The notes under the pieces were generated by a model, which searched no databases, had not been told where the DNA came from, and was given only the letters and a program-made list of their open reading frames with translations. 52,209 nucleotides of DNA from Armatimonadota bacterium (GTDB taxonomy: Bacteria > Armatimonadota > Fimbriimonadia > Fimbriimonadales > ATM1), in the NCBI GenBank assembly GCA_003577165.1, contig QEUM01000014.1, positions 1 to 52,209 of the forward strand. Direction: 5' to 3'. The position numbers and the translations under genes are program-made. Shown here one piece after another: positions 1-52,209 of the stretch. How positions within the stretch are numbered: position 1 is the stretch's first letter; every line of letters begins with the position of its first letter.

Positions 1-645
1 ACCACGTCCACGACCACGACACCCCCGAGGTTCAACCAGTGGTATGGGTTTGGCAAGGGCGAGCAACTGTACTACCGCGTGACGGGAACCGCCTCGACGA
101 CTGCCAACTACACGGCGACGCTCGAGAAAACCGCTGTCACCCCAACTGACCTGGGCACCTTCCAGGCGGGCACCATCATAATCTCGACGATCGGCCAGAC
201 GACGTTGGACACGGACCTCTGGGTCTACGACGGCGCGTTCAACGCCATCCTCGGATACGGGAATGACGACGAGAGCACGAACGGAGGCGGAACGGGAGCG
301 ACAACGCAGTCGATCCTAGGACGCACGTACGGCGCGGGACGCTACTACCTTGCGATGTCGCGGTTCAATCTCGCGAACAATCAGGGCAGTCCCTGCGACG
401 ACGACTTCCGGACCGGCACGATGCTCGACTTCGCGGACGGAGTGCTCAGTTCAAGCAGCACGACGACGACCGTGAGCCTGGGCTTCCGAGTGACGGACAG
501 TCTCGGCACGACGACGGTTCCTGGCTTCGCGCCCGGACCGTACGACATCAACTGGTACACGTTCGAAGTGGTGCCGGAGCCGAGCACGCTCGCGGCCGTG
601 GGCGTCGGTATCGCGGCGCTTCTCGCGCGGCGTCGGAAACGGTAG
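1..645 (+). CDS. PEP-CTERM sorting-domain protein, 5' end outside window
   Basis: The frame is open from base 1, so the N-terminus lies outside the window. About 214 residues are visible, rich in Thr, Ser and Gly with little Lys, as in exported surface proteins. The C-terminus is diagnostic: a VPEPST motif, a short hydrophobic helix and a terminal Arg/Lys cluster (RRRKR). In the known family this tripartite tail is recognised by an exosortase and the protein goes to the cell surface or matrix. The ectodomain repeats acidic/Gly/Thr stretches resembling DVUA0089-type or pre-peptidase beta-sandwich domains, but I cannot assign a function. No exosortase gene is in the window. Confidence 0.85.
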   Translation, partial: TTSTTTTPPRFNQWYGFGKGEQLYYRVTGTASTTANYTATLEKTAVTPTDLGTFQAGTIIISTIGQTTLDTDLWVYDGAFNAILGYGNDDESTNGGGTGATTQSILGRTYGAGRYYLAMSRFNLANNQGSPCDDDFRTGTMLDFADGVLSSSSTTTTVSLGFRVTDSLGTTTVPGFAPGPYDINWYTFEVVPEPSTLAAVGVGIAALLARRRKR

Positions 646-666
646 CGCATCGCGCTCCTACAAGTT

Positions 667-693
667 GCCCTCGCGGATTCAAGCCGCGAGGGC
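667..693 (+). terminator. Rho-independent terminator after the PEP-CTERM gene
   Basis: A perfect 10-bp stem (GCCCTCGCGG with CCGCGAGGGC), loop ATTCAAG, followed by the T-rich ATTCTTGCTTTTG. It lies 22 bases past the stop codon. Confidence 0.8.
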
Positions 694-732
694 ATTCTTG
701 CTTTTGAGGTCTCAGTGGGAATCCGGCGATGG

Positions 733-807
733 TCGGGGCGGCGAGATTCGAACTCGCGACCTCCTGCACCCAAAGCAGGCGCGCTATCCAGGCTGCGCTA
801 CGCCCCG
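733..807 (-). tRNA. tRNA-Pro (anticodon TGG)
   Basis: On the reverse strand a full cloverleaf can be drawn. The acceptor stem CGGGGCG pairs with CGCCCCG. The anticodon stem CCTGC/GCAGG encloses loop TTTGGGT (anticodon UGG). The T arm is GCGAG-TTCGAAT-CTCGC. C1-G72 with A73 is typical of tRNA-Pro. CCA is not encoded: the bases after A73 read CC then a non-A. Confidence 0.93.
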
Positions 808-852
808 AACCGGCGCAGTTTACCAGTCGCGGCGGTTCGACTAAAATGAGGC

Positions 853-2538
853 GTGGCCAGGGTCGTAATCGCGATTCTCGCGGTCGCTCTATCGCATATG
901 ACGTTTGCCGACACTCCGAAACTTCGAGGGATGTGGGTCGACGTCTTTCACGAGGGCATCAAAACTCCGAGTCAAGTGCGTGAGTTGATCGCCCGAGCGA
1001 AGCGGGCGAACGTAAACGCGCTTTTCATTCAGGTTCGGAGTCGGGCGCAGGTGTATCACGTCAGCCGGCTTGAGCCTCGCGCTCCCGACACTCTTCCATG
1101 GTTCGATGGTCTCGCGGCGGTGATTCGCGAGGCGCGCTCTCAAGACCCGCCGATCCAAGTTCATGCTTGGATCAACGCGCATCCCTTCTGGTCGGCGTCG
1201 GTGGATCCGCCATGGCCCTACCATCCGCTGTTTCGGCACTCGGACTGGCTGACTCGCAACCCGGAGGGGGGGGTGGCCACAGATGTGGGAAGGGGGCTCG
1301 ACTTCGGTCACCCTGAAGCCCAGGAGTACCTCCTTAGGCTCTACTTGGAAGTGGTCCGAAACTACGACGTGGACGGAATCCACCTCGACTTCATCCGATT
1401 CGCCGGCAAGGAGTGGGGATACAACCCGAAGAGCCTGGAGCGGTTTTACGCGCATCGCGAGGAGTATTCGAATGCGACAGCCGTTCGCGAGGAGACGCAC
1501 GCCGCGGATGCGGGCGTATTTCCTGGGGCCGACGCATCGCGTATCGCCTTCGACAAGAAGGGGGGGGCGCCCGCCCCCGATGATCCCGCCTGGAGCGCGT
1601 GGAGAGGAGATCAGGTCACCACTTTCGTTCGGCGTCTTGTTCTGCACGCGAAGGCGCTCAAGCCGAACCTGATGGTCTCCGCGGCCGTGATTCCGTGGGG
1701 CGATGCGCCGTCGGACTTTCGCGCAAGCGCTGCCTACACGCGCTGCTTCCAGGACTGGAAGGCGTGGGCGGAAGAAGGGCTTCTCGATCTACTCCTGCCA
1801 ATGCTCTACTTCCGCGAACCACAGCATGGTGATTGGTATCGAAACTGGGTTCGCTACTGCCGATCCTTAAGCAGCCGGACGCCGATTGCAGCAGGCATCG
1901 GAAACTACCTCAACTCGCACGACGACACCATGACGCAGTGCAAGATCGCGGACGAGAATCTGAGCGGCGTTTGCTTTTTCAGTTATGCGAGCACCAACCC
2001 GTATCCGGGCCTCGAGGCGGAGGTTTTCAACGAGAGGTTCTACGATCGTGTCGGAAACCTCCCCCCCGCGCCACCCCTATCTGCCAATCGAAGCGGAATT
2101 GTAAGAGAGACGGTTTCGTTTGGGTACCGTTTCGATGACGAATTGGAGCCGATCGGGAGCAAACTCGGACTTTACGTGGACCCAAATTCGGCACTGCCGG
2201 ACGGAATGGCTGAAGTCGCGCGATCGCTCGGAATCGCCGCGCTGCACCTCGATCGCTTCGAGGGGAGGGGGGCGACACATCTGCTGAGGCTGTCTTCCGT
2301 TCACGACTTCCCCGCAGGGAAGGAGTTCGTGCTAACAGGGCTGGAAGTGATCGCGCAGGAATCGAACGCGCTTGTCGTGCGCGATCGGCTCACCGGAGAG
2401 TGGGTGCGCGGATACTGTGACTCGATGCCGGATCCGCAGTACGCCGAAGGCGATGTGGTCGCTGTTCTGGGGGTTCGAGACGAGAGAGGCCTGCGCTTCT
2501 CGCGCGTGAGATGGACGGGGGTCTCACCGAGGCAGTGA
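853..2538 (+). CDS. GHL10-family glycosyl-hydrolase-like protein (YngK/UPF0748 type)
   Basis: 561 residues with a GTG start. A signal peptide is seen (residues 1-19, cut near TFA-D). The mature protein begins with LRGMWVDVFHEG, a GHL10 hallmark, and continues as a TIM-barrel: HAWINAHPFW near residue 105, DGIHLDFIRF near 177 with the likely catalytic acidic residues, and LLLPMLYFRE near 320. The C-terminal 160 residues are a separate beta-rich domain. The family is thought to act on cell-wall or exopolysaccharide glycans in the periplasm or outside, but substrates are mostly unknown. It overlaps the next gene by 28 bases, suggesting co-transcription. Confidence 0.85.
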   Translation: MARVVIAILAVALSHMTFADTPKLRGMWVDVFHEGIKTPSQVRELIARAKRANVNALFIQVRSRAQVYHVSRLEPRAPDTLPWFDGLAAVIREARSQDPPIQVHAWINAHPFWSASVDPPWPYHPLFRHSDWLTRNPEGGVATDVGRGLDFGHPEAQEYLLRLYLEVVRNYDVDGIHLDFIRFAGKEWGYNPKSLERFYAHREEYSNATAVREETHAADAGVFPGADASRIAFDKKGGAPAPDDPAWSAWRGDQVTTFVRRLVLHAKALKPNLMVSAAVIPWGDAPSDFRASAAYTRCFQDWKAWAEEGLLDLLLPMLYFREPQHGDWYRNWVRYCRSLSSRTPIAAGIGNYLNSHDDTMTQCKIADENLSGVCFFSYASTNPYPGLEAEVFNERFYDRVGNLPPAPPLSANRSGIVRETVSFGYRFDDELEPIGSKLGLYVDPNSALPDGMAEVARSLGIAALHLDRFEGRGATHLLRLSSVHDFPAGKEFVLTGLEVIAQESNALVVRDRLTGEWVRGYCDSMPDPQYAEGDVVAVLGVRDERGLRFSRVRWTGVSPRQ

Positions 2539-3947
2539 GCGCAGTGTTGATCGCAGGAGAGTTGCGCGAATGCGCCGACTCGCACGATGTCTTCGATCCG
2601 TGGACAGGCGATCGAGTCGGTTCCGTCGGCGTCGCGACGTGGGAGCATTGCGATGAGGCGTGTGCCGCTGCACAGGAGTCACTGCTGCATCCGATTCCAA
2701 TCGCCGAGCGCGCGGCGATCGCGCGTCGCGTCGCGGACGCGATTCGCGAGCAAAAGGAATCGCTGACGGACCTGTTGGTGAGGGAGATCGGCAAGCCGGT
2801 CGCATTCGCGCGCGGCGAGGTCGAGCGGTGCGAGAGGACATTCCGCCTGGCATCGGAGGCTGGGGACACCATGGATGTCCACGACTCCGACCTGTCCTAC
2901 GACCCACGCGGCCAGAACTTCAAGGGAACGTGGCAGAGGTTTCCTTTGGGCGTGGTCTTGGGCTTCGTCCCGTACAACTGGCCGATCAACCTTGCGGCGC
3001 ACAAGATCGCCCCGGCGATCCTCGCCGGTTGCCCGGTCATCATGAAATTGAGCCCGCTCGCTCCCCTTAGCACGCTCGCCCTGTGCCGGATCGTCGTGGA
3101 GTTCGGCGCGCCGAAGGAATCGATCTCGGCGCTTCACCTGTCGAACGAACTCGCTCAGAGGCTGCTATTGGACTCCCGAGTTCGCATGCTGAGTTTCACT
3201 GGAAGCCCCGCAGTCGGTTGGATGCTCAAGGAGATTGTTCCGAAGAAGCGCGTGATATTGGAACTGGGAGGCAATGCGCCCGCGATCGTTCACGAAGACG
3301 CGGACGTGGAGTGGGCTGCGAAGCAGATTGCAGTAAGCGGGTATGGCTACGCCGGGCAGGTGTGCATCTCGGCGCAGAACGTCTTTGTCCACGAGTCCGT
3401 GTACGAACGCGTGCGCGAACGACTTCGCGAAGAAACGGAGCAGTGTCCAACGGGCGACCCGAAGGACGGGGGAGTCGTGTGCGGACCCTTGATTGACGAC
3501 AAGGCGACTGCCAAAGTGCGGGGCGCGATCGACGCCGCAGTCTCCACGGGGGGGGAGATTATCGCGCAGGCGAAGGTCGAAGGACATGCGCGCCTCATCC
3601 CGCCGACCCTGATCGAGCCAGGAAGCAGTGACGACGACATCGTTCGCGAGGAAGTGTTTGGGCCGGTGCTGACGCTGCAGAGGTACTCAGACATAGGAAG
3701 TCTTGCAAACTGGTTGAACGGCGGAAAGTACCGGCTTCAGGCTTCGATCTTCACGCAGAGCCCGGCCGTTGCGCAGGGCGCATTCGAGTCGCTGGACTAC
3801 GGGGGCGTGATTCTGAACGACGCGCCGACGATTCGCTTCGACTCGATGCCGTACGGAGGCGAGGGTGAGTCCGGTTTCGGCCGCGAGGGGGTGAAGTTCG
3901 CGATCGAAGAGATGACGGCGCCGAGGTCGTACGTTCGCAGGATATGA
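2511..3947 (+). CDS. NAD(P)-dependent aldehyde dehydrogenase
   Basis: 478 residues, full length for the ALDH superfamily. Visible motifs: GFVPYNWPIN (substrate tunnel/cofactor start), FTGSPAVGW (Rossmann glycine motif), LELGGNAP with the general-base Glu, GYAGQVCISAQ with the catalytic Cys, and EEVFGPVLTLQRY near the C-terminus. The enzyme would oxidise an aldehyde to the acid using NAD or NADP; the residues seen do not fix the substrate. It is unusual in having Val-Cys-Ile-Ser around the nucleophile and Lys-Leu-Ser-Pro where many members read KPS. It starts inside the end of the GHL10 gene. Confidence 0.9.
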   Translation: MDGGLTEAVSAVLIAGELRECADSHDVFDPWTGDRVGSVGVATWEHCDEACAAAQESLLHPIPIAERAAIARRVADAIREQKESLTDLLVREIGKPVAFARGEVERCERTFRLASEAGDTMDVHDSDLSYDPRGQNFKGTWQRFPLGVVLGFVPYNWPINLAAHKIAPAILAGCPVIMKLSPLAPLSTLALCRIVVEFGAPKESISALHLSNELAQRLLLDSRVRMLSFTGSPAVGWMLKEIVPKKRVILELGGNAPAIVHEDADVEWAAKQIAVSGYGYAGQVCISAQNVFVHESVYERVRERLREETEQCPTGDPKDGGVVCGPLIDDKATAKVRGAIDAAVSTGGEIIAQAKVEGHARLIPPTLIEPGSSDDDIVREEVFGPVLTLQRYSDIGSLANWLNGGKYRLQASIFTQSPAVAQGAFESLDYGGVILNDAPTIRFDSMPYGGEGESGFGREGVKFAIEEMTAPRSYVRRI

Positions 3948-3958
3948 CGCGCGTCAGG
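3943..3958. promoter_or_regulatory. Weak candidate Crp/Fnr-type palindrome before the AraC gene
   Basis: TATGAC-GCGC-GTCAGG matches 10 of 12 positions of the TATGAC-N4-GTCATA sites seen near 7.95 and 22.8 kb. Its inner 12 bases are a perfect palindrome. It overlaps the stop codon of the aldehyde dehydrogenase and its centre lies 43 bases before the AraC start codon. It may be chance. Confidence 0.3.
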
Positions 3959-3993
3959 GCGATGCTTGGCGGGGCTAATGATTTGGTGCCAAA

Positions 3994-4692
3994 ATGAAGT
4001 CCGTGGACCAGAAAGCCGCATTTCGGGGCAAGGACCAGGAAGTCGCCGCCCTCGTCAGTTACTCCGAAATCAACGCGATGGTGCGCCTCGGACAGAGGCT
4101 TGAGTTGGAGGCGTACCTCCGGCAGTTCCTGTCCGAACTGAAGCTGCTCGCGCAAGAGGACCTCTCCATCGGGCGAAGCCGATTCGTTGCGCTCGTGTGC
4201 GCGCTCGTATCCTCGATGCTTGAAATCGGCGCGCCGCCCGAGACCGAGCGCCTGATCGCTGAGGCGTCGAACGATGCTCTGTCGGCCACCAGCGCCGACG
4301 AACTGCAGGACGTAGCAAATCGCTATTTATCGCACATGAACGTGTGCGCGCGTCCCGAGGCGAATCGTTTCGCCGCGCGAACGGTCGAGACCGCTAAACT
4401 GCTGATTCAGAAGCACTTCGCCGAAGAGATCAACGACGAGTGGGTGGCGGGTCGCGTGCATCTCAGCCGTTCGCACTTTCGATATCTCTTCAAGGCGCTC
4501 ACCGGAGTGCCGTTCAAGCGGTACTTGTCGGAGATCCGCCTAAACCACGCGCGTCAGTTGTTGGAGAATTCGCCACTGAGCGTGAAAGAGGTCGCGGCAA
4601 AGGTGGGCTATTCCGACTCGAGCAGTTTCTATCGGGCGTATCGGGCACACCACGGAGTACCCCCGACCGCACACAAGACGGCGTCCATCTAA
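3994..4692 (+). CDS. AraC-family transcriptional regulator
   Basis: 232 residues. The C-terminal 100 residues are a complete double helix-turn-helix of the AraC/XylS type: helix one around VAGRVHLSRSHFRYLFK, the linking RYLSEIRLNHARQLLE, and helix two with VKEVAAKVGYSDSSSFYRAYR. The N-terminal 120 residues are helical and do not resemble a cupin ligand domain, so the effector is unknown. It follows the aldehyde dehydrogenase by 46 bases and could regulate it. The start at 3994 is the first Met in frame; the upstream sequence has no strong ribosome-binding site. Confidence 0.88.
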   Translation: MKSVDQKAAFRGKDQEVAALVSYSEINAMVRLGQRLELEAYLRQFLSELKLLAQEDLSIGRSRFVALVCALVSSMLEIGAPPETERLIAEASNDALSATSADELQDVANRYLSHMNVCARPEANRFAARTVETAKLLIQKHFAEEINDEWVAGRVHLSRSHFRYLFKALTGVPFKRYLSEIRLNHARQLLENSPLSVKEVAAKVGYSDSSSFYRAYRAHHGVPPTAHKTASI

Positions 4693-4746
4693 TCGGGCCG
4701 TTGGTTGACGTGGGGGTGGCTGGAGGGTACAATCCACGCCTGTCGT

Positions 4747-4823
<77 letters not shown>

Positions 4824-4831
4824 GAATTCGT

Positions 4832-4866
4832 CGGGTCGTCCGCTTAGGGCGACCCGCGTTCTTTTC
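4832..4866 (+). terminator. Terminator after tRNA-fMet
   Basis: The stem CGGGTCG / CGACCCG with a GC-rich inner loop is followed by CGTTCTTTTC. It begins nine bases after the tRNA. Confidence 0.7.
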
Positions 4867-4877
4867 TGCAGCCCTCT

Positions 4878-5192
4878 TTAGTCGCCGTCGAGTACGTCGT
4901 CGGCCCAGGAGAGGCCGGCCATCATGTTGGGGAAGCCCACGGTCGTGGTGGCCTGAAGAATTGCGTGCCGAATCTCCTCTTTCGTCGCACCCGCCTCCAC
5001 GGCTTTGCGCACGTGGCTGCGCACTCCGCCTTCCTGCCGCGCTCCGACCGCGATGCCGATCTTGATGAGTTCACGGGTCTTGGCGTCGAGCGGACCAGCC
5101 GCCGAAACGGAATCACCAAGCGTGTGATAAGCCTCAGCGATGGCGGGGTAGTCCGTCAGAAACTTCGTGTACCTTCCGGGGAGTTTTGCCAT
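4878..5192 (-). CDS. Carboxymuconolactone decarboxylase (CMD/AhpD-like) family protein
   Basis: 104 residues, a single all-helical CMD domain. It matches the family pattern LDAKTRELIKIGIAVGA, a short helix before SHVRKAVEAGATKEEI, then a terminal helix. In AhpD-type members the middle helix carries a redox C-x-x-C-H; here it reads GGVRSH, so both cysteines are absent and a thiol peroxidase role is unlikely. The His is kept. Many Cys-less members exist with unknown substrate. The gene is single and faces mobA, whose annotated start is downstream of this gene's 5' end. Confidence 0.85.
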   Translation of the reverse strand: MAKLPGRYTKFLTDYPAIAEAYHTLGDSVSAAGPLDAKTRELIKIGIAVGARQEGGVRSHVRKAVEAGATKEEIRHAILQATTTVGFPNMMAGLSWADDVLDGD

Positions 5193-5236
5193 GCCCCATC
5201 ATGGCACCGACGAAGGGGCGTGCGAAAGGGCGTAAG

Positions 5237-5818
5237 ATGCGATGCGTGGAGGGCAGCGGACGCGAAGCCGTAATCCTCGCCGGGGGCCGAAGTTCGCGCA
5301 TGGGCCGCGCGAAGTCCGGCATCGTCGTGGACGGGCAGACGATCTTGGAGCGCATCGGCACGGAACTGGAGGGAGCAGGTTTTCTGGTCTCGATTCTCGG
5401 AGGCGATCCCGTCGAGAGGTGGCCACAGATTCCGGATTCGGTCGTTCACTCTGGCCCGTTGGCCGCGCTCGCGGACTACTCACTTCAAGGAGAAGCGCTG
5501 TTCGTCGCATCGTGCGACATGCCGCTGTTTCGCGGTGCGGCCGCCATCGCGGTTTTCGAGGCGCTGGGCGACGCGCACGCATGCATGCCGACCTTGGGCG
5601 GACGCGCGCAGCCTTTGTGCGCAGCCTATTCCGCCGGAGCGCTCGCCAGAGCGCGGGAGATGTCCGCGCAAGGCGAGACGCGCGTGATGAAGTGGGTGGA
5701 ATCGTTGGACACGCTCTTCCTCGACGAAGAGGATCTGCGAAACCGAGGGGTAGATCCGAACTGGGTGCGCAGCGCAAACACGCTGTCCGAATTGGAGGCG
5801 ATCCTCGAGGACGCTTAG
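5237..5818 (+). CDS. mobA: Molybdenum cofactor guanylyltransferase MobA
   Basis: About 193 residues. The N-terminal nucleotide-binding motif LAGGRSSRMGRAKSG and the later SCDMPLF metal/GTP-binding Asp motif are characteristic of MobA. The enzyme joins GMP to molybdopterin to give the guanine-dinucleotide form needed by DMSO-reductase-family enzymes, such as the one at 8.06 kb. I place the start at 5237 (MRCVEGSG), because upstream Met codons lie inside the promoter of the divergent CMD gene and encode a basic tail foreign to MobA. The 3' end meets the convergent Crp/Fnr gene (4-base overlap). Confidence 0.92.
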   Translation: MRCVEGSGREAVILAGGRSSRMGRAKSGIVVDGQTILERIGTELEGAGFLVSILGGDPVERWPQIPDSVVHSGPLAALADYSLQGEALFVASCDMPLFRGAAAIAVFEALGDAHACMPTLGGRAQPLCAAYSAGALARAREMSAQGETRVMKWVESLDTLFLDEEDLRNRGVDPNWVRSANTLSELEAILEDA

Positions 5819-6549
5819 CCCAACGTGTCGTTGAGCGACTGAAGGCAGTGCAGCGTGATGACTTGGTGGTCGGTCGTGAGGACGCCGTTCTTCTGCCACC
5901 GGCTCATCACGCGAATCGTGGTTTCCACCGTCGTTCCCGCCATTTCGGCGATGTCCTGGCGCGTTAGGGGCACTTCGAGAACGGTTCCAGTCTCCGCAGG
6001 CTTGCCATAGGAGGTCGCCAGGATGAGAAGGACCGCGGCGACGCGCTCTTCGACCTTGCCCGAAGACAGGCGCGTCATCATGTCGTATGCGCGGCGCAGC
6101 CGAGGGCCGAGCGTCTTCAGGATCATGTCCTTCAACTTCTCGTTATGCTCATAGACGTTGAGGAACAGAGGCGTCGGGATTTTGAGATACCAACAGTTGG
6201 AGACTGCGAGCGCGCTGAGGGGATAAATATGGCTTTCGATGGCGGCCATGATTCCTGCCGGCTGAGATGGGCCGAGGAGCTCCACCGTCACCTCGTGCCC
6301 GTGGGGTGAGGTCTTCGTGAGTTTGACGAAGCCGCTGCCGATGATGGCGATGAACTCGGCCGTTGCGCCGGATAACCAAATGACTTCGCCGCGTTCCGCG
6401 TAGGCGAGGTACGAGTTCTGTTCGAGCAGACCGAAGTCCTCATCGCTCAGCGAACTGAGAACTTCGCACTGGCGAAGCACGTCGCGATGGTTCGGGCGCT
6501 TAGCGACTTCTCTCATATAGTTTCTCAGGGCTCCGACCCTCTCACGCAC
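5815..6549 (-). CDS. Crp/Fnr-family transcriptional regulator (first paralogue)
   Basis: 244 residues from a GTG at 6549, or 233 from ATG 6516. An N-terminal cyclic-nucleotide-like beta-barrel (GEVIWLSGATAEF, IGSGFVKL) is followed by a long dimer helix and a winged HTH (LTRQDIAEMAGTTVETTIR). The recognition helix reads E-T-T-I-R where FNR has E-x-x-S-R and CRP has E-x-x-G-R. It lacks the FNR cysteine cluster, so direct Fe-S oxygen sensing is unlikely; an NO- or haem-sensing DNR-like role is possible but not shown. It overlaps the end of nnrS by 8 bases, so the two are one operon. I infer that it binds the TATGAC-N4-GTCATA palindromes. Confidence 0.92.
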   Translation of the reverse strand: MRERVGALRNYMREVAKRPNHRDVLRQCEVLSSLSDEDFGLLEQNSYLAYAERGEVIWLSGATAEFIAIIGSGFVKLTKTSPHGHEVTVELLGPSQPAGIMAAIESHIYPLSALAVSNCWYLKIPTPLFLNVYEHNEKLKDMILKTLGPRLRRAYDMMTRLSSGKVEERVAAVLLILATSYGKPAETGTVLEVPLTRQDIAEMAGTTVETTIRVMSRWQKNGVLTTDHQVITLHCLQSLNDTLG

Positions 6550-7894
6550 TGGCGAGCCTCGCTTTCGGAAGAATCAGGCCAAGCACGGACGCGGCCCAGA
6601 TGCCGAGGCCGACCAGTTCGACGAAACCCGTGAACCCCATCGGCGCGAATGCGATCGGAGTGAAGTCGGTCGCGACTTCGCACGCGACGCGCGCCATGTT
6701 CCCAATGTTGATGAGCCAGAAAACTGACCAGAGTCGGGGAAGGCTTGTCGGGTCGCGATCCGTCATCGAGGCCGCCACATGAAGTGAGAAGCCGATGATC
6801 ATCTGTGAAATGAAGCCGACCGTCACCGCGTGGCGGATCGCCCCGGTGTAGGCGTGAGAAAAGGGAACCCCGAGGAGGCTGAGGTGAACCGGCTCCCAGA
6901 CGAGAAGGACGCCCGCGATGAACAGCCACGCAAGGGAGGCGCGCTGGAACTTGTGCGAGCGGAGGTATGTGTCGGCCGGCTCGAAAATCCGCGCTGCGAC
7001 GATGGCAGCGGTCGCTCCGAATAGCAGGAGCGGGCCCGAAGCGTAGTAGAGGGCTCCCGCGCCCGGCGCCAGGCCCGCATCGAAGAACTGAATCCAGCCG
7101 ACGATGCGGACGATGACGCCGAGATTCCAGAGGAAGAAGGCCGCATTCGCCCAAGCCCGGAGAGGCTCACGGTAGCCGAAGCAATGGCTGAACTTGGACA
7201 GCCCGACTCCGAAAATCATGTTCGCAACAAATCCGAGGAAGGTGGCCTCCCTGTATGGAGAGAACCACTGGGCCACGAATTGAATCGAGGCATTGGGATC
7301 GGACTGGTGTGAACCGGCGAACAGGATCGGATCGAGCCATGCGATGCCTATGAAGTAGAAGAGGGAAACGAAGACGTAGAGCGTTTGCCAGGGGGCCTTG
7401 CCCTGCTTACTGCGCGTCAGGCCGATGTTGGCGACGAACAGCGTGACTCCGACCGCCTGAAGGACGGAGGAGCCGATTCCCACTGGGAGCCACACCTCCG
7501 GCTGCACCCGAACGAGGGGCTCGGCGGCGAACCTCAGGCCGATGCCAACGGCGATCGTGATGAGGCTCAGCCAGGCGAGTGTATTGAACAGCCTGAGTTT
7601 GCTCTGCATCGGCGCGTGCTGCTGCAGGGCGAAACCGATGATGAAGAAGCCGACCCATCCGAAGACCTGGCTGTTGGCGTGCGCGAGCACGTAGGGGGTC
7701 CAGGCCGACGCTGTGTAACTTCCCTGGACGGAGATGCCGTAAAGGGCGACGGCGCCGAGCAGACAGCCTGCCGTTAGAACGGAGAGAATCCCTGCGATGA
7801 AAAAGGGCTTGTAGATTTCGACGAATGCCTTCCGTTCCTCCGGCTTGTTGCGTGTGAGGAGCTGGACGTTTGAGGCAGTGGCTGGGGATGACAT
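6542..7894 (-). CDS. nnrS: NnrS-family multi-pass haem-copper membrane protein
   Basis: About 450 residues with roughly 12 membrane helices. NnrS signatures are clear: HANSQVFGWVGFFIIGFAL near residue 70 and RHAVTVGFISQMIIGFSLH near 355, with conserved His residues that bind haem/copper in the family. NnrS proteins are linked to nitric-oxide or nitrosative-stress tolerance and are often under NO-responsive Crp/Fnr control. I choose the start at 7894 (MSSPATASN) rather than 7993: the longer version would read through two operator palindromes and adds a non-conserved tail, and an AGGAT lies 10-14 bases upstream of 7894. It is divergent from the molybdoenzyme operon. Confidence 0.88.
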   Translation of the reverse strand: MSSPATASNVQLLTRNKPEERKAFVEIYKPFFIAGILSVLTAGCLLGAVALYGISVQGSYTASAWTPYVLAHANSQVFGWVGFFIIGFALQQHAPMQSKLRLFNTLAWLSLITIAVGIGLRFAAEPLVRVQPEVWLPVGIGSSVLQAVGVTLFVANIGLTRSKQGKAPWQTLYVFVSLFYFIGIAWLDPILFAGSHQSDPNASIQFVAQWFSPYREATFLGFVANMIFGVGLSKFSHCFGYREPLRAWANAAFFLWNLGVIVRIVGWIQFFDAGLAPGAGALYYASGPLLLFGATAAIVAARIFEPADTYLRSHKFQRASLAWLFIAGVLLVWEPVHLSLLGVPFSHAYTGAIRHAVTVGFISQMIIGFSLHVAASMTDRDPTSLPRLWSVFWLINIGNMARVACEVATDFTPIAFAPMGFTGFVELVGLGIWAASVLGLILPKARLASA

Positions 7895-7933
7895 GCCTGA
7901 AATGAATCCTATGTCGAAGGGGTAGACGCCTGA

Positions 7934-7949
7934 CATGACACGCGTCATA
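7934..7949. promoter_or_regulatory. Crp/Fnr-type operator, site 1 (CATGAC-ACGC-GTCATA)
   Basis: It matches 11 of 12 positions of the local consensus TATGAC-N4-GTCATA. It lies 40 bases upstream of the chosen nnrS start, 45 bp centre-to-centre from site 2. Confidence 0.7.
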
Positions 7950-7978
7950 ATTTCGCGTAGATAAGGAATGGGCGGAGT

Positions 7979-7994
7979 TATGACAGGTGTCATA
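7979..7994. promoter_or_regulatory. Crp/Fnr-type operator, site 2 (TATGAC-AGGT-GTCATA)
   Basis: A perfect 6+6 inverted repeat with a 4-base spacer, in the nnrS / molybdoenzyme intergenic region. The inner TGA-N6-TCA core has the spacing of an FNR box (TTGAT-N4-ATCAA), with A and C replacing the outer T and T. The centre is at 7986.5, about 72 bases before the molybdoenzyme start codon. Confidence 0.8.
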
Positions 7995-8015
7995 GCGGCC
8001 CTCCTCCGCGATCCT

Positions 8016-8021
8016 GAGAAT
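8016..8021 (+). promoter_or_regulatory. Candidate -10 element of the molybdoenzyme operon
   Basis: GAGAAT matches TATAAT at four positions. It would place transcription start near 8028, which is 41.5 bp from the centre of site 2, the standard class II activator distance. No good -35 is present, as expected for an activator-dependent promoter. Confidence 0.4.
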
Positions 8022-8058
8022 TAGGGGGGTCGGCCAGAAGGCCGGCTTTTGATAAAAA

Positions 8059-10503
8059 ATGGCAACACGACACCCAGTCCCTGGACGCCACATGGGCGCC
8101 ATACCCGAGCCGAAAGGGAACGTCCGCGTCGTTCGCACCACCGACAGCCCGAACTGCACGGGCGCATGTGGATGGCTTGCCACTGTGGTTGACGACGTCA
8201 TCGTCGATCTCAAGCCTGCCGCCGACTATCCGTGCGAGGAGTACAACCCGCGCGGCTGTCTGCGCGGCATGTCCATGACGCACATGATCTACGGGCCGGA
8301 CCGCATCAAGCGCCCGCTGATCCGCACGGGTGCGCGTGGAGAAGGCAAGTGGCGCGAGGCGTCGTGGGACGAAGCACTCGACTACATCGCCGAGAAGATG
8401 ATCCACATCCGTGACAACTACGGATACGAGAGCATCATGCTCTTCAACCAGGTTGTCGGAACAGGTTACGTTCAGAAGGGTGCACAAATCCGAATGGCGG
8501 CGAAACTCGGGATGTCATTCGCCACCGCATACGACTTTAACGGCGACATCTCAATGGGCTTCACTCACACCGTCGGGATTGACTGCGTGGAATGCGAAAC
8601 GAAGAGTTGGGGCTACGCCCGCTACGCCATCTTGTGGTCGAGCAACGTGTTCCAAACGAGAATTCCAGATGCGAAGTTTCTGACGAAGCACGCAAAGCAG
8701 AACAACAACTGCAAGATCGTCTGCATTGACCCGAGATGCAGTCAAACGGCAAAGGGCGCCGACCTCTGGCTGCCCATCCACCCCGGCACGGACTGCGCCC
8801 TCGCTCTCTCCATGTGCCATGTGATCATGGAGAAGAACCTGGTGGATTGGAAGTTCCTCCAGAAATTCACCGACTGCTGCACGTTCGTGAGATCCGACAA
8901 CGGGATGAGGCTTCGAGCCTCTGACCTGGGCTTGGGCAGCGAAAGCGAGTTCGTGGTGTGGGATGAAGGGAAGAACGATTGGTTCGTCCTCCCGGCGGAC
9001 ACCCTCAAACTGCCGGAAGACGCGAAGTTCGCCTTTCGCGGAACGCGCACCGTAAACATCGGCGGCCAAGACGTGAAGGTCACGCCGGTGTTCCAGATAC
9101 TCGAAGACGTGATCATGCGGGACGAGTACCGGCCGGAGAACGTCGCGAAGATCACCGACATCCCGGCCGAGACGATTCGCCAGATCGCAACCGAGTACGC
9201 GACGATTCGCCCCGCCTCCATCATCATCGGAATGGGGATCAACCACAGGCTGCACGGCGACCTCACGATGCGCGCGATCCTGTTCCTGGCTTCGCTCGTG
9301 GGCGCACACGGGAAGCCCGGCGAATCCGTTTCGATCTACTCCGGACAGCACCACTTCCGCCTCGACGTTTCCGGGTGGTGGTTCCCGAACGGAAAGCGGC
9401 CGAACATGGTGCCGATGCACTACTTCGTCATGGGTCGGCCGACGAAGACGATCAACCCAAAGATCAAGTTCCCTCAGCATGGATTCCACGGACTGATCGT
9501 CTCGCACGCGAATCCGCTCGTTACCGAGTTTTCAGGTCCACTCAAGGAGGCGATTGACCGCTGCGAGTTGTATGTCGCCATCGACTTTTCAATGACGCCG
9601 ACGTGCGAGTATGCGGACGTGGTGCTCCCGGCGCCCACTTTTTGGGAGAAGTACGAACTCGTCGGCACGAGCTGCCATCCGTACTTGCAGATACAGCAGG
9701 AGGTGGTGCCGCCGCAATATGACAGCCGCACAGAGTTCTGGATCGTGCAAGAACTCATCCGACGGCTGGATCCAAGCCTTCTGCCGGAATTCGATTACAC
9801 GGAATTCGACGCCATCGAGATGATGCTCGCGACGGGCGGAAAGGAAGTGGAGGGTATCACCCTCGATGCCCTGATGAAGGGACCGGTGCGCCTGAAGGTG
9901 CACGATCCGGAGTGCGGACTCGATGAGCAGATTCATGACGAGAAGCCGTTCCCTCCGCGTGCCTATCCGTTCCCCGAAGGCGCGCAGCGCGAATTCCTAA
10001 AGACCGGTCGCATGGAGTTCTACAAGGAAGAGGAAGTCTTCGGCAAACTCGGCGAATCGGTGCCTGTCTACAAGCCATCGTTCGAGCACCTGCATCCTGA
10101 AGATCAGGCCTTGCCGTTCTCGATAGTAACGCCGCACTCGAAGTGGCGTGTGCACTCGACGCACAGCAACAACCCGGTGCTCCTCAACCTCAACCGCAAG
10201 CCGGTCGTCGAGATCAATCCGAAGGACGCGGCGGAGAGAGGCATCTCGGACGGCGATGAGGTTGAAATTTACAACCGGCGGGGATCGTATCGCCTCTGGG
10301 CCCTTGTCACCGAGGCGATCAAACCGGGAGTGCTGTGCACAGATCACGCATGGTGGGACCGTTACCTAGCGGGCGGCCACTACCAAAGCGTGCACACATT
10401 CCAAACCGTGAAACCCACGCACGAAAACTACTACATGCCTGCCGTCTACGCGCCTGGGCAACACTGGAAGGACACAAGGGTCGAGATTAGGAAGGTGAAA
10501 TAG
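8059..10503 (+). CDS. Molybdopterin oxidoreductase catalytic subunit, NarG-like (type II DMSO-reductase-like)
   Basis: 814 residues. The N-terminal Fe-S motif reads D29-x3-C33-x3-C37 with C67 in PRGCLRG; in NarG the first ligand is His, so this FS0 site would be Asp/Cys3. Downstream, YDFNGD (D163) aligns with the NarG segment whose Asp binds molybdenum, and SSNVFQTRIPDAKF and VVEINPKDAAERGISDGDEV are molybdopterin-binding motifs. No Tat signal is seen, so it should work in the cytoplasm. It is much shorter than NarG (about 1,200). The Fe-S/cytochrome fusion follows after one base. NarK neighbours favour nitrate as substrate; nitrite, chlorate or selenate cannot be excluded. No NarJ-type chaperone gene is in the window. 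Confidence 0.88.
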   Translation: MATRHPVPGRHMGAIPEPKGNVRVVRTTDSPNCTGACGWLATVVDDVIVDLKPAADYPCEEYNPRGCLRGMSMTHMIYGPDRIKRPLIRTGARGEGKWREASWDEALDYIAEKMIHIRDNYGYESIMLFNQVVGTGYVQKGAQIRMAAKLGMSFATAYDFNGDISMGFTHTVGIDCVECETKSWGYARYAILWSSNVFQTRIPDAKFLTKHAKQNNNCKIVCIDPRCSQTAKGADLWLPIHPGTDCALALSMCHVIMEKNLVDWKFLQKFTDCCTFVRSDNGMRLRASDLGLGSESEFVVWDEGKNDWFVLPADTLKLPEDAKFAFRGTRTVNIGGQDVKVTPVFQILEDVIMRDEYRPENVAKITDIPAETIRQIATEYATIRPASIIIGMGINHRLHGDLTMRAILFLASLVGAHGKPGESVSIYSGQHHFRLDVSGWWFPNGKRPNMVPMHYFVMGRPTKTINPKIKFPQHGFHGLIVSHANPLVTEFSGPLKEAIDRCELYVAIDFSMTPTCEYADVVLPAPTFWEKYELVGTSCHPYLQIQQEVVPPQYDSRTEFWIVQELIRRLDPSLLPEFDYTEFDAIEMMLATGGKEVEGITLDALMKGPVRLKVHDPECGLDEQIHDEKPFPPRAYPFPEGAQREFLKTGRMEFYKEEEVFGKLGESVPVYKPSFEHLHPEDQALPFSIVTPHSKWRVHSTHSNNPVLLNLNRKPVVEINPKDAAERGISDGDEVEIYNRRGSYRLWALVTEAIKPGVLCTDHAWWDRYLAGGHYQSVHTFQTVKPTHENYYMPAVYAPGQHWKDTRVEIRKVK

Positions 10504-10504
10504 C

Positions 10505-12394
10505 ATGGCGCGGATGGCGATGCTCATCGACCTGACGCGATGCATCGGATGCGATGCATGCACAGTCGCCTGCAAGCAGGAGAACGGAACGCCCGTCGAC
10601 GTCTTCTTCGCTCGCGTGCTGAACGTGGAGTACGGCACGTATCCGAACGTGAAGCGCGTTTACATCCCGGTTCTCTGCAATCACTGCGACGATGCGCCTT
10701 GTCTTAAGAGTTGTCCGAACAAAGCGATTATCCGCAGGCAAGACGGGATCGTCCTGATCGATCAGGATCGGTGCCGAGGGACTGGAGCGTGCGTCTCTGC
10801 ATGCCCATACGGGAACATCTATCTCAACACGCACGATCACTGGTATCTCAACCCCGATGAGCCTTACGAGCGAGACTTCGTCAAACCGAGGCTCAGAAGA
10901 AACGTCGCGCGCAAATGCACGTACTGCGCTCACAGAGTGGACGAGGGGCTCGATCCCGCTTGCGTCGTCGCATGCCCCACCACCGCCCGCATCTTTGGCG
11001 ACTTGGACGATTCCGACAGCGTGATCTCGAAATACATCCGCGAGCAGAAGGAAACGACTGCCCGAGAGCCGTTCCACCTCCTTCCTGAGGCGGGCACGAA
11101 GCCCGCGGGCCTTTACCTCGGAACGATGTCCGAACAGCAGGTTTCGACGCTCGGCGAGCGTGCGCCGGCGGAAACGGTCGAATACGTGCCTTACGAGAGC
11201 GCGGAGCCTCCCGTCGACGGGGCGCACGCGGGTCGAAGCACTGGTCTCTCCCTGATTCTCGGTTTAGTTCTTGGGTTCGGACTGCTCGCATCGTCTGCGC
11301 AGGCCCAATCGGACGCGACCATCGCGTCAAAGGCCAACGCATTGGACGTGTACTCTACGACGACCTGCGGCGGCTGCCATGGCGTGGAAGCGATGGGCGG
11401 TTTCGGCCCTCCGCTTGCGCGCACGAAGCTGACGCTCGAAGAGTTCCGCCAGATTGTAAGGAAAGGGCAGGGAATGATGCCCTCCATTCCCGCCTCGGAG
11501 CTTTCGGACGCGGATCTGAGTTCCACGTACAACGAAGTCAAAGCCGCGGAATGGAAGGAAGAGCAGATCCCGATTGCGTACAAGGTGGGACAACTGCTCA
11601 GCACGAAGAACGTCTCGAAGTTCTTCACATGGGTGTTCATCATCTCGTTCCTCTTCGGCCTCAAAGTGCTTTGGTACTGGCTGAGCGCGGCAGGGATCAA
11701 ACACCTAATGCCATACCTGGGCAAGGTCGGCTACGCGAAATCAGCTTTCATCGCACTTCGCAGCCTGGTGGTGGACGGTCTGCTCGTCGCATCACTTTGG
11801 AGACGGAGCAAGAAGCGGTGGTTCATGCACGGCCTCATGCTCTACGGAATGATCGGCCTCATCGTGGCGGACATCCTGATGGCGATCTACAACCCCTCGA
11901 GGAGCCACCTGCCGCTCAACGACCCACTGAAGTGGCTTCCCGTGGGATCGGGAATCGCAGTCTTCCTCGGCGCGCTATACGTCAAGATTCGGTACTCCAC
12001 GGACGAATACATTGACAACGGCCTGACACTTGGAAGAGACTTCCTCTTCGTAAACCTGCTATTCCACACTGTCTTCAGCGGTTTTCTCGACGTTTGGATC
12101 GGTCGAGTCGGCGAGCCCGGATGGGTCATGCCGATTCACATCTATCACCTGGCTTGCGTTGCCCTATTGATGCTGACCGCTCCCTTCACTCGCTTCCAGC
12201 ATGCATTCGTCGTGCCGTTCTTGGTGGCAATGACGAGGCTTTCGGAAGCTGTGACTCAAGGCCAAGCGCATCCCGGATTCGTGTATGAGCCTTCCCCTGG
12301 AAGGCATCACAAGTCGGAGCGCATCGCCTCCGACGTCATCCAGAACATCGACCCGGACTTCAAAGGGAAGGTCCGAATTCGTTACTACCCGTAG
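10505..12394 (+). CDS. Three-part electron-transfer fusion: NarH-like Fe-S, cytochrome c, NarI-like cytochrome b
   Basis: 629 residues. Residues 1-200 form a four-cluster ferredoxin subunit: C13-x2-C-x2-C-x3-C, C58-x2-C-x4-C-x3-C, C90-R-G-T-G-A-C96-x3-C100 and C138-x2-C-x11-C-x3-C. The Thr in the third motif replaces a Cys; NarH has Trp there and carries a [3Fe-4S] cluster. Residues 244-268 look like a whole signal peptide (Arg, Leu-rich core, SSAQA). CGGCH at 288-292 is a haem-c site, with GMMP near 324 as likely Met ligand. From 373 there are about five membrane helices; IYH548 and FQH566 match the NarI haem-b histidines. It likely links Rieske/cytochrome b to the molybdenum subunit. Confidence 0.88.
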   Translation: MARMAMLIDLTRCIGCDACTVACKQENGTPVDVFFARVLNVEYGTYPNVKRVYIPVLCNHCDDAPCLKSCPNKAIIRRQDGIVLIDQDRCRGTGACVSACPYGNIYLNTHDHWYLNPDEPYERDFVKPRLRRNVARKCTYCAHRVDEGLDPACVVACPTTARIFGDLDDSDSVISKYIREQKETTAREPFHLLPEAGTKPAGLYLGTMSEQQVSTLGERAPAETVEYVPYESAEPPVDGAHAGRSTGLSLILGLVLGFGLLASSAQAQSDATIASKANALDVYSTTTCGGCHGVEAMGGFGPPLARTKLTLEEFRQIVRKGQGMMPSIPASELSDADLSSTYNEVKAAEWKEEQIPIAYKVGQLLSTKNVSKFFTWVFIISFLFGLKVLWYWLSAAGIKHLMPYLGKVGYAKSAFIALRSLVVDGLLVASLWRRSKKRWFMHGLMLYGMIGLIVADILMAIYNPSRSHLPLNDPLKWLPVGSGIAVFLGALYVKIRYSTDEYIDNGLTLGRDFLFVNLLFHTVFSGFLDVWIGRVGEPGWVMPIHIYHLACVALLMLTAPFTRFQHAFVVPFLVAMTRLSEAVTQGQAHPGFVYEPSPGRHHKSERIASDVIQNIDPDFKGKVRIRYYP

Positions 12395-12411
12395 CAACCT
12401 AAAGAGACGAA

Positions 12412-12921
12412 ATGAGCGAACCAACTCAATCAACAAAATTCGGCGAAGAACCGGAGTCGCCACAGCGCAGAAAGGTTCTCGGCTGGCTCGTCGGAGTCAT
12501 CAACCTTCTCGTCGTCGGCGCCGTCATCGGTCCGGTTCTCGGCTTCATGGGAGGCCCGCTTGCGCGCAGGCGCGAGTCACCGCAATGGATCCCGGTCATG
12601 GACGAGTCCGACCTGCCCGACGGGTCCGTCCGCGAGGTGAAGTACGCGGTTCGCGTGCAGGACGGATACAGAATTGCGAACCACGAGTACGTCGTGTATC
12701 TGAAGCGGAACGGTTCCGAAGTCATCGCCCTCGATCCGACTTGCACTCACCTCGGCTGCCGAGTGAAGTACCAGGAGGAAAAGAGCCGTTTCTTCTGCCC
12801 ATGCCATGGCGGCGTCTTCGACGCAGAAGGCAAGGTCGTGAGCGGACCGCCCCCCCGGGCTCTCGACCGACACTCGGCGAAGTTCGAAGGCGGCAAAGTC
12901 TGGGTGAAGCGAGAGGCATAA
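12412..12921 (+). CDS. Rieske [2Fe-2S] protein
   Basis: 169 residues. An N-terminal membrane anchor (residues 22-46) follows a QRRK motif that may serve as a Tat-type signal. The Rieske cluster boxes are complete: CTHLGC (C111, H113) and CPCHGG (C129, H132), followed by SGPPPRAL, the usual Pro loop. It is the high-potential subunit of a quinol:cytochrome c/plastocyanin-type complex with the next gene, taking one electron from quinol and passing it to a cytochrome c, here probably the haem c of the preceding fusion. It starts 17 bases after the fusion gene and ends three bases before cytochrome b, so it is in the same operon. Confidence 0.95.
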   Translation: MSEPTQSTKFGEEPESPQRRKVLGWLVGVINLLVVGAVIGPVLGFMGGPLARRRESPQWIPVMDESDLPDGSVREVKYAVRVQDGYRIANHEYVVYLKRNGSEVIALDPTCTHLGCRVKYQEEKSRFFCPCHGGVFDAEGKVVSGPPPRALDRHSAKFEGGKVWVKREA

Positions 12922-12924
12922 GCG

Positions 12925-14121
12925 ATGGAACAGAAGGACCTAACGCCTGAATCTCCAGTAGTACGCGAGCCGGAGCCGGTTACCGAAGAAGAGCGCCTGC
13001 GTCGTGCACGGCCCGGGCTGAAAGACTGGCTCGAACTGCGACTCGGCTGGTGGGGTTTCGTTCGCAAGAACTTGGACGAACCGATGCCTCCCGGCGTCGG
13101 ATGGTGGCAGACGCTCGGCAATCTTGTCCTCACACTGCTGGTCTTCCAATTTGTGACCGGCATCGCCCTGGCGATGTATTACAGCCCCTCACCGGACACG
13201 GCGTACCAGAGCGTGAAGCACATCACGGAGAACGTCACGCTTGGCTCCTTCGTCCGTGGGCTGCACAGTTACGGATCGAGTGCGATCATGATCGCGATCG
13301 TTCTCCACATTCTGCGGACGTTCTTCTGGGGCTCCTACAAGAGACCCCGAGAACTTACGTGGGTCGTCGGTAGCGTGATCTTCATGATTATGCTGGGCTT
13401 CTCCTTCACTGGCTACCTTTTGCCGTGGGATCAGAAGGCGTATTGGGCGACCGTGGTCGGGACGAGAATCATCGCAACGGTTCCGCTCGTCGGCGAAAGC
13501 CTGCTCGTCCTGGTACGGGGGGGCGAAGAAGTCGGCGCCCTGACCTTGACTCGGTTCTATGCGATTCACATCATGCTTCTCCCGGCGGGGCTGATCGCGC
13601 TGACTGGACTTCACCTCTATCTCGTTCGCAGGCACCACATTGCAGGGCCCGTAACGCCGGTGAAGGGCAGGCCACGCCCCTTCTATCCTTCGCAACTGTT
13701 CAAGGACGCAGTTGTCGTGTTGGTCGGGGTGGGGGCCGTCGTGTTCCTGGCGATCGCCATGCCGCCGGGACTCGAAGGAGTCGCCGATCCGACGGGAACG
13801 GACTTTGCGCCGAGGCCCGAGTGGTATTTCCTCGGCCTCTACGAACTTCTCAAGATCATGCCGCCCGGTTACGAGGTCTTAGCGACGTTCGTGATTCCCG
13901 GAATCATCAGCGTCGGGATGCTCATCCTTCCGTGGCTTGACCGATCGAGGTCGAGGCATCCCGGAAAGAGGCAACTCATCATCGACCTCGCGATGGCAGT
14001 CATCCTGTTGATCGGTCTCTGCACGTTGAAGGGAATCCTGGAGACGCCTCCGCCTCACACACCCAGCGAGGCATCGCATTCTGCGGCTGCACCTGAAACG
14101 GCTACAATGGCCGAGCGGTGA
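12925..14121 (+). CDS. Cytochrome b (b6 plus subunit IV fused) of a Rieske/cytb complex
   Basis: 398 residues with eight predicted helices. Haem ligands H114/H128 and H215/H230 are present; the 14 residues between the second pair are the b6-type spacing rather than the bc1 type. The quinol-site motif PEWY is at 298-301, within the subunit-IV half. A 50-residue charged N-terminal extension and an Ala/Pro/Ser C-terminal tail are atypical. With the Rieske protein this is the core of a menaquinol-oxidising complex. No separate cytochrome c1 or f gene follows; the haem c needed may be the one inside the fusion at 10.5 kb. Confidence 0.93.
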   Translation: MEQKDLTPESPVVREPEPVTEEERLRRARPGLKDWLELRLGWWGFVRKNLDEPMPPGVGWWQTLGNLVLTLLVFQFVTGIALAMYYSPSPDTAYQSVKHITENVTLGSFVRGLHSYGSSAIMIAIVLHILRTFFWGSYKRPRELTWVVGSVIFMIMLGFSFTGYLLPWDQKAYWATVVGTRIIATVPLVGESLLVLVRGGEEVGALTLTRFYAIHIMLLPAGLIALTGLHLYLVRRHHIAGPVTPVKGRPRPFYPSQLFKDAVVVLVGVGAVVFLAIAMPPGLEGVADPTGTDFAPRPEWYFLGLYELLKIMPPGYEVLATFVIPGIISVGMLILPWLDRSRSRHPGKRQLIIDLAMAVILLIGLCTLKGILETPPPHTPSEASHSAAAPETATMAER

Positions 14122-16058
14122 GCCCGGAACCGACGAGCACGCAAATCAGCGCCTGGTTCACAGGACCGAAGGCGGAGAACGGGGAGGCCTTCGCGCAACT
14201 TTTGGGCCGCGTCGTTGCCGATTATCACTACTGGCGCAGAAACTACTTCCCGCAGGACGGAATCGTCGTGGACTCGCACATGCGGCGCGAGCATGCCGAC
14301 TTCTGGGACTCTTTCGACGACAAACTCAACGAACTGCTCGCGCTGCTCAAGGCTGACTTTCCGTTTCACAGCCCGCGCTACGCTGCGCACATGCTCTGCG
14401 AACAGACCCTTCCGAGCATCGCCGGATACTTCGCCGGAATGCTCTACAACCCGAACAACGTGACCGCAGAAGCGGCGCCTGTGACGGTGAGACTCGAACT
14501 CGAAGCCGCGCACATGGTCGCTCGGATGTTGGGCTACGGCGAGGACTCGTGGGCGCACATCACTTCGGGGGGGACAGTCGCGAACATCGAAGCGCTGTGG
14601 ATCGCGCGAAACGCCCGCTATCTGCCTCTGCTCACGAACGAAATGCGCGATCTTCTCGGGCTCGAGCCGGCAGTTTTCGAAGATTGGCGGAGTGTGCGCC
14701 CGCTCGACTGCCTTCGCATGTTGGAGGGAGTGTTCACAGAAGCTGAAGAAAAGTACGGAGCGAATGCCGAGACGGTGAGGCGCGCGATCTGGGCGTTTCG
14801 GCAGGCGAAGTCGAATGCCGCCGTTGCTGGAATGGCGAGCGTCATCGAACACTGCGGGTCCAAGCCTTATCTCTTTGTGCCGGAGACGGCCCACTACTGC
14901 CTGTCGAAATCTCTTGATGTTCTGGGAGTCGGTCGAGGATCCCTCGTCTCGGTGCCGGTAAACGATCAGTTCGAGATGGACGTTGGCGCGCTCTCATCCC
15001 TTTTGGGCGAAATGGAATCTTCGGGGGGGCACGCTCTCGCCGTCGTCGCCGTCATTGGAAGCACGGAGGAGGGAGCGATCGATCCTCTCAACGAACTCCT
15101 GGACCTGCGATCCGCACGCGAAGACGCTGGGAAGCAGTCATTTTGGATTCACGCGGACGCGGCCTACGGAGGCTATCTGAGAACGATGACGGTGCCTTCG
15201 AGAATCGGGCTCGGCGACCCGAAGACGACGGTTCGAGTCGGTTCTCAGTCCGTCGAGTTGGAACTGAGTTTGCCGCACCGAAGCGCGTGCGATTCCTTGG
15301 AGCGTCTCGGAGAGTGCGACTCGATCGCGATCGACCCGCACAAGTTGGGTTACGTGCCTTATCCCGCGGGCGTCGTCTGCTTCCGTTCCAACCTGGTGAA
15401 AGCACTCGCTCGCCAGGATGCGCCGTACATCGAGGAGGCAGCCTCCGATCCGAGCGCTGAGAGGAGCGCGGAAGGCATCGGCGTCTACATCCTCGAAGGC
15501 AGCAAACCGGGGGCCGCCGCCGCCAGCGTCTGGCTGAGTCACAAGTTGATACCTCTCGACGGCTCCGCGCACGGAGTGTTGATGCGGGAGTCGGTGCGCA
15601 ACGCGAGCGAACTTCACACGCTCCTCGAACAGTGGCCCTCCTTGACGGGCGAGGAATCTGTGAGGGCGGTTACGCTCTGCACTCCGGGTTCGAACATCGT
15701 CTGTTACGCTTTTCGCGCGACGAACCGCGACATGTCCCTTCAAGAGATCAACGCCCTGAACCGGCGCCTTTACCAAGAGTTCAGCATGACGCCAGGAGCC
15801 GACCGCCCGATCCAAGATCAGAGGTTCTTCGTGAGCCGAACGGTTCTGTCTTCTGCTCAGTATAAGGTGCAAACCGTGAAGGGGTTCTTGGATCGGTTGG
15901 GAGTGTGCGAAGAGGAGTACGAGCGGGAGGGCGTGTTCCTGCTGCGTTCGGTGCTGATGAACCCGTGGTACGGCGCAGCCAAGGCCCGGGGCCAGTATTA
16001 CGTGTCAGAACTAGTGGGCGACCTCTTCTGTGCGACCAGGCGGATCACATCATCGTAG
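14118..16058 (+). CDS. PLP-dependent aromatic amino-acid decarboxylase (bacterial tyrosine-decarboxylase type)
   Basis: 646 residues, close to Enterococcus TyrDC (about 620). Motifs: HITSGGTVANIEALW (PLP phosphate), VIGSTEEGAIDPL, IHADAAYGGY (PLP-ring Asp), and SIAIDPHKLGYVPYPAG with the Schiff-base Lys near residue 408. YILEGSKPGAAAASVWLSHK is strongly TyrDC-like. It would remove CO2 from tyrosine or a related amino acid in the cytoplasm. The GTG start overlaps the cytochrome b stop by four bases (GTGA), implying translational coupling with the respiratory operon; the link is unexplained. No amino-acid/amine antiporter is adjacent. Confidence 0.88.
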   Translation: MSPEPTSTQISAWFTGPKAENGEAFAQLLGRVVADYHYWRRNYFPQDGIVVDSHMRREHADFWDSFDDKLNELLALLKADFPFHSPRYAAHMLCEQTLPSIAGYFAGMLYNPNNVTAEAAPVTVRLELEAAHMVARMLGYGEDSWAHITSGGTVANIEALWIARNARYLPLLTNEMRDLLGLEPAVFEDWRSVRPLDCLRMLEGVFTEAEEKYGANAETVRRAIWAFRQAKSNAAVAGMASVIEHCGSKPYLFVPETAHYCLSKSLDVLGVGRGSLVSVPVNDQFEMDVGALSSLLGEMESSGGHALAVVAVIGSTEEGAIDPLNELLDLRSAREDAGKQSFWIHADAAYGGYLRTMTVPSRIGLGDPKTTVRVGSQSVELELSLPHRSACDSLERLGECDSIAIDPHKLGYVPYPAGVVCFRSNLVKALARQDAPYIEEAASDPSAERSAEGIGVYILEGSKPGAAAASVWLSHKLIPLDGSAHGVLMRESVRNASELHTLLEQWPSLTGEESVRAVTLCTPGSNIVCYAFRATNRDMSLQEINALNRRLYQEFSMTPGADRPIQDQRFFVSRTVLSSAQYKVQTVKGFLDRLGVCEEEYEREGVFLLRSVLMNPWYGAAKARGQYYVSELVGDLFCATRRITSS

Positions 16059-16352
16059 GCGAGAGGACGCTTGCCATTGTGGCCTGCGCCGTGTAAGTTG
16101 ATCGCCTCTGTGAGGATTGGTCTGTCCCCCGTTTCTGGACTGGTATGTGAGTTAGCCTGGCATTCGTTTTGATGTTTTCAGGATTGCCGCAATGGCCTAC
16201 CCAAGGGGGGCAGAACACTCGTTTGCGAAGTGCTTCTTCATCTTGTCGTTCTCCACACCATGCAAGGCCAAGACTAACCCAAAACCAGTCTAGAATTTGG
16301 GGATAAATCCGATCGTCTGCGTCGCACGGTACGCCGCCCAACTCGATCTCAG
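16059..16352. other. No convincing gene; lower-GC spacer
   Basis: I see no gene with family features. Short frames on the minus strand overlap the next hypothetical gene. The base composition is clearly lower in GC than the flanking operons and continues so to about 18.4 kb. Confidence 0.4.
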
Positions 16353-16760
16353 TTACACTTCTCGTCGGGTAGACCGCACGACTGCTCCGTTGGGGGCCAA
16401 GGCGCAGAACAAGATTGGCTTGTGCCGGCTCCAGTAGTTGCCATTGTGTAGAACACAGGCGGACAGTTCGGTCCAACGCACGTGATTCTTATACAAATTC
16501 CGTTGCAGCAGGCCCCGCTCTCCGGGTGTATAAAGCATGAATTGCGCATTGCCTGTGAACTGACCGTACAGCCAAAGCCACAAGAGGACGTGATCAGACA
16601 AGTGCCACCGGGCAAATCCACTGGCCTCCATGCTGCCGATGCGGCCCAGATTGCCGACACGGCTGCAGCGTTTAAGATCCACGAACAATACTTGTGACGA
16701 GTGTGTGTTAGATTCGATTTCATACCAATACTCCCGCCGAGTTCTAGCGTCTTGCCACAT
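16353..16760 (-). CDS. Small hypothetical protein, low confidence
   Basis: About 135 residues, rich in Trp, His and Arg, no recognised family. The start at 16760 (MWQDARTRRE) overlaps the stop of the upstream pseudopilin-like gene by 17 bases. The C-terminal phrase ALAPNGAVV recalls the last strand of prepilin-like proteins, but nothing firmer can be said. A competing frame of equal length lies on the same strand, so it may be a decayed gene. Confidence 0.3.
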   Translation of the reverse strand: MWQDARTRREYWYEIESNTHSSQVLFVDLKRCSRVGNLGRIGSMEASGFARWHLSDHVLLWLWLYGQFTGNAQFMLYTPGERGLLQRNLYKNHVRWTELSACVLHNGNYWSRHKPILFCALAPNGAVVRSTRREV

Positions 16761-17319
16761 CCCAGCGGATGTTGCGGTTCCAAGAGGCCGGCTCAACCGT
16801 TCCGTCTAACCGAAGGATGAGCACATCAAGGTTCTCTGGGGCCTCGTAGATGCGGACCGGGTCGTTCATGTTCCCGTCGAACAGAACCGGCAGGCGCTCC
16901 CCCCTCTCGGAGTACAGCGGGGCGAATGAACCGTGTTCGGATGGCTTGTCATACGACGACGGGTACACCATCTCGTAGTGGCTGCCCTCCGTGACCCACA
17001 CACCGTTCGGTCGGCTAACCTGAAACGTACGCAATCCGTCCTGAACCGACCACGGATGTCCAGGTTCCAACAAAGTGAGAATGTGGGGCGGGAGGCCAGC
17101 ATCGGAATACGTTCGCCGCTGATCGACTGGCTTCGGCGGGTACTGCAAGCGATAGAGAGCCAGCGCTCGGCCGATCTCTCTAAGTTTGGCAACGCTTTCT
17201 TCTACGTCGTAACCTTTCACTCTCGATCTCGAGATGATGGCGAACGCGGCGCTCGCAGCGAGGCTTCCGAGCAGGCACCACCACACCGCGGTCCTTACAG
17301 TCGTCTTCAGTGGTTTCAT
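16744..17319 (-). CDS. Pseudopilin-like small membrane/periplasmic protein
   Basis: 191 residues from ATG 17319. A single membrane segment (about residues 10-30: VWWCLLGSLAASAAFAII) is followed by KLREIGRALALYRLQY, similar to the start of type II secretion G or DUF1559-like proteins, and a periplasmic beta-rich domain ending in LILRLDGTVEPASW. It lacks the prepilin peptidase Gly-Phe/Glu5 signature, so it is not a classical pilin. It follows the thioredoxin-like gene by five bases and is probably part of the same small operon. Function unknown. Confidence 0.55.
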   Translation of the reverse strand: MKPLKTTVRTAVWWCLLGSLAASAAFAIISRSRVKGYDVEESVAKLREIGRALALYRLQYPPKPVDQRRTYSDAGLPPHILTLLEPGHPWSVQDGLRTFQVSRPNGVWVTEGSHYEMVYPSSYDKPSEHGSFAPLYSERGERLPVLFDGNMNDPVRIYEAPENLDVLILRLDGTVEPASWNRNIRWDVARR

Positions 17320-17324
17320 CTGTT

Positions 17325-17942
17325 TCACTTCCTCCGTTGCAGCGCCCTCCAGTCGTGCGCCGCAATGTGATTGTCGTTTCCGCGGCCGGCGTAGGCGAAA
17401 GCCCGGAGGGCAAGACGGTACGTTTCGGCCGGAGAAGTTGCGAATTGAGTCTGAGACCATACCAGCTTCCGCTCCGGGGATAGCAAGTATGCTCGCGGCA
17501 AGAAACAGACGTTATAAATGCGGCCAAGCCTAAATGACTCGTCCTCCATGAGGACTACATGCTCCATCTTGCCTTCCACCTTGTGTTTGTTGTCGGAGCG
17601 TCCGCCAGCGACTATTATTATGAGGGGCAGGCGTGGATCGACAAGTCTGGCAATGCTGCGAACCTGTTCCTCCGTGCAGTTGCATGGCTGAACGAACAGT
17701 AAACATCGAAATCGTTGAGGGAAGGGGTCGATCGGCAGCTCTTGGCTGTTCACGATGGGTAGGATAGTCCCGAGGACCGGGTCCTCGGCCGTCCTGCGGA
17801 GTGCGTTAGTTCTTGAATCCAGGGTCGCATGACCAGTTCTGACTCCGATTCCCAAAAGCCATACGTTGGCTGCTAACAGTGTTAGGTAAACCCAGGCTGG
17901 AAGATTGCCTGTGAACAAGAGGTAGAGGGCCCGTCTTGACAT
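17325..17942 (-). CDS. Membrane-anchored thioredoxin-fold-like protein
   Basis: 205 residues. An N-terminal membrane helix (residues 13-33, PAWVYLTLLAANVWLLGIGV) is followed by a domain with the order of a redoxin: strand LLFVQ, then PCNC at the active-site position, helix TEEQVRSIARLV, strand LPLIIIV, and late PRAYLLSPERKLVWSQ, the usual cis-Pro and final strands. PCNC is not a normal C-x-x-C, so disulfide chemistry is uncertain. The start overlaps the previous stop (TAATG), so translation is coupled. This resembles TlpA/MauD-like periplasmic proteins; no partner such as DsbD is present. Confidence 0.55.
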   Translation of the reverse strand: MSRRALYLLFTGNLPAWVYLTLLAANVWLLGIGVRTGHATLDSRTNALRRTAEDPVLGTILPIVNSQELPIDPFPQRFRCLLFVQPCNCTEEQVRSIARLVDPRLPLIIIVAGGRSDNKHKVEGKMEHVVLMEDESFRLGRIYNVCFLPRAYLLSPERKLVWSQTQFATSPAETYRLALRAFAYAGRGNDNHIAAHDWRALQRRK

Positions 17943-18337
17943 TACTGGTTTCTCGTGAGCACCTGATCGACGTCAGCCGGGAGGTAGGAGTTGCCCGTCC
18001 TCAGCAAGAATTTCGGGCAACTCGTTATCCCTGCCGCAAGTTGGACTGCGGAACCAGGATCTAAATAGACGGGCCCGGTCCAACCCACTTCCCGCACAAA
18101 TGTCTTGACGGGGCCCAAATCCCGATAGGACACGAGGGGCATGGCTCGCTCGCGTGCCGGAAGCGAACGGGCAACGACCTTGCACGGCTCACAGCAACAA
18201 GTGAAGAACAAGCCGTCCGCGGATTGGATAACGTCTTGCGCGTCGCAGAGTTCACCTCCCTCGGTTCTCAAAGCCAAACCGGTCGCCAGCCCTAATCGGG
18301 TCGGAGGTGTGTCTCCCCCCGAGCATCCGAATCCCAT
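17942..18337 (-). CDS. Thioredoxin-fold-like protein, possibly a lipoprotein
   Basis: 131 residues from ATG 18337. GLFFTCCCEPCKVVARSL contains a C-x2-C-like centre at the redoxin active site (strand then CCCEPC). Later ITSCPKFLLRTG gives the cis-Pro strand. The frame is open upstream to about 18388 and encodes ISAIGLTAGMGFGC, which would form a lipoprotein signal with Cys at lipobox position, but no ATG, GTG or TTG precedes it. The annotated start would leave the Cys near the N-terminus with no signal. First gene of a likely operon with the next two. Confidence 0.5.
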   Translation of the reverse strand: MGFGCSGGDTPPTRLGLATGLALRTEGGELCDAQDVIQSADGLFFTCCCEPCKVVARSLPARERAMPLVSYRDLGPVKTFVREVGWTGPVYLDPGSAVQLAAGITSCPKFLLRTGNSYLPADVDQVLTRNQ

Positions 18338-18573
18338 CCCGGCTGTCAGACCGATAGCCGAAATCAGACCTGGATGCAGAATCCTTACCCCACTAAACGG
18401 AGACCATACCCGACACCGCGGGTCGGGGTGGGCGAACTAGTCTGACCTGGCCAAAGTTGCTCAACCTTCAGATCTGGCTTCGGTCGAAGACGTGGTCCCT
18501 GGGCACGAGGCCGATCTGGCTCGACCTCCCCAAGGGCCATCCGAACAGGTTCAGGTGCAGGTGCGCCCAAGCT

Positions 18574-19326
18574 CTAGCCTGCCGAGGCGCGTGAGTCATA
18601 CGCCCGCTCGTGACCCAGTCTCATCAACTGCTTCAGGTGATACAGTTCGTGCCAGAGGGCGCGGCGAAACACCTTGCGAGGCGTCCACAACTCGCCGTCA
18701 CACTCGTAAACATCATTCATCTCCAGAAAGCAACGACGCTGATCTGGATTCTCAAGCAGCATCGAACGACATTCGTCAAGCAGCGCGAGGGGGTCTTGGG
18801 ATGCGTCCGGTGCCAGGCGGTCTGCGGGAGATCCAGGAATCCTCGACGCATACCACCACTCGGCCTGTGCGACATGACGCAACGTTTCCGCGACGCCCTC
18901 GATCCCTTCCGGTGCGGCCGCCGCTGATTCAAGCAGGGCTCCTCGGCTTGCCTGGAGGAACCTCCCGATCTTGTCGAGATCCGTCGAACTGAGCGCATGT
19001 TTGTCCCAGTCGAAGAGACCTGTCGTGTCTCCGACGGCCAATTCACCGTCCGATTCCACTCGCTCCACGACCTCGAACTGGGATTCCGGATTTGTTTCGA
19101 GCGAACCGCCGTCGAAGTCCCACTTGAGGCCATTCGTCTGCATCCAGGCTGCAGCGAATCCCACGCCCGCGCGAAGATCGTCCAGCGCAGTCTCCTGACT
19201 TCGGCCTTGACCGGACGCGAAGGCGAAGGCGAACGCCCAAGCCATACACCCAGAACCTGGGTTCACTTCGATGGCGACCGGAATGCGCTGTGAGTCCACC
19301 AGTCGCGAGATTTTAATCCAAAGCAC
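18574..19326 (-). CDS. DinB-superfamily protein with an N-terminal HicB-like segment
   Basis: About 250 residues if started at GTG 19326; upstream codons fall in the divergent gene's promoter and encode Arg-rich non-conserved sequence. The C-terminal half is a four-helix DinB bundle: a His in RHVAQAEWWY and the pair HELYHLKQL, the usual three-His metal site. The N-terminal part (RIPVAIEVNP... AFASGQGRSQETALDDLRA) looks like a HicB-type beta-alpha unit. DinB members include bacillithiol or mycothiol transferases, but many are of unknown role. It is divergent from the DUF1801 gene. Confidence 0.72.
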   Translation of the reverse strand: MLWIKISRLVDSQRIPVAIEVNPGSGCMAWAFAFAFASGQGRSQETALDDLRAGVGFAAAWMQTNGLKWDFDGGSLETNPESQFEVVERVESDGELAVGDTTGLFDWDKHALSSTDLDKIGRFLQASRGALLESAAAAPEGIEGVAETLRHVAQAEWWYASRIPGSPADRLAPDASQDPLALLDECRSMLLENPDQRRCFLEMNDVYECDGELWTPRKVFRRALWHELYHLKQLMRLGHERAYDSRASAG

Positions 19327-19397
19327 GCCCGTAAAGCGAAGGATCCACGATGGCGTGGACTTCCGCCGGTACACTCTCTTCGCCGCATTGGAGGTAC

Positions 19398-19811
19398 ATG
19401 ATGGACCGACAGCCGCGTACGATCGACGAATATCTCGACGGGCTTTCCGACGAGATGCGGAACGCCCTCGAATCCCTGAGAAAAAGAGTCCGCAAACTCG
19501 TTCCTGAAGCAGAAGAGTGCATCGGATACTGCATGCCGACATTTCGACTCCACGGGCGCAACTTCGTCCACTTCGCAGCCTTCAAGAATCACTGCAGTTT
19601 CTTCCCGGGCGCAGCGATCGTCGAATCGTTTCAAGGCGATCTCGAGGGGTTCAAGACGTCAAAAGGCACGATACAGTTCCTCCCGGAGAAGCCGATTCCT
19701 GGAAAGATCCTGGAGAAGATCATTCGCGCGCGGCTCGCGGAAGAAGCCGAGCGCGCCGCAGAGCGCGCGTCGAAAGCGAAGCGGAATAGGAAGGCCCCCC
19801 CTCGCAAATAG
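19398..19811 (+). CDS. DUF1801 / YdhG-family protein
   Basis: 137 residues from ATG 19398 (or 19401), preceded by GGAGG at ideal spacing. The family core is clear: TIDEYLDGLSDEMRNALESL, EECIGYCMPTFRLHGRNFVHFAAFKNHCSF in the middle, and GTIQFLPEKPIP near the end. The C-terminal 25 residues are Lys/Arg/Ala-rich. It folds as a small alpha/beta domain; the family has no firmly known function and is sometimes near DinB or iron-related genes. It ends 11 bases before the convergent narK gene. Confidence 0.87.
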   Translation: MMDRQPRTIDEYLDGLSDEMRNALESLRKRVRKLVPEAEECIGYCMPTFRLHGRNFVHFAAFKNHCSFFPGAAIVESFQGDLEGFKTSKGTIQFLPEKPIPGKILEKIIRARLAEEAERAAERASKAKRNRKAPPRK

Positions 19812-19822
19812 CCGGCCCTTCG

Positions 19823-21184
19823 TTAGCAGGGCCGCTCTGCGCCGCCCCGTGCGTAGAACCACCAGTTCAGCACGAGGTTGAACAGATAGAAGACGGCAAC
19901 GCTGTAGAAGAACACACTCGCGGTGCCGAACGATTGGAGGCAGCTGCCGACCGCCACCGAGAAGATGAAGGGCCCGTAAGCGGCGATCGCAGAAGTCCAT
20001 CCGATGACGCCCGCAGCCTGCCTCGGCTCGAAGATCATCGGCATCTGCTTGAATGTCGAAGCGTTGCCTGCGCCGCAGAAGAAGAACAATCCCAGCATGA
20101 ACCACACGAAACCTGGAAACTGATCGAGTGAGGTTGGGTTGGTATAGAAAGTCACCCCGATCGCGCAAACGATGAGGCCGATGGCGCTGAACATCGTGAC
20201 CTTCGCGCCACCGATCTTGTCGCTGATGGGGCCGAACAGAATTCTCACAAGCGCTCCCACGAGCGGGCCGAGGAAGGCGTACTTGAGAGGATCCGGCCCC
20301 CCCTCGAACTTGCTCGTGTAAACCTCCTTGATGAGGAGAGGGAAGATTGCGGCAAATCCGGAGAACGAGCCGAACGTCATGATATAGAGCGAAGTCATGC
20401 ACCACGTGTGCTTGTTCTTGAAGATGTCAGTCTGCTCGCGGACAGTTGCTCGAACAGGCACGCTCCGCAGATAGATCATTGATAGAAGCGCAGCGAGGAG
20501 GATGAACGGCACCCAGATGTACGCCGCGTTCTGCAGCCAGAGCGCCGAAGTCTGTCCTTCTTTGGTGAACGTCTGGCTTCCGCCGAGCAGGCTGCCGAAC
20601 AACGCGAACCCGATGATCCAGGGCACGACGAACTGTGCGACCGACACACCGAAGTTCCCGATTCCGGCTTGTATCGCGAGCGCGGTTCCCTGAAGCCTCT
20701 TGGGGAAGAAGAGGCTGGTCGACGGCATGAACGAAGAGAAGTTGCCTCCACCGAAACCTGCGAGGAACGCCAAGAGCATCAGCACCCCAAACGGCGTGTC
20801 GGGGTTTTGAACTGCGATCCCCCACCCGATGCATGGAATCGCGAGCAGCAGCGTGGAAACGGTCACCGTCGTTCGCGTGCCAAACACGGGGATAAGGAAT
20901 GTGTGAACGATTCGCAGCGTTCCGCCCGCGAGGCCCGGCATAGCCGTGAGCCAGAAGAGTTGCTCATTCGTAAGGTCAAAGCCTATGCCCTGTAGCTTGA
21001 CGACGATGGCGCTTACGAAGAACCACGTAAAAAACGCGAGCATCAGAGAGAAAGTGGTGAAAATGAGAGTTCTCCACGCGATCGCTTTACCCGTGCTTTC
21101 CCAAAATGCGGCGTCTTCGGGACTCCACTCGCGTATCCACGTGCCGCCTTTCGCTCCCGATGTTGGTTCGCTTGCTGTGCTCAT
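19823..21184 (-). CDS. narK: NarK-type nitrate/nitrite transporter
   Basis: 453 residues, 12 membrane helices of the major facilitator type. The N-terminal SPEDAAFWESTGKAIAWR is the usual NarK leader. Nitrate signature segments are present (GGGNFSSFMPSTSLFFPK), and two membrane Arg residues in GGTLRIV and GALVRILFG match the substrate-binding pair. It should import nitrate or exchange nitrate for nitrite across the inner membrane, feeding the cytoplasm-facing molybdoenzyme at 8.06 kb. It follows the other narK by 35 bases on the same strand, so they form an operon. Confidence 0.93.
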   Translation of the reverse strand: MSTASEPTSGAKGGTWIREWSPEDAAFWESTGKAIAWRTLIFTTFSLMLAFFTWFFVSAIVVKLQGIGFDLTNEQLFWLTAMPGLAGGTLRIVHTFLIPVFGTRTTVTVSTLLLAIPCIGWGIAVQNPDTPFGVLMLLAFLAGFGGGNFSSFMPSTSLFFPKRLQGTALAIQAGIGNFGVSVAQFVVPWIIGFALFGSLLGGSQTFTKEGQTSALWLQNAAYIWVPFILLAALLSMIYLRSVPVRATVREQTDIFKNKHTWCMTSLYIMTFGSFSGFAAIFPLLIKEVYTSKFEGGPDPLKYAFLGPLVGALVRILFGPISDKIGGAKVTMFSAIGLIVCAIGVTFYTNPTSLDQFPGFVWFMLGLFFFCGAGNASTFKQMPMIFEPRQAAGVIGWTSAIAAYGPFIFSVAVGSCLQSFGTASVFFYSVAVFYLFNLVLNWWFYARGGAERPC

Positions 21185-21219
21185 GATTGTTCGTCTCTCA
21201 AATTGCGGTTATGTTGCCT

Positions 21220-22740
21220 TTACGAGCCGGCCGCCAGAACGTCCTCTCGACGCGCGTCGCCCGAGTCGAGTTTGCCGGGGTCCTTCATCCCGCGCGTCAT
21301 GCGCAGGACCACGATGTGCATCCACACGAGGCAAATGACGGAGATGAGGGCGAGAAGAAGCCAGCAGGTCGTCCACAGGCCGGTCGCCTTCAGCAGATAG
21401 CCGAAGATGATCGGGCAGAAGAACCCGCCCAGCCCGCCGATGACGCCCACCAGCCCGCCGACGGTTCCGACGTCGTTCGGGAAGTAGTCGGGAATGTGTC
21501 GGTAAACGGCAGCCTTGCCGATACCCATCGCGATGCCTGCGATGAAGACGAGGCCGGTGAAGACCCAGACGTTCGCTTGGAAATACAGGTGAGTGGTTCC
21601 CCTCGCAAGGAGTTGCCTGCGCTTGACTTTGTCGCCCTGCTTCACCACCGGTTCTTGCCAGCCCGTGAACGTGGGCCAGACCAGCGCCTTCTCGTCCAAT
21701 TGCTCGACGGAGATGTCGGATTTCGTTTTCAGCGTGTAGGTCTGGTTGCCGACGACGACGGCGTTGGCCGAGACCGACGCCACCGTGCCGTCCGCATCAG
21801 CGAGAACCCCCTCCCCGGGGGACGTGATCTGCATGCGCGGAGCGACGAGAAGGAAGAAGCAGATTGCGCAAATCGACAGCACCCAGTACATCGTTGTGCG
21901 CGCTCCGTAGTGATCCGACACCCACCCCCCGAGCGCGCGAATGACTCCGGATGGCAGGCTGAAGATGGACGCCATGAGTCCTGCCCCCGCAAGGCTCATC
22001 GCATAAACGTTCAAGTAATACGGTATCAGCCACTGCGCCAGGGCAACGAACGCCCCGAAGACGAGGAAGTAGTAGACGCCAAACCTCCACACTCGCATGT
22101 CGCGCAGCGGCCGCAGCATCTCGACGTAAGACTTCTGCGATGCGATCTCGGGCTTCTTCTGGACAGAAAGGAGAGCGAAGATGATCGCCATCACGACGAG
22201 CGCGCCGGCGTAGATGAGCGGCATCTGACGCCAGCCTTCGGGGTTCTCGCCTCCGTTGGTGAGGTACTTCAAGAGAATCGGGCCGCCGAGGCTCGTCACT
22301 CCGGAGCCCGCGTTGCCCATGCCGAAAACTCCGAGCGCTGTGCCTTGGCTCTTTTTGGGGAAGAAGACCGATGTGTAGGCGATGCCGACGGCAAACGATG
22401 TGCCGCTCACTCCAAACACAAGACCGCAGATCATCAGACTTGTGAACGTGTCTGCGAAACTCGTGAGGACCAGCCCGACGGCAGAAAAGAGCATGACGCC
22501 GATGTAAACCGGCTTGCCTCCATACTTGTCGGTCATCATCCCGACGGGGAGTCGAAAAATCGATCCGGTGAGAATCGGGATTCCGATGAGCCAACCGATC
22601 TGTGCTTTGTCCAGTTCGATCAGCCTGCTGTTGACAAAAAAGGAGATAAGAACGCCGTAGAGGGTCCAAACCGCAAAGCAGACCGTGAAAGCGATCGTGT
22701 TGAGGATCAACACGCGATTGGCAACGGCCCGCTCACTCAT
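21220..22740 (-). CDS. narK: NarK-type transporter with a periplasmic barrel-sandwich-like insertion
   Basis: 506 residues. The start is placed at 22740 (MSERAVANRV) because AGGAT lies 8-10 bases upstream; the longer form adds nine residues. NarK motifs: GSIFRLPVG (first Arg), YTSVFFPKKSQGTALG and GVIRALGGWVSDHYG (second Arg). Between the eighth and ninth helices (residues about 301-390) sits an extra hydrophilic stretch with DGTVASVSANAVVVGN and VVKQGDKVKRRQLLARG. The second motif is the pattern of a biotinyl/lipoyl-like barrel-sandwich hairpin. This insertion is not part of the standard transporter. The upstream region carries two Crp/Fnr-type palindromes. Confidence 0.9.
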   Translation of the reverse strand: MSERAVANRVLILNTIAFTVCFAVWTLYGVLISFFVNSRLIELDKAQIGWLIGIPILTGSIFRLPVGMMTDKYGGKPVYIGVMLFSAVGLVLTSFADTFTSLMICGLVFGVSGTSFAVGIAYTSVFFPKKSQGTALGVFGMGNAGSGVTSLGGPILLKYLTNGGENPEGWRQMPLIYAGALVVMAIIFALLSVQKKPEIASQKSYVEMLRPLRDMRVWRFGVYYFLVFGAFVALAQWLIPYYLNVYAMSLAGAGLMASIFSLPSGVIRALGGWVSDHYGARTTMYWVLSICAICFFLLVAPRMQITSPGEGVLADADGTVASVSANAVVVGNQTYTLKTKSDISVEQLDEKALVWPTFTGWQEPVVKQGDKVKRRQLLARGTTHLYFQANVWVFTGLVFIAGIAMGIGKAAVYRHIPDYFPNDVGTVGGLVGVIGGLGGFFCPIIFGYLLKATGLWTTCWLLLALISVICLVWMHIVVLRMTRGMKDPGKLDSGDARREDVLAAGS

Positions 22741-22774
22741 ATGTGAAATCCTGGCCCGGGGGCCCACCTCAGGC

Positions 22775-22790
22775 TATGACTCTTGTCATA
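22775..22790. promoter_or_regulatory. Crp/Fnr-type operator, site 3 (TATGAC-TCTT-GTCATA)
   Basis: A perfect 6+6 inverted repeat, 34 bases upstream of the narK start codon (22740). It is identical in both arms to site 2 at 7979. Confidence 0.8.
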
Positions 22791-22830
22791 CCTCGGCGGA
22801 TTCGGACTTCTGCCACTGGGTGCTGGTCGG

Positions 22831-22846
22831 TATGAGGATTGTCATA
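22831..22846. promoter_or_regulatory. Crp/Fnr-type operator, site 4 (TATGAG-GATT-GTCATA)
   Basis: 11 of 12 arm positions match. The centre is 56 bp from site 3 and 66 bases before the porin start codon. Confidence 0.7.
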
Positions 22847-22868
22847 GTCCAGCCTCGGAGGGGCGGGG

Positions 22869-22874
22869 CATAAC
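22869..22874 (+). promoter_or_regulatory. Candidate -10 element of the porin gene
   Basis: CATAAC. A transcription start near 22881 would be about 42 bp from the centre of site 4, again class II activator geometry. A GGAGG at 22890-22894 then serves the ATG at 22905. Confidence 0.45.
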
Positions 22875-22904
22875 TCGTACTGTCGCGGCGGAGGCCGGTT
22901 CAGT

Positions 22905-24074
22905 ATGCATTTCTACCTACCACCCATTCAGGACATCCCGCAGTTCACACCCCTCTTTGAGGTGCGCACGCGGTTCGAACGTAGAGCAGACCGAGATTTC
23001 CTCGAATCGGCCCCAGACTTTCGAAAAGACAACTTTCTGCGTGCGAGAGCGGGGTTCGACTGGAAGTTCGACGAAAAGACGACAGCGCGCTTTCAGTATC
23101 AGTTCTCGTTTGATCAATTCCATACCCCGACCGGCATCGGTCGTCCGCACTACGAAGATGTGCTTCTTGCGAATTTAGAGCACAAATCGGGCGACGCGGT
23201 AGTAACGGTTGGGAGGCAACGGCTCATCTTGGGGGATGAGAGGCTGATCGGAGCCCTCGAGTGGGGCAACTTCGGGCGGACTTATGACGTGCTTCGAGTG
23301 AAGAACAAGTCGTGGGACTTCTTCGCTGGCAAACTCGGAGTGAATTATCCCCGCGCCAAGGATGTTCGCCTCGGCGCCGTGAGTTACACCGGAACTCTCG
23401 GCACGACTTCGCTCATATACAAGCACGATGAGCCCGCCGCAGGCGACACCGATCACTTCACGCTGGATCACATCTGGAAGAGGAGCAGCGGTGCATGGGG
23501 ATACGAATTCGAGGGCGCGTACCAGTTCGGTGACTTCGCCGGTCTGGATCATCAAGCGTGGGCGCTGCATGGCGCGGCCTCCTACAAGGTGGACTCGAAA
23601 TTGCGGTGGATATTCGAAGTGAACGCAGCGAGCGGCGGCTCCACGCCAGGGAAGAGCAGAACGTTCGACAACTTGTATCCCACCAATCATAAGTTCTACG
23701 GGATCATGGACATGTTCGCTTGGATGAACATGACAGAAATCGCGCTGATCGCCGAAGTCAAAGCGAACTCGAAACTGGACTTCAAGGCTTCTGCGCGCTC
23801 GTTCGCGCTCCAGAACTCCAAGGATGCTTGGTACGGCGCGGGCGGCGCCCCGAACCGTCGGGTGGGGGGCGGCATCTTCCGCGACGTGACGGGAGCGGCG
23901 GGCCGAGAAGTGGGGCTCGAATTTGACTTAGATGCGACTCTGAGGCCCGACAAGTACTCGACGGTGCAGGCTGGCATCGCCACGTTCCTGCCGGGGCCGT
24001 TTGTGGAGAGTTTCTACGGAGGTTCCGCGGACGCGCAGGTTTGGTACTACCTGATGGTCAACTGGAAGTGGTAG
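22905..24074 (+). CDS. Alginate_exp-family outer-membrane porin-like protein, signal peptide not seen
   Basis: 389 residues of alternating amphipathic strands typical of an 18-strand AlgE/Alginate_exp barrel: FEVRTRFERR, FLRARAGFDWKF, ARFQYQFSF, AVVTVGRQRLILGDERLIG and the C-terminal VWYYLMVNWKW ending in an aromatic residue, as barrel proteins do. The start at 22905 is backed by GGAGG ten bases upstream, yet the N-terminus has no signal peptide; the open frame extends only to 22848 and adds none. Divergent from narK and sharing its operator region, it may allow anions through the outer membrane. That role is inference. Confidence 0.75.
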   Translation: MHFYLPPIQDIPQFTPLFEVRTRFERRADRDFLESAPDFRKDNFLRARAGFDWKFDEKTTARFQYQFSFDQFHTPTGIGRPHYEDVLLANLEHKSGDAVVTVGRQRLILGDERLIGALEWGNFGRTYDVLRVKNKSWDFFAGKLGVNYPRAKDVRLGAVSYTGTLGTTSLIYKHDEPAAGDTDHFTLDHIWKRSSGAWGYEFEGAYQFGDFAGLDHQAWALHGAASYKVDSKLRWIFEVNAASGGSTPGKSRTFDNLYPTNHKFYGIMDMFAWMNMTEIALIAEVKANSKLDFKASARSFALQNSKDAWYGAGGAPNRRVGGGIFRDVTGAAGREVGLEFDLDATLRPDKYSTVQAGIATFLPGPFVESFYGGSADAQVWYYLMVNWKW

Positions 24075-24078
24075 TCGG

Positions 24079-24765
24079 CTAAGCGGCGAGCAGGGCTTCG
24101 ATCTCTCTCACTCGCGTCAGCACGACGTAGTGATGGTCGGTCTGTATCAGGCCGTCTTTCTGCCACCTGCTCATGGTGCGAATCGCGGATTCCACAGTCG
24201 TTCCCGTCATGTCCGCCACGTCTTGGCGCGTCAGCGGCACGTTGATGCGGATTCCGCCTTCGACCTCCTCACCGTAGGACTCGCTGAGGATCATCAATAC
24301 GGCTGCGATCCTCTGATCCACGCGTCCGCTGATAAGCCGGGCCATGAGATCGTGTGCGCTACGGAGCCGAAGCGTCGTTCTCCGCACGAGCCTGTCCTTG
24401 AGTGCGTTGTTCGCCTCATAGATCGGCATGAAGGCTCGCTTCGGAATCCGGAGATACACCGTCTTCGTGACGGCGATGGACGAGAGGGGACACCCCGAGC
24501 CGTCAATCGTCCCGAGAAGCCCATAGATCTGACCCGGACCCACGATTTCTACGGTGGTCTCCTGGCCGTCGGCCGTCGAACGGCACATCTTGATGAACCC
24601 GGAGCCGACGAGCCCGAAGAAATCCACGACTGCCCCCGAAGTCCAGATCACGTGCCCCTTGTCCACCGTGACCAACTTGGATGAGGTCGCCAGCGACTCG
24701 ATCTGTTCGGTCGTCAGGCTGTTCAGCAGAGTGCTCGACCTCAGCACGTGCAGGTTGGAGAGCAT
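24079..24765 (-). CDS. Crp/Fnr-family transcriptional regulator (second paralogue)
   Basis: 228 residues. Effector barrel (KGHVIWTSGAVVDFFGLVGSGF), dimer helix and winged HTH (LTRQDVADMTGTTVESAIR) are all present. The recognition helix E-S-A-I-R shares E-x-x-I-R with the paralogue at 5.8 kb, whereas the sensor domains differ more; both may read the same operator in response to different signals. No FNR-like Cys cluster is present at the N-terminus. It converges on the porin gene with four bases between stop codons and lies 101 bases from tyrS, which is divergent. Confidence 0.92.
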   Translation of the reverse strand: MLSNLHVLRSSTLLNSLTTEQIESLATSSKLVTVDKGHVIWTSGAVVDFFGLVGSGFIKMCRSTADGQETTVEIVGPGQIYGLLGTIDGSGCPLSSIAVTKTVYLRIPKRAFMPIYEANNALKDRLVRRTTLRLRSAHDLMARLISGRVDQRIAAVLMILSESYGEEVEGGIRINVPLTRQDVADMTGTTVESAIRTMSRWQKDGLIQTDHHYVVLTRVREIEALLAA

Positions 24766-24866
24766 TCGGTCCAGACGATACCCCGGCCTTCCTGGTCGTT
24801 ACCTCTCGGCGGGGCGAAACCGGTAGGGCCAACCGACCCGCGTCCCGGTATCATCGGACGCTCCCA

Positions 24867-26090
24867 ATGGACTTCGAGCAGCAGGTTGAGTTTCTCTCGC
24901 GCGGGTGCTCCGAGATCATCACCCGTGAGGAGTTGAAAGCGAAATTGCTCCGGGCTTCACAGTCCGGGAAGCCGCTGCGCGTCAAACTCGGCGTTGACCC
25001 GACTGTTCCGCACGTTACTCTCGGTTGGGCCGTCGTCCTGAGGAAACTCCGACAGTTCCAAGACTGTGGGCACACGGCCTGCCTCATCATCGGCGACTTC
25101 ACCGCGATGATCGGCGATCCGAGCGGCAAGTCGAAGACGCGGCCCCAACTCGATAGAGAAGAAGTTCAGGCGAACGTGCGCGCCGTGGAATCACAACTTT
25201 ACAAAGTTCTCATTCGCGAGAAGACGGAGATCTACTACAACGCCGACTGGCTCGGAAAGATGGACTTCGCAGATGTGATTCGGCTCGCCAGTCACGTCAC
25301 CGTTGCGCGAATCTTGGAGCGCGACGATTTTCAAAAGCGGTTGGACGAACAGCGGCCCATCGGAATGCACGAAGTGCTCTACCCCTTGTGTCAAGGCTAC
25401 GACTCCGTTGCGATCGAAGCGGACGTCGAGTTGGGAGGCAACGATCAGAAGTTCAACATTCTGGTCGGGAGGAATCTGCAGGGACAATTCGGCCAAGAGT
25501 CGCAGGTCGCGATGCTCATGCCTCTGTTGGTCGGGACAGATGGCTCAGAAAAGATGAGCCAGTCGCTCGGAAACTACGTCAGCGTCGTGGATGAACCCAA
25601 CGAGATGTTTGGCAAGACGATGTCGATTCCGGATCATCTCATTGAGTCCTGGTTGATGCTGTGTACCGACGTTCCCGAAAGTGAGATCGAGGAGATGGTG
25701 AAGGGGATGGAGTCGGGATCCCTCAATCCCCGCGATGCGAAGCTGATGCTCGCGGGGCGCCTCGTCGAGATGTACCACGACGAGACCGAAGCCCGAGCCG
25801 CCGAGGAGTACTTCTTGACGACGTTTAGCAAAAGGCAAACGCCGTCGGATGCGCCGGAGGCCTCGATACCGGAGTCGTGCATCCGCGACGGTCTCGTCGC
25901 CATCGCCCCCCTCATCGCAGCGCTCGGGCTGGCCTCCTCGAACGGCGAGGCGCGACGCCTCATCCAAGGAGGAGGGGTTTCCCTCGGCGAAGAGCGGGTT
26001 TCGGACCCAACGGCTGCCGTTCCTCTGGAGGATGCGGTCGGGAAGGTGCTCCGGGTCGGCAAGCACAAGTTCCGGACGCTCGTTCGGTAG
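24867..26090 (+). CDS. tyrS: Tyrosyl-tRNA synthetase
   Basis: 407 residues from ATG 24867. Class I motifs: the HIGH-like PHVTLG after GVDPTVP and the KMSKS-like KMSQSLGN. The tyrosine-binding region YDSVAIEADVELGGNDQKFN and a C-terminal S4-like RNA-binding domain (SNGEARRLIQGGGVSL) are seen. The divergent HIGH (HVTL) and general layout fit the TyrRS-Z subgroup. It charges tRNA-Tyr in the cytoplasm. Upstream in-frame sequence is Arg/Ser-rich and overlaps the divergent Crp/Fnr promoter, so the later start is preferred. Confidence 0.96.
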   Translation: MDFEQQVEFLSRGCSEIITREELKAKLLRASQSGKPLRVKLGVDPTVPHVTLGWAVVLRKLRQFQDCGHTACLIIGDFTAMIGDPSGKSKTRPQLDREEVQANVRAVESQLYKVLIREKTEIYYNADWLGKMDFADVIRLASHVTVARILERDDFQKRLDEQRPIGMHEVLYPLCQGYDSVAIEADVELGGNDQKFNILVGRNLQGQFGQESQVAMLMPLLVGTDGSEKMSQSLGNYVSVVDEPNEMFGKTMSIPDHLIESWLMLCTDVPESEIEEMVKGMESGSLNPRDAKLMLAGRLVEMYHDETEARAAEEYFLTTFSKRQTPSDAPEASIPESCIRDGLVAIAPLIAALGLASSNGEARRLIQGGGVSLGEERVSDPTAAVPLEDAVGKVLRVGKHKFRTLVR

Positions 26091-26132
26091 GAGGCCCTCC
26101 GACCGGCGGAGGGGCGCCGGTACAATGCTCGG

Positions 26133-26471
26133 GTGATTCGGGTCGTTGCCTACATCCGCCCGCACAAACTGGACGAAGTGAAAACGGCTCTGGGAGAGCG
26201 GGGGATTACGGGCCTCACGGTTACGGAAGTCCGAGGGTGTGGGGCGTCCGCCGAGACCACGGAGTGGTTCCTCGGTGAGGAATACGTGGTTTCACTGCCC
26301 GCTCGGATCAAGTTGGAGGCCGTCGTCGACGACTCAGTCGTGGAAGAGGTCGTTGATTGCATCGTCGCAAAGGCCCGAACGGGAAGGCCGGGCGACGGCA
26401 AACTGTTTCTGTATGAGGAGGAGGACGCCATCCGCATCCGGACGGGCGAAAGAGGGCTTGCGGCCGTCTAA
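26133..26471 (+). CDS. P-II family signalling protein with an altered T-loop
   Basis: 112 residues, GTG start, the usual P-II length. It matches GlnB from IRPHKLDEVKTAL through GITGLTVTEVRG, KARTGRPGDGKLFL and IRIRTGERG. Tyr51, the uridylylation site, is kept (GEEY), but the T-loop reads GCGASAETTEWF: Gln39, which in known P-II proteins helps bind 2-oxoglutarate/Mg-ATP, is Ser, and residues 38, 40 and 46 differ too. The family senses nitrogen/energy state and binds target proteins. No amtB or glnA is adjacent; it sits between tyrS and a TPR protein. Confidence 0.9.
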   Translation: MIRVVAYIRPHKLDEVKTALGERGITGLTVTEVRGCGASAETTEWFLGEEYVVSLPARIKLEAVVDDSVVEEVVDCIVAKARTGRPGDGKLFLYEEEDAIRIRTGERGLAAV

Positions 26472-26531
26472 GCCGAACCTGTCCGGGCCGGCGGGGCGTC
26501 AAACACCGGGACCGCATAGATGAGGAGTTCA

Positions 26532-28184
26532 ATGAACAAAGCAATCGGAGTCTTGCTGGTGATTTCGGCCTTCGTTGCCGGCATCGCGCAAGCCATCAGC
26601 ATTCAGTCGTCCGTAAAGGACGGAGACCGCTTGAGCGGGGTCGTCGAGATCCGGGTGACGGTCGAATCTCAGAGCACCGTCAACCAAGTGGAGTTCTACG
26701 TCAACGGTGAACTCCGAGGGACGGACGCCAGCACCCCCTACACCATAAAATTAGATACCGTCCTTGAGAAGGAGGGACCGCTTTCGATCGAGGTCGGCGT
26801 ATACACCGCCAGCGGCGACAGCAAGAAATTCAAGATCAGCGCCGTCGTAGACAACGGCGTGTCGAAGGGAGCGGAATTCCACTACCAGAACGCGCTGAAG
26901 TTCCTCCAGGTGTCCAAGTGGGAAGAGGCCATTCAAGCGTGCCGAATCGCGCTGAAGGCGGACGAGACCCACTACGGCGCCCGATTGGCAATGGCCCGCA
27001 GTTACCTCGGCATGGACGTGTACGACGAGGCGCAAAAGTGGGCTGAAGACGCCTACCTCACCAAGGAGACTCCCGAGGCCGCGGAACTTCTGAGCGCAAT
27101 CCACGTCGACCGCGCGTTCGGCATCGTTTCCCGAAGCGGGGAGCGCGGTGAAGCCATGAAGGAGATCGCAAACGCCTTCAAGGCCTCGATCGCGCAGAAA
27201 GTCGCCGCGATCGACCTTCGCATCAAGGCGCTTGGCCCTGTGACCGACGCGAACCGACTTCAGCACGCCGACCTGCTGATTCAGAAGAACGATTACTCCG
27301 CAGCCCGGCGGCTTCTTAAGGAGAAGTACAACCAGTACGAGCCTGACCTCGCCCTTGCGAACCGCCTGATCTACGCCGCAATGCGCTCAGGCCGGATGTC
27401 TGAGGCCTGGGAAGTTAGTCTTGCCGTGTCGAAGTACGGCGCGCCGGACGCAGTGACAAGCGCGCTCATGGCCGCCGGCCACGCTTACTACCGTCGTTTC
27501 GACGATGCAGCCAACCAGTTGAAAGAGGGCGTCTTCTCGGATCCAGACTCGCCGACGCTGATGACGGCTTCCGCCTTCGTTGCTCTGCGCAAGGGCGACA
27601 GGGGCGCCGTGCAAAGCCAATTGGCGAGCATGCTGCAAAAGAGCGTCACGAACCCAGCCGTCTACTACTATCTCGCGATCCTTCAGTTCTCCCTCGGACA
27701 GTACATGGAGTCCCGTGACAACCTTCGCAACGCGATCGTTCAGAATCCGCTCCTCTACGACTGCTATGTCCAGAGGGGGTACGAGGCGCTGACTCTCGCA
27801 GAGAGCGCCGTCGGCGACTTGGCCAAGGACAAGCCGGTGCTTCTCGATCAGGCGAAAGAGTTCATGGAGGTCGCGCTGGCGGCCAAGCCCGACTCCGCCG
27901 AAGCGCTCAACGGGCTCGCGCTCGTGATGCTGAACCTCGGCAAGTACGACGAGGCCGTCCGATACGCGGACGCCGCTTCGAAGGCCGGACCGGAGTACCC
28001 GTGGGCGTTCTACACGCTCAGCTGTGCGCTGGACCGAGTTCGCAAGACCGTGGAGGCCCAGAACGCGATGAACATGGCCGCCAAGTTGGACAGGGACTTC
28101 CTGGAGGGCCGGGGAATCCCGATCCTTAAGGAGGCCTGGACCTATACGGCCAGGAACGCGCGGCTCCCAGCTCTCTCCCTTTAG
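26532..28184 (+). CDS. Exported Ig-like plus TPR protein
   Basis: 550 residues from ATG 26532, preceded by GAGGAG. Signal peptide residues 1-20 (cut near AQA). Residues 21-110 form an Ig-like fold of the Big_9/chitinase-associated type (VKDGDRLSGVVEIRVTV, VNQVEFYVNGELRG). From about 115 the protein is tetratricopeptide repeats (WEEAIQACRIALKADETHYGARLAMA, GLALVMLNLGKYDEAVRYADAA). It is likely periplasmic and scaffolds other proteins; partner unknown. The propeller protein 120 bases downstream may work with it. Confidence 0.82.
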   Translation: MNKAIGVLLVISAFVAGIAQAISIQSSVKDGDRLSGVVEIRVTVESQSTVNQVEFYVNGELRGTDASTPYTIKLDTVLEKEGPLSIEVGVYTASGDSKKFKISAVVDNGVSKGAEFHYQNALKFLQVSKWEEAIQACRIALKADETHYGARLAMARSYLGMDVYDEAQKWAEDAYLTKETPEAAELLSAIHVDRAFGIVSRSGERGEAMKEIANAFKASIAQKVAAIDLRIKALGPVTDANRLQHADLLIQKNDYSAARRLLKEKYNQYEPDLALANRLIYAAMRSGRMSEAWEVSLAVSKYGAPDAVTSALMAAGHAYYRRFDDAANQLKEGVFSDPDSPTLMTASAFVALRKGDRGAVQSQLASMLQKSVTNPAVYYYLAILQFSLGQYMESRDNLRNAIVQNPLLYDCYVQRGYEALTLAESAVGDLAKDKPVLLDQAKEFMEVALAAKPDSAEALNGLALVMLNLGKYDEAVRYADAASKAGPEYPWAFYTLSCALDRVRKTVEAQNAMNMAAKLDRDFLEGRGIPILKEAWTYTARNARLPALSL

Positions 28185-28209
28185 GCCATCCGTGGCCCAT
28201 ATCTGGTTA

Positions 28210-28257
28210 CACAGGGGCCGGATCGAACGTCCAAATGATGGCGGTCCGACCCCTGTG
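28210..28257. repeat. Long imperfect hairpin between TPR and propeller genes
   Basis: The arms CACAGGGG-C-CGGA and TCCG-A-CCCCTGTG pair over 12 positions with one mismatch, loop 22 bases. No T-run follows on either strand, so it is not a standard terminator. It lies just before a TATACT box at 28263. Confidence 0.6.
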
Positions 28258-28262
28258 GACGC

Positions 28263-28268
28263 TATACT
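28263..28268 (+). promoter_or_regulatory. Candidate -10 box (TATACT) for the propeller gene
   Basis: TATACT, five of six matches to the consensus. The right arm of the hairpin overlaps the expected -35 region. Confidence 0.4.
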
Positions 28269-28304
28269 GAACTGGTCGTCTCGACGGCCTGGAGGATGAA
28301 CCGT

Positions 28305-29930
28305 ATGTTCTTTCGGCGCGCAATTTCCGCCGCAGTCTTAGTGGCTGCACTCTTGCCCGCGACTGCGATCGAAGGACCGATCTCGCTGTCGTGGCGAATG
28401 TGGCAGAAGGCGAACTTCTCGCCCACCGCAACCCCCGTCGTCAGCGATGGAACGGTGTACGCCCCGATTGGGAGGAAGGTGTACGCGGTCGACGCCGTGA
28501 CGGGCTCGCAGAGGTGGGCGTTCCCCCCAGGAGAGGAACTCGACGGCGACTTCCGAGCAAGCGTCGTTGTTGCAGGCAACGCGCTCATCTGCCCCAACAC
28601 GAACAGGTTCGTCTATGCGGTCAGTAAGACGGACGGGAGTCACGTCTGGTCCTATCTAATGACCGCCGGAATCGCGCGCAACGTCCTGACGGACGGCGAC
28701 TCGGTTTACATCTTTACGAGCGACAACCGAATCGTCGGCCTCGATGCGAAAACGGGCGCCAGGATTTGGGCCGAAGACTACGATCTCGGCACGAACGTCG
28801 TGGGTGAACCCGCGATCTCAGGCGACTGGATCGTGTTCTACAACTCGCTCGGCGAACTTACCGGATTTAACAAGACAACGCGTAAGCGCGGATGGACGAT
28901 GCGAGTTCAAACGACGAACGCCGACAGCGCGCCGTTCGTATTCGGCAACTCAGTCTACGTCCTGAGCGGCACGCAAGTGGCCCGCATCAATCCGCAGACC
29001 GGAAGATCCGTTGGCCGAATCCTCACACTCCCGCTTGAAGTTTCCGGCAATCCCGTCATCACGAAGAAGGGGGGAGTTGCCGTCACTCCGGACGCGAAGG
29101 TTCTGTTCTTCAACATGGATCGCGGCACGATCGACAAGAAGCCGCTCGAATTGGGCAGTTACCTTCGAGGCGGTCCATCCGCAGCGGGTGACAACGTCAT
29201 CGTCAGAACGACGAACGGCGGCATCTACCTGATCGACCCCGAGCGAAAGGTGGTCCTTTGGGAGTACACGACCTTGCCGATTCCGGGCGCCATGCGGCAA
29301 CAGACGACTTCGACCAGCGGTGGCTCTGGCAGCGGTGGCAGCGGCGGAGGCGGAGGCCTTACGGGCGGCGGCCAAGGTGGTGGAACGACGACTTACGTCC
29401 CAATGGACTACGTGTCGATTCTCGGCCAGGTCGCAGTGTCCGGGAACTCATTGTTCGCGATCGCTGAAGATGGTTCGATCTTCGCATGGGGCACGGACCT
29501 GGGAGTTGACGAACTCGGACCGCGCGTTACGATGATGTCGCCGCCGGAAGGCTCGGCGATTTCCGGAAAGCCGGATTTCGACTTCGTGTTCCGGATCGAA
29601 GACAGCGGCACCGGAGTGATGTCGAAGAGCATCCAGGTGATGTTCGGCGACCAACCCATGAAGTTCGAATACAAGCCGGGCGGTGGCTATCTCTACATTA
29701 AAATCCGTGGAGAGGGTAGCCCGGTCGACGGCGCGAACCCCCCCCTCAACGACGGCAAAAAGGTCATCCTGGTCAGCGTCGCGGATTGGGCTGGAAACAT
29801 CTCCGAGAAGAAATTCTTCATCACGATCGACAACTCCCTGAAAGTCATCCGCGAGCGGACCGTTGACGATCGCACGGGCGGCCCCGGAGTCGGCGGCGGT
29901 TCGGGTGGTGGCGGAGGCGGCATCGGCTAA
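28305..29930 (+). CDS. PQQ-like beta-propeller protein with Gly-rich linker and Ig-like C-terminus
   Basis: 541 residues. I prefer ATG 28305 over 28296 because GGAGG at 28291-28295 abuts 28296 but is nine bases from 28305. A signal peptide is followed by about seven propeller blades of the BamB/PQQ type (YAPIGRKVYAVDAVTGSQRW, RIVGLDAKTGARIWAEDYD). A linker of Gly/Ser (residues about 335-365) precedes a beta-sandwich (PPEGSAISGKPDFDFVFRI) and a Gly-rich tail. It lacks the Cys/Asp set of quinoprotein dehydrogenases, so a structural or protein-binding role on the periplasmic side is likely. Confidence 0.82.
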   Translation: MFFRRAISAAVLVAALLPATAIEGPISLSWRMWQKANFSPTATPVVSDGTVYAPIGRKVYAVDAVTGSQRWAFPPGEELDGDFRASVVVAGNALICPNTNRFVYAVSKTDGSHVWSYLMTAGIARNVLTDGDSVYIFTSDNRIVGLDAKTGARIWAEDYDLGTNVVGEPAISGDWIVFYNSLGELTGFNKTTRKRGWTMRVQTTNADSAPFVFGNSVYVLSGTQVARINPQTGRSVGRILTLPLEVSGNPVITKKGGVAVTPDAKVLFFNMDRGTIDKKPLELGSYLRGGPSAAGDNVIVRTTNGGIYLIDPERKVVLWEYTTLPIPGAMRQQTTSTSGGSGSGGSGGGGGLTGGGQGGGTTTYVPMDYVSILGQVAVSGNSLFAIAEDGSIFAWGTDLGVDELGPRVTMMSPPEGSAISGKPDFDFVFRIEDSGTGVMSKSIQVMFGDQPMKFEYKPGGGYLYIKIRGEGSPVDGANPPLNDGKKVILVSVADWAGNISEKKFFITIDNSLKVIRERTVDDRTGGPGVGGGSGGGGGGIG

Positions 29931-29935
29931 TTCCG

Positions 29936-30970
29936 ATGCGAGATATCGAGTTCTGGCAGGCCCTTTTGAGTTTGGACCTGCCCCCTTCGAGGGCCCGAGC
30001 GCTACTGGATAGGCTCGGGCCTTCCTGTCTCTCGGTGGAGGACCTTCGCGCAAGCGATCCGTTTGCAGAAGCGTCGAAGCGCGTGAAACCACGAAGAGGA
30101 TCCCCGGCGCGCCATCCCGTTGGCGATGTCCGGGTTCTCGAATTGGGATCCGCCGAATATCCAAAGGCGCTCAGCGAGAGCGAAGATCCGCCGCCCGCCC
30201 TATTCGTTCGAGGATCCCTCGTGGACTGCGACGAGCCCGCTGTCGCGATCGTGGGAACTCGCGGCGCGTCCTCCTACGGCAAGGCCGTGGCGCGGCAAAT
30301 CGCATCAGAACTTGCAAAGGGCGGCGTCACGGTGGTGAGCGGGGGGGCGCAGGGCGTAGACGCCAACGCCCACCTCGGCGCCCTCGAAGCGGGGGGGAGG
30401 ACGATTGCGGTGCTTGGCTCTGGACTGGATCGGCCCTATCCGGTTTCCAATCGCGGCCTCTTTGATCGGATCGCGCAGTCTGGCGCAGTCGTCAGCCAGT
30501 TCCCGCTCGGAGCGAAGCCGGATCGGTGGAGGTTCCCTCTAAGAAACTACACGATCGCCGGCCTCGTCCGAGCAGTCGTTGTCGTCGAAGCGCCCGAGCA
30601 GAGCGGATCACTCATTACGGCCCGAGCGGCCGCAGATGAGGGGAAGTTAGTCTTCGTGACGCCCGGACCGATCACCAGCACAACGCATCGGGGGGGGTTC
30701 CGATTGATCAACGATGGCGCAACGCTCCTCTACACACCCGATCAGGTATTCGAGGGCCTCGGCATCGCGCGGAGAGTCGCGCAGCCGGTGGCGCCGAGCG
30801 TTACTCCGATGCAGCGCAAGATCCTCGACAGCCTTGGAGTCGAACCCATACTGGTCGACTCACTTGGAGATGCGCTCGACATCCCTCCCGGTGAACTTCT
30901 CGCTGAGTTGACGACCCTCGAAATCCTCGGCCTTGTCCTCAAGAGCGGCGCGGGATATTCAAAACTATGA
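29936..30970 (+). CDS. dprA: DNA-processing protein DprA
   Basis: 344 residues. The Rossmann-like core is clear: VAIVGTRGASSYGKAVARQIA, TVVSGGAQGVDANAHLGALE, GGRTIAVLGSGLDRPYP, FPLRNYTIAGLVRAVVVVEA and SGSLITARAAADEGK. A C-terminal winged-helix (from LDSLGVEPILVDSL) is present. DprA loads RecA on incoming single strands during natural transformation and works in the cytoplasm. The stop overlaps the nagA start (ATGA). Together with recN it points to maintained recombination capacity. Confidence 0.95.
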   Translation: MRDIEFWQALLSLDLPPSRARALLDRLGPSCLSVEDLRASDPFAEASKRVKPRRGSPARHPVGDVRVLELGSAEYPKALSESEDPPPALFVRGSLVDCDEPAVAIVGTRGASSYGKAVARQIASELAKGGVTVVSGGAQGVDANAHLGALEAGGRTIAVLGSGLDRPYPVSNRGLFDRIAQSGAVVSQFPLGAKPDRWRFPLRNYTIAGLVRAVVVVEAPEQSGSLITARAAADEGKLVFVTPGPITSTTHRGGFRLINDGATLLYTPDQVFEGLGIARRVAQPVAPSVTPMQRKILDSLGVEPILVDSLGDALDIPPGELLAELTTLEILGLVLKSGAGYSKL

Positions 30971-32001
30971 ACGTCCGTGCGTGGGTGGGGGGCCGATTCG
31001 TCGATGGCGATTTCGACCGAAGCGCGAACCGGTTTATCAGGAGTTCAGGCACCTCAGCCCAGTCGGAGCGCAACCTCGTTCCCGGCCTCGTTGACGCTCA
31101 CTGCCACGGGGTGGGGGGACTGGACGTGATGGACGGAAAGGCCGCTGAGATCGCAGAAAAGCTTCGCGCAGTTGGCGTGGAGTATTTTTGTCCGACCACC
31201 GTCACCGCGCCGTGGGAAGAACTGCGCTTCGCGCTTCAGGCGTGCGATCCCGCGGTCAAGGGGTTCGCGGGTGTCCACTTAGAAGGGCCGTTTGTTAACC
31301 CGGCGATGGCCGGCGCGCAACCGAAAGAACACATCGCCCCCCCCTCCGTCCGCACCCTCGAGGAAGAACTGGGCGACCTGCTGAGTCGAGTGAAGATCGT
31401 AACCCTCGCCCCCGAACTGGACGGGGCGCAAGAGGTGATTGAATTCCTCCGCGGCCGTGGCATCGCCGTGAGCGCTGGACACACCGATGCGACTTTTGAG
31501 ACGCTTCGCGCGCGTCGCATTTCGCGAATGACGCACTTCTATAATGCGATGCGTCCCTTCCACCATCGGGAGCCAGGTTGCGTGGGCTACGGACTCCTAG
31601 GAGATCCGGAGTTAGAACTCATCTACGACGGCATCCACGTTTCAGCGCAGGCGGTCGACCTTTTGCTGCAAAGTCGGGGGCTCGATGGGCTCGTCGCCGT
31701 CAGCGACGGCACGTCACTTTCCGGTCTGCCCGACGGCACGGTGGCGAATCTCTGGGGCCACCGGGTGACGAAGCGCGATGGTGCCGTGAGGCTCGACGAC
31801 GGGACTCTGGCCGGCAGCGCCGCGACTTTGGCGGACGTCTTCCGGAGGATATGGGAGGATTTCGGGCCCGAGGTGGCCGTCCGGTCGGCCTCGGACAACC
31901 CCCGGAGGAGCCTGGGACTGCCAGAACCCCGACTCTGGCTGATCGTCTCGCGGGAGGGCGATATAATCGAGCCCGTCGAGATGGAACTCGCAATTTCGTA
32001 G
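30967..32001 (+). CDS. nagA: N-acetylglucosamine-6-phosphate deacetylase
   Basis: 344 residues, somewhat shorter than the usual 380 because the N-terminal beta-sandwich is reduced. Amidohydrolase motifs: DAHCHG, HLEGPFVNP (metal Glu), AGHTDAT (His), THFYNAMRPFHHREPG (His and substrate), YDGIHV and VAVSDGT (catalytic Asp). It removes acetate from GlcNAc-6-P in amino-sugar or cell-wall recycling. It is translationally coupled to dprA, an unrelated function, so this is probably operon economy only. Confidence 0.92.
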   Translation: MNVRAWVGGRFVDGDFDRSANRFIRSSGTSAQSERNLVPGLVDAHCHGVGGLDVMDGKAAEIAEKLRAVGVEYFCPTTVTAPWEELRFALQACDPAVKGFAGVHLEGPFVNPAMAGAQPKEHIAPPSVRTLEEELGDLLSRVKIVTLAPELDGAQEVIEFLRGRGIAVSAGHTDATFETLRARRISRMTHFYNAMRPFHHREPGCVGYGLLGDPELELIYDGIHVSAQAVDLLLQSRGLDGLVAVSDGTSLSGLPDGTVANLWGHRVTKRDGAVRLDDGTLAGSAATLADVFRRIWEDFGPEVAVRSASDNPRRSLGLPEPRLWLIVSREGDIIEPVEMELAIS

Positions 32002-32010
32002 GACGCGAAC

Positions 32011-32070
32011 ATGCCCAGCCTGCCACAAGAGCCGTCCCCCGCATCTCGCAGGCGGTCGGCTAAGTCATGA
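32011..32070 (+). CDS. Candidate 19-residue leader peptide coupled to kimA
   Basis: ATG at 32011 opens a 19-codon frame (MPSLPQEPSPASRRRSAKS) whose stop TGA overlaps the kimA ATG as ATGA. A weak AGGA lies upstream. It could couple translation of kimA to ribosome passage, or be chance; the composition (Pro, Arg, Ser) carries no signal. Confidence 0.3.
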   Translation: MPSLPQEPSPASRRRSAKS

Positions 32071-33902
32071 ATTTCCTCACCGCTCTCAAGCGAGCCATCT
32101 TCGGTCGTCCCATCGCGACGTCGCGTGCACACCACGAGAGGCTTCCCAAGATCTTCGGACTGCCCGTGTTCGCGAGCGACGCCATTTCGTCCGTAGCCTA
32201 CGCAACGGAAGAAGTACTGCTGGTGCTGATGCTGGCCGGCACGGCGGGGACATCGAAAGTCACGTACTTCGCGATTGCGATTGCCGTTCTGATCGGCGTA
32301 GTTGTGTTCAGTTACGTGCGCACGATTTACGCCTATCCCAAAGGGGGAGGGGGATATCGGGTCACGAGCGACAACCTCGGTTCGAAGGCCGGGCGCGTCG
32401 CGGGCGCCGCGCTCCTCATCGACTACGTCCTCACCGTCGCGGTCTCAGTGAGCTCCGGCGTGCTGGCAATCGTCTCCGCGTTCCCAGCGCTCCACGAGCA
32501 CACGGTGCTGCTCGGTCTCTGTGCGATCGCGCTGATGATGTTCATCAACATGAGGGGCGCGCGAGAAAGCGGACTCGTGTTCGCCGTGCCGACCTATCTC
32601 TTCATCACGCTCCTGCTCGTGCTGATCGTGAAAGGACTGTTCATGGCTGCGGGCGGCGAGGGGATGCCGACTGCGCATCCCGGAACGATGGAACCCATAC
32701 AAGGGCATGTGTTGGGCATATGGCTCGTCCTTCGCGCATTTTCTGCAGGATGTACCGCTCTTACCGGAATTGAGGCCATCGCAGATGGCGCCGGCGCGTT
32801 TCGACCTCCGGAAGCCAAGAACGCGAGCATGACCCTGATGATGCTCGGCGGAATCCTCAGCATTCTGTTCGTCGGCGTAAGTTGGATGACGAGCCACTTC
32901 GGAATCGTGCCGATGGAAGTCGGAAGCGAAGGCTACAAGACGGTCGTCGCTCAACTCGCAGAGGGCGCGTTTGGAATCGGCCCGATGTTCTACACGATCC
33001 AGATCGCCACGATGGCGATCCTCATCCTCGCAGCGAACACCGCCTACGCGGACTTCCCGAGACTTTGCAGCTTCATCGCAAACGACAGTTACTTACCTAG
33101 GCAGTTAGCGAACCTCGGCGACCGCCTGGTCTATCAGAATGGCATCGTGCTTCTCTCCATCTGCGCAGGCCTCTTGATCTGGGTGTTCCACGGAGACACG
33201 CACTCGCTAATTCCGCTCTACGCGGTGGGGGTGTTCACATCCTTCACGCTCAGCCAGTCGGGAATGGTCGTTCGCCAGCTCCGAAGGAAGTCGAGGCTGT
33301 GGAACGTCGCCCTAAGCGTGATTGGCGCGGTCGTGACGGGCGGCGTGATGATCGTGATTCTCATCACGAAATTCGAAGCGGGCGCATACCTCGTCACCAT
33401 CGCCGTCGGCATGCTTCTGTTGTTCTTCTACGGAGTGAGGAGACACTACGACTCCCTCGCGCGGCAACTCAGCGTTTCACCGGACGACAAGATCCCTCAC
33501 ATCGAAACGACAGTCCTTCTACTCGTGCCGCGAATCCACAAGGGCATCCTCAACGCGATTGCGTACGCGCAGAACCTGGGCCCCGACGTTCGCGCAGTCC
33601 ACATCTCCATCAATCCAGAGAGCCGGGAGCAGTTCAAGCATGAGTGGCTGCACTTCGCCCCACAGATTCCACTCGTGGTCTTGGACTCGCAGTTTCGCTC
33701 ACTGGTCGAACCGTTGATGGACTACATCGACGAGGCGGTCGGCGAGGACCCAGGCAAGTTCCTCACCGTCATCGTGCCCCAGGCCGTGCCCAAGAGGTGG
33801 TGGCAGGGAATCCTACACAACAACTCCGCTCTACCGATCAAGCTCGCCCTTGCGTCCCGACGCAACGTCGTGATTACGAATGTGAGATACTTCCTCGAGT
33901 GA
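32067..33902 (+). CDS. kimA: KimA-type potassium importer (APC superfamily with C-terminal USP-like domain)
   Basis: 611 residues; Bacillus KimA is 607. Twelve membrane helices with KimA landmarks: FASDAISSVAYATEEVLL, IYAYPKGGGGYRVTS, LLIDYVLTVAVSVSSG, AFSAGCTALTGIEAIADG, LILAANTAYADFPRL and LIPLYAVGVFTSFTLSQSGM. The cytosolic C-terminal 150 residues are a universal-stress-like fold (TTVLLLVPRIHKGILNAIAYA), which in Bacillus binds c-di-AMP and shuts uptake. It imports K+ with H+. No ydaO-type riboswitch is seen in the 65 bases upstream. The stop overlaps the next gene by four bases. Confidence 0.9.
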   Translation: MNFLTALKRAIFGRPIATSRAHHERLPKIFGLPVFASDAISSVAYATEEVLLVLMLAGTAGTSKVTYFAIAIAVLIGVVVFSYVRTIYAYPKGGGGYRVTSDNLGSKAGRVAGAALLIDYVLTVAVSVSSGVLAIVSAFPALHEHTVLLGLCAIALMMFINMRGARESGLVFAVPTYLFITLLLVLIVKGLFMAAGGEGMPTAHPGTMEPIQGHVLGIWLVLRAFSAGCTALTGIEAIADGAGAFRPPEAKNASMTLMMLGGILSILFVGVSWMTSHFGIVPMEVGSEGYKTVVAQLAEGAFGIGPMFYTIQIATMAILILAANTAYADFPRLCSFIANDSYLPRQLANLGDRLVYQNGIVLLSICAGLLIWVFHGDTHSLIPLYAVGVFTSFTLSQSGMVVRQLRRKSRLWNVALSVIGAVVTGGVMIVILITKFEAGAYLVTIAVGMLLLFFYGVRRHYDSLARQLSVSPDDKIPHIETTVLLLVPRIHKGILNAIAYAQNLGPDVRAVHISINPESREQFKHEWLHFAPQIPLVVLDSQFRSLVEPLMDYIDEAVGEDPGKFLTVIVPQAVPKRWWQGILHNNSALPIKLALASRRNVVITNVRYFLE

Positions 33903-34699
33903 TCGTCGAATCGGTTGCCGACATCATCAAACTCTCCGGTGACTTGCCTTCGAATCAATGGGAGGCGATCCGGACGGCTGCGGGCCTCCTCCTAAAGTCG
34001 CATCCACGAGGAGTGGTCGTCGACTGCTCGGGCTTGACGTCCGTCACCCCCGAAGGCGCCCAAACGTTCGCCGACATGTTGGATTACATTCAGTCCAAAA
34101 AGGCGCGGATCATCGTTGCAAACGTCCCGCCGAACGTGCGGCAGATTCTCCGGACGATTCCGGACGTTCGCTCTGGTCTTGCAATGGCGGATTCGGTCCA
34201 GGACGCCCAGCATTCCCTCGACCTCCTCGATGAACTGTCAGACGGTCACAAGCGAAGACATTCGCACACGACCGGCAACCTCGTTCTTGCCCTCTGCGGC
34301 GGACCCGCGGACAGCGCCGCCATAGCGCACGCTGCACTCATCGCAGAGCGCAGGCAGCTGTGCGTCGTCGCCGCCTTCGCCATCGTGGTACCGAGATCTC
34401 TCCCCCTAAGCGCGCCGCTCCCGGACGAAGAAGACGACGCGACGAGCGCGCTCCAGCGCGCGAAGGAGGCGCTCGAAGGAAAAGGGCTCGAAGTGAGGCC
34501 TTTTGTGGAGCGAACGCGCAGCGTGTCCGCCCTCCTCGAAGCGCTTGCACAGGACAAGTCCAACTTGGCTGCAGTCGTGTCGCTTCCGAAGGAAAACCCC
34601 GCGACGCAGGAGCCTGTCAAAACTGTGCAGCAGGTATTGTCGAGAATCCCAATCGAAGTCATCCTCGTTCGCGAAGCGAGGCGGAGCAAGCAAGCGTGA
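33899..34699 (+). CDS. STAS plus USP-like two-domain regulator
   Basis: 266 residues, GTG start overlapping kimA (GTGA). Residues 1-105 are a STAS domain (VVVDCSGLTSVTPEGAQTF, IIVANVPPNVRQIL), as in anti-sigma-factor antagonists, with Ser/Thr around the usual phosphorylation site. Residues about 120-262 resemble a universal stress protein (GNLVLALCGGPADSAAIAHAALIAE, IPIEVILVREARR) without a clear ATP loop. Its coupling to kimA suggests control of potassium uptake or a stress partner-switch; no anti-sigma kinase is nearby. Confidence 0.72.
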   Translation: MIVESVADIIKLSGDLPSNQWEAIRTAAGLLLKSHPRGVVVDCSGLTSVTPEGAQTFADMLDYIQSKKARIIVANVPPNVRQILRTIPDVRSGLAMADSVQDAQHSLDLLDELSDGHKRRHSHTTGNLVLALCGGPADSAAIAHAALIAERRQLCVVAAFAIVVPRSLPLSAPLPDEEDDATSALQRAKEALEGKGLEVRPFVERTRSVSALLEALAQDKSNLAAVVSLPKENPATQEPVKTVQQVLSRIPIEVILVREARRSKQA

Positions 34700-35502
34700 A
34701 CCGCTATCGGTTGGGCTGCGTTCCCTACCTGAACGCTCGGCCGCTCGTGGACTTTTTCGAGACGGGCGGCGGCGTTGATCTGGCTGAGGTAGTTTACGCC
34801 CCCCCCAGCGCCCTCGCGGAGATGTTGGATCGCGATGAGGTGGACGCGGCCCTTGCGAGCAGTTTCTACTCTCTCTCCTCTCCCAACGCTCGCGTCGCCA
34901 GCGCGGCCGCGATCTCTTCGCAAGGGGACGTGCAGAGCGTTCGTCTGTTCAGCCGAGTGCAGATTCCGCAGATTCGTTCGCTCGCACTCGACCGAAGTTC
35001 GCTGACATCCAACAGCCTGGTGCTGGCCTGGCTCTCCGAGGTGCATGGCATCCACCCGGCGACCGACGTCGAAGACCCGGACATTTCTCGAATGCTCGAA
35101 CGCCACGACGCCTGCGTCCTCATTGGGGACGTCGGGATGAACGCGGATGAAACCGGCAAGGCGGTGGTCGACCTCGGCCGCGCATGGGCGGAGTGGAAGC
35201 AACTGCCGTTTGTGTGGGCGATGTGGACGGGAAGGGAAGGGCTCACGGAGGAACTCAACGACTGCTTGCGGCTCGCCATCGAATTCGGGCTTGCAAACCT
35301 GCGCGACATCGCCGAACGTGAGAGTTCGCGCACGAACCAAGACGTCGAGAGAGCCTATTCCTATCTGAAGAACTCGATTGACTTCACATTCAGTTCTCAG
35401 CACCTCGTCGGTCTCCGCGAATTCTCGAAGGAGTGCGCGAAGCTCGATCTGCTGGACGAAGATCGCATGCCGACTGTGGTCGGCGCGGCCGTCCCCGCCT
35501 GA
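34696..35502 (+). CDS. mqnA: Chorismate dehydratase MqnA (futalosine menaquinone pathway)
   Basis: 268 residues from GTG 34696, overlapping the previous stop (GTGA). It has the periplasmic-binding-protein-like fold of MqnA: RLGCVPYLNARPL at the N-terminus, DAALASSFYSL, RSLALDRSSLTSNSLV, and DLGRAWAEWKQLPFVWAMW. It converts chorismate to 3-enolpyruvylbenzoate, the first step of the futalosine route to menaquinone. This indicates that the quinone used by the Rieske/cytb complex is menaquinone. No mqnB, C or D gene is in the window. Confidence 0.9.
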   Translation: MNRYRLGCVPYLNARPLVDFFETGGGVDLAEVVYAPPSALAEMLDRDEVDAALASSFYSLSSPNARVASAAAISSQGDVQSVRLFSRVQIPQIRSLALDRSSLTSNSLVLAWLSEVHGIHPATDVEDPDISRMLERHDACVLIGDVGMNADETGKAVVDLGRAWAEWKQLPFVWAMWTGREGLTEELNDCLRLAIEFGLANLRDIAERESSRTNQDVERAYSYLKNSIDFTFSSQHLVGLREFSKECAKLDLLDEDRMPTVVGAAVPA

Positions 35503-35521
35503 TGCGCGTCTCATAAAGAGA

Positions 35522-37180
35522 ATGCTGCTCGAGTTACAGGTCGAGAACCTCGGGATCATCGAACAGGCGTCCCTCCAATTCGCGGGCGGCATGACGGTAA
35601 TCACGGGAGAAACGGGCGCGGGGAAGTCCCTCGTCGTGGGCTCCCTCCTGCTCGCGCTCGGTTCGCGCGCCGATTCGTCCGCCGTGCGAGCCGGCTCCGA
35701 TTTCGGCCGAGTGCGCGCCGCTTTTCGAGTCAGCGAAGCCGCGGAAGGAACTCTGCGCGAAGCGGGCTTCGATTCCGAAGACGGCGTGGTCCATGTGCAG
35801 CGCGACGTCGGCGCGGAGGGACGGAGCGCGTGTCGCATCAATGGCAAGCCCGCGCCCGTCGCCGTCGTCCGCCAACTGGGAAACCTCCTCGCCGACCTCC
35901 ACGGACAGCACGATCACCAGAGCCTCCGCGACTCGTCACGCCACGTCGAAGTGCTCGACGCGTTCGGCGGCGAGGTTTGCGGCCGAGCGGCTGACGCCGT
36001 CCGCGAGGCTTGGGAGACCTTCTTGCGGGCGCGCGACGAGTTGGAGTCTCTCGTCGCTGACGATAGGCAGCGCGCGCAGACGATGGATCTCCTCCGGTTT
36101 CAGATTGGAGAACTCGAAGCGGCGGGCATCACGCCGGGAGAGTCGGAAGCCCTGAAAGGCGAACTCGCTCGCCTCACCCATGCTCATGAAATCTCTGAGC
36201 GCCTCCAGCAAGCCCTCGACTGCGTCGCGACTGGTGAACCGGACGCGCTCGCGCTGCTTCGCGAGGCGGCGAAAGCAGTTGGCGAGGCGGCTTCGCTCGA
36301 CCCATCGCTCCGAGAGGTCGCAAAGGGCGTCGAGGACGCCTTCTATGTCGCCGAGGGCGCAGCGGAGGAGCTTCGGAGGGCGACGGCGCTCATCGAACAA
36401 AACCCAACGCGCCTGGAGCAGGTCGCAGAGCGGCTCGACACGCTCTCAAGGCTCCGCCGAAAGTACGGCGAAACCGAGGAGGAGATGCTCGAGTTCCTCG
36501 ATCGATCAAGAGAGAGGCTCGGCAACCTCGAGCAGGTCGAGGCAGCGCTGGGCCGCGCAGAGGCGGCGCTGGAGGAGGCGAAGGGTTCCCTCGACGCAGC
36601 CTGCGGGAAGCTCACGGCCGCGCGAAAGTCGGCGGCCAAGACCCTTGAGGCTGCTGTGTTGAAACAGATCCGCGAACTCGCGATGCCGCATGCGACATTC
36701 GAAGTGCGGGTCGAGCCCACAGAGCCCAGCGCGACCGGAGCCGACCTCGTGGAGTTTCACTTCTCGGCGAACAAGGGCGAGCCTGTGAAGCCCCTCACCA
36801 AGGTCGCGTCGGGGGGAGAGTTGAGCCGCCTGATGCTCGCGATCGAGACGTCCCTCGCCGGCTTGGGAGGTGTGCCGACCCTCGTCTTCGACGAGGTGGA
36901 CGCTGGCCTCGGTGGAGAGACGGCCGCAGTCGTCGGCCGAAAACTCGCCGACCTCGGACGGAGGCATCAGGTAATCGTCATCACGCACCTTCCCCAGATC
37001 GCCTGCCTCGCCGACGCCCACTACCTCGTCGAAAAGGCCCCGGAAGGCAAGCGGACGGTCGGCCGCGTCCGCCTGCTTGGGCCCGAGGACAGGGTCAAAG
37101 AGATAGCGCGAATGCTGTCTGGCGAGGTGGGAGAGACCTCTCTCGCTCACGCCCGGGAGATGCTCACCGTCTCGGCTTGA
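35522..37180 (+). CDS. recN: DNA repair protein RecN
   Basis: 552 residues from ATG 35522. An SMC-like ATPase: Walker A GETGAGKS near residue 29, QHDHQSLRD (Q-loop region), two Ala/Glu-rich coiled coils in the middle, ABC signature [13 protein letters not shown] and Walker [14 protein letters not shown], then the D/H-loop ITHLPQIA. RecN helps keep broken ends together during double-strand-break repair. The upstream in-frame extension is antisense to and inside mqnA, so the later start is chosen. Confidence 0.96.
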
Positions 37181-37238
37181 CCCCTGGGAGTCGGCGGAGG
37201 CGTTCGGGTATCATTCGCCCTCTCATCCGAGGTCGGGA

Positions 37239-37373
37239 ATGAAGCGCACTTTCCAGCCCAACAACAGGCACCGCCACAAGACGCACGGCTTCCGCATACG
37301 CATGCGCACGAAGAACGGCCAGAACGTTCTGAAGCGCCGCCGAGCGAAGGGCCGCCACAAGATTGCTGCCTAA
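37239..37373 (+). CDS. rpmH: 50S ribosomal protein L34
   Basis: 44 residues beginning [19 protein letters not shown] and ending [10 protein letters not shown]; it matches bacterial L34 throughout, with its usual high Arg/Lys content. Missed by length filters. It heads the rpmH-rnpA-yidD-yidC-jag string; its 3' end overlaps rnpA by 11 bases. Confidence 0.97.
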
Positions 37374-37689
37374 GAGCCGAAGACTCATCGAGAAACGAGA
37401 TTTCGACAGGGTCTTCGGGGAGGGCAGAACCTTCCAGTTTCCGGCCGTGCGCGTAGCGGTCGCAACAGGACAGGGACGGTATGGCATCGTGGCTTCCAAG
37501 GCGTTCGGATGCGTCGCGCGCAGGAATACGATCCGCAGGCGATGGCGGGAGGCGCTCGGCCAGTTGGCCGCCGAACTTCCGCTCAACCTGGATGCCGTGT
37601 TTGTCGTCAAGGCAGCGGCAGGCTCGCTGCGTGGAGACGCCGTCAGGGAGGCGCTCAGAGGGGCACTTGCGGCGATTGAAAAGAGTTGA
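37363..37689 (+). CDS. rnpA: Ribonuclease P protein component
   Basis: 108 residues with a TTG start inside the end of rpmH. It opens [17 protein letters not shown]; the RNR-type motif is present as [16 protein letters not shown]. It binds RNase P RNA and helps mature tRNA 5' ends. It overlaps yidD by four bases. Confidence 0.94.
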
Positions 37690-37904
37690 AGCGAATAGGA
37701 ATTCGTTTCGGTGTAGCCATGATTCGGCTGTACCAACGGTGCAGTCGGTGGACGCCGGCGACCTGCCGATATGTGCCGACCTGTTCGCAGTACACGTTGG
37801 AAGCAATTGAGAAGTACGGTCTTATGAAGGGCAGTTGGATGGGAATGAAGCGGATTTGCAGATGCCACCCGTTCGCCCCGGGAGGATACGACCCAGTCCC
37901 ATGA
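37686..37904 (+). CDS. yidD: Membrane protein insertion efficiency factor YidD
   Basis: 72 residues, TTG start. Signature Cys-rich core [19 protein letters not shown] and [15 protein letters not shown]. The protein is amphipathic and inner-membrane associated and aids YidC. Four-base overlaps on both sides (rnpA and yidC) point to tight co-translation. Confidence 0.94.
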
Positions 37905-39178
37905 GTGCGCAGCCATCCCCACGCTCGAACCTTCTCCAGACACTGCTGCTGGTCACAGTCCTCTACCTGGGCTTCATGCTGTTCTTCGGGCCGAGGAATT
38001 CTGCGCCGCCGCGAGAACTCTCCGCCGTTCAAACCGCATACGACAAGGCGCTCAAGGAGAGGGACTGGCAAAAGGTGTCCATCGAAGGGTACGAACTCGC
38101 CCTGCGGCTCGAGGGCCAAACGGAGGGACTTTCGGGCGTCGAATTGCAGACCAAGCGCGCCGAAGTTTTCGAAATCAAATATCAAGCCGCCGACGCGAAG
38201 ATCAAGTACGGCGAAGCTGTCGGCGATTACAACGAAATCGTCAATGGGCATACGGAATTGGGCGCGCTGGCGATTGAGGCCAAAGGAACGCCCGCGGAAG
38301 TAAAGGCGAAGGCTCGCGCCAACGAGGCCATCGAAATCGGAAAAGTGGTCGCCAAGAGATCGGCGTCCTCCCTGATTCGATTTGGATACAACGTCATTGA
38401 CTTCCTTGTCGGCCTGACGGGCAGAGTGCCGGGACTCAGTTATTGGCTCGCCTGCCTCCTCCTCGCGATCGTCGTGCGTGCGATCGCTTGGCCCCTTGCC
38501 ACGAAGCAATACGTCAGTTTCAAGCGGATGGCGCTGCTGCAGCCTCTCATCAAAGAACTGCAGGAGAAACATCAGGGCCAAGAACTGCAGGCCCAAACGA
38601 TGAAGCTGTACCAAAAGTACGGAATCAACCCGTTCGCCGGATGCTGGCCGATCCTCATCCAGATGCCGTTCTTCTTCTGGATTTACTCCTGCATGCGGGC
38701 GTACCAATTCGAATTTCACAACGGAACGTTCCTTTGGATCAGCAAAACCGGAGCAGCCGCCGCGCCAGGCATCGTCGCTCCAAACCTCGGTGAAAAGGAC
38801 GTTCCGCTCATCATCCTGTACGGCATTTCGATGGTCGTCACTTCGATCATCTCCGTGCACGATCCTACGAACGCCCGACAGGCGAGGATGATCGGAATCG
38901 TGATGGGCGTGCTATTCAGCGTGATGATGCTGTTCTGGCCCCTGCCCAGTGCGTTCATCCTGTACTGGATCGGAATCAACGTCGTCTCGACGTTCCAAAC
39001 GTTTTGGCTAAGGACCAAGCCGATCCCGCCGCTCGTGGAAACGGCCGGCGGAGGGAAAACCAACGGCTTCTTCAAGGGCCTAACCCCCAAGGAAGGGCCC
39101 ACAGGCATGCTCGATCGCACCGAAAGGAAGACCGGCGCGCCTGCGATTCACAAGCCGAAGGGGAAGAAGAAAAAGTAG
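37901..39178 (+). CDS. yidC: Membrane protein insertase YidC/OxaA
   Basis: 425 residues from ATG 37901 (overlapping the yidD stop as ATGA). An N-terminal membrane helix ([19 protein letters not shown]), then a short soluble region of about 130 residues, clearly smaller than the E. coli P1 domain. The insertase core is from [20 protein letters not shown], with the conserved Arg in the first core helix, to [12 protein letters not shown]. The cytosolic tail is Lys-rich. It inserts membrane proteins, probably including the respiratory subunits here. Confidence 0.94.
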
Positions 39179-39219
39179 GTCCATAATTCAAGAATCCAAC
39201 GGGACGGAAGGGCACAAAT

Positions 39220-39987
39220 ATGCCGGAAGAAGTGGAAGCAATGGGACGGACGCTCGATGAAGCCAAGCGCAACGCAGCCGAACAACTGGGTCTGCCTGTC
39301 GAGCGATGTGAATTCGAGATAGTCGAGCAGGCCAACAAAGGCCTGTTCGCGAAGACCAACTTTAGGGTGCGCGCGACGCCTGCCACCGAGGCAGCCGCGC
39401 CCGAGCCTGTCGAGGCGCCGGAGGCTCCTGAGCCGAAGCGAGCCGTCGTGGAGGCGCCCAAGGTCGAAAAGGAGCCGGAAGCGGCCTCAGGAGACGAGCA
39501 TGAGGAGGACGAAGAAGTCGTCGTCGCCACGGAGAAGGACGCCGAGGCGGTCGTCGCGATGATCCAGGGCTTGTTCGAGGCTGCGGGCTTCGACGTGCAG
39601 GTCGTCGGCCAAACGATCAACGATCGGTACGTCAATCTCGACCTGTCCGGCGAGGACACGGATCGCCTCATAGACTCGAAGAATCCTGTCATTGACTCGG
39701 TCCAGTACCTCGGCAACGCGATGATCCCACGAGCGGTTGGACGGGGCGTTCGCCTCACGCTCGACACCCAGCGTCACAGAGAAAAGCGGACCGAGGTGCT
39801 CGAGAAGTTGGCGCGCGACATCGGCGAGGCCGTACTGAAGCGTCAGCAAGAGGCTGTGCTCGATCCTCTGCCCGCCCACGAGAGGCGCATCATCCACCGC
39901 GCTCTCATGGCCATGGAAGGCATCGAGACGTACAGCGAAGGCGACGAGCCGAATCGCCGCGTCGTGATTTCGCCAAAGCGAGATTAG
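39220..39987 (+). CDS. jag: Jag (KhpB-like) RNA-binding protein
   Basis: 255 residues. N-terminal Jag domain (GRTLDEAKRNAAEQLGLPVE, NKGLFAKTNFRVRA), an acidic Ala/Glu/Pro linker (residues 50-105), a KH-type domain (VNLDLSGEDTDRLIDSKNP) and an R3H domain (ERRIIHRALMAMEGIETYSEG). Known members bind many RNAs and affect cell elongation; the gene commonly follows yidC. The next gene starts four bases after its stop. Confidence 0.93.
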   Translation: MPEEVEAMGRTLDEAKRNAAEQLGLPVERCEFEIVEQANKGLFAKTNFRVRATPATEAAAPEPVEAPEAPEPKRAVVEAPKVEKEPEAASGDEHEEDEEVVVATEKDAEAVVAMIQGLFEAAGFDVQVVGQTINDRYVNLDLSGEDTDRLIDSKNPVIDSVQYLGNAMIPRAVGRGVRLTLDTQRHREKRTEVLEKLARDIGEAVLKRQQEAVLDPLPAHERRIIHRALMAMEGIETYSEGDEPNRRVVISPKRD

Positions 39988-39991
39988 ACTC

Positions 39992-40690
39992 ATGCCGGCC
40001 GCCGCGCGGGCTGACGAGCGTGCCGCGCAGAAAGCGACGCTGTTCTACAAGTTCGCGCGCTGGGCGGTGAAGGTCTTCTTCTTCCGACTACTCGGAGGAT
40101 TTCGCGTGCTGCACTCAGATCGCGTTCCGATGCGCGGCCCGGTCATCTTCTGCGCCAATCACACGAGTTTCGCCGACCCTCCTGCGGTCGGTTGCGCATC
40201 TCCGAGACCTTGCACTTTCTTCGCTCAAGCCGGCCTCTTCGTGCCGATATTCGGGCAGATCATCCGCGCACTCGGCGCGTTCTCGGTTCGTCGAGGCGCG
40301 AGCGATGTCGGAGCGTTTCGAACTGCGCTCACGCTTCTCGCAGAGGGCCGCGCACTCGTCATGTTTCCCGAAGGCACGCGCGGTGACGGCGTCTCGCTCC
40401 GACCAGCGCAAAAGGGCGTCGTGGGGCTGGCCCAAAAGTCGCGCGCGCACGTCGTGCCTGTAGGAATTTGCGGCGCGCACAAGAGGCTGCCGAAGGGCGC
40501 GAAAATTCCGAGATTCTCGAAGATCACCGTCGTCTTCGGCGAACCACTCACCTTCGAAGGTTACGCATCGTCCGTCGGCGCAGACCGCGCGAAGGAGACA
40601 TTCGGCGAGGAGATCATGCGCAGGATCGCAGCCCTGGTCGCAGAGTGCGGCCCGCCGGTCAAAACATCCGGCGAAACTGAATCCCGATGA
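39992..40690 (+). CDS. plsC: 1-acyl-glycerol-3-phosphate acyltransferase-like (PlsC)
   Basis: 232 residues. Acyltransferase boxes: NHTSFADP (H-x4-D catalytic pair), GAFSVRRGASDVGAF and FPEGTRGDG. A membrane-associated N-terminal helix (AVKVFFFRLLGGFRVL) is present. It makes phosphatidic acid at the inner membrane. The 3' end overlaps the convergent barrel-protein gene by 32 bases. Confidence 0.9.
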   Translation: MPAAARADERAAQKATLFYKFARWAVKVFFFRLLGGFRVLHSDRVPMRGPVIFCANHTSFADPPAVGCASPRPCTFFAQAGLFVPIFGQIIRALGAFSVRRGASDVGAFRTALTLLAEGRALVMFPEGTRGDGVSLRPAQKGVVGLAQKSRAHVVPVGICGAHKRLPKGAKIPRFSKITVVFGEPLTFEGYASSVGADRAKETFGEEIMRRIAALVAECGPPVKTSGETESR

Positions 40691-41276
40691 GGGTGTCGGA
40701 ATCCCGACTCATCGCTCGAAGAACCAATCCCTTCGCCGGCTCCACCTCAATGCCGAGAAGGCGAGCGTGCGTGTCATGCTCGCCGAAGAGGGAGATGCCG
40801 CGGAATACCGGAAGGTAGAAGTTCAGAAAGAGGCCGCGAATCCCTCCGATGCCGAAGCCAAGCGTGAATTGCGCTCGCTCCTTCTTCGCCCACTCCGAGT
40901 AGATGTTCAACTGTGACGTGAAAGCGACGTACGGGCTGATTCCACGGTCTGTCTCATCGAACACGTCTATGATGCCAACCGCAAGGCCAGGGGCGTATTC
41001 GGGAATCGGTTGAGTGATTCCATATTGGACGTCCATCGAGGCGGCCCGTCCCGACGCCGGGAGGTCTTCATAAGTGGCCCGTATCTCGATGAACGAGCCG
41101 ACCGAGAACTCAAGCGAGCCGAGCCAACGAGAATTGTCCTTCACGTAGGACAAGTAATCGAGTTGAAACTCTCCTGCCTGGAGAGAATACGCGGTCGGCG
41201 TCGTAACAATCGTGTCCGCGCTCGCGGAAACGGACATGGCAAGAAAGGCAGTCGACAGGAGGCGCCTCGAACTCAC
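40659..41276 (-). CDS. Small outer-membrane beta-barrel-like protein of unknown function
   Basis: 205 residues. A signal peptide (cut near SASA-DT) is followed by alternating strands typical of a short barrel (GEFQLDYLSYVK, SLEFSVGSFIEIRATYED, FTLGFGIGGIRGLFLNFYLP) ending IGIQFRRMF with a terminal Phe, as for BAM substrates. The repeat of TPTAYSLQAGEF recalls YjbH/GfcD-type OM proteins. No function can be given. It overlaps the upstream thioredoxin-like gene by four bases (same strand) and plsC at its end. Confidence 0.65.
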   Translation of the reverse strand: MSSRRLLSTAFLAMSVSASADTIVTTPTAYSLQAGEFQLDYLSYVKDNSRWLGSLEFSVGSFIEIRATYEDLPASGRAASMDVQYGITQPIPEYAPGLAVGIIDVFDETDRGISPYVAFTSQLNIYSEWAKKERAQFTLGFGIGGIRGLFLNFYLPVFRGISLFGEHDTHARLLGIEVEPAKGLVLRAMSRDSDTLIGIQFRRMF

Positions 41277-42277
41277 GGCGACGAGGATACCGCGCCGCCA
41301 CCCCCCGAGCCTCGAATCCGCTCCTGGTCATCGCGCTCCGACCTCCGAAGGAGAGTCCCGAACGGCATCGTTTGGACGATCGGCGGCTTCTCACCCTTCA
41401 GAAGCGCTTCGATCGCATCCTGCACGTACTTTCGGTTCGTCTCGCGGTCACGTGTGTTCGAGTCGATAGCGCCCGCGTAGGCACACTTGCCATCGCGAGC
41501 GAGCAGCACGGCCGTTGGCGTGTGAGTAATTCGAAGCGCGTCCGCGAATCCGAACCCCGGATCCACCACGCACGGAAACTCGAACATCGCCGCCTTTGCG
41601 AATTTCGCAACAGTCTCCTCCGTTTCGTCGTACGACGGGAACAGCGCAACAGTCGAGATCTTCCTCTCAGCGCAGAAATTCGCGAGCTTCACGATGCGGT
41701 CGGCATACATCGCATCCACGACGCCGGTTGACGACAAGAACAGTAAGAGGAGACCGCGATCGCTCTCGCGGGGCTCGATCCCGAACGGCGCGCGCGGATC
41801 GGGACACGGGTAACCGTAGGGTACGAGCCTGCCCGAAAACCAATCCGCGAGCGACTCTGCGAAGGAGGGGCCGAGCGACGACCAAACGCGCACCACGCGA
41901 CCCTTCGCGTTCACGAGCACGCACCGCCTCTGCGGCTTTCCGTTCACCAGCGCGTCGAGCGCGGTCAGAGCGTCCTCGCCGCACGAGTAAAGGCTCACCC
42001 GCTCGCCAGCGGACTCGGAAAGCGCGGAGAGCCGCTCGGGCGCCAAAAGGCTGAGCACCGCGATCTCGAGCTTCTCTTTTGACAGCGACACGAGACTCAG
42101 CGGAGCGAGGAGGTGATTGTCCCCTGGAGTGGAGAGGTCGAGTCCTGTGATGAGCGCGACGCTTCGGCCCGAAAACGCGGCGAGTTTGACGGGCTTGCCG
42201 TCGGTCGCTGCCAGCGCGATGTCTGGGCAGGCAGATCCAATCGCAAGCGCGGCGACGAGAGCGAACATCGGCACCAT
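41273..42277 (-). CDS. Exported tandem thioredoxin/peroxiredoxin-fold protein, active-site Cys missing
   Basis: 334 residues with an N-terminal signal-like segment (MFALVAALAIGSAC). Two redoxin-like domains: residues about 20-150 (GKPVKLAAFSGRSVALI) and 165-310 (GLLLLFLSSTGVVDAMYADRIVKLANF, THTPTAVLLARDGKCAYAGAI). In the second domain the active-site position reads SSTGVVD instead of C-x-x-C, so it is probably not a dithiol enzyme. Domain two resembles AhpC/TSA-type proteins of Planctomycetes-like bacteria. Translationally coupled to the barrel gene downstream. Confidence 0.68.
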   Translation of the reverse strand: MVPMFALVAALAIGSACPDIALAATDGKPVKLAAFSGRSVALITGLDLSTPGDNHLLAPLSLVSLSKEKLEIAVLSLLAPERLSALSESAGERVSLYSCGEDALTALDALVNGKPQRRCVLVNAKGRVVRVWSSLGPSFAESLADWFSGRLVPYGYPCPDPRAPFGIEPRESDRGLLLLFLSSTGVVDAMYADRIVKLANFCAERKISTVALFPSYDETEETVAKFAKAAMFEFPCVVDPGFGFADALRITHTPTAVLLARDGKCAYAGAIDSNTRDRETNRKYVQDAIEALLKGEKPPIVQTMPFGTLLRRSERDDQERIRGSGGGGAVSSSP

Positions 42278-42300
42278 TTTGCGCTAACTGCAAAAGCAGA

Positions 42301-42332
42301 AGGGCGCCGGGACTCGTCTTCCCCGGCGCCCT
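42301..42332 (-). terminator. Terminator of the protease gene
   Basis: A perfect 11-bp stem (AGGGCGCCGGG / CCCGGCGCCCT) with a 10-base loop, followed on the minus strand by TCTGCTTTTGC. It begins 17 bases past the protease stop. Confidence 0.75.
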
Positions 42333-42348
42333 TCATGTCAGTTTCCGC

Positions 42349-43794
42349 CTACTGCGGAAGCTGGGGATTCTCTGTCGGAGGGATTTGCGGAGGCTGTCCT
42401 CCAGCCGGCGGCATCGGCATCTTTCCCCCCCGGCCCCGCATCGCGAAGAGAACGACCACGACGACGACCACCACGGCCCCCGCCACGCCCGCAACGAGCA
42501 CCATCGAAGGACCAGACTTGTCCTTGCCGTCGAGGATCGCCTTCTCGGCCATCTGCTTCTTCGCGGCGACGGCCGGCACTCCCGGCCTCAAAGTCTCGAA
42601 CTGCGACAGTTTCTCCTTTGCAACCGAGTACCTCTCGTTCTGAATGAGATCGAGCGCCTCGGACCAGAGTTTAGCGGTCTGGCTCTCCGCAGGCGTTACA
42701 TTGGCTCGCTGCAGGAATTCCTTCACGACGGTCATCGGGATCACGAAAGCAGCGCCCTCGGCTTGCGCGCCCTGCTCGTCCAACAAAGTGAACGTCGAAA
42801 GTCCAACCACTTCGCCGTACTTGTTGAACACGGGGCCGCCGCTGTTGCCGCCGCGGATCGCCGCATCCGTCTGGATCACCTCCCATCCGCCGGCCATCTG
42901 CTTCTTCGAACTGACGAGACCTGCGGTGAGCGACGGCTCGTTGATGCTCGACGCATCGAACGCGGGGAAGAACGTCGCGTCGGCCGGATAGCCGAGAGGA
43001 TACAAGTTGTCTCCCACATTCAGAGCCTTGTCGTCCCCGATGCGAAGCGTCGGGCAGTTCTCCTGAGCGATCTTGATGATCGCTACGTCCTTGCCCGGTG
43101 TCGGTTCTCCGACAGCGTTCGTGAGAACTTCTGCCGCCACCGGCTTCGTCGTGCTCGTGATACCTGGCAAGTTCGCGCCGAGGTGAACCGCCACGCTTCG
43201 GCTGATGTCACCGATCTGCATGTACTTAACGTAGAAGTTGACCGCGGCCTGCTTCAGCATCTCGATCTGCCTCTCTGTGGCGCCGCCACCGAGGGCTTCG
43301 TTGAAGTCCTGCACGTCCTGTTGGATGAACTGAGTCAAACCATTCTCGGCGAGCGCCCACTTCAGCGATTCCGGATCGTCCGTCACAACGTGCGCATTCG
43401 TGACGATATAACCGTCCGGTGTCACGAAGAAACCGGAGCCGACACCGTCAATCTGCGCATCCACCGTCATCATCTGGTTCGTTGGGACCAGATACGTTTC
43501 GAGGTTCGACAGCATCTCCTCGAGGACCGCGTCCACCACTTCCTGCTCCGACATTCCCTGAGCGAGCGCGGCCTGCGCGTCTTGCAGCAGCGCGTTCATG
43601 TTCGCCTCATGGTAGGTGACCGCGGGCACCGAGACAGAAGCGACGTAAGTGGTTTGGATCAACACCGTGCCGGGCTTCGCTTCGTCGGCGATCCGGCTCG
43701 TCTCGAGAACCGTCCGACCCTTACTTTGCGAGCACGCGCCAACCAGCGCGACGCCGGCGGCGACGAGAAACAAAAGAACAATCCTCTTCAACAT
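42349..43794 (-). CDS. Trypsin-like (S1C) serine protease, lipoprotein with a C-terminal membrane helix
   Basis: 481 residues. Lipobox VGAC (Cys21) after a hydrophobic signal. Catalytic triad: H135 in TNAHVV, D236 in KDVAIIKI and S318 in GGNSGGP. A helical insertion of about 70 residues (140-210) separates His and Asp strands, longer than in DegP. No PDZ domain; instead a helical stretch, then a run GAVVVVVVVVLF (about 435-455) forms a second membrane anchor, and a Pro-rich tail. Both ends would be membrane-held with the protease in the periplasm. Role: envelope quality control or signalling (inferred). Confidence 0.88.
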   Translation of the reverse strand: MLKRIVLLFLVAAGVALVGACSQSKGRTVLETSRIADEAKPGTVLIQTTYVASVSVPAVTYHEANMNALLQDAQAALAQGMSEQEVVDAVLEEMLSNLETYLVPTNQMMTVDAQIDGVGSGFFVTPDGYIVTNAHVVTDDPESLKWALAENGLTQFIQQDVQDFNEALGGGATERQIEMLKQAAVNFYVKYMQIGDISRSVAVHLGANLPGITSTTKPVAAEVLTNAVGEPTPGKDVAIIKIAQENCPTLRIGDDKALNVGDNLYPLGYPADATFFPAFDASSINEPSLTAGLVSSKKQMAGGWEVIQTDAAIRGGNSGGPVFNKYGEVVGLSTFTLLDEQGAQAEGAAFVIPMTVVKEFLQRANVTPAESQTAKLWSEALDLIQNERYSVAKEKLSQFETLRPGVPAVAAKKQMAEKAILDGKDKSGPSMVLVAGVAGAVVVVVVVVLFAMRGRGGKMPMPPAGGQPPQIPPTENPQLPQ

Positions 43795-43855
43795 AACCCC
43801 TCCTCAGACAGTACTGACATTCTACGCCGCAGGCCGTCCGTCCTTCCGGCCGGCG

Positions 43856-44344
43856 TCAGTCGTGTGCCGTCCCGCCGTTCGCCTGCTCCAGCAGGTGCTC
43901 CAGGACATGCGCCAGAGCCTCCACCCCCGTCCTGGCCCCGGCGGGCGATCCCGGCAGGTTGACCACCAGCGTCCTGCCGTGGAGGCCGCAGACCCCCCTC
44001 GACAGGCAGGCCATCTCGGTCTGCTCGAGCCCCCGAAGGAGAAGCAAGGTCTCGAGGCCCGGTGCGCGCTTGTCGAGAAGAGGCAGGGTCGCCTCCGGGG
44101 TCGTGTCCCTCGGCGAAAAGCCCGTGCCGCCTGTGGTGAAGACCGCATGGCAAGTCTCGCAGAGATCGCGGAGGGCTGCCGAGATCTGGTCGGGCTCGTC
44201 CCGCACGATGCAGGTCTCGAACTCGGTTGCCCCCAGAGCGGCCAGCGCGTCTCGAATGGCCGGGCCGCTCGCGTCGGTGCCCGGATCCCGGGTGTCGGAC
44301 ACCGTCACGATTCCAAACCTAAAACGGCTCAGTCCGCTTTCCAA
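43856..44344 (-). CDS. mog: Molybdopterin adenylyltransferase (Mog/MoaB family)
   Basis: 162 residues. [38 protein letters not shown] and [20 protein letters not shown] are the three MPT-binding segments of the family. It activates molybdopterin with AMP before Mo insertion. It overlaps the end of moaC by 16 bases, so they form one operon. MoaB-type and MogA-type are hard to separate by eye. Confidence 0.9.
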
Positions 44345-44790
44345 TCGCTCTTCCCGCCCGACTTCTCAACGAGTCTCACACTCTCGATCCGGATGTCTTG
44401 GCCGACCGCCTTCACCATGTCATACAGCGCCAGCGCTGCGACGCTCGCCGCCGTCAACGCCTCCATCTCAACCCCGGTCTTCGACTCCGTCGTGCAACTC
44501 GTGCGAATCCGAACCCCCTCGTCCTCCTTCTGGAGTTCGACGGCGACGTGCGAGAGCGGAAGCGGGTGACATAGGGGGATCAGTTCGGAAGTCCGCTTCG
44601 CGGCTTGGATTCCGGCGACTTGGGCGACCGTCATCGCGTCCCCCTTTGGCAGAGAAGCGAGCGCGTCCAAATGCCTGGGGCTCAGCCTCACGAACGCCTC
44701 TGCTCTGGCGGTCCGAACCGTCGTGCTCTTTTCCGACACATCCACCATCCTCGCGCGGCCTTCGTCGTCGAGATGCGAAAGATCGCTCAC
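44329..44790 (-). CDS. moaC: Cyclic pyranopterin monophosphate synthase MoaC
   Basis: 153 residues. Family motifs: [67 protein letters not shown] with the catalytic Lys/Glu/Asp set. With MoaA it forms the pyranopterin precursor in the cytoplasm. moaA is not in the window. It is divergent from tatD with 71 bases between. Confidence 0.95.
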
Positions 44791-44861
44791 GAAGGGACTG
44801 TACCACCCGGCGCGAGCGGCGTCCTGGGTGCGAAAATCGAGGTCCGGGCCGAAACCGCGCG

Positions 44862-45632
44862 ATGAACCTCGTCGACACCCACTGCCACCTCAACTTCCGA
44901 GACGCCTTTCCGGACGTAGCGGCCACGCTTCACCGAGCGAAGGAGAATCGCGTGGAGGCGGTCGTCGTCGTCGGTTGCGATACGGACACGTCCCGATACG
45001 CGGTCGAGTTGGCGGATGCCCACGATCCGGTCTACGCTGTCGTCGGATGGCACCCAAACTCCTCTGCGCAGTATTCGACGAGCGAGCGCGAGGCGATCCG
45101 CGCGCTCTGCGACAATCCCAAGGTGGTTGCCGTCGGAGAAATCGGTCTCGACTATTACCGGGACTACGCGACGAAGGAAGAGCAGAGAGAGTGCCTCAAC
45201 GACTCTGCGGATCTCGCTCGCGAGAAAAACCTTCCTGTCGTGTTCCATTGTCGAGATGCTCACGACGACCTCCTGGACTGGTACGAGTCTCTTGATGACC
45301 CCCCCCGAGGCGTGCTTCACTGCTTCTCCGGCACGCAGGAGCATGCCGTTCGCGCCAATTCCCTCGGCCTCTACTTTGGCGTGGATGGGCCGATCACCTA
45401 CAAGAACGCGGACGCCCTGCGTTCGATCGTCGCAGGGCTCCCACGTGATCGCGTGCTGATCGAGACCGACGCCCCGTACTTGTCGCCCCACCCTTTCCGC
45501 GGGAAGCCGAACGAACCGGGGATGGTGCGCTTCGTAAACGACGCGCTCGCGGCCGTTTGGGGAGTGTCTGCGGAGGAGGCGGCCGAGATCACGACGAAGA
45601 ACGCGGCGGACTTCTTCGGCCTGCGACTGTGA
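44862..45632 (+). CDS. tatD: TatD-family metal-dependent hydrolase
   Basis: 256 residues from ATG 44862. Amidohydrolase-like metal motifs: [44 protein letters not shown] and [19 protein letters not shown]. Members act as DNases or D-aminoacyl-tRNA deacylases. The much longer upstream in-frame stretch runs antisense through moaC and mog and is rejected. A GC-rich inverted repeat near 45690 may end transcription. Confidence 0.94.
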
Positions 45633-45755
45633 AACCTCGCCCGCTTTCTCCGCGGATGTGGGCGGCTGCCGGAGTGCGCGGCGCTCCGCGAGGCGGCCCC
45701 TCGGGGGAGCCAGAATGGCGGCGCACGTTGGGGTAACATCACCGCCCGTTCGCGT

Positions 45756-45831
<76 letters not shown>

Positions 45832-46181
45832 GCAGTTTCAAGTACAAAACGAGGAAACTCCCGAACCGATCCGCGACCTCACATCCACCACCGGCACGCA
45901 GAACGGCACGCAGATAGCACCATCCCATCCGAGTAGTGCCTCGGTCATCCGTGCGACAAGATCGTGGGAACAGGAGACGGTTGGAGTAGCACATAGAATG
46001 AGCGCTAGCCGCGAAGGCCGTCGTAAACGTTGCGTTATCCTCAGGCACCTCAAGCCGACATTCGACTCGAGCTCCCACTTCAATCAGTGAGACACCCGCG
46101 ATGGACAAGCCGACGGCTCTTTAGCCAGCTCACCGCGGAGAGGTGTGATTTTGAATGAAGGGGCTTTGTCAGAGGCGCGGA
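45832..46181. other. Gene-free 350 bases between tRNA-Lys and integrase; likely att region
   Basis: No supported gene. A minus-strand frame here ends in sequence that is the antisense of the tRNA (GRIGLEPMTR), a common false call. The position beside a tRNA and behind an integrase suggests attL and its arm sites; I could not see a second copy of the tRNA 3' end within the window. Confidence 0.5.
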
Positions 46182-47303
46182 TTAGCGTCCCATAAGAAGT
46201 TGGTGCATGCGCTCGGCTGCTTCTTGAGTGAGCTGCGGCAGCACGTGGCTATAGGTCTGGAGGGTCAACGTGATACTGCTGTGCCCGAGTATCTCCATGA
46301 TCGTTCTCGGGTCGACGCCCTGGGCAAGCAACAGCGTTGCGCACGAATGCCTCAAGTCATGGAACCGCAACCTTGGCAGCCCGGCGGCACGAACGACTCT
46401 GTCGAGGGACCTCCGGATATTGCGTTCGTCGCACGGCGTACCCAGTTTCGAACAGAAGACCAGGCCGCTGTCTTGCCACCTAGCACCAGCAGCCAGGCGA
46501 TCCTGAAACTCCTGCGTGAGCCGGTGCTCCCGGAGAACCTCCAGTGCGAACTGGGGTACGGGGATGGTACGAACACTTCGGCGCGATTTTGGTTTCGAAA
46601 ACGCCTTGCCAGCTCCGCGAACAGATCGGAGCTGCTTGTTGACGCTGAGCTTTCCCTCATCGAAGTCAATGTCCGCCCAAGACAAGCCTAACGCCTCAGA
46701 CAGTCGGAGTCCGCAACTCAAGGCGACAGCGAATAGGGCCTCATAGCGATTCCCCTTCACAGCCCCTAGAAACGTGCGTGCTTGAGTCGGGCTCAGAAAC
46801 GTAGGTTGCTTTGGCTCCCTCTTAGGCACCGTAGCGAGGGACGCGGCATTTCTCGATACGACTTCATGCTTTACGGCGTAGTTGAGTGCATTTCGAAGTA
46901 CCCGGCGTACATGCTCTGCACTAATTCCTTTATCAGCGATCCCTCGGAGGAAGCTGGATACGGCTGCAGGTGTGAGCCGCGAGACTAGAGTGTCGCCCAA
47001 TGCTGGCAGAAGGTGGTTTCGCACGATGGCCGAATAGGATTCGAAGGTTGCTGGCCGAGTGGTTGGCTTCACGTGGTCCTCGAGCCACCGGGTGAGGAAC
47101 GTTCCAAGCCGGGTTCTGGAATCGACAGTGGGGAGCCCAACCTCCTTTCTTCGGTTGGCTTCCGTCAGGTGCCGCCTAGCCTCGGCCAGAGTGTCGAAGT
47201 CGCGCATCGATCGCCTTGCATTGCCAAGGCTGATCGCAACCCGCCACTTAGTCTTCCCGCGCCTAGTGATCTTATAGATTGATCCTTCGTTTCGAGTTCT
47301 CAT
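46182..47303 (-). CDS. Tyrosine recombinase (phage-type integrase)
   Basis: 373 residues. N-terminal arm-binding segment (GSIYKITRRGKTKWRV), a SAM-like core-binding domain (TRLGTFLTRWLEDHVKPTT) and the catalytic domain with Arg in CGLRLSEALGLSW, Lys in the following hairpin, H-D-L-R-H in FHDLRHSCATLLL, the second His in EILGHSS and nucleophile Tyr in LQTYSHV. It points towards tRNA-Lys, as usual for islands inserted there. It would cut and join attL/attR using the excisionase-like protein at 48.6 kb for excision. Confidence 0.95.
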   Translation of the reverse strand: MRTRNEGSIYKITRRGKTKWRVAISLGNARRSMRDFDTLAEARRHLTEANRRKEVGLPTVDSRTRLGTFLTRWLEDHVKPTTRPATFESYSAIVRNHLLPALGDTLVSRLTPAAVSSFLRGIADKGISAEHVRRVLRNALNYAVKHEVVSRNAASLATVPKREPKQPTFLSPTQARTFLGAVKGNRYEALFAVALSCGLRLSEALGLSWADIDFDEGKLSVNKQLRSVRGAGKAFSKPKSRRSVRTIPVPQFALEVLREHRLTQEFQDRLAAGARWQDSGLVFCSKLGTPCDERNIRRSLDRVVRAAGLPRLRFHDLRHSCATLLLAQGVDPRTIMEILGHSSITLTLQTYSHVLPQLTQEAAERMHQLLMGR

Positions 47304-47350
47304 TGAGGTTCCACCTGTAATCTTGCTGCCTGCTCGAAGATTGCTCTGGG

Positions 47351-48544
47351 CTATTCAGCGATTCGTTTGGACTTTTCGCCGGTCATTTTCCGCTTCGGAG
47401 GGTGCGAGTCGAACACCGTCCTCCACGCACGGTTGACGTCTCGGATGAAGTTGCGTCGCGCGTTGTTATACCGACGATAGTAGTCCCGATAATAGTCTTC
47501 GACCTCATCGAGGCTTTCGTCGGACGGAATCTCGTCTAGCGACCGCACCCCTTTCGGAAGGTAGCGCTTCCTGTCTGGGTGCTTCATCCAGTCACTTGAC
47601 CCATGCTCCCAAGATCTGATGAGCATCCCCCAAGATAGGTCAGGATTCTCAACTGCAATTCGGGCGAGTTCCAACGCCTTGCGGGATAATGTCTTTTTCT
47701 TCAAACCGAGCTTTGCTCGAGACCGATCGTAGATCGTGCGCACCAGGTCTGGAGGCAGGTTCGGGTCAAGCTCCAAGAGGATTCTGCGGACCGCTGGCTC
47801 CCCTGTCAGTGGCCATACTCGATATGGCCGGTGCATCACTCTTTGGTCTTCCCAAAGGACCGCGAAGAGAGCCATCGCTGGGTCAACTCGGAACTTCGCG
47901 GAGAGAGACTCGATTACCAGCACGAGGTCACGCAGCTCCTCGGTGGGCTGCTCGGGAAGCTCTAAGTACTCCATGCCGGGACCCAGGTGAAGATACAGCC
48001 TGTCCGTCGGTTTGCCCCCTCTATCTTCGTATGGGCGGCTTTCCTCAATCAGCTCCAGGAGGTACTCCCACGTACCGACGACCCCTCGGCGTGCGCTCGC
48101 TAGCTTGGCGAGTCTGTCGGAGTACTTCTCTCTGAAGGAGCAAACCTCCAGATCCTCACTCATTCGGCCCACCAAGTAGGCTGTGAGAGTGAGTTGATAC
48201 TGTTCTAGCCAGAGGTCGCGCGTACCGGTACCGACGAGAATCTCCGCTCTCCCATCGCCGGCCCGAGATGGGTCTGCTTGTCCGACTGCTCCAGGCTCCG
48301 CTTCGCGGCTTCCTTGTCCCATCTCCGGCATTGTGGGAGTCATGCGGGGAACAAGACGTGAAACCACCTCCTCCAGTCTGTCGGCGTACAGTGCCCGAAC
48401 GAGCTCAAGGGCCGCTGCCTCGAGGGCACCAGCGCTTGTAGTCGAGAGATCGTAGCATCCATCCAGGTGCCGATCCAGGCCGTCAAAGCCCAGCCGACCG
48501 AAGAACCGGTAGATCAGCCGCTTGGGCGAATCCTCTGTATTCAT
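47351..48544 (-). CDS. Unknown 397-residue protein of the mobile element
   Basis: No family recognised. It is mixed alpha/acidic, with LIYRFFGRLGFDGLDRHLDGCYDL at the start, a Pro/Glu-rich low-complexity stretch near 65-95, several helices in the middle (LRDLVLVIESLSAKFRVDPAMALFAVLW) and a basic helix-rich C-terminus (YRDYYRRYNNARRNFIRDVNRAW). No signal peptide or membrane helix. It lies 47 bases upstream of integrase on the same strand and is divergent from the excisionase, across an AT-rich promoter. It may be element cargo or a regulator. Confidence 0.7.
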   Translation of the reverse strand: MNTEDSPKRLIYRFFGRLGFDGLDRHLDGCYDLSTTSAGALEAAALELVRALYADRLEEVVSRLVPRMTPTMPEMGQGSREAEPGAVGQADPSRAGDGRAEILVGTGTRDLWLEQYQLTLTAYLVGRMSEDLEVCSFREKYSDRLAKLASARRGVVGTWEYLLELIEESRPYEDRGGKPTDRLYLHLGPGMEYLELPEQPTEELRDLVLVIESLSAKFRVDPAMALFAVLWEDQRVMHRPYRVWPLTGEPAVRRILLELDPNLPPDLVRTIYDRSRAKLGLKKKTLSRKALELARIAVENPDLSWGMLIRSWEHGSSDWMKHPDRKRYLPKGVRSLDEIPSDESLDEVEDYYRDYYRRYNNARRNFIRDVNRAWRTVFDSHPPKRKMTGEKSKRIAE

Positions 48545-48605
48545 CTAGTTTATAACAAAAGTGACAGTTTCTGTAAATATACCTTGATCTTGCACACTGA
48601 GATGC
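48545..48605. promoter_or_regulatory. AT-rich divergent promoter of the mobile element
   Basis: 61 bases, strikingly AT-rich against the surrounding GC, between divergent genes. It contains an inverted repeat ACAG-TTT-CTGT at 48564-48574 and TATA-like stretches on both strands. It is a likely operator for the excisionase-like protein, which is inference. Confidence 0.5.
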
Positions 48606-48833
48606 ATGGATACCCAACAGTTTCCAAAGAGACTCCTGACGATCGTTGAGGCTGCGTTCCGCGCCGGGATCTCCAGGTCTTTCGCCTACAAGCTGGTGAA
48701 CCGCGGCGAGTGGCCGGTCGTGAAGATCGGAGCCGCCACGCGCGTCCCCCTCGCCGAGCTGGATCAGTGGATCGAGGAGCAGGCCCGAGCGGCGAAGGAG
48801 GAGGCCGAGCGTAAGCGAGACCTCCATGGCTAG
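48606..48833 (+). CDS. Excisionase/AlpA-like winged helix-turn-helix protein
   Basis: 75 residues: LTIVEAAFRAGISRSFAYKLVNRGEWPVVKIG followed by TRVPLAELDQWIEEQ is the standard MerR-like small excisionase (HTH_17) pattern. The C-terminal 20 residues are a charged helix. It likely bends DNA at the att sites or represses the divergent promoter. The stop overlaps the next start by eight bases. Confidence 0.85.
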   Translation: MDTQQFPKRLLTIVEAAFRAGISRSFAYKLVNRGEWPVVKIGAATRVPLAELDQWIEEQARAAKEEAERKRDLHG

Positions 48834-49647
48834 CCGATCCTCTGCTCAAGCTACCGGGCTTGATGACTGGCGAGAAGCGACGCGACGGATTATCCTGGCA
48901 GTGGTCAGAGGTGTACCTGAGGCCCACGTCGAAGCTGGCCTCGAAGTCACTGAGGAGTTGCGTGCTGAATACGCTGAAGGGCCCGTCCAGGACTGGAAAT
49001 TCCTGTTTCGCTTTTGTCGCAAGCTCAGAGCTCTGCACCCAGAAATAGCCGAGCCAACGCAGGCCCAGTTCGAGAAGAGCGTAGAGGCTTTTCGGCGGAT
49101 GGTTGTGAGGTTCTTCTCCGATACGGATGCCCTCGTTGCTGTCGACTGGGAGGACCCAGGCGCGGTGTGGGCGGAGTTCGTGCGACGGTGGCAAGACGTC
49201 AGAGTCCCCGAGGGGCAGGGCGCGTTCGAGTGGGCATGCAAAGCCGCAGACGAGGAGCCGGTACGACTCAAGCATACGCCTCGGCTGGAAGGGCACCGGA
49301 CCCTGACGCCGCAGTTAACGCGCCTGGCCAGCATCGCATTCCACCTTCAGCTCTACCAAGACACTATGCCGATTCTATTGCCCATCGCGAAAGTGGGTAA
49401 GGCATTCGGCAAGAAGGGTGAAAGGGCCAAGAACTTCGGAAGGAACTTGGTGCGGCTGCTGGAGGAGATGGGCTTGATTGAACTAGTAGACGGCAGCTAC
49501 TCCCCTCAAAAGAGGAAAGCCAAGGAGTGGTGGTTTGCGCTCGGAAGCAATGACCTTTACTACGCGCCGCGAACCCCCTCTAAACGCCCGCCAGATACAC
49601 TCAGTCTCTCAGTTATTCACGACTCTCACGGCAAGCAGGATTCTTAG
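48826..49647 (+). CDS. Mobile-element protein with a winged-helix-like middle, function unknown
   Basis: 273 residues. The first 160 residues are helical and Glu/Trp-rich with no recognised domain. Residues about 165-240 (LTRLASIAFHLQLYQ, ILLPIAKVGKAFGKKGERAKNFGRNLVRLLEEMGLIELVDG) have the order of a winged helix in which a short helix is read as a recognition helix before LLEEMGLI. Similar C-terminal modules occur in phage primase or replication proteins. No catalytic motif is seen. Coupled to the excisionase. Confidence 0.6.
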   Translation: MASRSSAQATGLDDWREATRRIILAVVRGVPEAHVEAGLEVTEELRAEYAEGPVQDWKFLFRFCRKLRALHPEIAEPTQAQFEKSVEAFRRMVVRFFSDTDALVAVDWEDPGAVWAEFVRRWQDVRVPEGQGAFEWACKAADEEPVRLKHTPRLEGHRTLTPQLTRLASIAFHLQLYQDTMPILLPIAKVGKAFGKKGERAKNFGRNLVRLLEEMGLIELVDGSYSPQKRKAKEWWFALGSNDLYYAPRTPSKRPPDTLSLSVIHDSHGKQDS

Positions 49648-49848
49648 ACAAACAAGTCAAAACAAGGATTCTCAAGTTTCGCAAGTCGTTGAAATCAACT
49701 TCATTAGCCATGGCACTGAGAGCCGCGATCAGGGTAACTCCGGCTGACTTCTTTGAGCGATCTCTCGAAGGTGCTGGCTGTACTCCGCAGTCCACTGCTG
49801 TATCTCTTCGCGATCACGCACTTTGGAAGGGGCGTATAACGTGAAGTT

Positions 49849-50214
49849 ATGACTCTCAAGATGGTGCAGAATGATGGTTCCGAAGTGACGCTGACGATGC
49901 ATCAAAATCCGCTACCTAACATGCTTCCTGGCTGGGTGTGCAAGCAGTACGTCCGGCGCGGATCCAAACTTTGCGGCCCGTACTGGTACAGGTTGTACAG
50001 GGAACAGGGAAGGCTACGAAAAACTTACGTGTGCAGAAGTGAACTCGAGGATACGCTGGCCGCCTGCGCAAGATGGAGGGAGCAAAGGCGCTTTGTACAG
50101 CAGCACAAGTCCGAAGCGCGCGAGTCGGGAAAGAACATTTGCAGTAGCGTGGAGTTCATCCGTTCGGTGGAGGCGATGTTAGACCGAGCAAGGAGTGAGA
50201 ACCATGGAGCTTGA
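49849..50214 (+). CDS. DUF6788-type small protein
   Basis: 121 residues. The core KQYVRRGSKLCGPYWYRLYREQGRLRKTYV is the usual signature of this accessory family (often also with two Cys before GPYWY; here one Cys plus others). Basic, probably nucleic-acid-binding. It is followed by a gene overlapping its stop; the pair is typical of accessory regions of large genomes such as Planctomycetota. Function not known. Confidence 0.6.
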   Translation: MTLKMVQNDGSEVTLTMHQNPLPNMLPGWVCKQYVRRGSKLCGPYWYRLYREQGRLRKTYVCRSELEDTLAACARWREQRRFVQQHKSEARESGKNICSSVEFIRSVEAMLDRARSENHGA

Positions 50215-50875
50215 GAGTCTATTGATCGCTTCAAATGGGCGGAGCGGCACGATCGCAAATGGAAGCAACGGATCTGCCGAGGACATCCACTTTCCCCTCA
50301 CGGCTGCTCAGGAAGTCGCACCATCTATGGGACTCTTCAGCGAGGACGCTGATACAAAGGAGATGGTTGACCTGCCCGATGACATTGATGAATTGGCGAG
50401 GCTTGAACTGGCCATCGGAACTCGAGCAGCAGGGGTCGTGGTCTGCGGGCTAGACGAGACCGATCTTGAGCTGGCGAGGTTTCGGGCACTACTCGATCGG
50501 CTGCAGAGAGACTGGAACCCGCGGCCCGGAATCGAATCCGCCCTCATATGCATGTTGGTTCAGATCATCACCGCTTGGGAAAGATGGCTTGAGCGGCACC
50601 TGACCCAGCAGTCACTGGAGATCCACGCCGTGACTGCTGCCGAAAGAAAGGCGGAAGAGCGCTACTATGGCAGATACTGGCCGGAACGGCTGGACGAGGC
50701 CGCAAGCCTTGAACTTTCGGCAAACATGGCCGACCGCTTCAACAAGATGTTCATGCGAACGCTTCGCGCCTTGCGGGACCTGCGGCGCCTCTCGCCACAG
50801 GTTGTGGTCCAGTCCGCCGGTCAGGTGAATGTCGCCCAGCAACAAGTGGCGATCAACGAGATGGGCGAGGGTTGA
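50204..50875 (+). CDS. Unknown protein paired with the DUF6788-like gene
   Basis: 223 residues from ATG 50204, preceded by AAGGAG and overlapping the previous stop by 11 bases. The N-terminal 60 residues are acidic and unstructured; the rest is helical (ERWLERHLTQQSLEIHAVTA, MFMRTLRALRDLRRLS) and ends PQVVVQSAGQVNVAQQQVA. This Gln/Val-rich tail is common in proteins found beside DUF6788 members. No membrane helix. Likely they act together; role unknown. Confidence 0.6.
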   Translation: MELESLLIASNGRSGTIANGSNGSAEDIHFPLTAAQEVAPSMGLFSEDADTKEMVDLPDDIDELARLELAIGTRAAGVVVCGLDETDLELARFRALLDRLQRDWNPRPGIESALICMLVQIITAWERWLERHLTQQSLEIHAVTAAERKAEERYYGRYWPERLDEAASLELSANMADRFNKMFMRTLRALRDLRRLSPQVVVQSAGQVNVAQQQVAINEMGEG

Positions 50876-50991
50876 TGATCCGCCTCCTTCGGAGACAAGT
50901 GTGGATGCTGAGGGAATCGTGCTTCAAATCCGGTCGAAGGGCCGATTCCCTAGCCCGATTGTCTCATTGCGTCCAAACGTGGTTGCCAGCA

Positions 50992-51402
50992 CTAGGCTTT
51001 GCGGCGGCACGGGTGCTGCGTCTGAACATGTAGCGACAAATCTAGACAGGTCCAGACAAATCCGGACATGTCTAGACAAGTCTGGACATTTCCCGACAAA
51101 TCCGGACATCGCCTGGTTTGCTTTGACAGCTGCCGAACAGATTCGAGTGGGGGGTCAATCCCGTAGAGGTTGGACGCAATGATGCGGAAGGTGTTGACCG
51201 GAACGAGGTCGTCGGTCAGGCGAGCGCGAATGGGGTCGGGCACCAGGAGAGCGTTGAGGATCGAGAAGGCTTCCTACAAGTCCACGCGCTTGAGGCTCCG
51301 CATATGTAAGCCGACTTTCGAGCCGAGGATGGTCGCCGTGCCACGCGTGCGAAGTTGCGCCTCGACGGGTCCGTACGCTCCCTGACTCACCGCCCTTCTT
51401 AG
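50992..51402 (-). pseudogene. Decayed unknown gene, interrupted by an in-frame stop
   Basis: On the minus strand one frame reads coherent protein (VSQGAYGPVEAQLRTRGTA, then GSKVGLHMRSLKRVDL), meets a TAG at 51274-51276, then continues in the same frame (EAFSILNALLVPDPIRARL, DDLVPVNTFRIIASNLYG). The two halves look like one protein. The frame runs into the 10-bp repeat array and ends at 50992. No family recognised. Confidence 0.5.
51024..51113. repeat. Nine tandem 10-bp units (consensus xGACAxxTCy)
   Basis: Eight units in exact 10-bp register from 51034 (CGACAAATCT, AGACAGGTCC, AGACAAATCC, GGACATGTCT, AGACAAGTCT, GGACATTTCC, CGACAAATCC, GGACATCGCC), preceded by a degenerate ninth. The GACA core is invariant in the eight. 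One unit per helical turn. Confidence 0.85.
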
Positions 51403-51504
51403 TCACACTTGCGCCAAGTGCCCTTGCCTTGACACTGGAGACTCCACGAGTGCCCCAGAGGCCACCGGAGCAAGTCTGGGAAAATAGCAGTCGGATGGCA
51501 TCTG

Positions 51505-52209
51505 CACTGCGTCCCTGTGCTCCCAGAACTCGTATGCATCTCATCATACGGCCAGTAACTGAACGTGTCCGTGATGTGCTGGTTCTGATCCAGCAGCGCA
51601 ATCGTCGAACCCAAGGGGTCAGGAACGTAGTCCCGAACCGTCCACTACCGTCAGCCGGTTCTCGTTGTCGTACACGTAAGTTGTCCGCTGAACGCCAAGC
51701 CCACTCTTGGCCTCCTCCGTCAGGTTCCCATTGTCGTCATAGGTAAACGTGGTCACCGCACTTCCCTGAATCATCGTCACCATTCGGTCCGCCGCGTCAT
51801 AGGCGAAGGTCATCGGGCTCTCCCCCTGATGGTGCTTGACGCTGATGTTTCCCACTGAGTCATAGACGAATGTTGCGGCCACGCCGTTCAGCTGCTGTCC
51901 TGTCAAGCGATTCACGTCGTCATATGTCCAGGTGGTTACGTCGCCGTCCTTGTTTCTGCCGATGCGGTTGCCGACCGCGTCATACGAGTCGGAGATCGTC
52001 ACTATCGGATTGTTCGAGGAGTTCAACTCGATTTGAGTGGTCACCCGCCCGACCGAGTCGTAACCGAATTGCCGCTTTGAGCCCAGCCCGAGCAGCACTG
52101 TCGTCCTGCGGCCCGCTGCGTCGTAGAGTTGTGTCGTCACGTTTCCATCGGGGTCTTTGATGGTCTCCTGCCGGTTCAAGGCGTCATAGGTGTAGGTGAA
52201 CCGACCGCC
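51505..52209 (-). pseudogene. Rhs/YD-repeat protein remnant, runs off the window
   Basis: From 52209 to 51619 the frame encodes successive YD repeats (FTYTYDALNRQ, LYDAAGRRT, FGYDSVGRVT, SYDAVGNRIG, VYDNENRLTVVDG). It then hits a stop. The other frame takes over at once with VPDPLGSTIALLDQNQ and SYWPYDEMHTSSGS, the segment that in intact Rhs proteins comes after a further stretch of repeats. The core is thus deleted and frameshifted, and the RHS C-terminal domain is unreadable. 5' end outside window. Confidence 0.8.

Follow-up and report, generated by a model that had tools for sequence, protein, structure and literature searches.

Partial precedents for an electron route from a Rieske protein through a cytochrome c to haem b are known from two nar operons. 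In Thermus thermophilus, narCGHJI encodes NarC, a periplasmic cytochrome c that is the partner of NarI (PMC7694296), and in Haloferax mediterranei the genes of a Rieske protein (narB) and a cytochrome b (narC) travel with narG and narH in the nar operon and are predicted to provide a Q-cycle feed (PMC2483277). We describe here an operon that resembles the Thermus NarC/NarI pair plus the haloarchaeal NarBC pair. It lies in a window of 52,209 nucleotides, the whole stretch of DNA analysed (contig QEUM01000014.1), from an Armatimonadota genome of 2.7 Mb that is 97% complete. As in Thermus, a predicted periplasmic cytochrome c is the partner of a NarI-type cytochrome b, the enzyme would face the cytoplasm and a NarK gene lies nearby; Thermus differs in that NarC and NarI are separate proteins, NarJ is present, and neither a Rieske nor a cytochrome b gene belongs to the operon. 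As in the haloarchaeal nar operon, Rieske and cytochrome b genes stand beside those of the catalytic and Fe-S subunits; there, however, NarJ is present, and a NarI-type cytochrome b or a cytochrome c fused to the Fe-S subunit is not described.

Escherichia coli NarGHI shares with the present enzyme a type II molybdenum subunit with its Mo-ligand Asp, the loss of a Cys in Fe-S motif III, and a NarI fold in which His187 and His205 have equivalents. It consists of three chains plus NarJ, and assignment of the present enzyme to the NarGHI group was rejected: NarJ is missing, an Asp takes the place of NarG His49, the Fe-S part has half the length of NarH, and a His of NarI helix II is absent from the haem-b set of four; a cytochrome c is added besides. 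QmoC/HdrE-type fusions likewise join a NarI-like domain to an Fe-S domain, but they have no cytochrome c, no internal signal segment and another pattern of Fe-S motifs. A further parallel is the cytochrome b/c1 precursor FbcH of Bradyrhizobium japonicum, which is reportedly made from one gene, its parts being separated at an internal signal peptide by a cleavage that was shown experimentally. There as here, one gene serves a membrane protein and a cytochrome c with a signal peptide-like segment between; in FbcH the cytochrome b leads, whereas the present chain opens with a cytoplasmic Fe-S subunit and its cleavage is a prediction.

A composite gene and its operon

The gene at 10,505-12,394 (forward strand) is one uninterrupted frame of 629 codons with no stop, and its nearest homologues are assigned to Armatimonadetes, Fimbriimonadia and Fimbriimonadaceae. 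Along the chain, the Fe-S motifs are followed by a hydrophilic linker, a hydrophobic segment ending in SSAQA↓Q, a cytochrome c with the motif CGGCH and a NarI-like membrane part. The four-cluster Fe-S (beta) domain occupies residues 1-225 (10,505-11,179, forward strand) and carries the four motifs recognized at first reading: C13/16/19/23, C58/61/66/70, C90/96/100 and C138/141/153/157. Motif III has Thr93 where the fourth Cys is expected (among 36 relatives, 32 have Thr there and 4 have Ala), and its cluster is predicted to be 3Fe-4S. This Cys loss is indeed NarH-like, as the earlier note had called the whole subunit, but in length and score the domain is nearer to ArrB/PsrB (about 230 residues) than to NarH (512 residues). 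At about 225 residues it falls short of the NarH-type size of about 500; the models for ArrB, TtrB and DMSO_red_II_bet give 177, 170 and 133 bits, the narH model 78 bits against a cut-off of 524. Its PDB matches are 6cz7_B and 2vpw_B, ArrB being the best solved relative.

The cytochrome c domain (11,339-11,539, forward strand) matches Pfam Cytochrome_CBB3 (PF13442; E 2.7e-10, above its cut-off). The CGGCH haem c motif does follow the internal segment, at residues 288-292 (11,366-11,380), and a candidate Met ligand lies in GMMP at residues 323-326 (11,471-11,482), so that the CxxCH motif and distal Met of a class I cytochrome c are both in place. Of 37 relatives, 36 have a CxxCH motif. The haem c motif is doubled in G058, G069/G070 and the split G074/G075, as in the di-haem NarC of Thermus. 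Tandem cytochrome c domains ahead of the cytochrome b part were noted at the fused loci L006 (7,842-10,181, that is G058), L123 and L124 and at the split loci L010 and L014.

The NarI-fold cytochrome b spans residues 367-585 (11,603-12,259, forward strand), and the first description of these C-terminal helices as NarI-like is confirmed, the assignment resting on Pfam, hhalign and fold matches. At E<=0.1, Pfam Nitrate_red_gam (PF02665) is found in 30 of 31 family members (best 2.8e-6), the listed proteins not including that of the window, and hhalign aligns the membrane part with E. coli NarI at E 4e-5. The predicted structure of this part (pLDDT 81) matches the NarI fold with Z 10-11, where values under about 13 can reflect an arrangement common in helical bundles; the list of matches is headed by NarI and an EtfD chain of M. 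smegmatis. A QmoC match covers residues 378-566. Three His residues are invariant, His442, His548 and His566, and the equivalents of NarI His187 and His205 are present. NarI helix II carries two His, one per haem. Here helix II has a single invariant His (442), leaving three of the four haem-b ligands, and an invariant Asp456 (11,870-11,872) stands at the hhalign position of the distal haem ligand His66 of NarI. Either one haem b has been lost, leaving a long jump from the periplasm, or a haem b is held by another ligand; with one His in helix II, the route by which haem b would carry electrons from the periplasm, as proposed here, is not complete. The C-terminal tail is conserved (EPSPGRHHKS...RYYP).

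Upstream of the fused gene lies that of the catalytic molybdopterin subunit (alpha; 8,059-10,503, forward strand; Pfam Molybdopterin, E 1e-54), and downstream follow, on the same strand, genes for a Rieske protein (12,412-12,921; motifs CTHLGC...CPCHG; Pfam Rieske, E 2e-14) and for a b6/bc-type cytochrome b with His114, His128, His215 and His230 (12,925-14,121; Pfam Cytochrome_B, E 2e-51). This order is kept across the readable loci. Alpha is kin to DMSO reductase type II: its best model match is TIGR03479 (483 bits, below the cut-off of 985), and it has the Asp that aligns with the Mo-ligand Asp222 of NarG. The best of its PDB relatives is PcrA of perchlorate reductase, followed by EbdA and NarG. 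Asp28 (8,140-8,142) replaces NarG His49, the first ligand of FS0, and is Asp in every relative with a readable motif; an Asp-ligated 4Fe-4S cluster is predicted. Alpha subunits lack a Tat motif.

The operon contains no NarJ gene, and Pfam Nitrate_red_del (NarJ) was found in 2 of 10 genomes tested. The NarJ match in the genome of the window was rejected as a partner; it belongs to a second type II molybdenum enzyme operon, on contig 13. That operon (L145, 2,937-9,621) encodes alpha, beta, chaperone and haem-b gamma-like proteins and is closest to ethylbenzene dehydrogenase/type II models. On contig 8 (L147, 2,273-6,652), another molybdopterin subunit is encoded beside a 550-residue protein whose N-terminus is 50% identical to the Fe-S domain of the window.

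Fused and split relatives among the Armatimonadota

A search with the cytochrome c-b part across 291 Armatimonadota genomes found relatives in 38, of which 36 were scorable. The three-domain order that the earlier note proposed to look for in databases was found at 13 of these 36 loci, that is in the window and as fused orthologues in 12 other genomes, and the single chain of Fe-S domain, cytochrome c and NarI-like cytochrome b is thus real. At the other 23 loci two genes share the unit, one for the Fe-S domain and one for the remainder, which starts with an ordinary signal peptide, and every break falls at the internal segment. The premise that NarH, NarI and cytochromes are normally separate chains holds for NarGHI but not for the present family, in which fused and split forms coexist, and homologues are not always split at this point, as they might have been. 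In some Armatimonadota the architecture is a trait of the whole family, a new combination of known modules; no earlier description of the fusion was found in the literature searched, which takes in few subscription journals.

Could a sequencing or assembly error have joined two overlapping genes? Where the unit is split, its two genes use different reading frames and abut or overlap, and one indel could join them. An error of this kind is nevertheless extremely improbable: the 13 fused loci belong to different genera and families and have differing linkers free of stops. Since two of the fused genes come from single-contig genomes (G069 and G070) and each of the five genomes outside the class (G120, G169, G178, G179 and G183) has the fused form, the fusion is not an assembly error. 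A frameshift or stop between residues 200 and 280, which the earlier note had named as contrary evidence, is very unlikely, since other genera and genomes assembled as one contig also have fused homologues in frame. Across the linker, substitutions are biased to third positions and gaps are in frame. Between G178 and G183 the linker differs mostly at third codon positions and has no gaps; it is therefore translated.

In a tree of 490 columns, the fusion state changes at least three times, a single change not being rejected (p-AU 0.08). The fused state is plausibly ancestral: the outgroups are all fused, but deep branches are few and that of G169 is long. Fused and split forms of one electron-transfer unit, cut at the same signal peptide, thus occur within one phylum, and their coexistence amounts to a natural experiment on how gene fission and fusion follow membrane topology. 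In G169 (L121, 3,453-6,866), no stop separates the alpha frame from the Fe-S/c/b gene, and the open frame extends over 1,138 residues; the alpha gene of this genome, which is 64% complete, also looks broken upstream, and the run-on may be an error.

Outside the phylum, sets of 400 genomes around a Thermomicrobium locus and 392 around a Pirellulaceae locus (two phyla) yielded no fused form, only partial, QmoC-like matches without CxxCH. A Chloroflexi locus (L030) considered as a fused form was rejected, its long open frame having no cytochrome c and helices of another pattern; in that genome, the cytochrome c-b profile finds a match for its cytochrome c portion only.

Topology and probable processing of the chain

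The internal segment lies at residues 243-267 (11,231-11,305, forward strand). The earlier note had recognized its charged, hydrophobic and small-residue parts correctly but set it one residue too far along, the AQA ending at 267 and not at 268. Its suggestion that the chain leaves the cytoplasm at this segment, which brings the haem c domain to the periplasm, is well supported: alpha and the Fe-S part have no export signal, and the 23 split relatives begin with a normal signal peptide at this very point. Haem c attachment takes place in the periplasm. Lys and Arg abound in the loop behind the first cytochrome b helix, and the positive-inside rule therefore places this loop in the cytoplasm. 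Taken together, the lack of export signals, the periplasmic haem c and the cytoplasmic loop lead us to infer with strong confidence that the Fe-S domain is inside, the segment spans the membrane, the cytochrome c is outside and the C-terminus is inside, which for the cytochrome b part agrees with NarI, whose N-terminus is outside. The Fe-S domain would thus fold in the cytoplasm on the catalytic subunit, the segment would insert N-in/C-out and take the cytochrome c domain to the periplasm for haem c attachment, and the NarI-fold helices would return the chain to a cytoplasmic C-terminus.

The earlier note added that the chain may be cut to release two proteins. In all 13 fused genes, a hydrophobic core is followed by a small-x-small site and then by Q, N or D, in keeping with the signal peptidase I rule, although the linkers around this conserved site cannot be aligned with one another. 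The strict rule is passed by 13/13 fused segments and by 4/122 control helix ends of the same proteins (Fisher p 5e-15), and 1.1 of 13 would be expected to pass after shuffling; in a narrower search range, 12/13 fused segments and 15/23 split signal peptides pass. As in FbcH, an internal hydrophobic segment with a signal peptidase I site stands before a periplasmic domain. Cleavage, predicted from these sequence features, is thereby made likely, and we consider it probable that signal peptidase I cuts after residue 267 (AQA↓Q) and that two subunits arise from one gene. The cut would give an Fe-S subunit of 267 residues, ending in a hydrophobic tail, and a cytochrome c-b subunit of 362 residues, the very pair of proteins that split relatives encode in two genes. 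After cytochrome b/c1, the chain is thus a second candidate among respiratory precursors for processing by signal peptidase I.

A weaker but serious contender is a chain that stays whole, with the segment as an uncleaved signal anchor and Fe-S domain, cytochrome c and cytochrome b forming one covalent wire across the membrane. The hydrophobic cores are longer in fused genes than in split signal peptides (mean 18.1 versus 15.4; p 0.002), as expected of an uncut anchor and against cleavage, and the AlphaFold model draws a long helix at 243-276 with low confidence; the full-length model (pLDDT 54) is not good enough to judge the assembly. A further point against the main reading is the net charge ahead of the segment, which is -2 in the window and negative in 3/13 fused genes. 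Against an uncut anchor stands the (-3,-1) site kept in 13/13 fused genes amid linkers that cannot be aligned, and the split relatives show that a covalent link between the parts is dispensable. Separate translation of the two parts through an internal start, the open linker being incidental, is very improbable: an in-frame GTG at residue 228 does lie upstream of the segment in the window, but between it and the cytochrome c region there is no ATG, GTG or TTG, in the fused genes of G036 and G069/G070 the stretch from residue 208 to the hydrophobic core offers no start-like codon but CTG, and the substitutions in the G178/G183 linker are codon-like. Cleavage of one precursor by signal peptidase I is the reading we retain.

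Proposed electron route and likely function

The gene neighbourhood points to nitrate. A gene for an NnrS-like membrane protein (6,542-7,993, reverse strand; Pfam NnrS, E 1.3e-8) is divergent to the operon and is accompanied by that of a CRP/FNR-family regulator (5,815-6,549, reverse strand; NCBIfam CRP/FNR models). About 5.7 kb away lies a gene for a NarK-family nitrate/nitrite transporter (19,823-21,184, reverse strand; NCBIfam TIGR00886, 308.5 bits against a cut-off of 311.7), and the NarK family is found within the fetched flank in 14/22 relatives as well as in the window. From these neighbours we propose nitrate as the substrate with moderate confidence. On balance, the fused gene probably encodes the electron carriers that supply a molybdenum oxidoreductase facing the cytoplasm; the enzyme is most likely a nitrate reductase. 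This reading includes the threading of the segment, its cleavage and the quinol route.

The Rieske protein and the paired-His cytochrome b have the features of bc/b6f complexes, and the first 22 kb of the window hold no cytochrome c1 or f gene for such a complex, nor any CxxCH open frame besides the fusion gene. In the single-contig genome G069, the sole Rieske protein is that of the operon. As the fusion protein is the sole haem c protein in these 22 kb and the operon supplies the sole Rieske protein of G069, we propose that electrons pass from the Rieske protein to the cytochrome c domain and on to haem b; confidence in the Rieske-to-cytochrome c step is weak to moderate. The full route would run from menaquinol through the cytochrome b and Rieske protein of the operon to the cytochrome c domain, haem b, the Fe-S clusters and the Mo centre. 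The claim that one gene fixes the electron path is not supported, since the catalytic subunit, the Rieske protein and cytochrome b are encoded by separate genes and the NarI-like part is without one of the four haem-b His.

Tentatively, the Fe-S and cytochrome c-b subunits could be made as one precursor that is ancestral in the Armatimonadota and was later split, the released cytochrome c replacing cytochrome c1 in a dedicated bc-type complex, so that a quinol:nitrate supercomplex would conserve energy by a Q-cycle. The enzyme might instead work in reverse, as a nitrite oxidoreductase passing electrons to periplasmic cytochrome c, or act on another oxyanion such as (per)chlorate or arsenate, which we regard as rather unlikely. 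The best solved relatives of alpha and of the Fe-S part, PcrA and ArrB, would suit other oxyanions, and in Nitrobacter a comparable NarC/NarI arrangement reportedly sends electrons outwards (PMC7694296). The NarK-family, CRP/FNR and NnrS neighbours and the Rieske/cytochrome b pair nevertheless fit quinol-driven nitrate reduction better.

If the proposed quinol-driven route is true, the enzyme's own cytochrome c would link nitrate reduction to a Q-cycle complex, in contrast to the redox loop by which NarGHI works, and the NarI-like subunit involved has lost a haem ligand. The operon also suggests a nitrate-reducing capacity of Armatimonadota that would be missed when canonical narG is used as the marker; anammox and wastewater communities include members of the phylum. 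Directly after the cytochrome b gene, the window has a further long open frame (14,118-16,058), judged from its sequence to be like a PLP-dependent decarboxylase; in L126, too, the operon has a homologue of this frame (56%) nearby.
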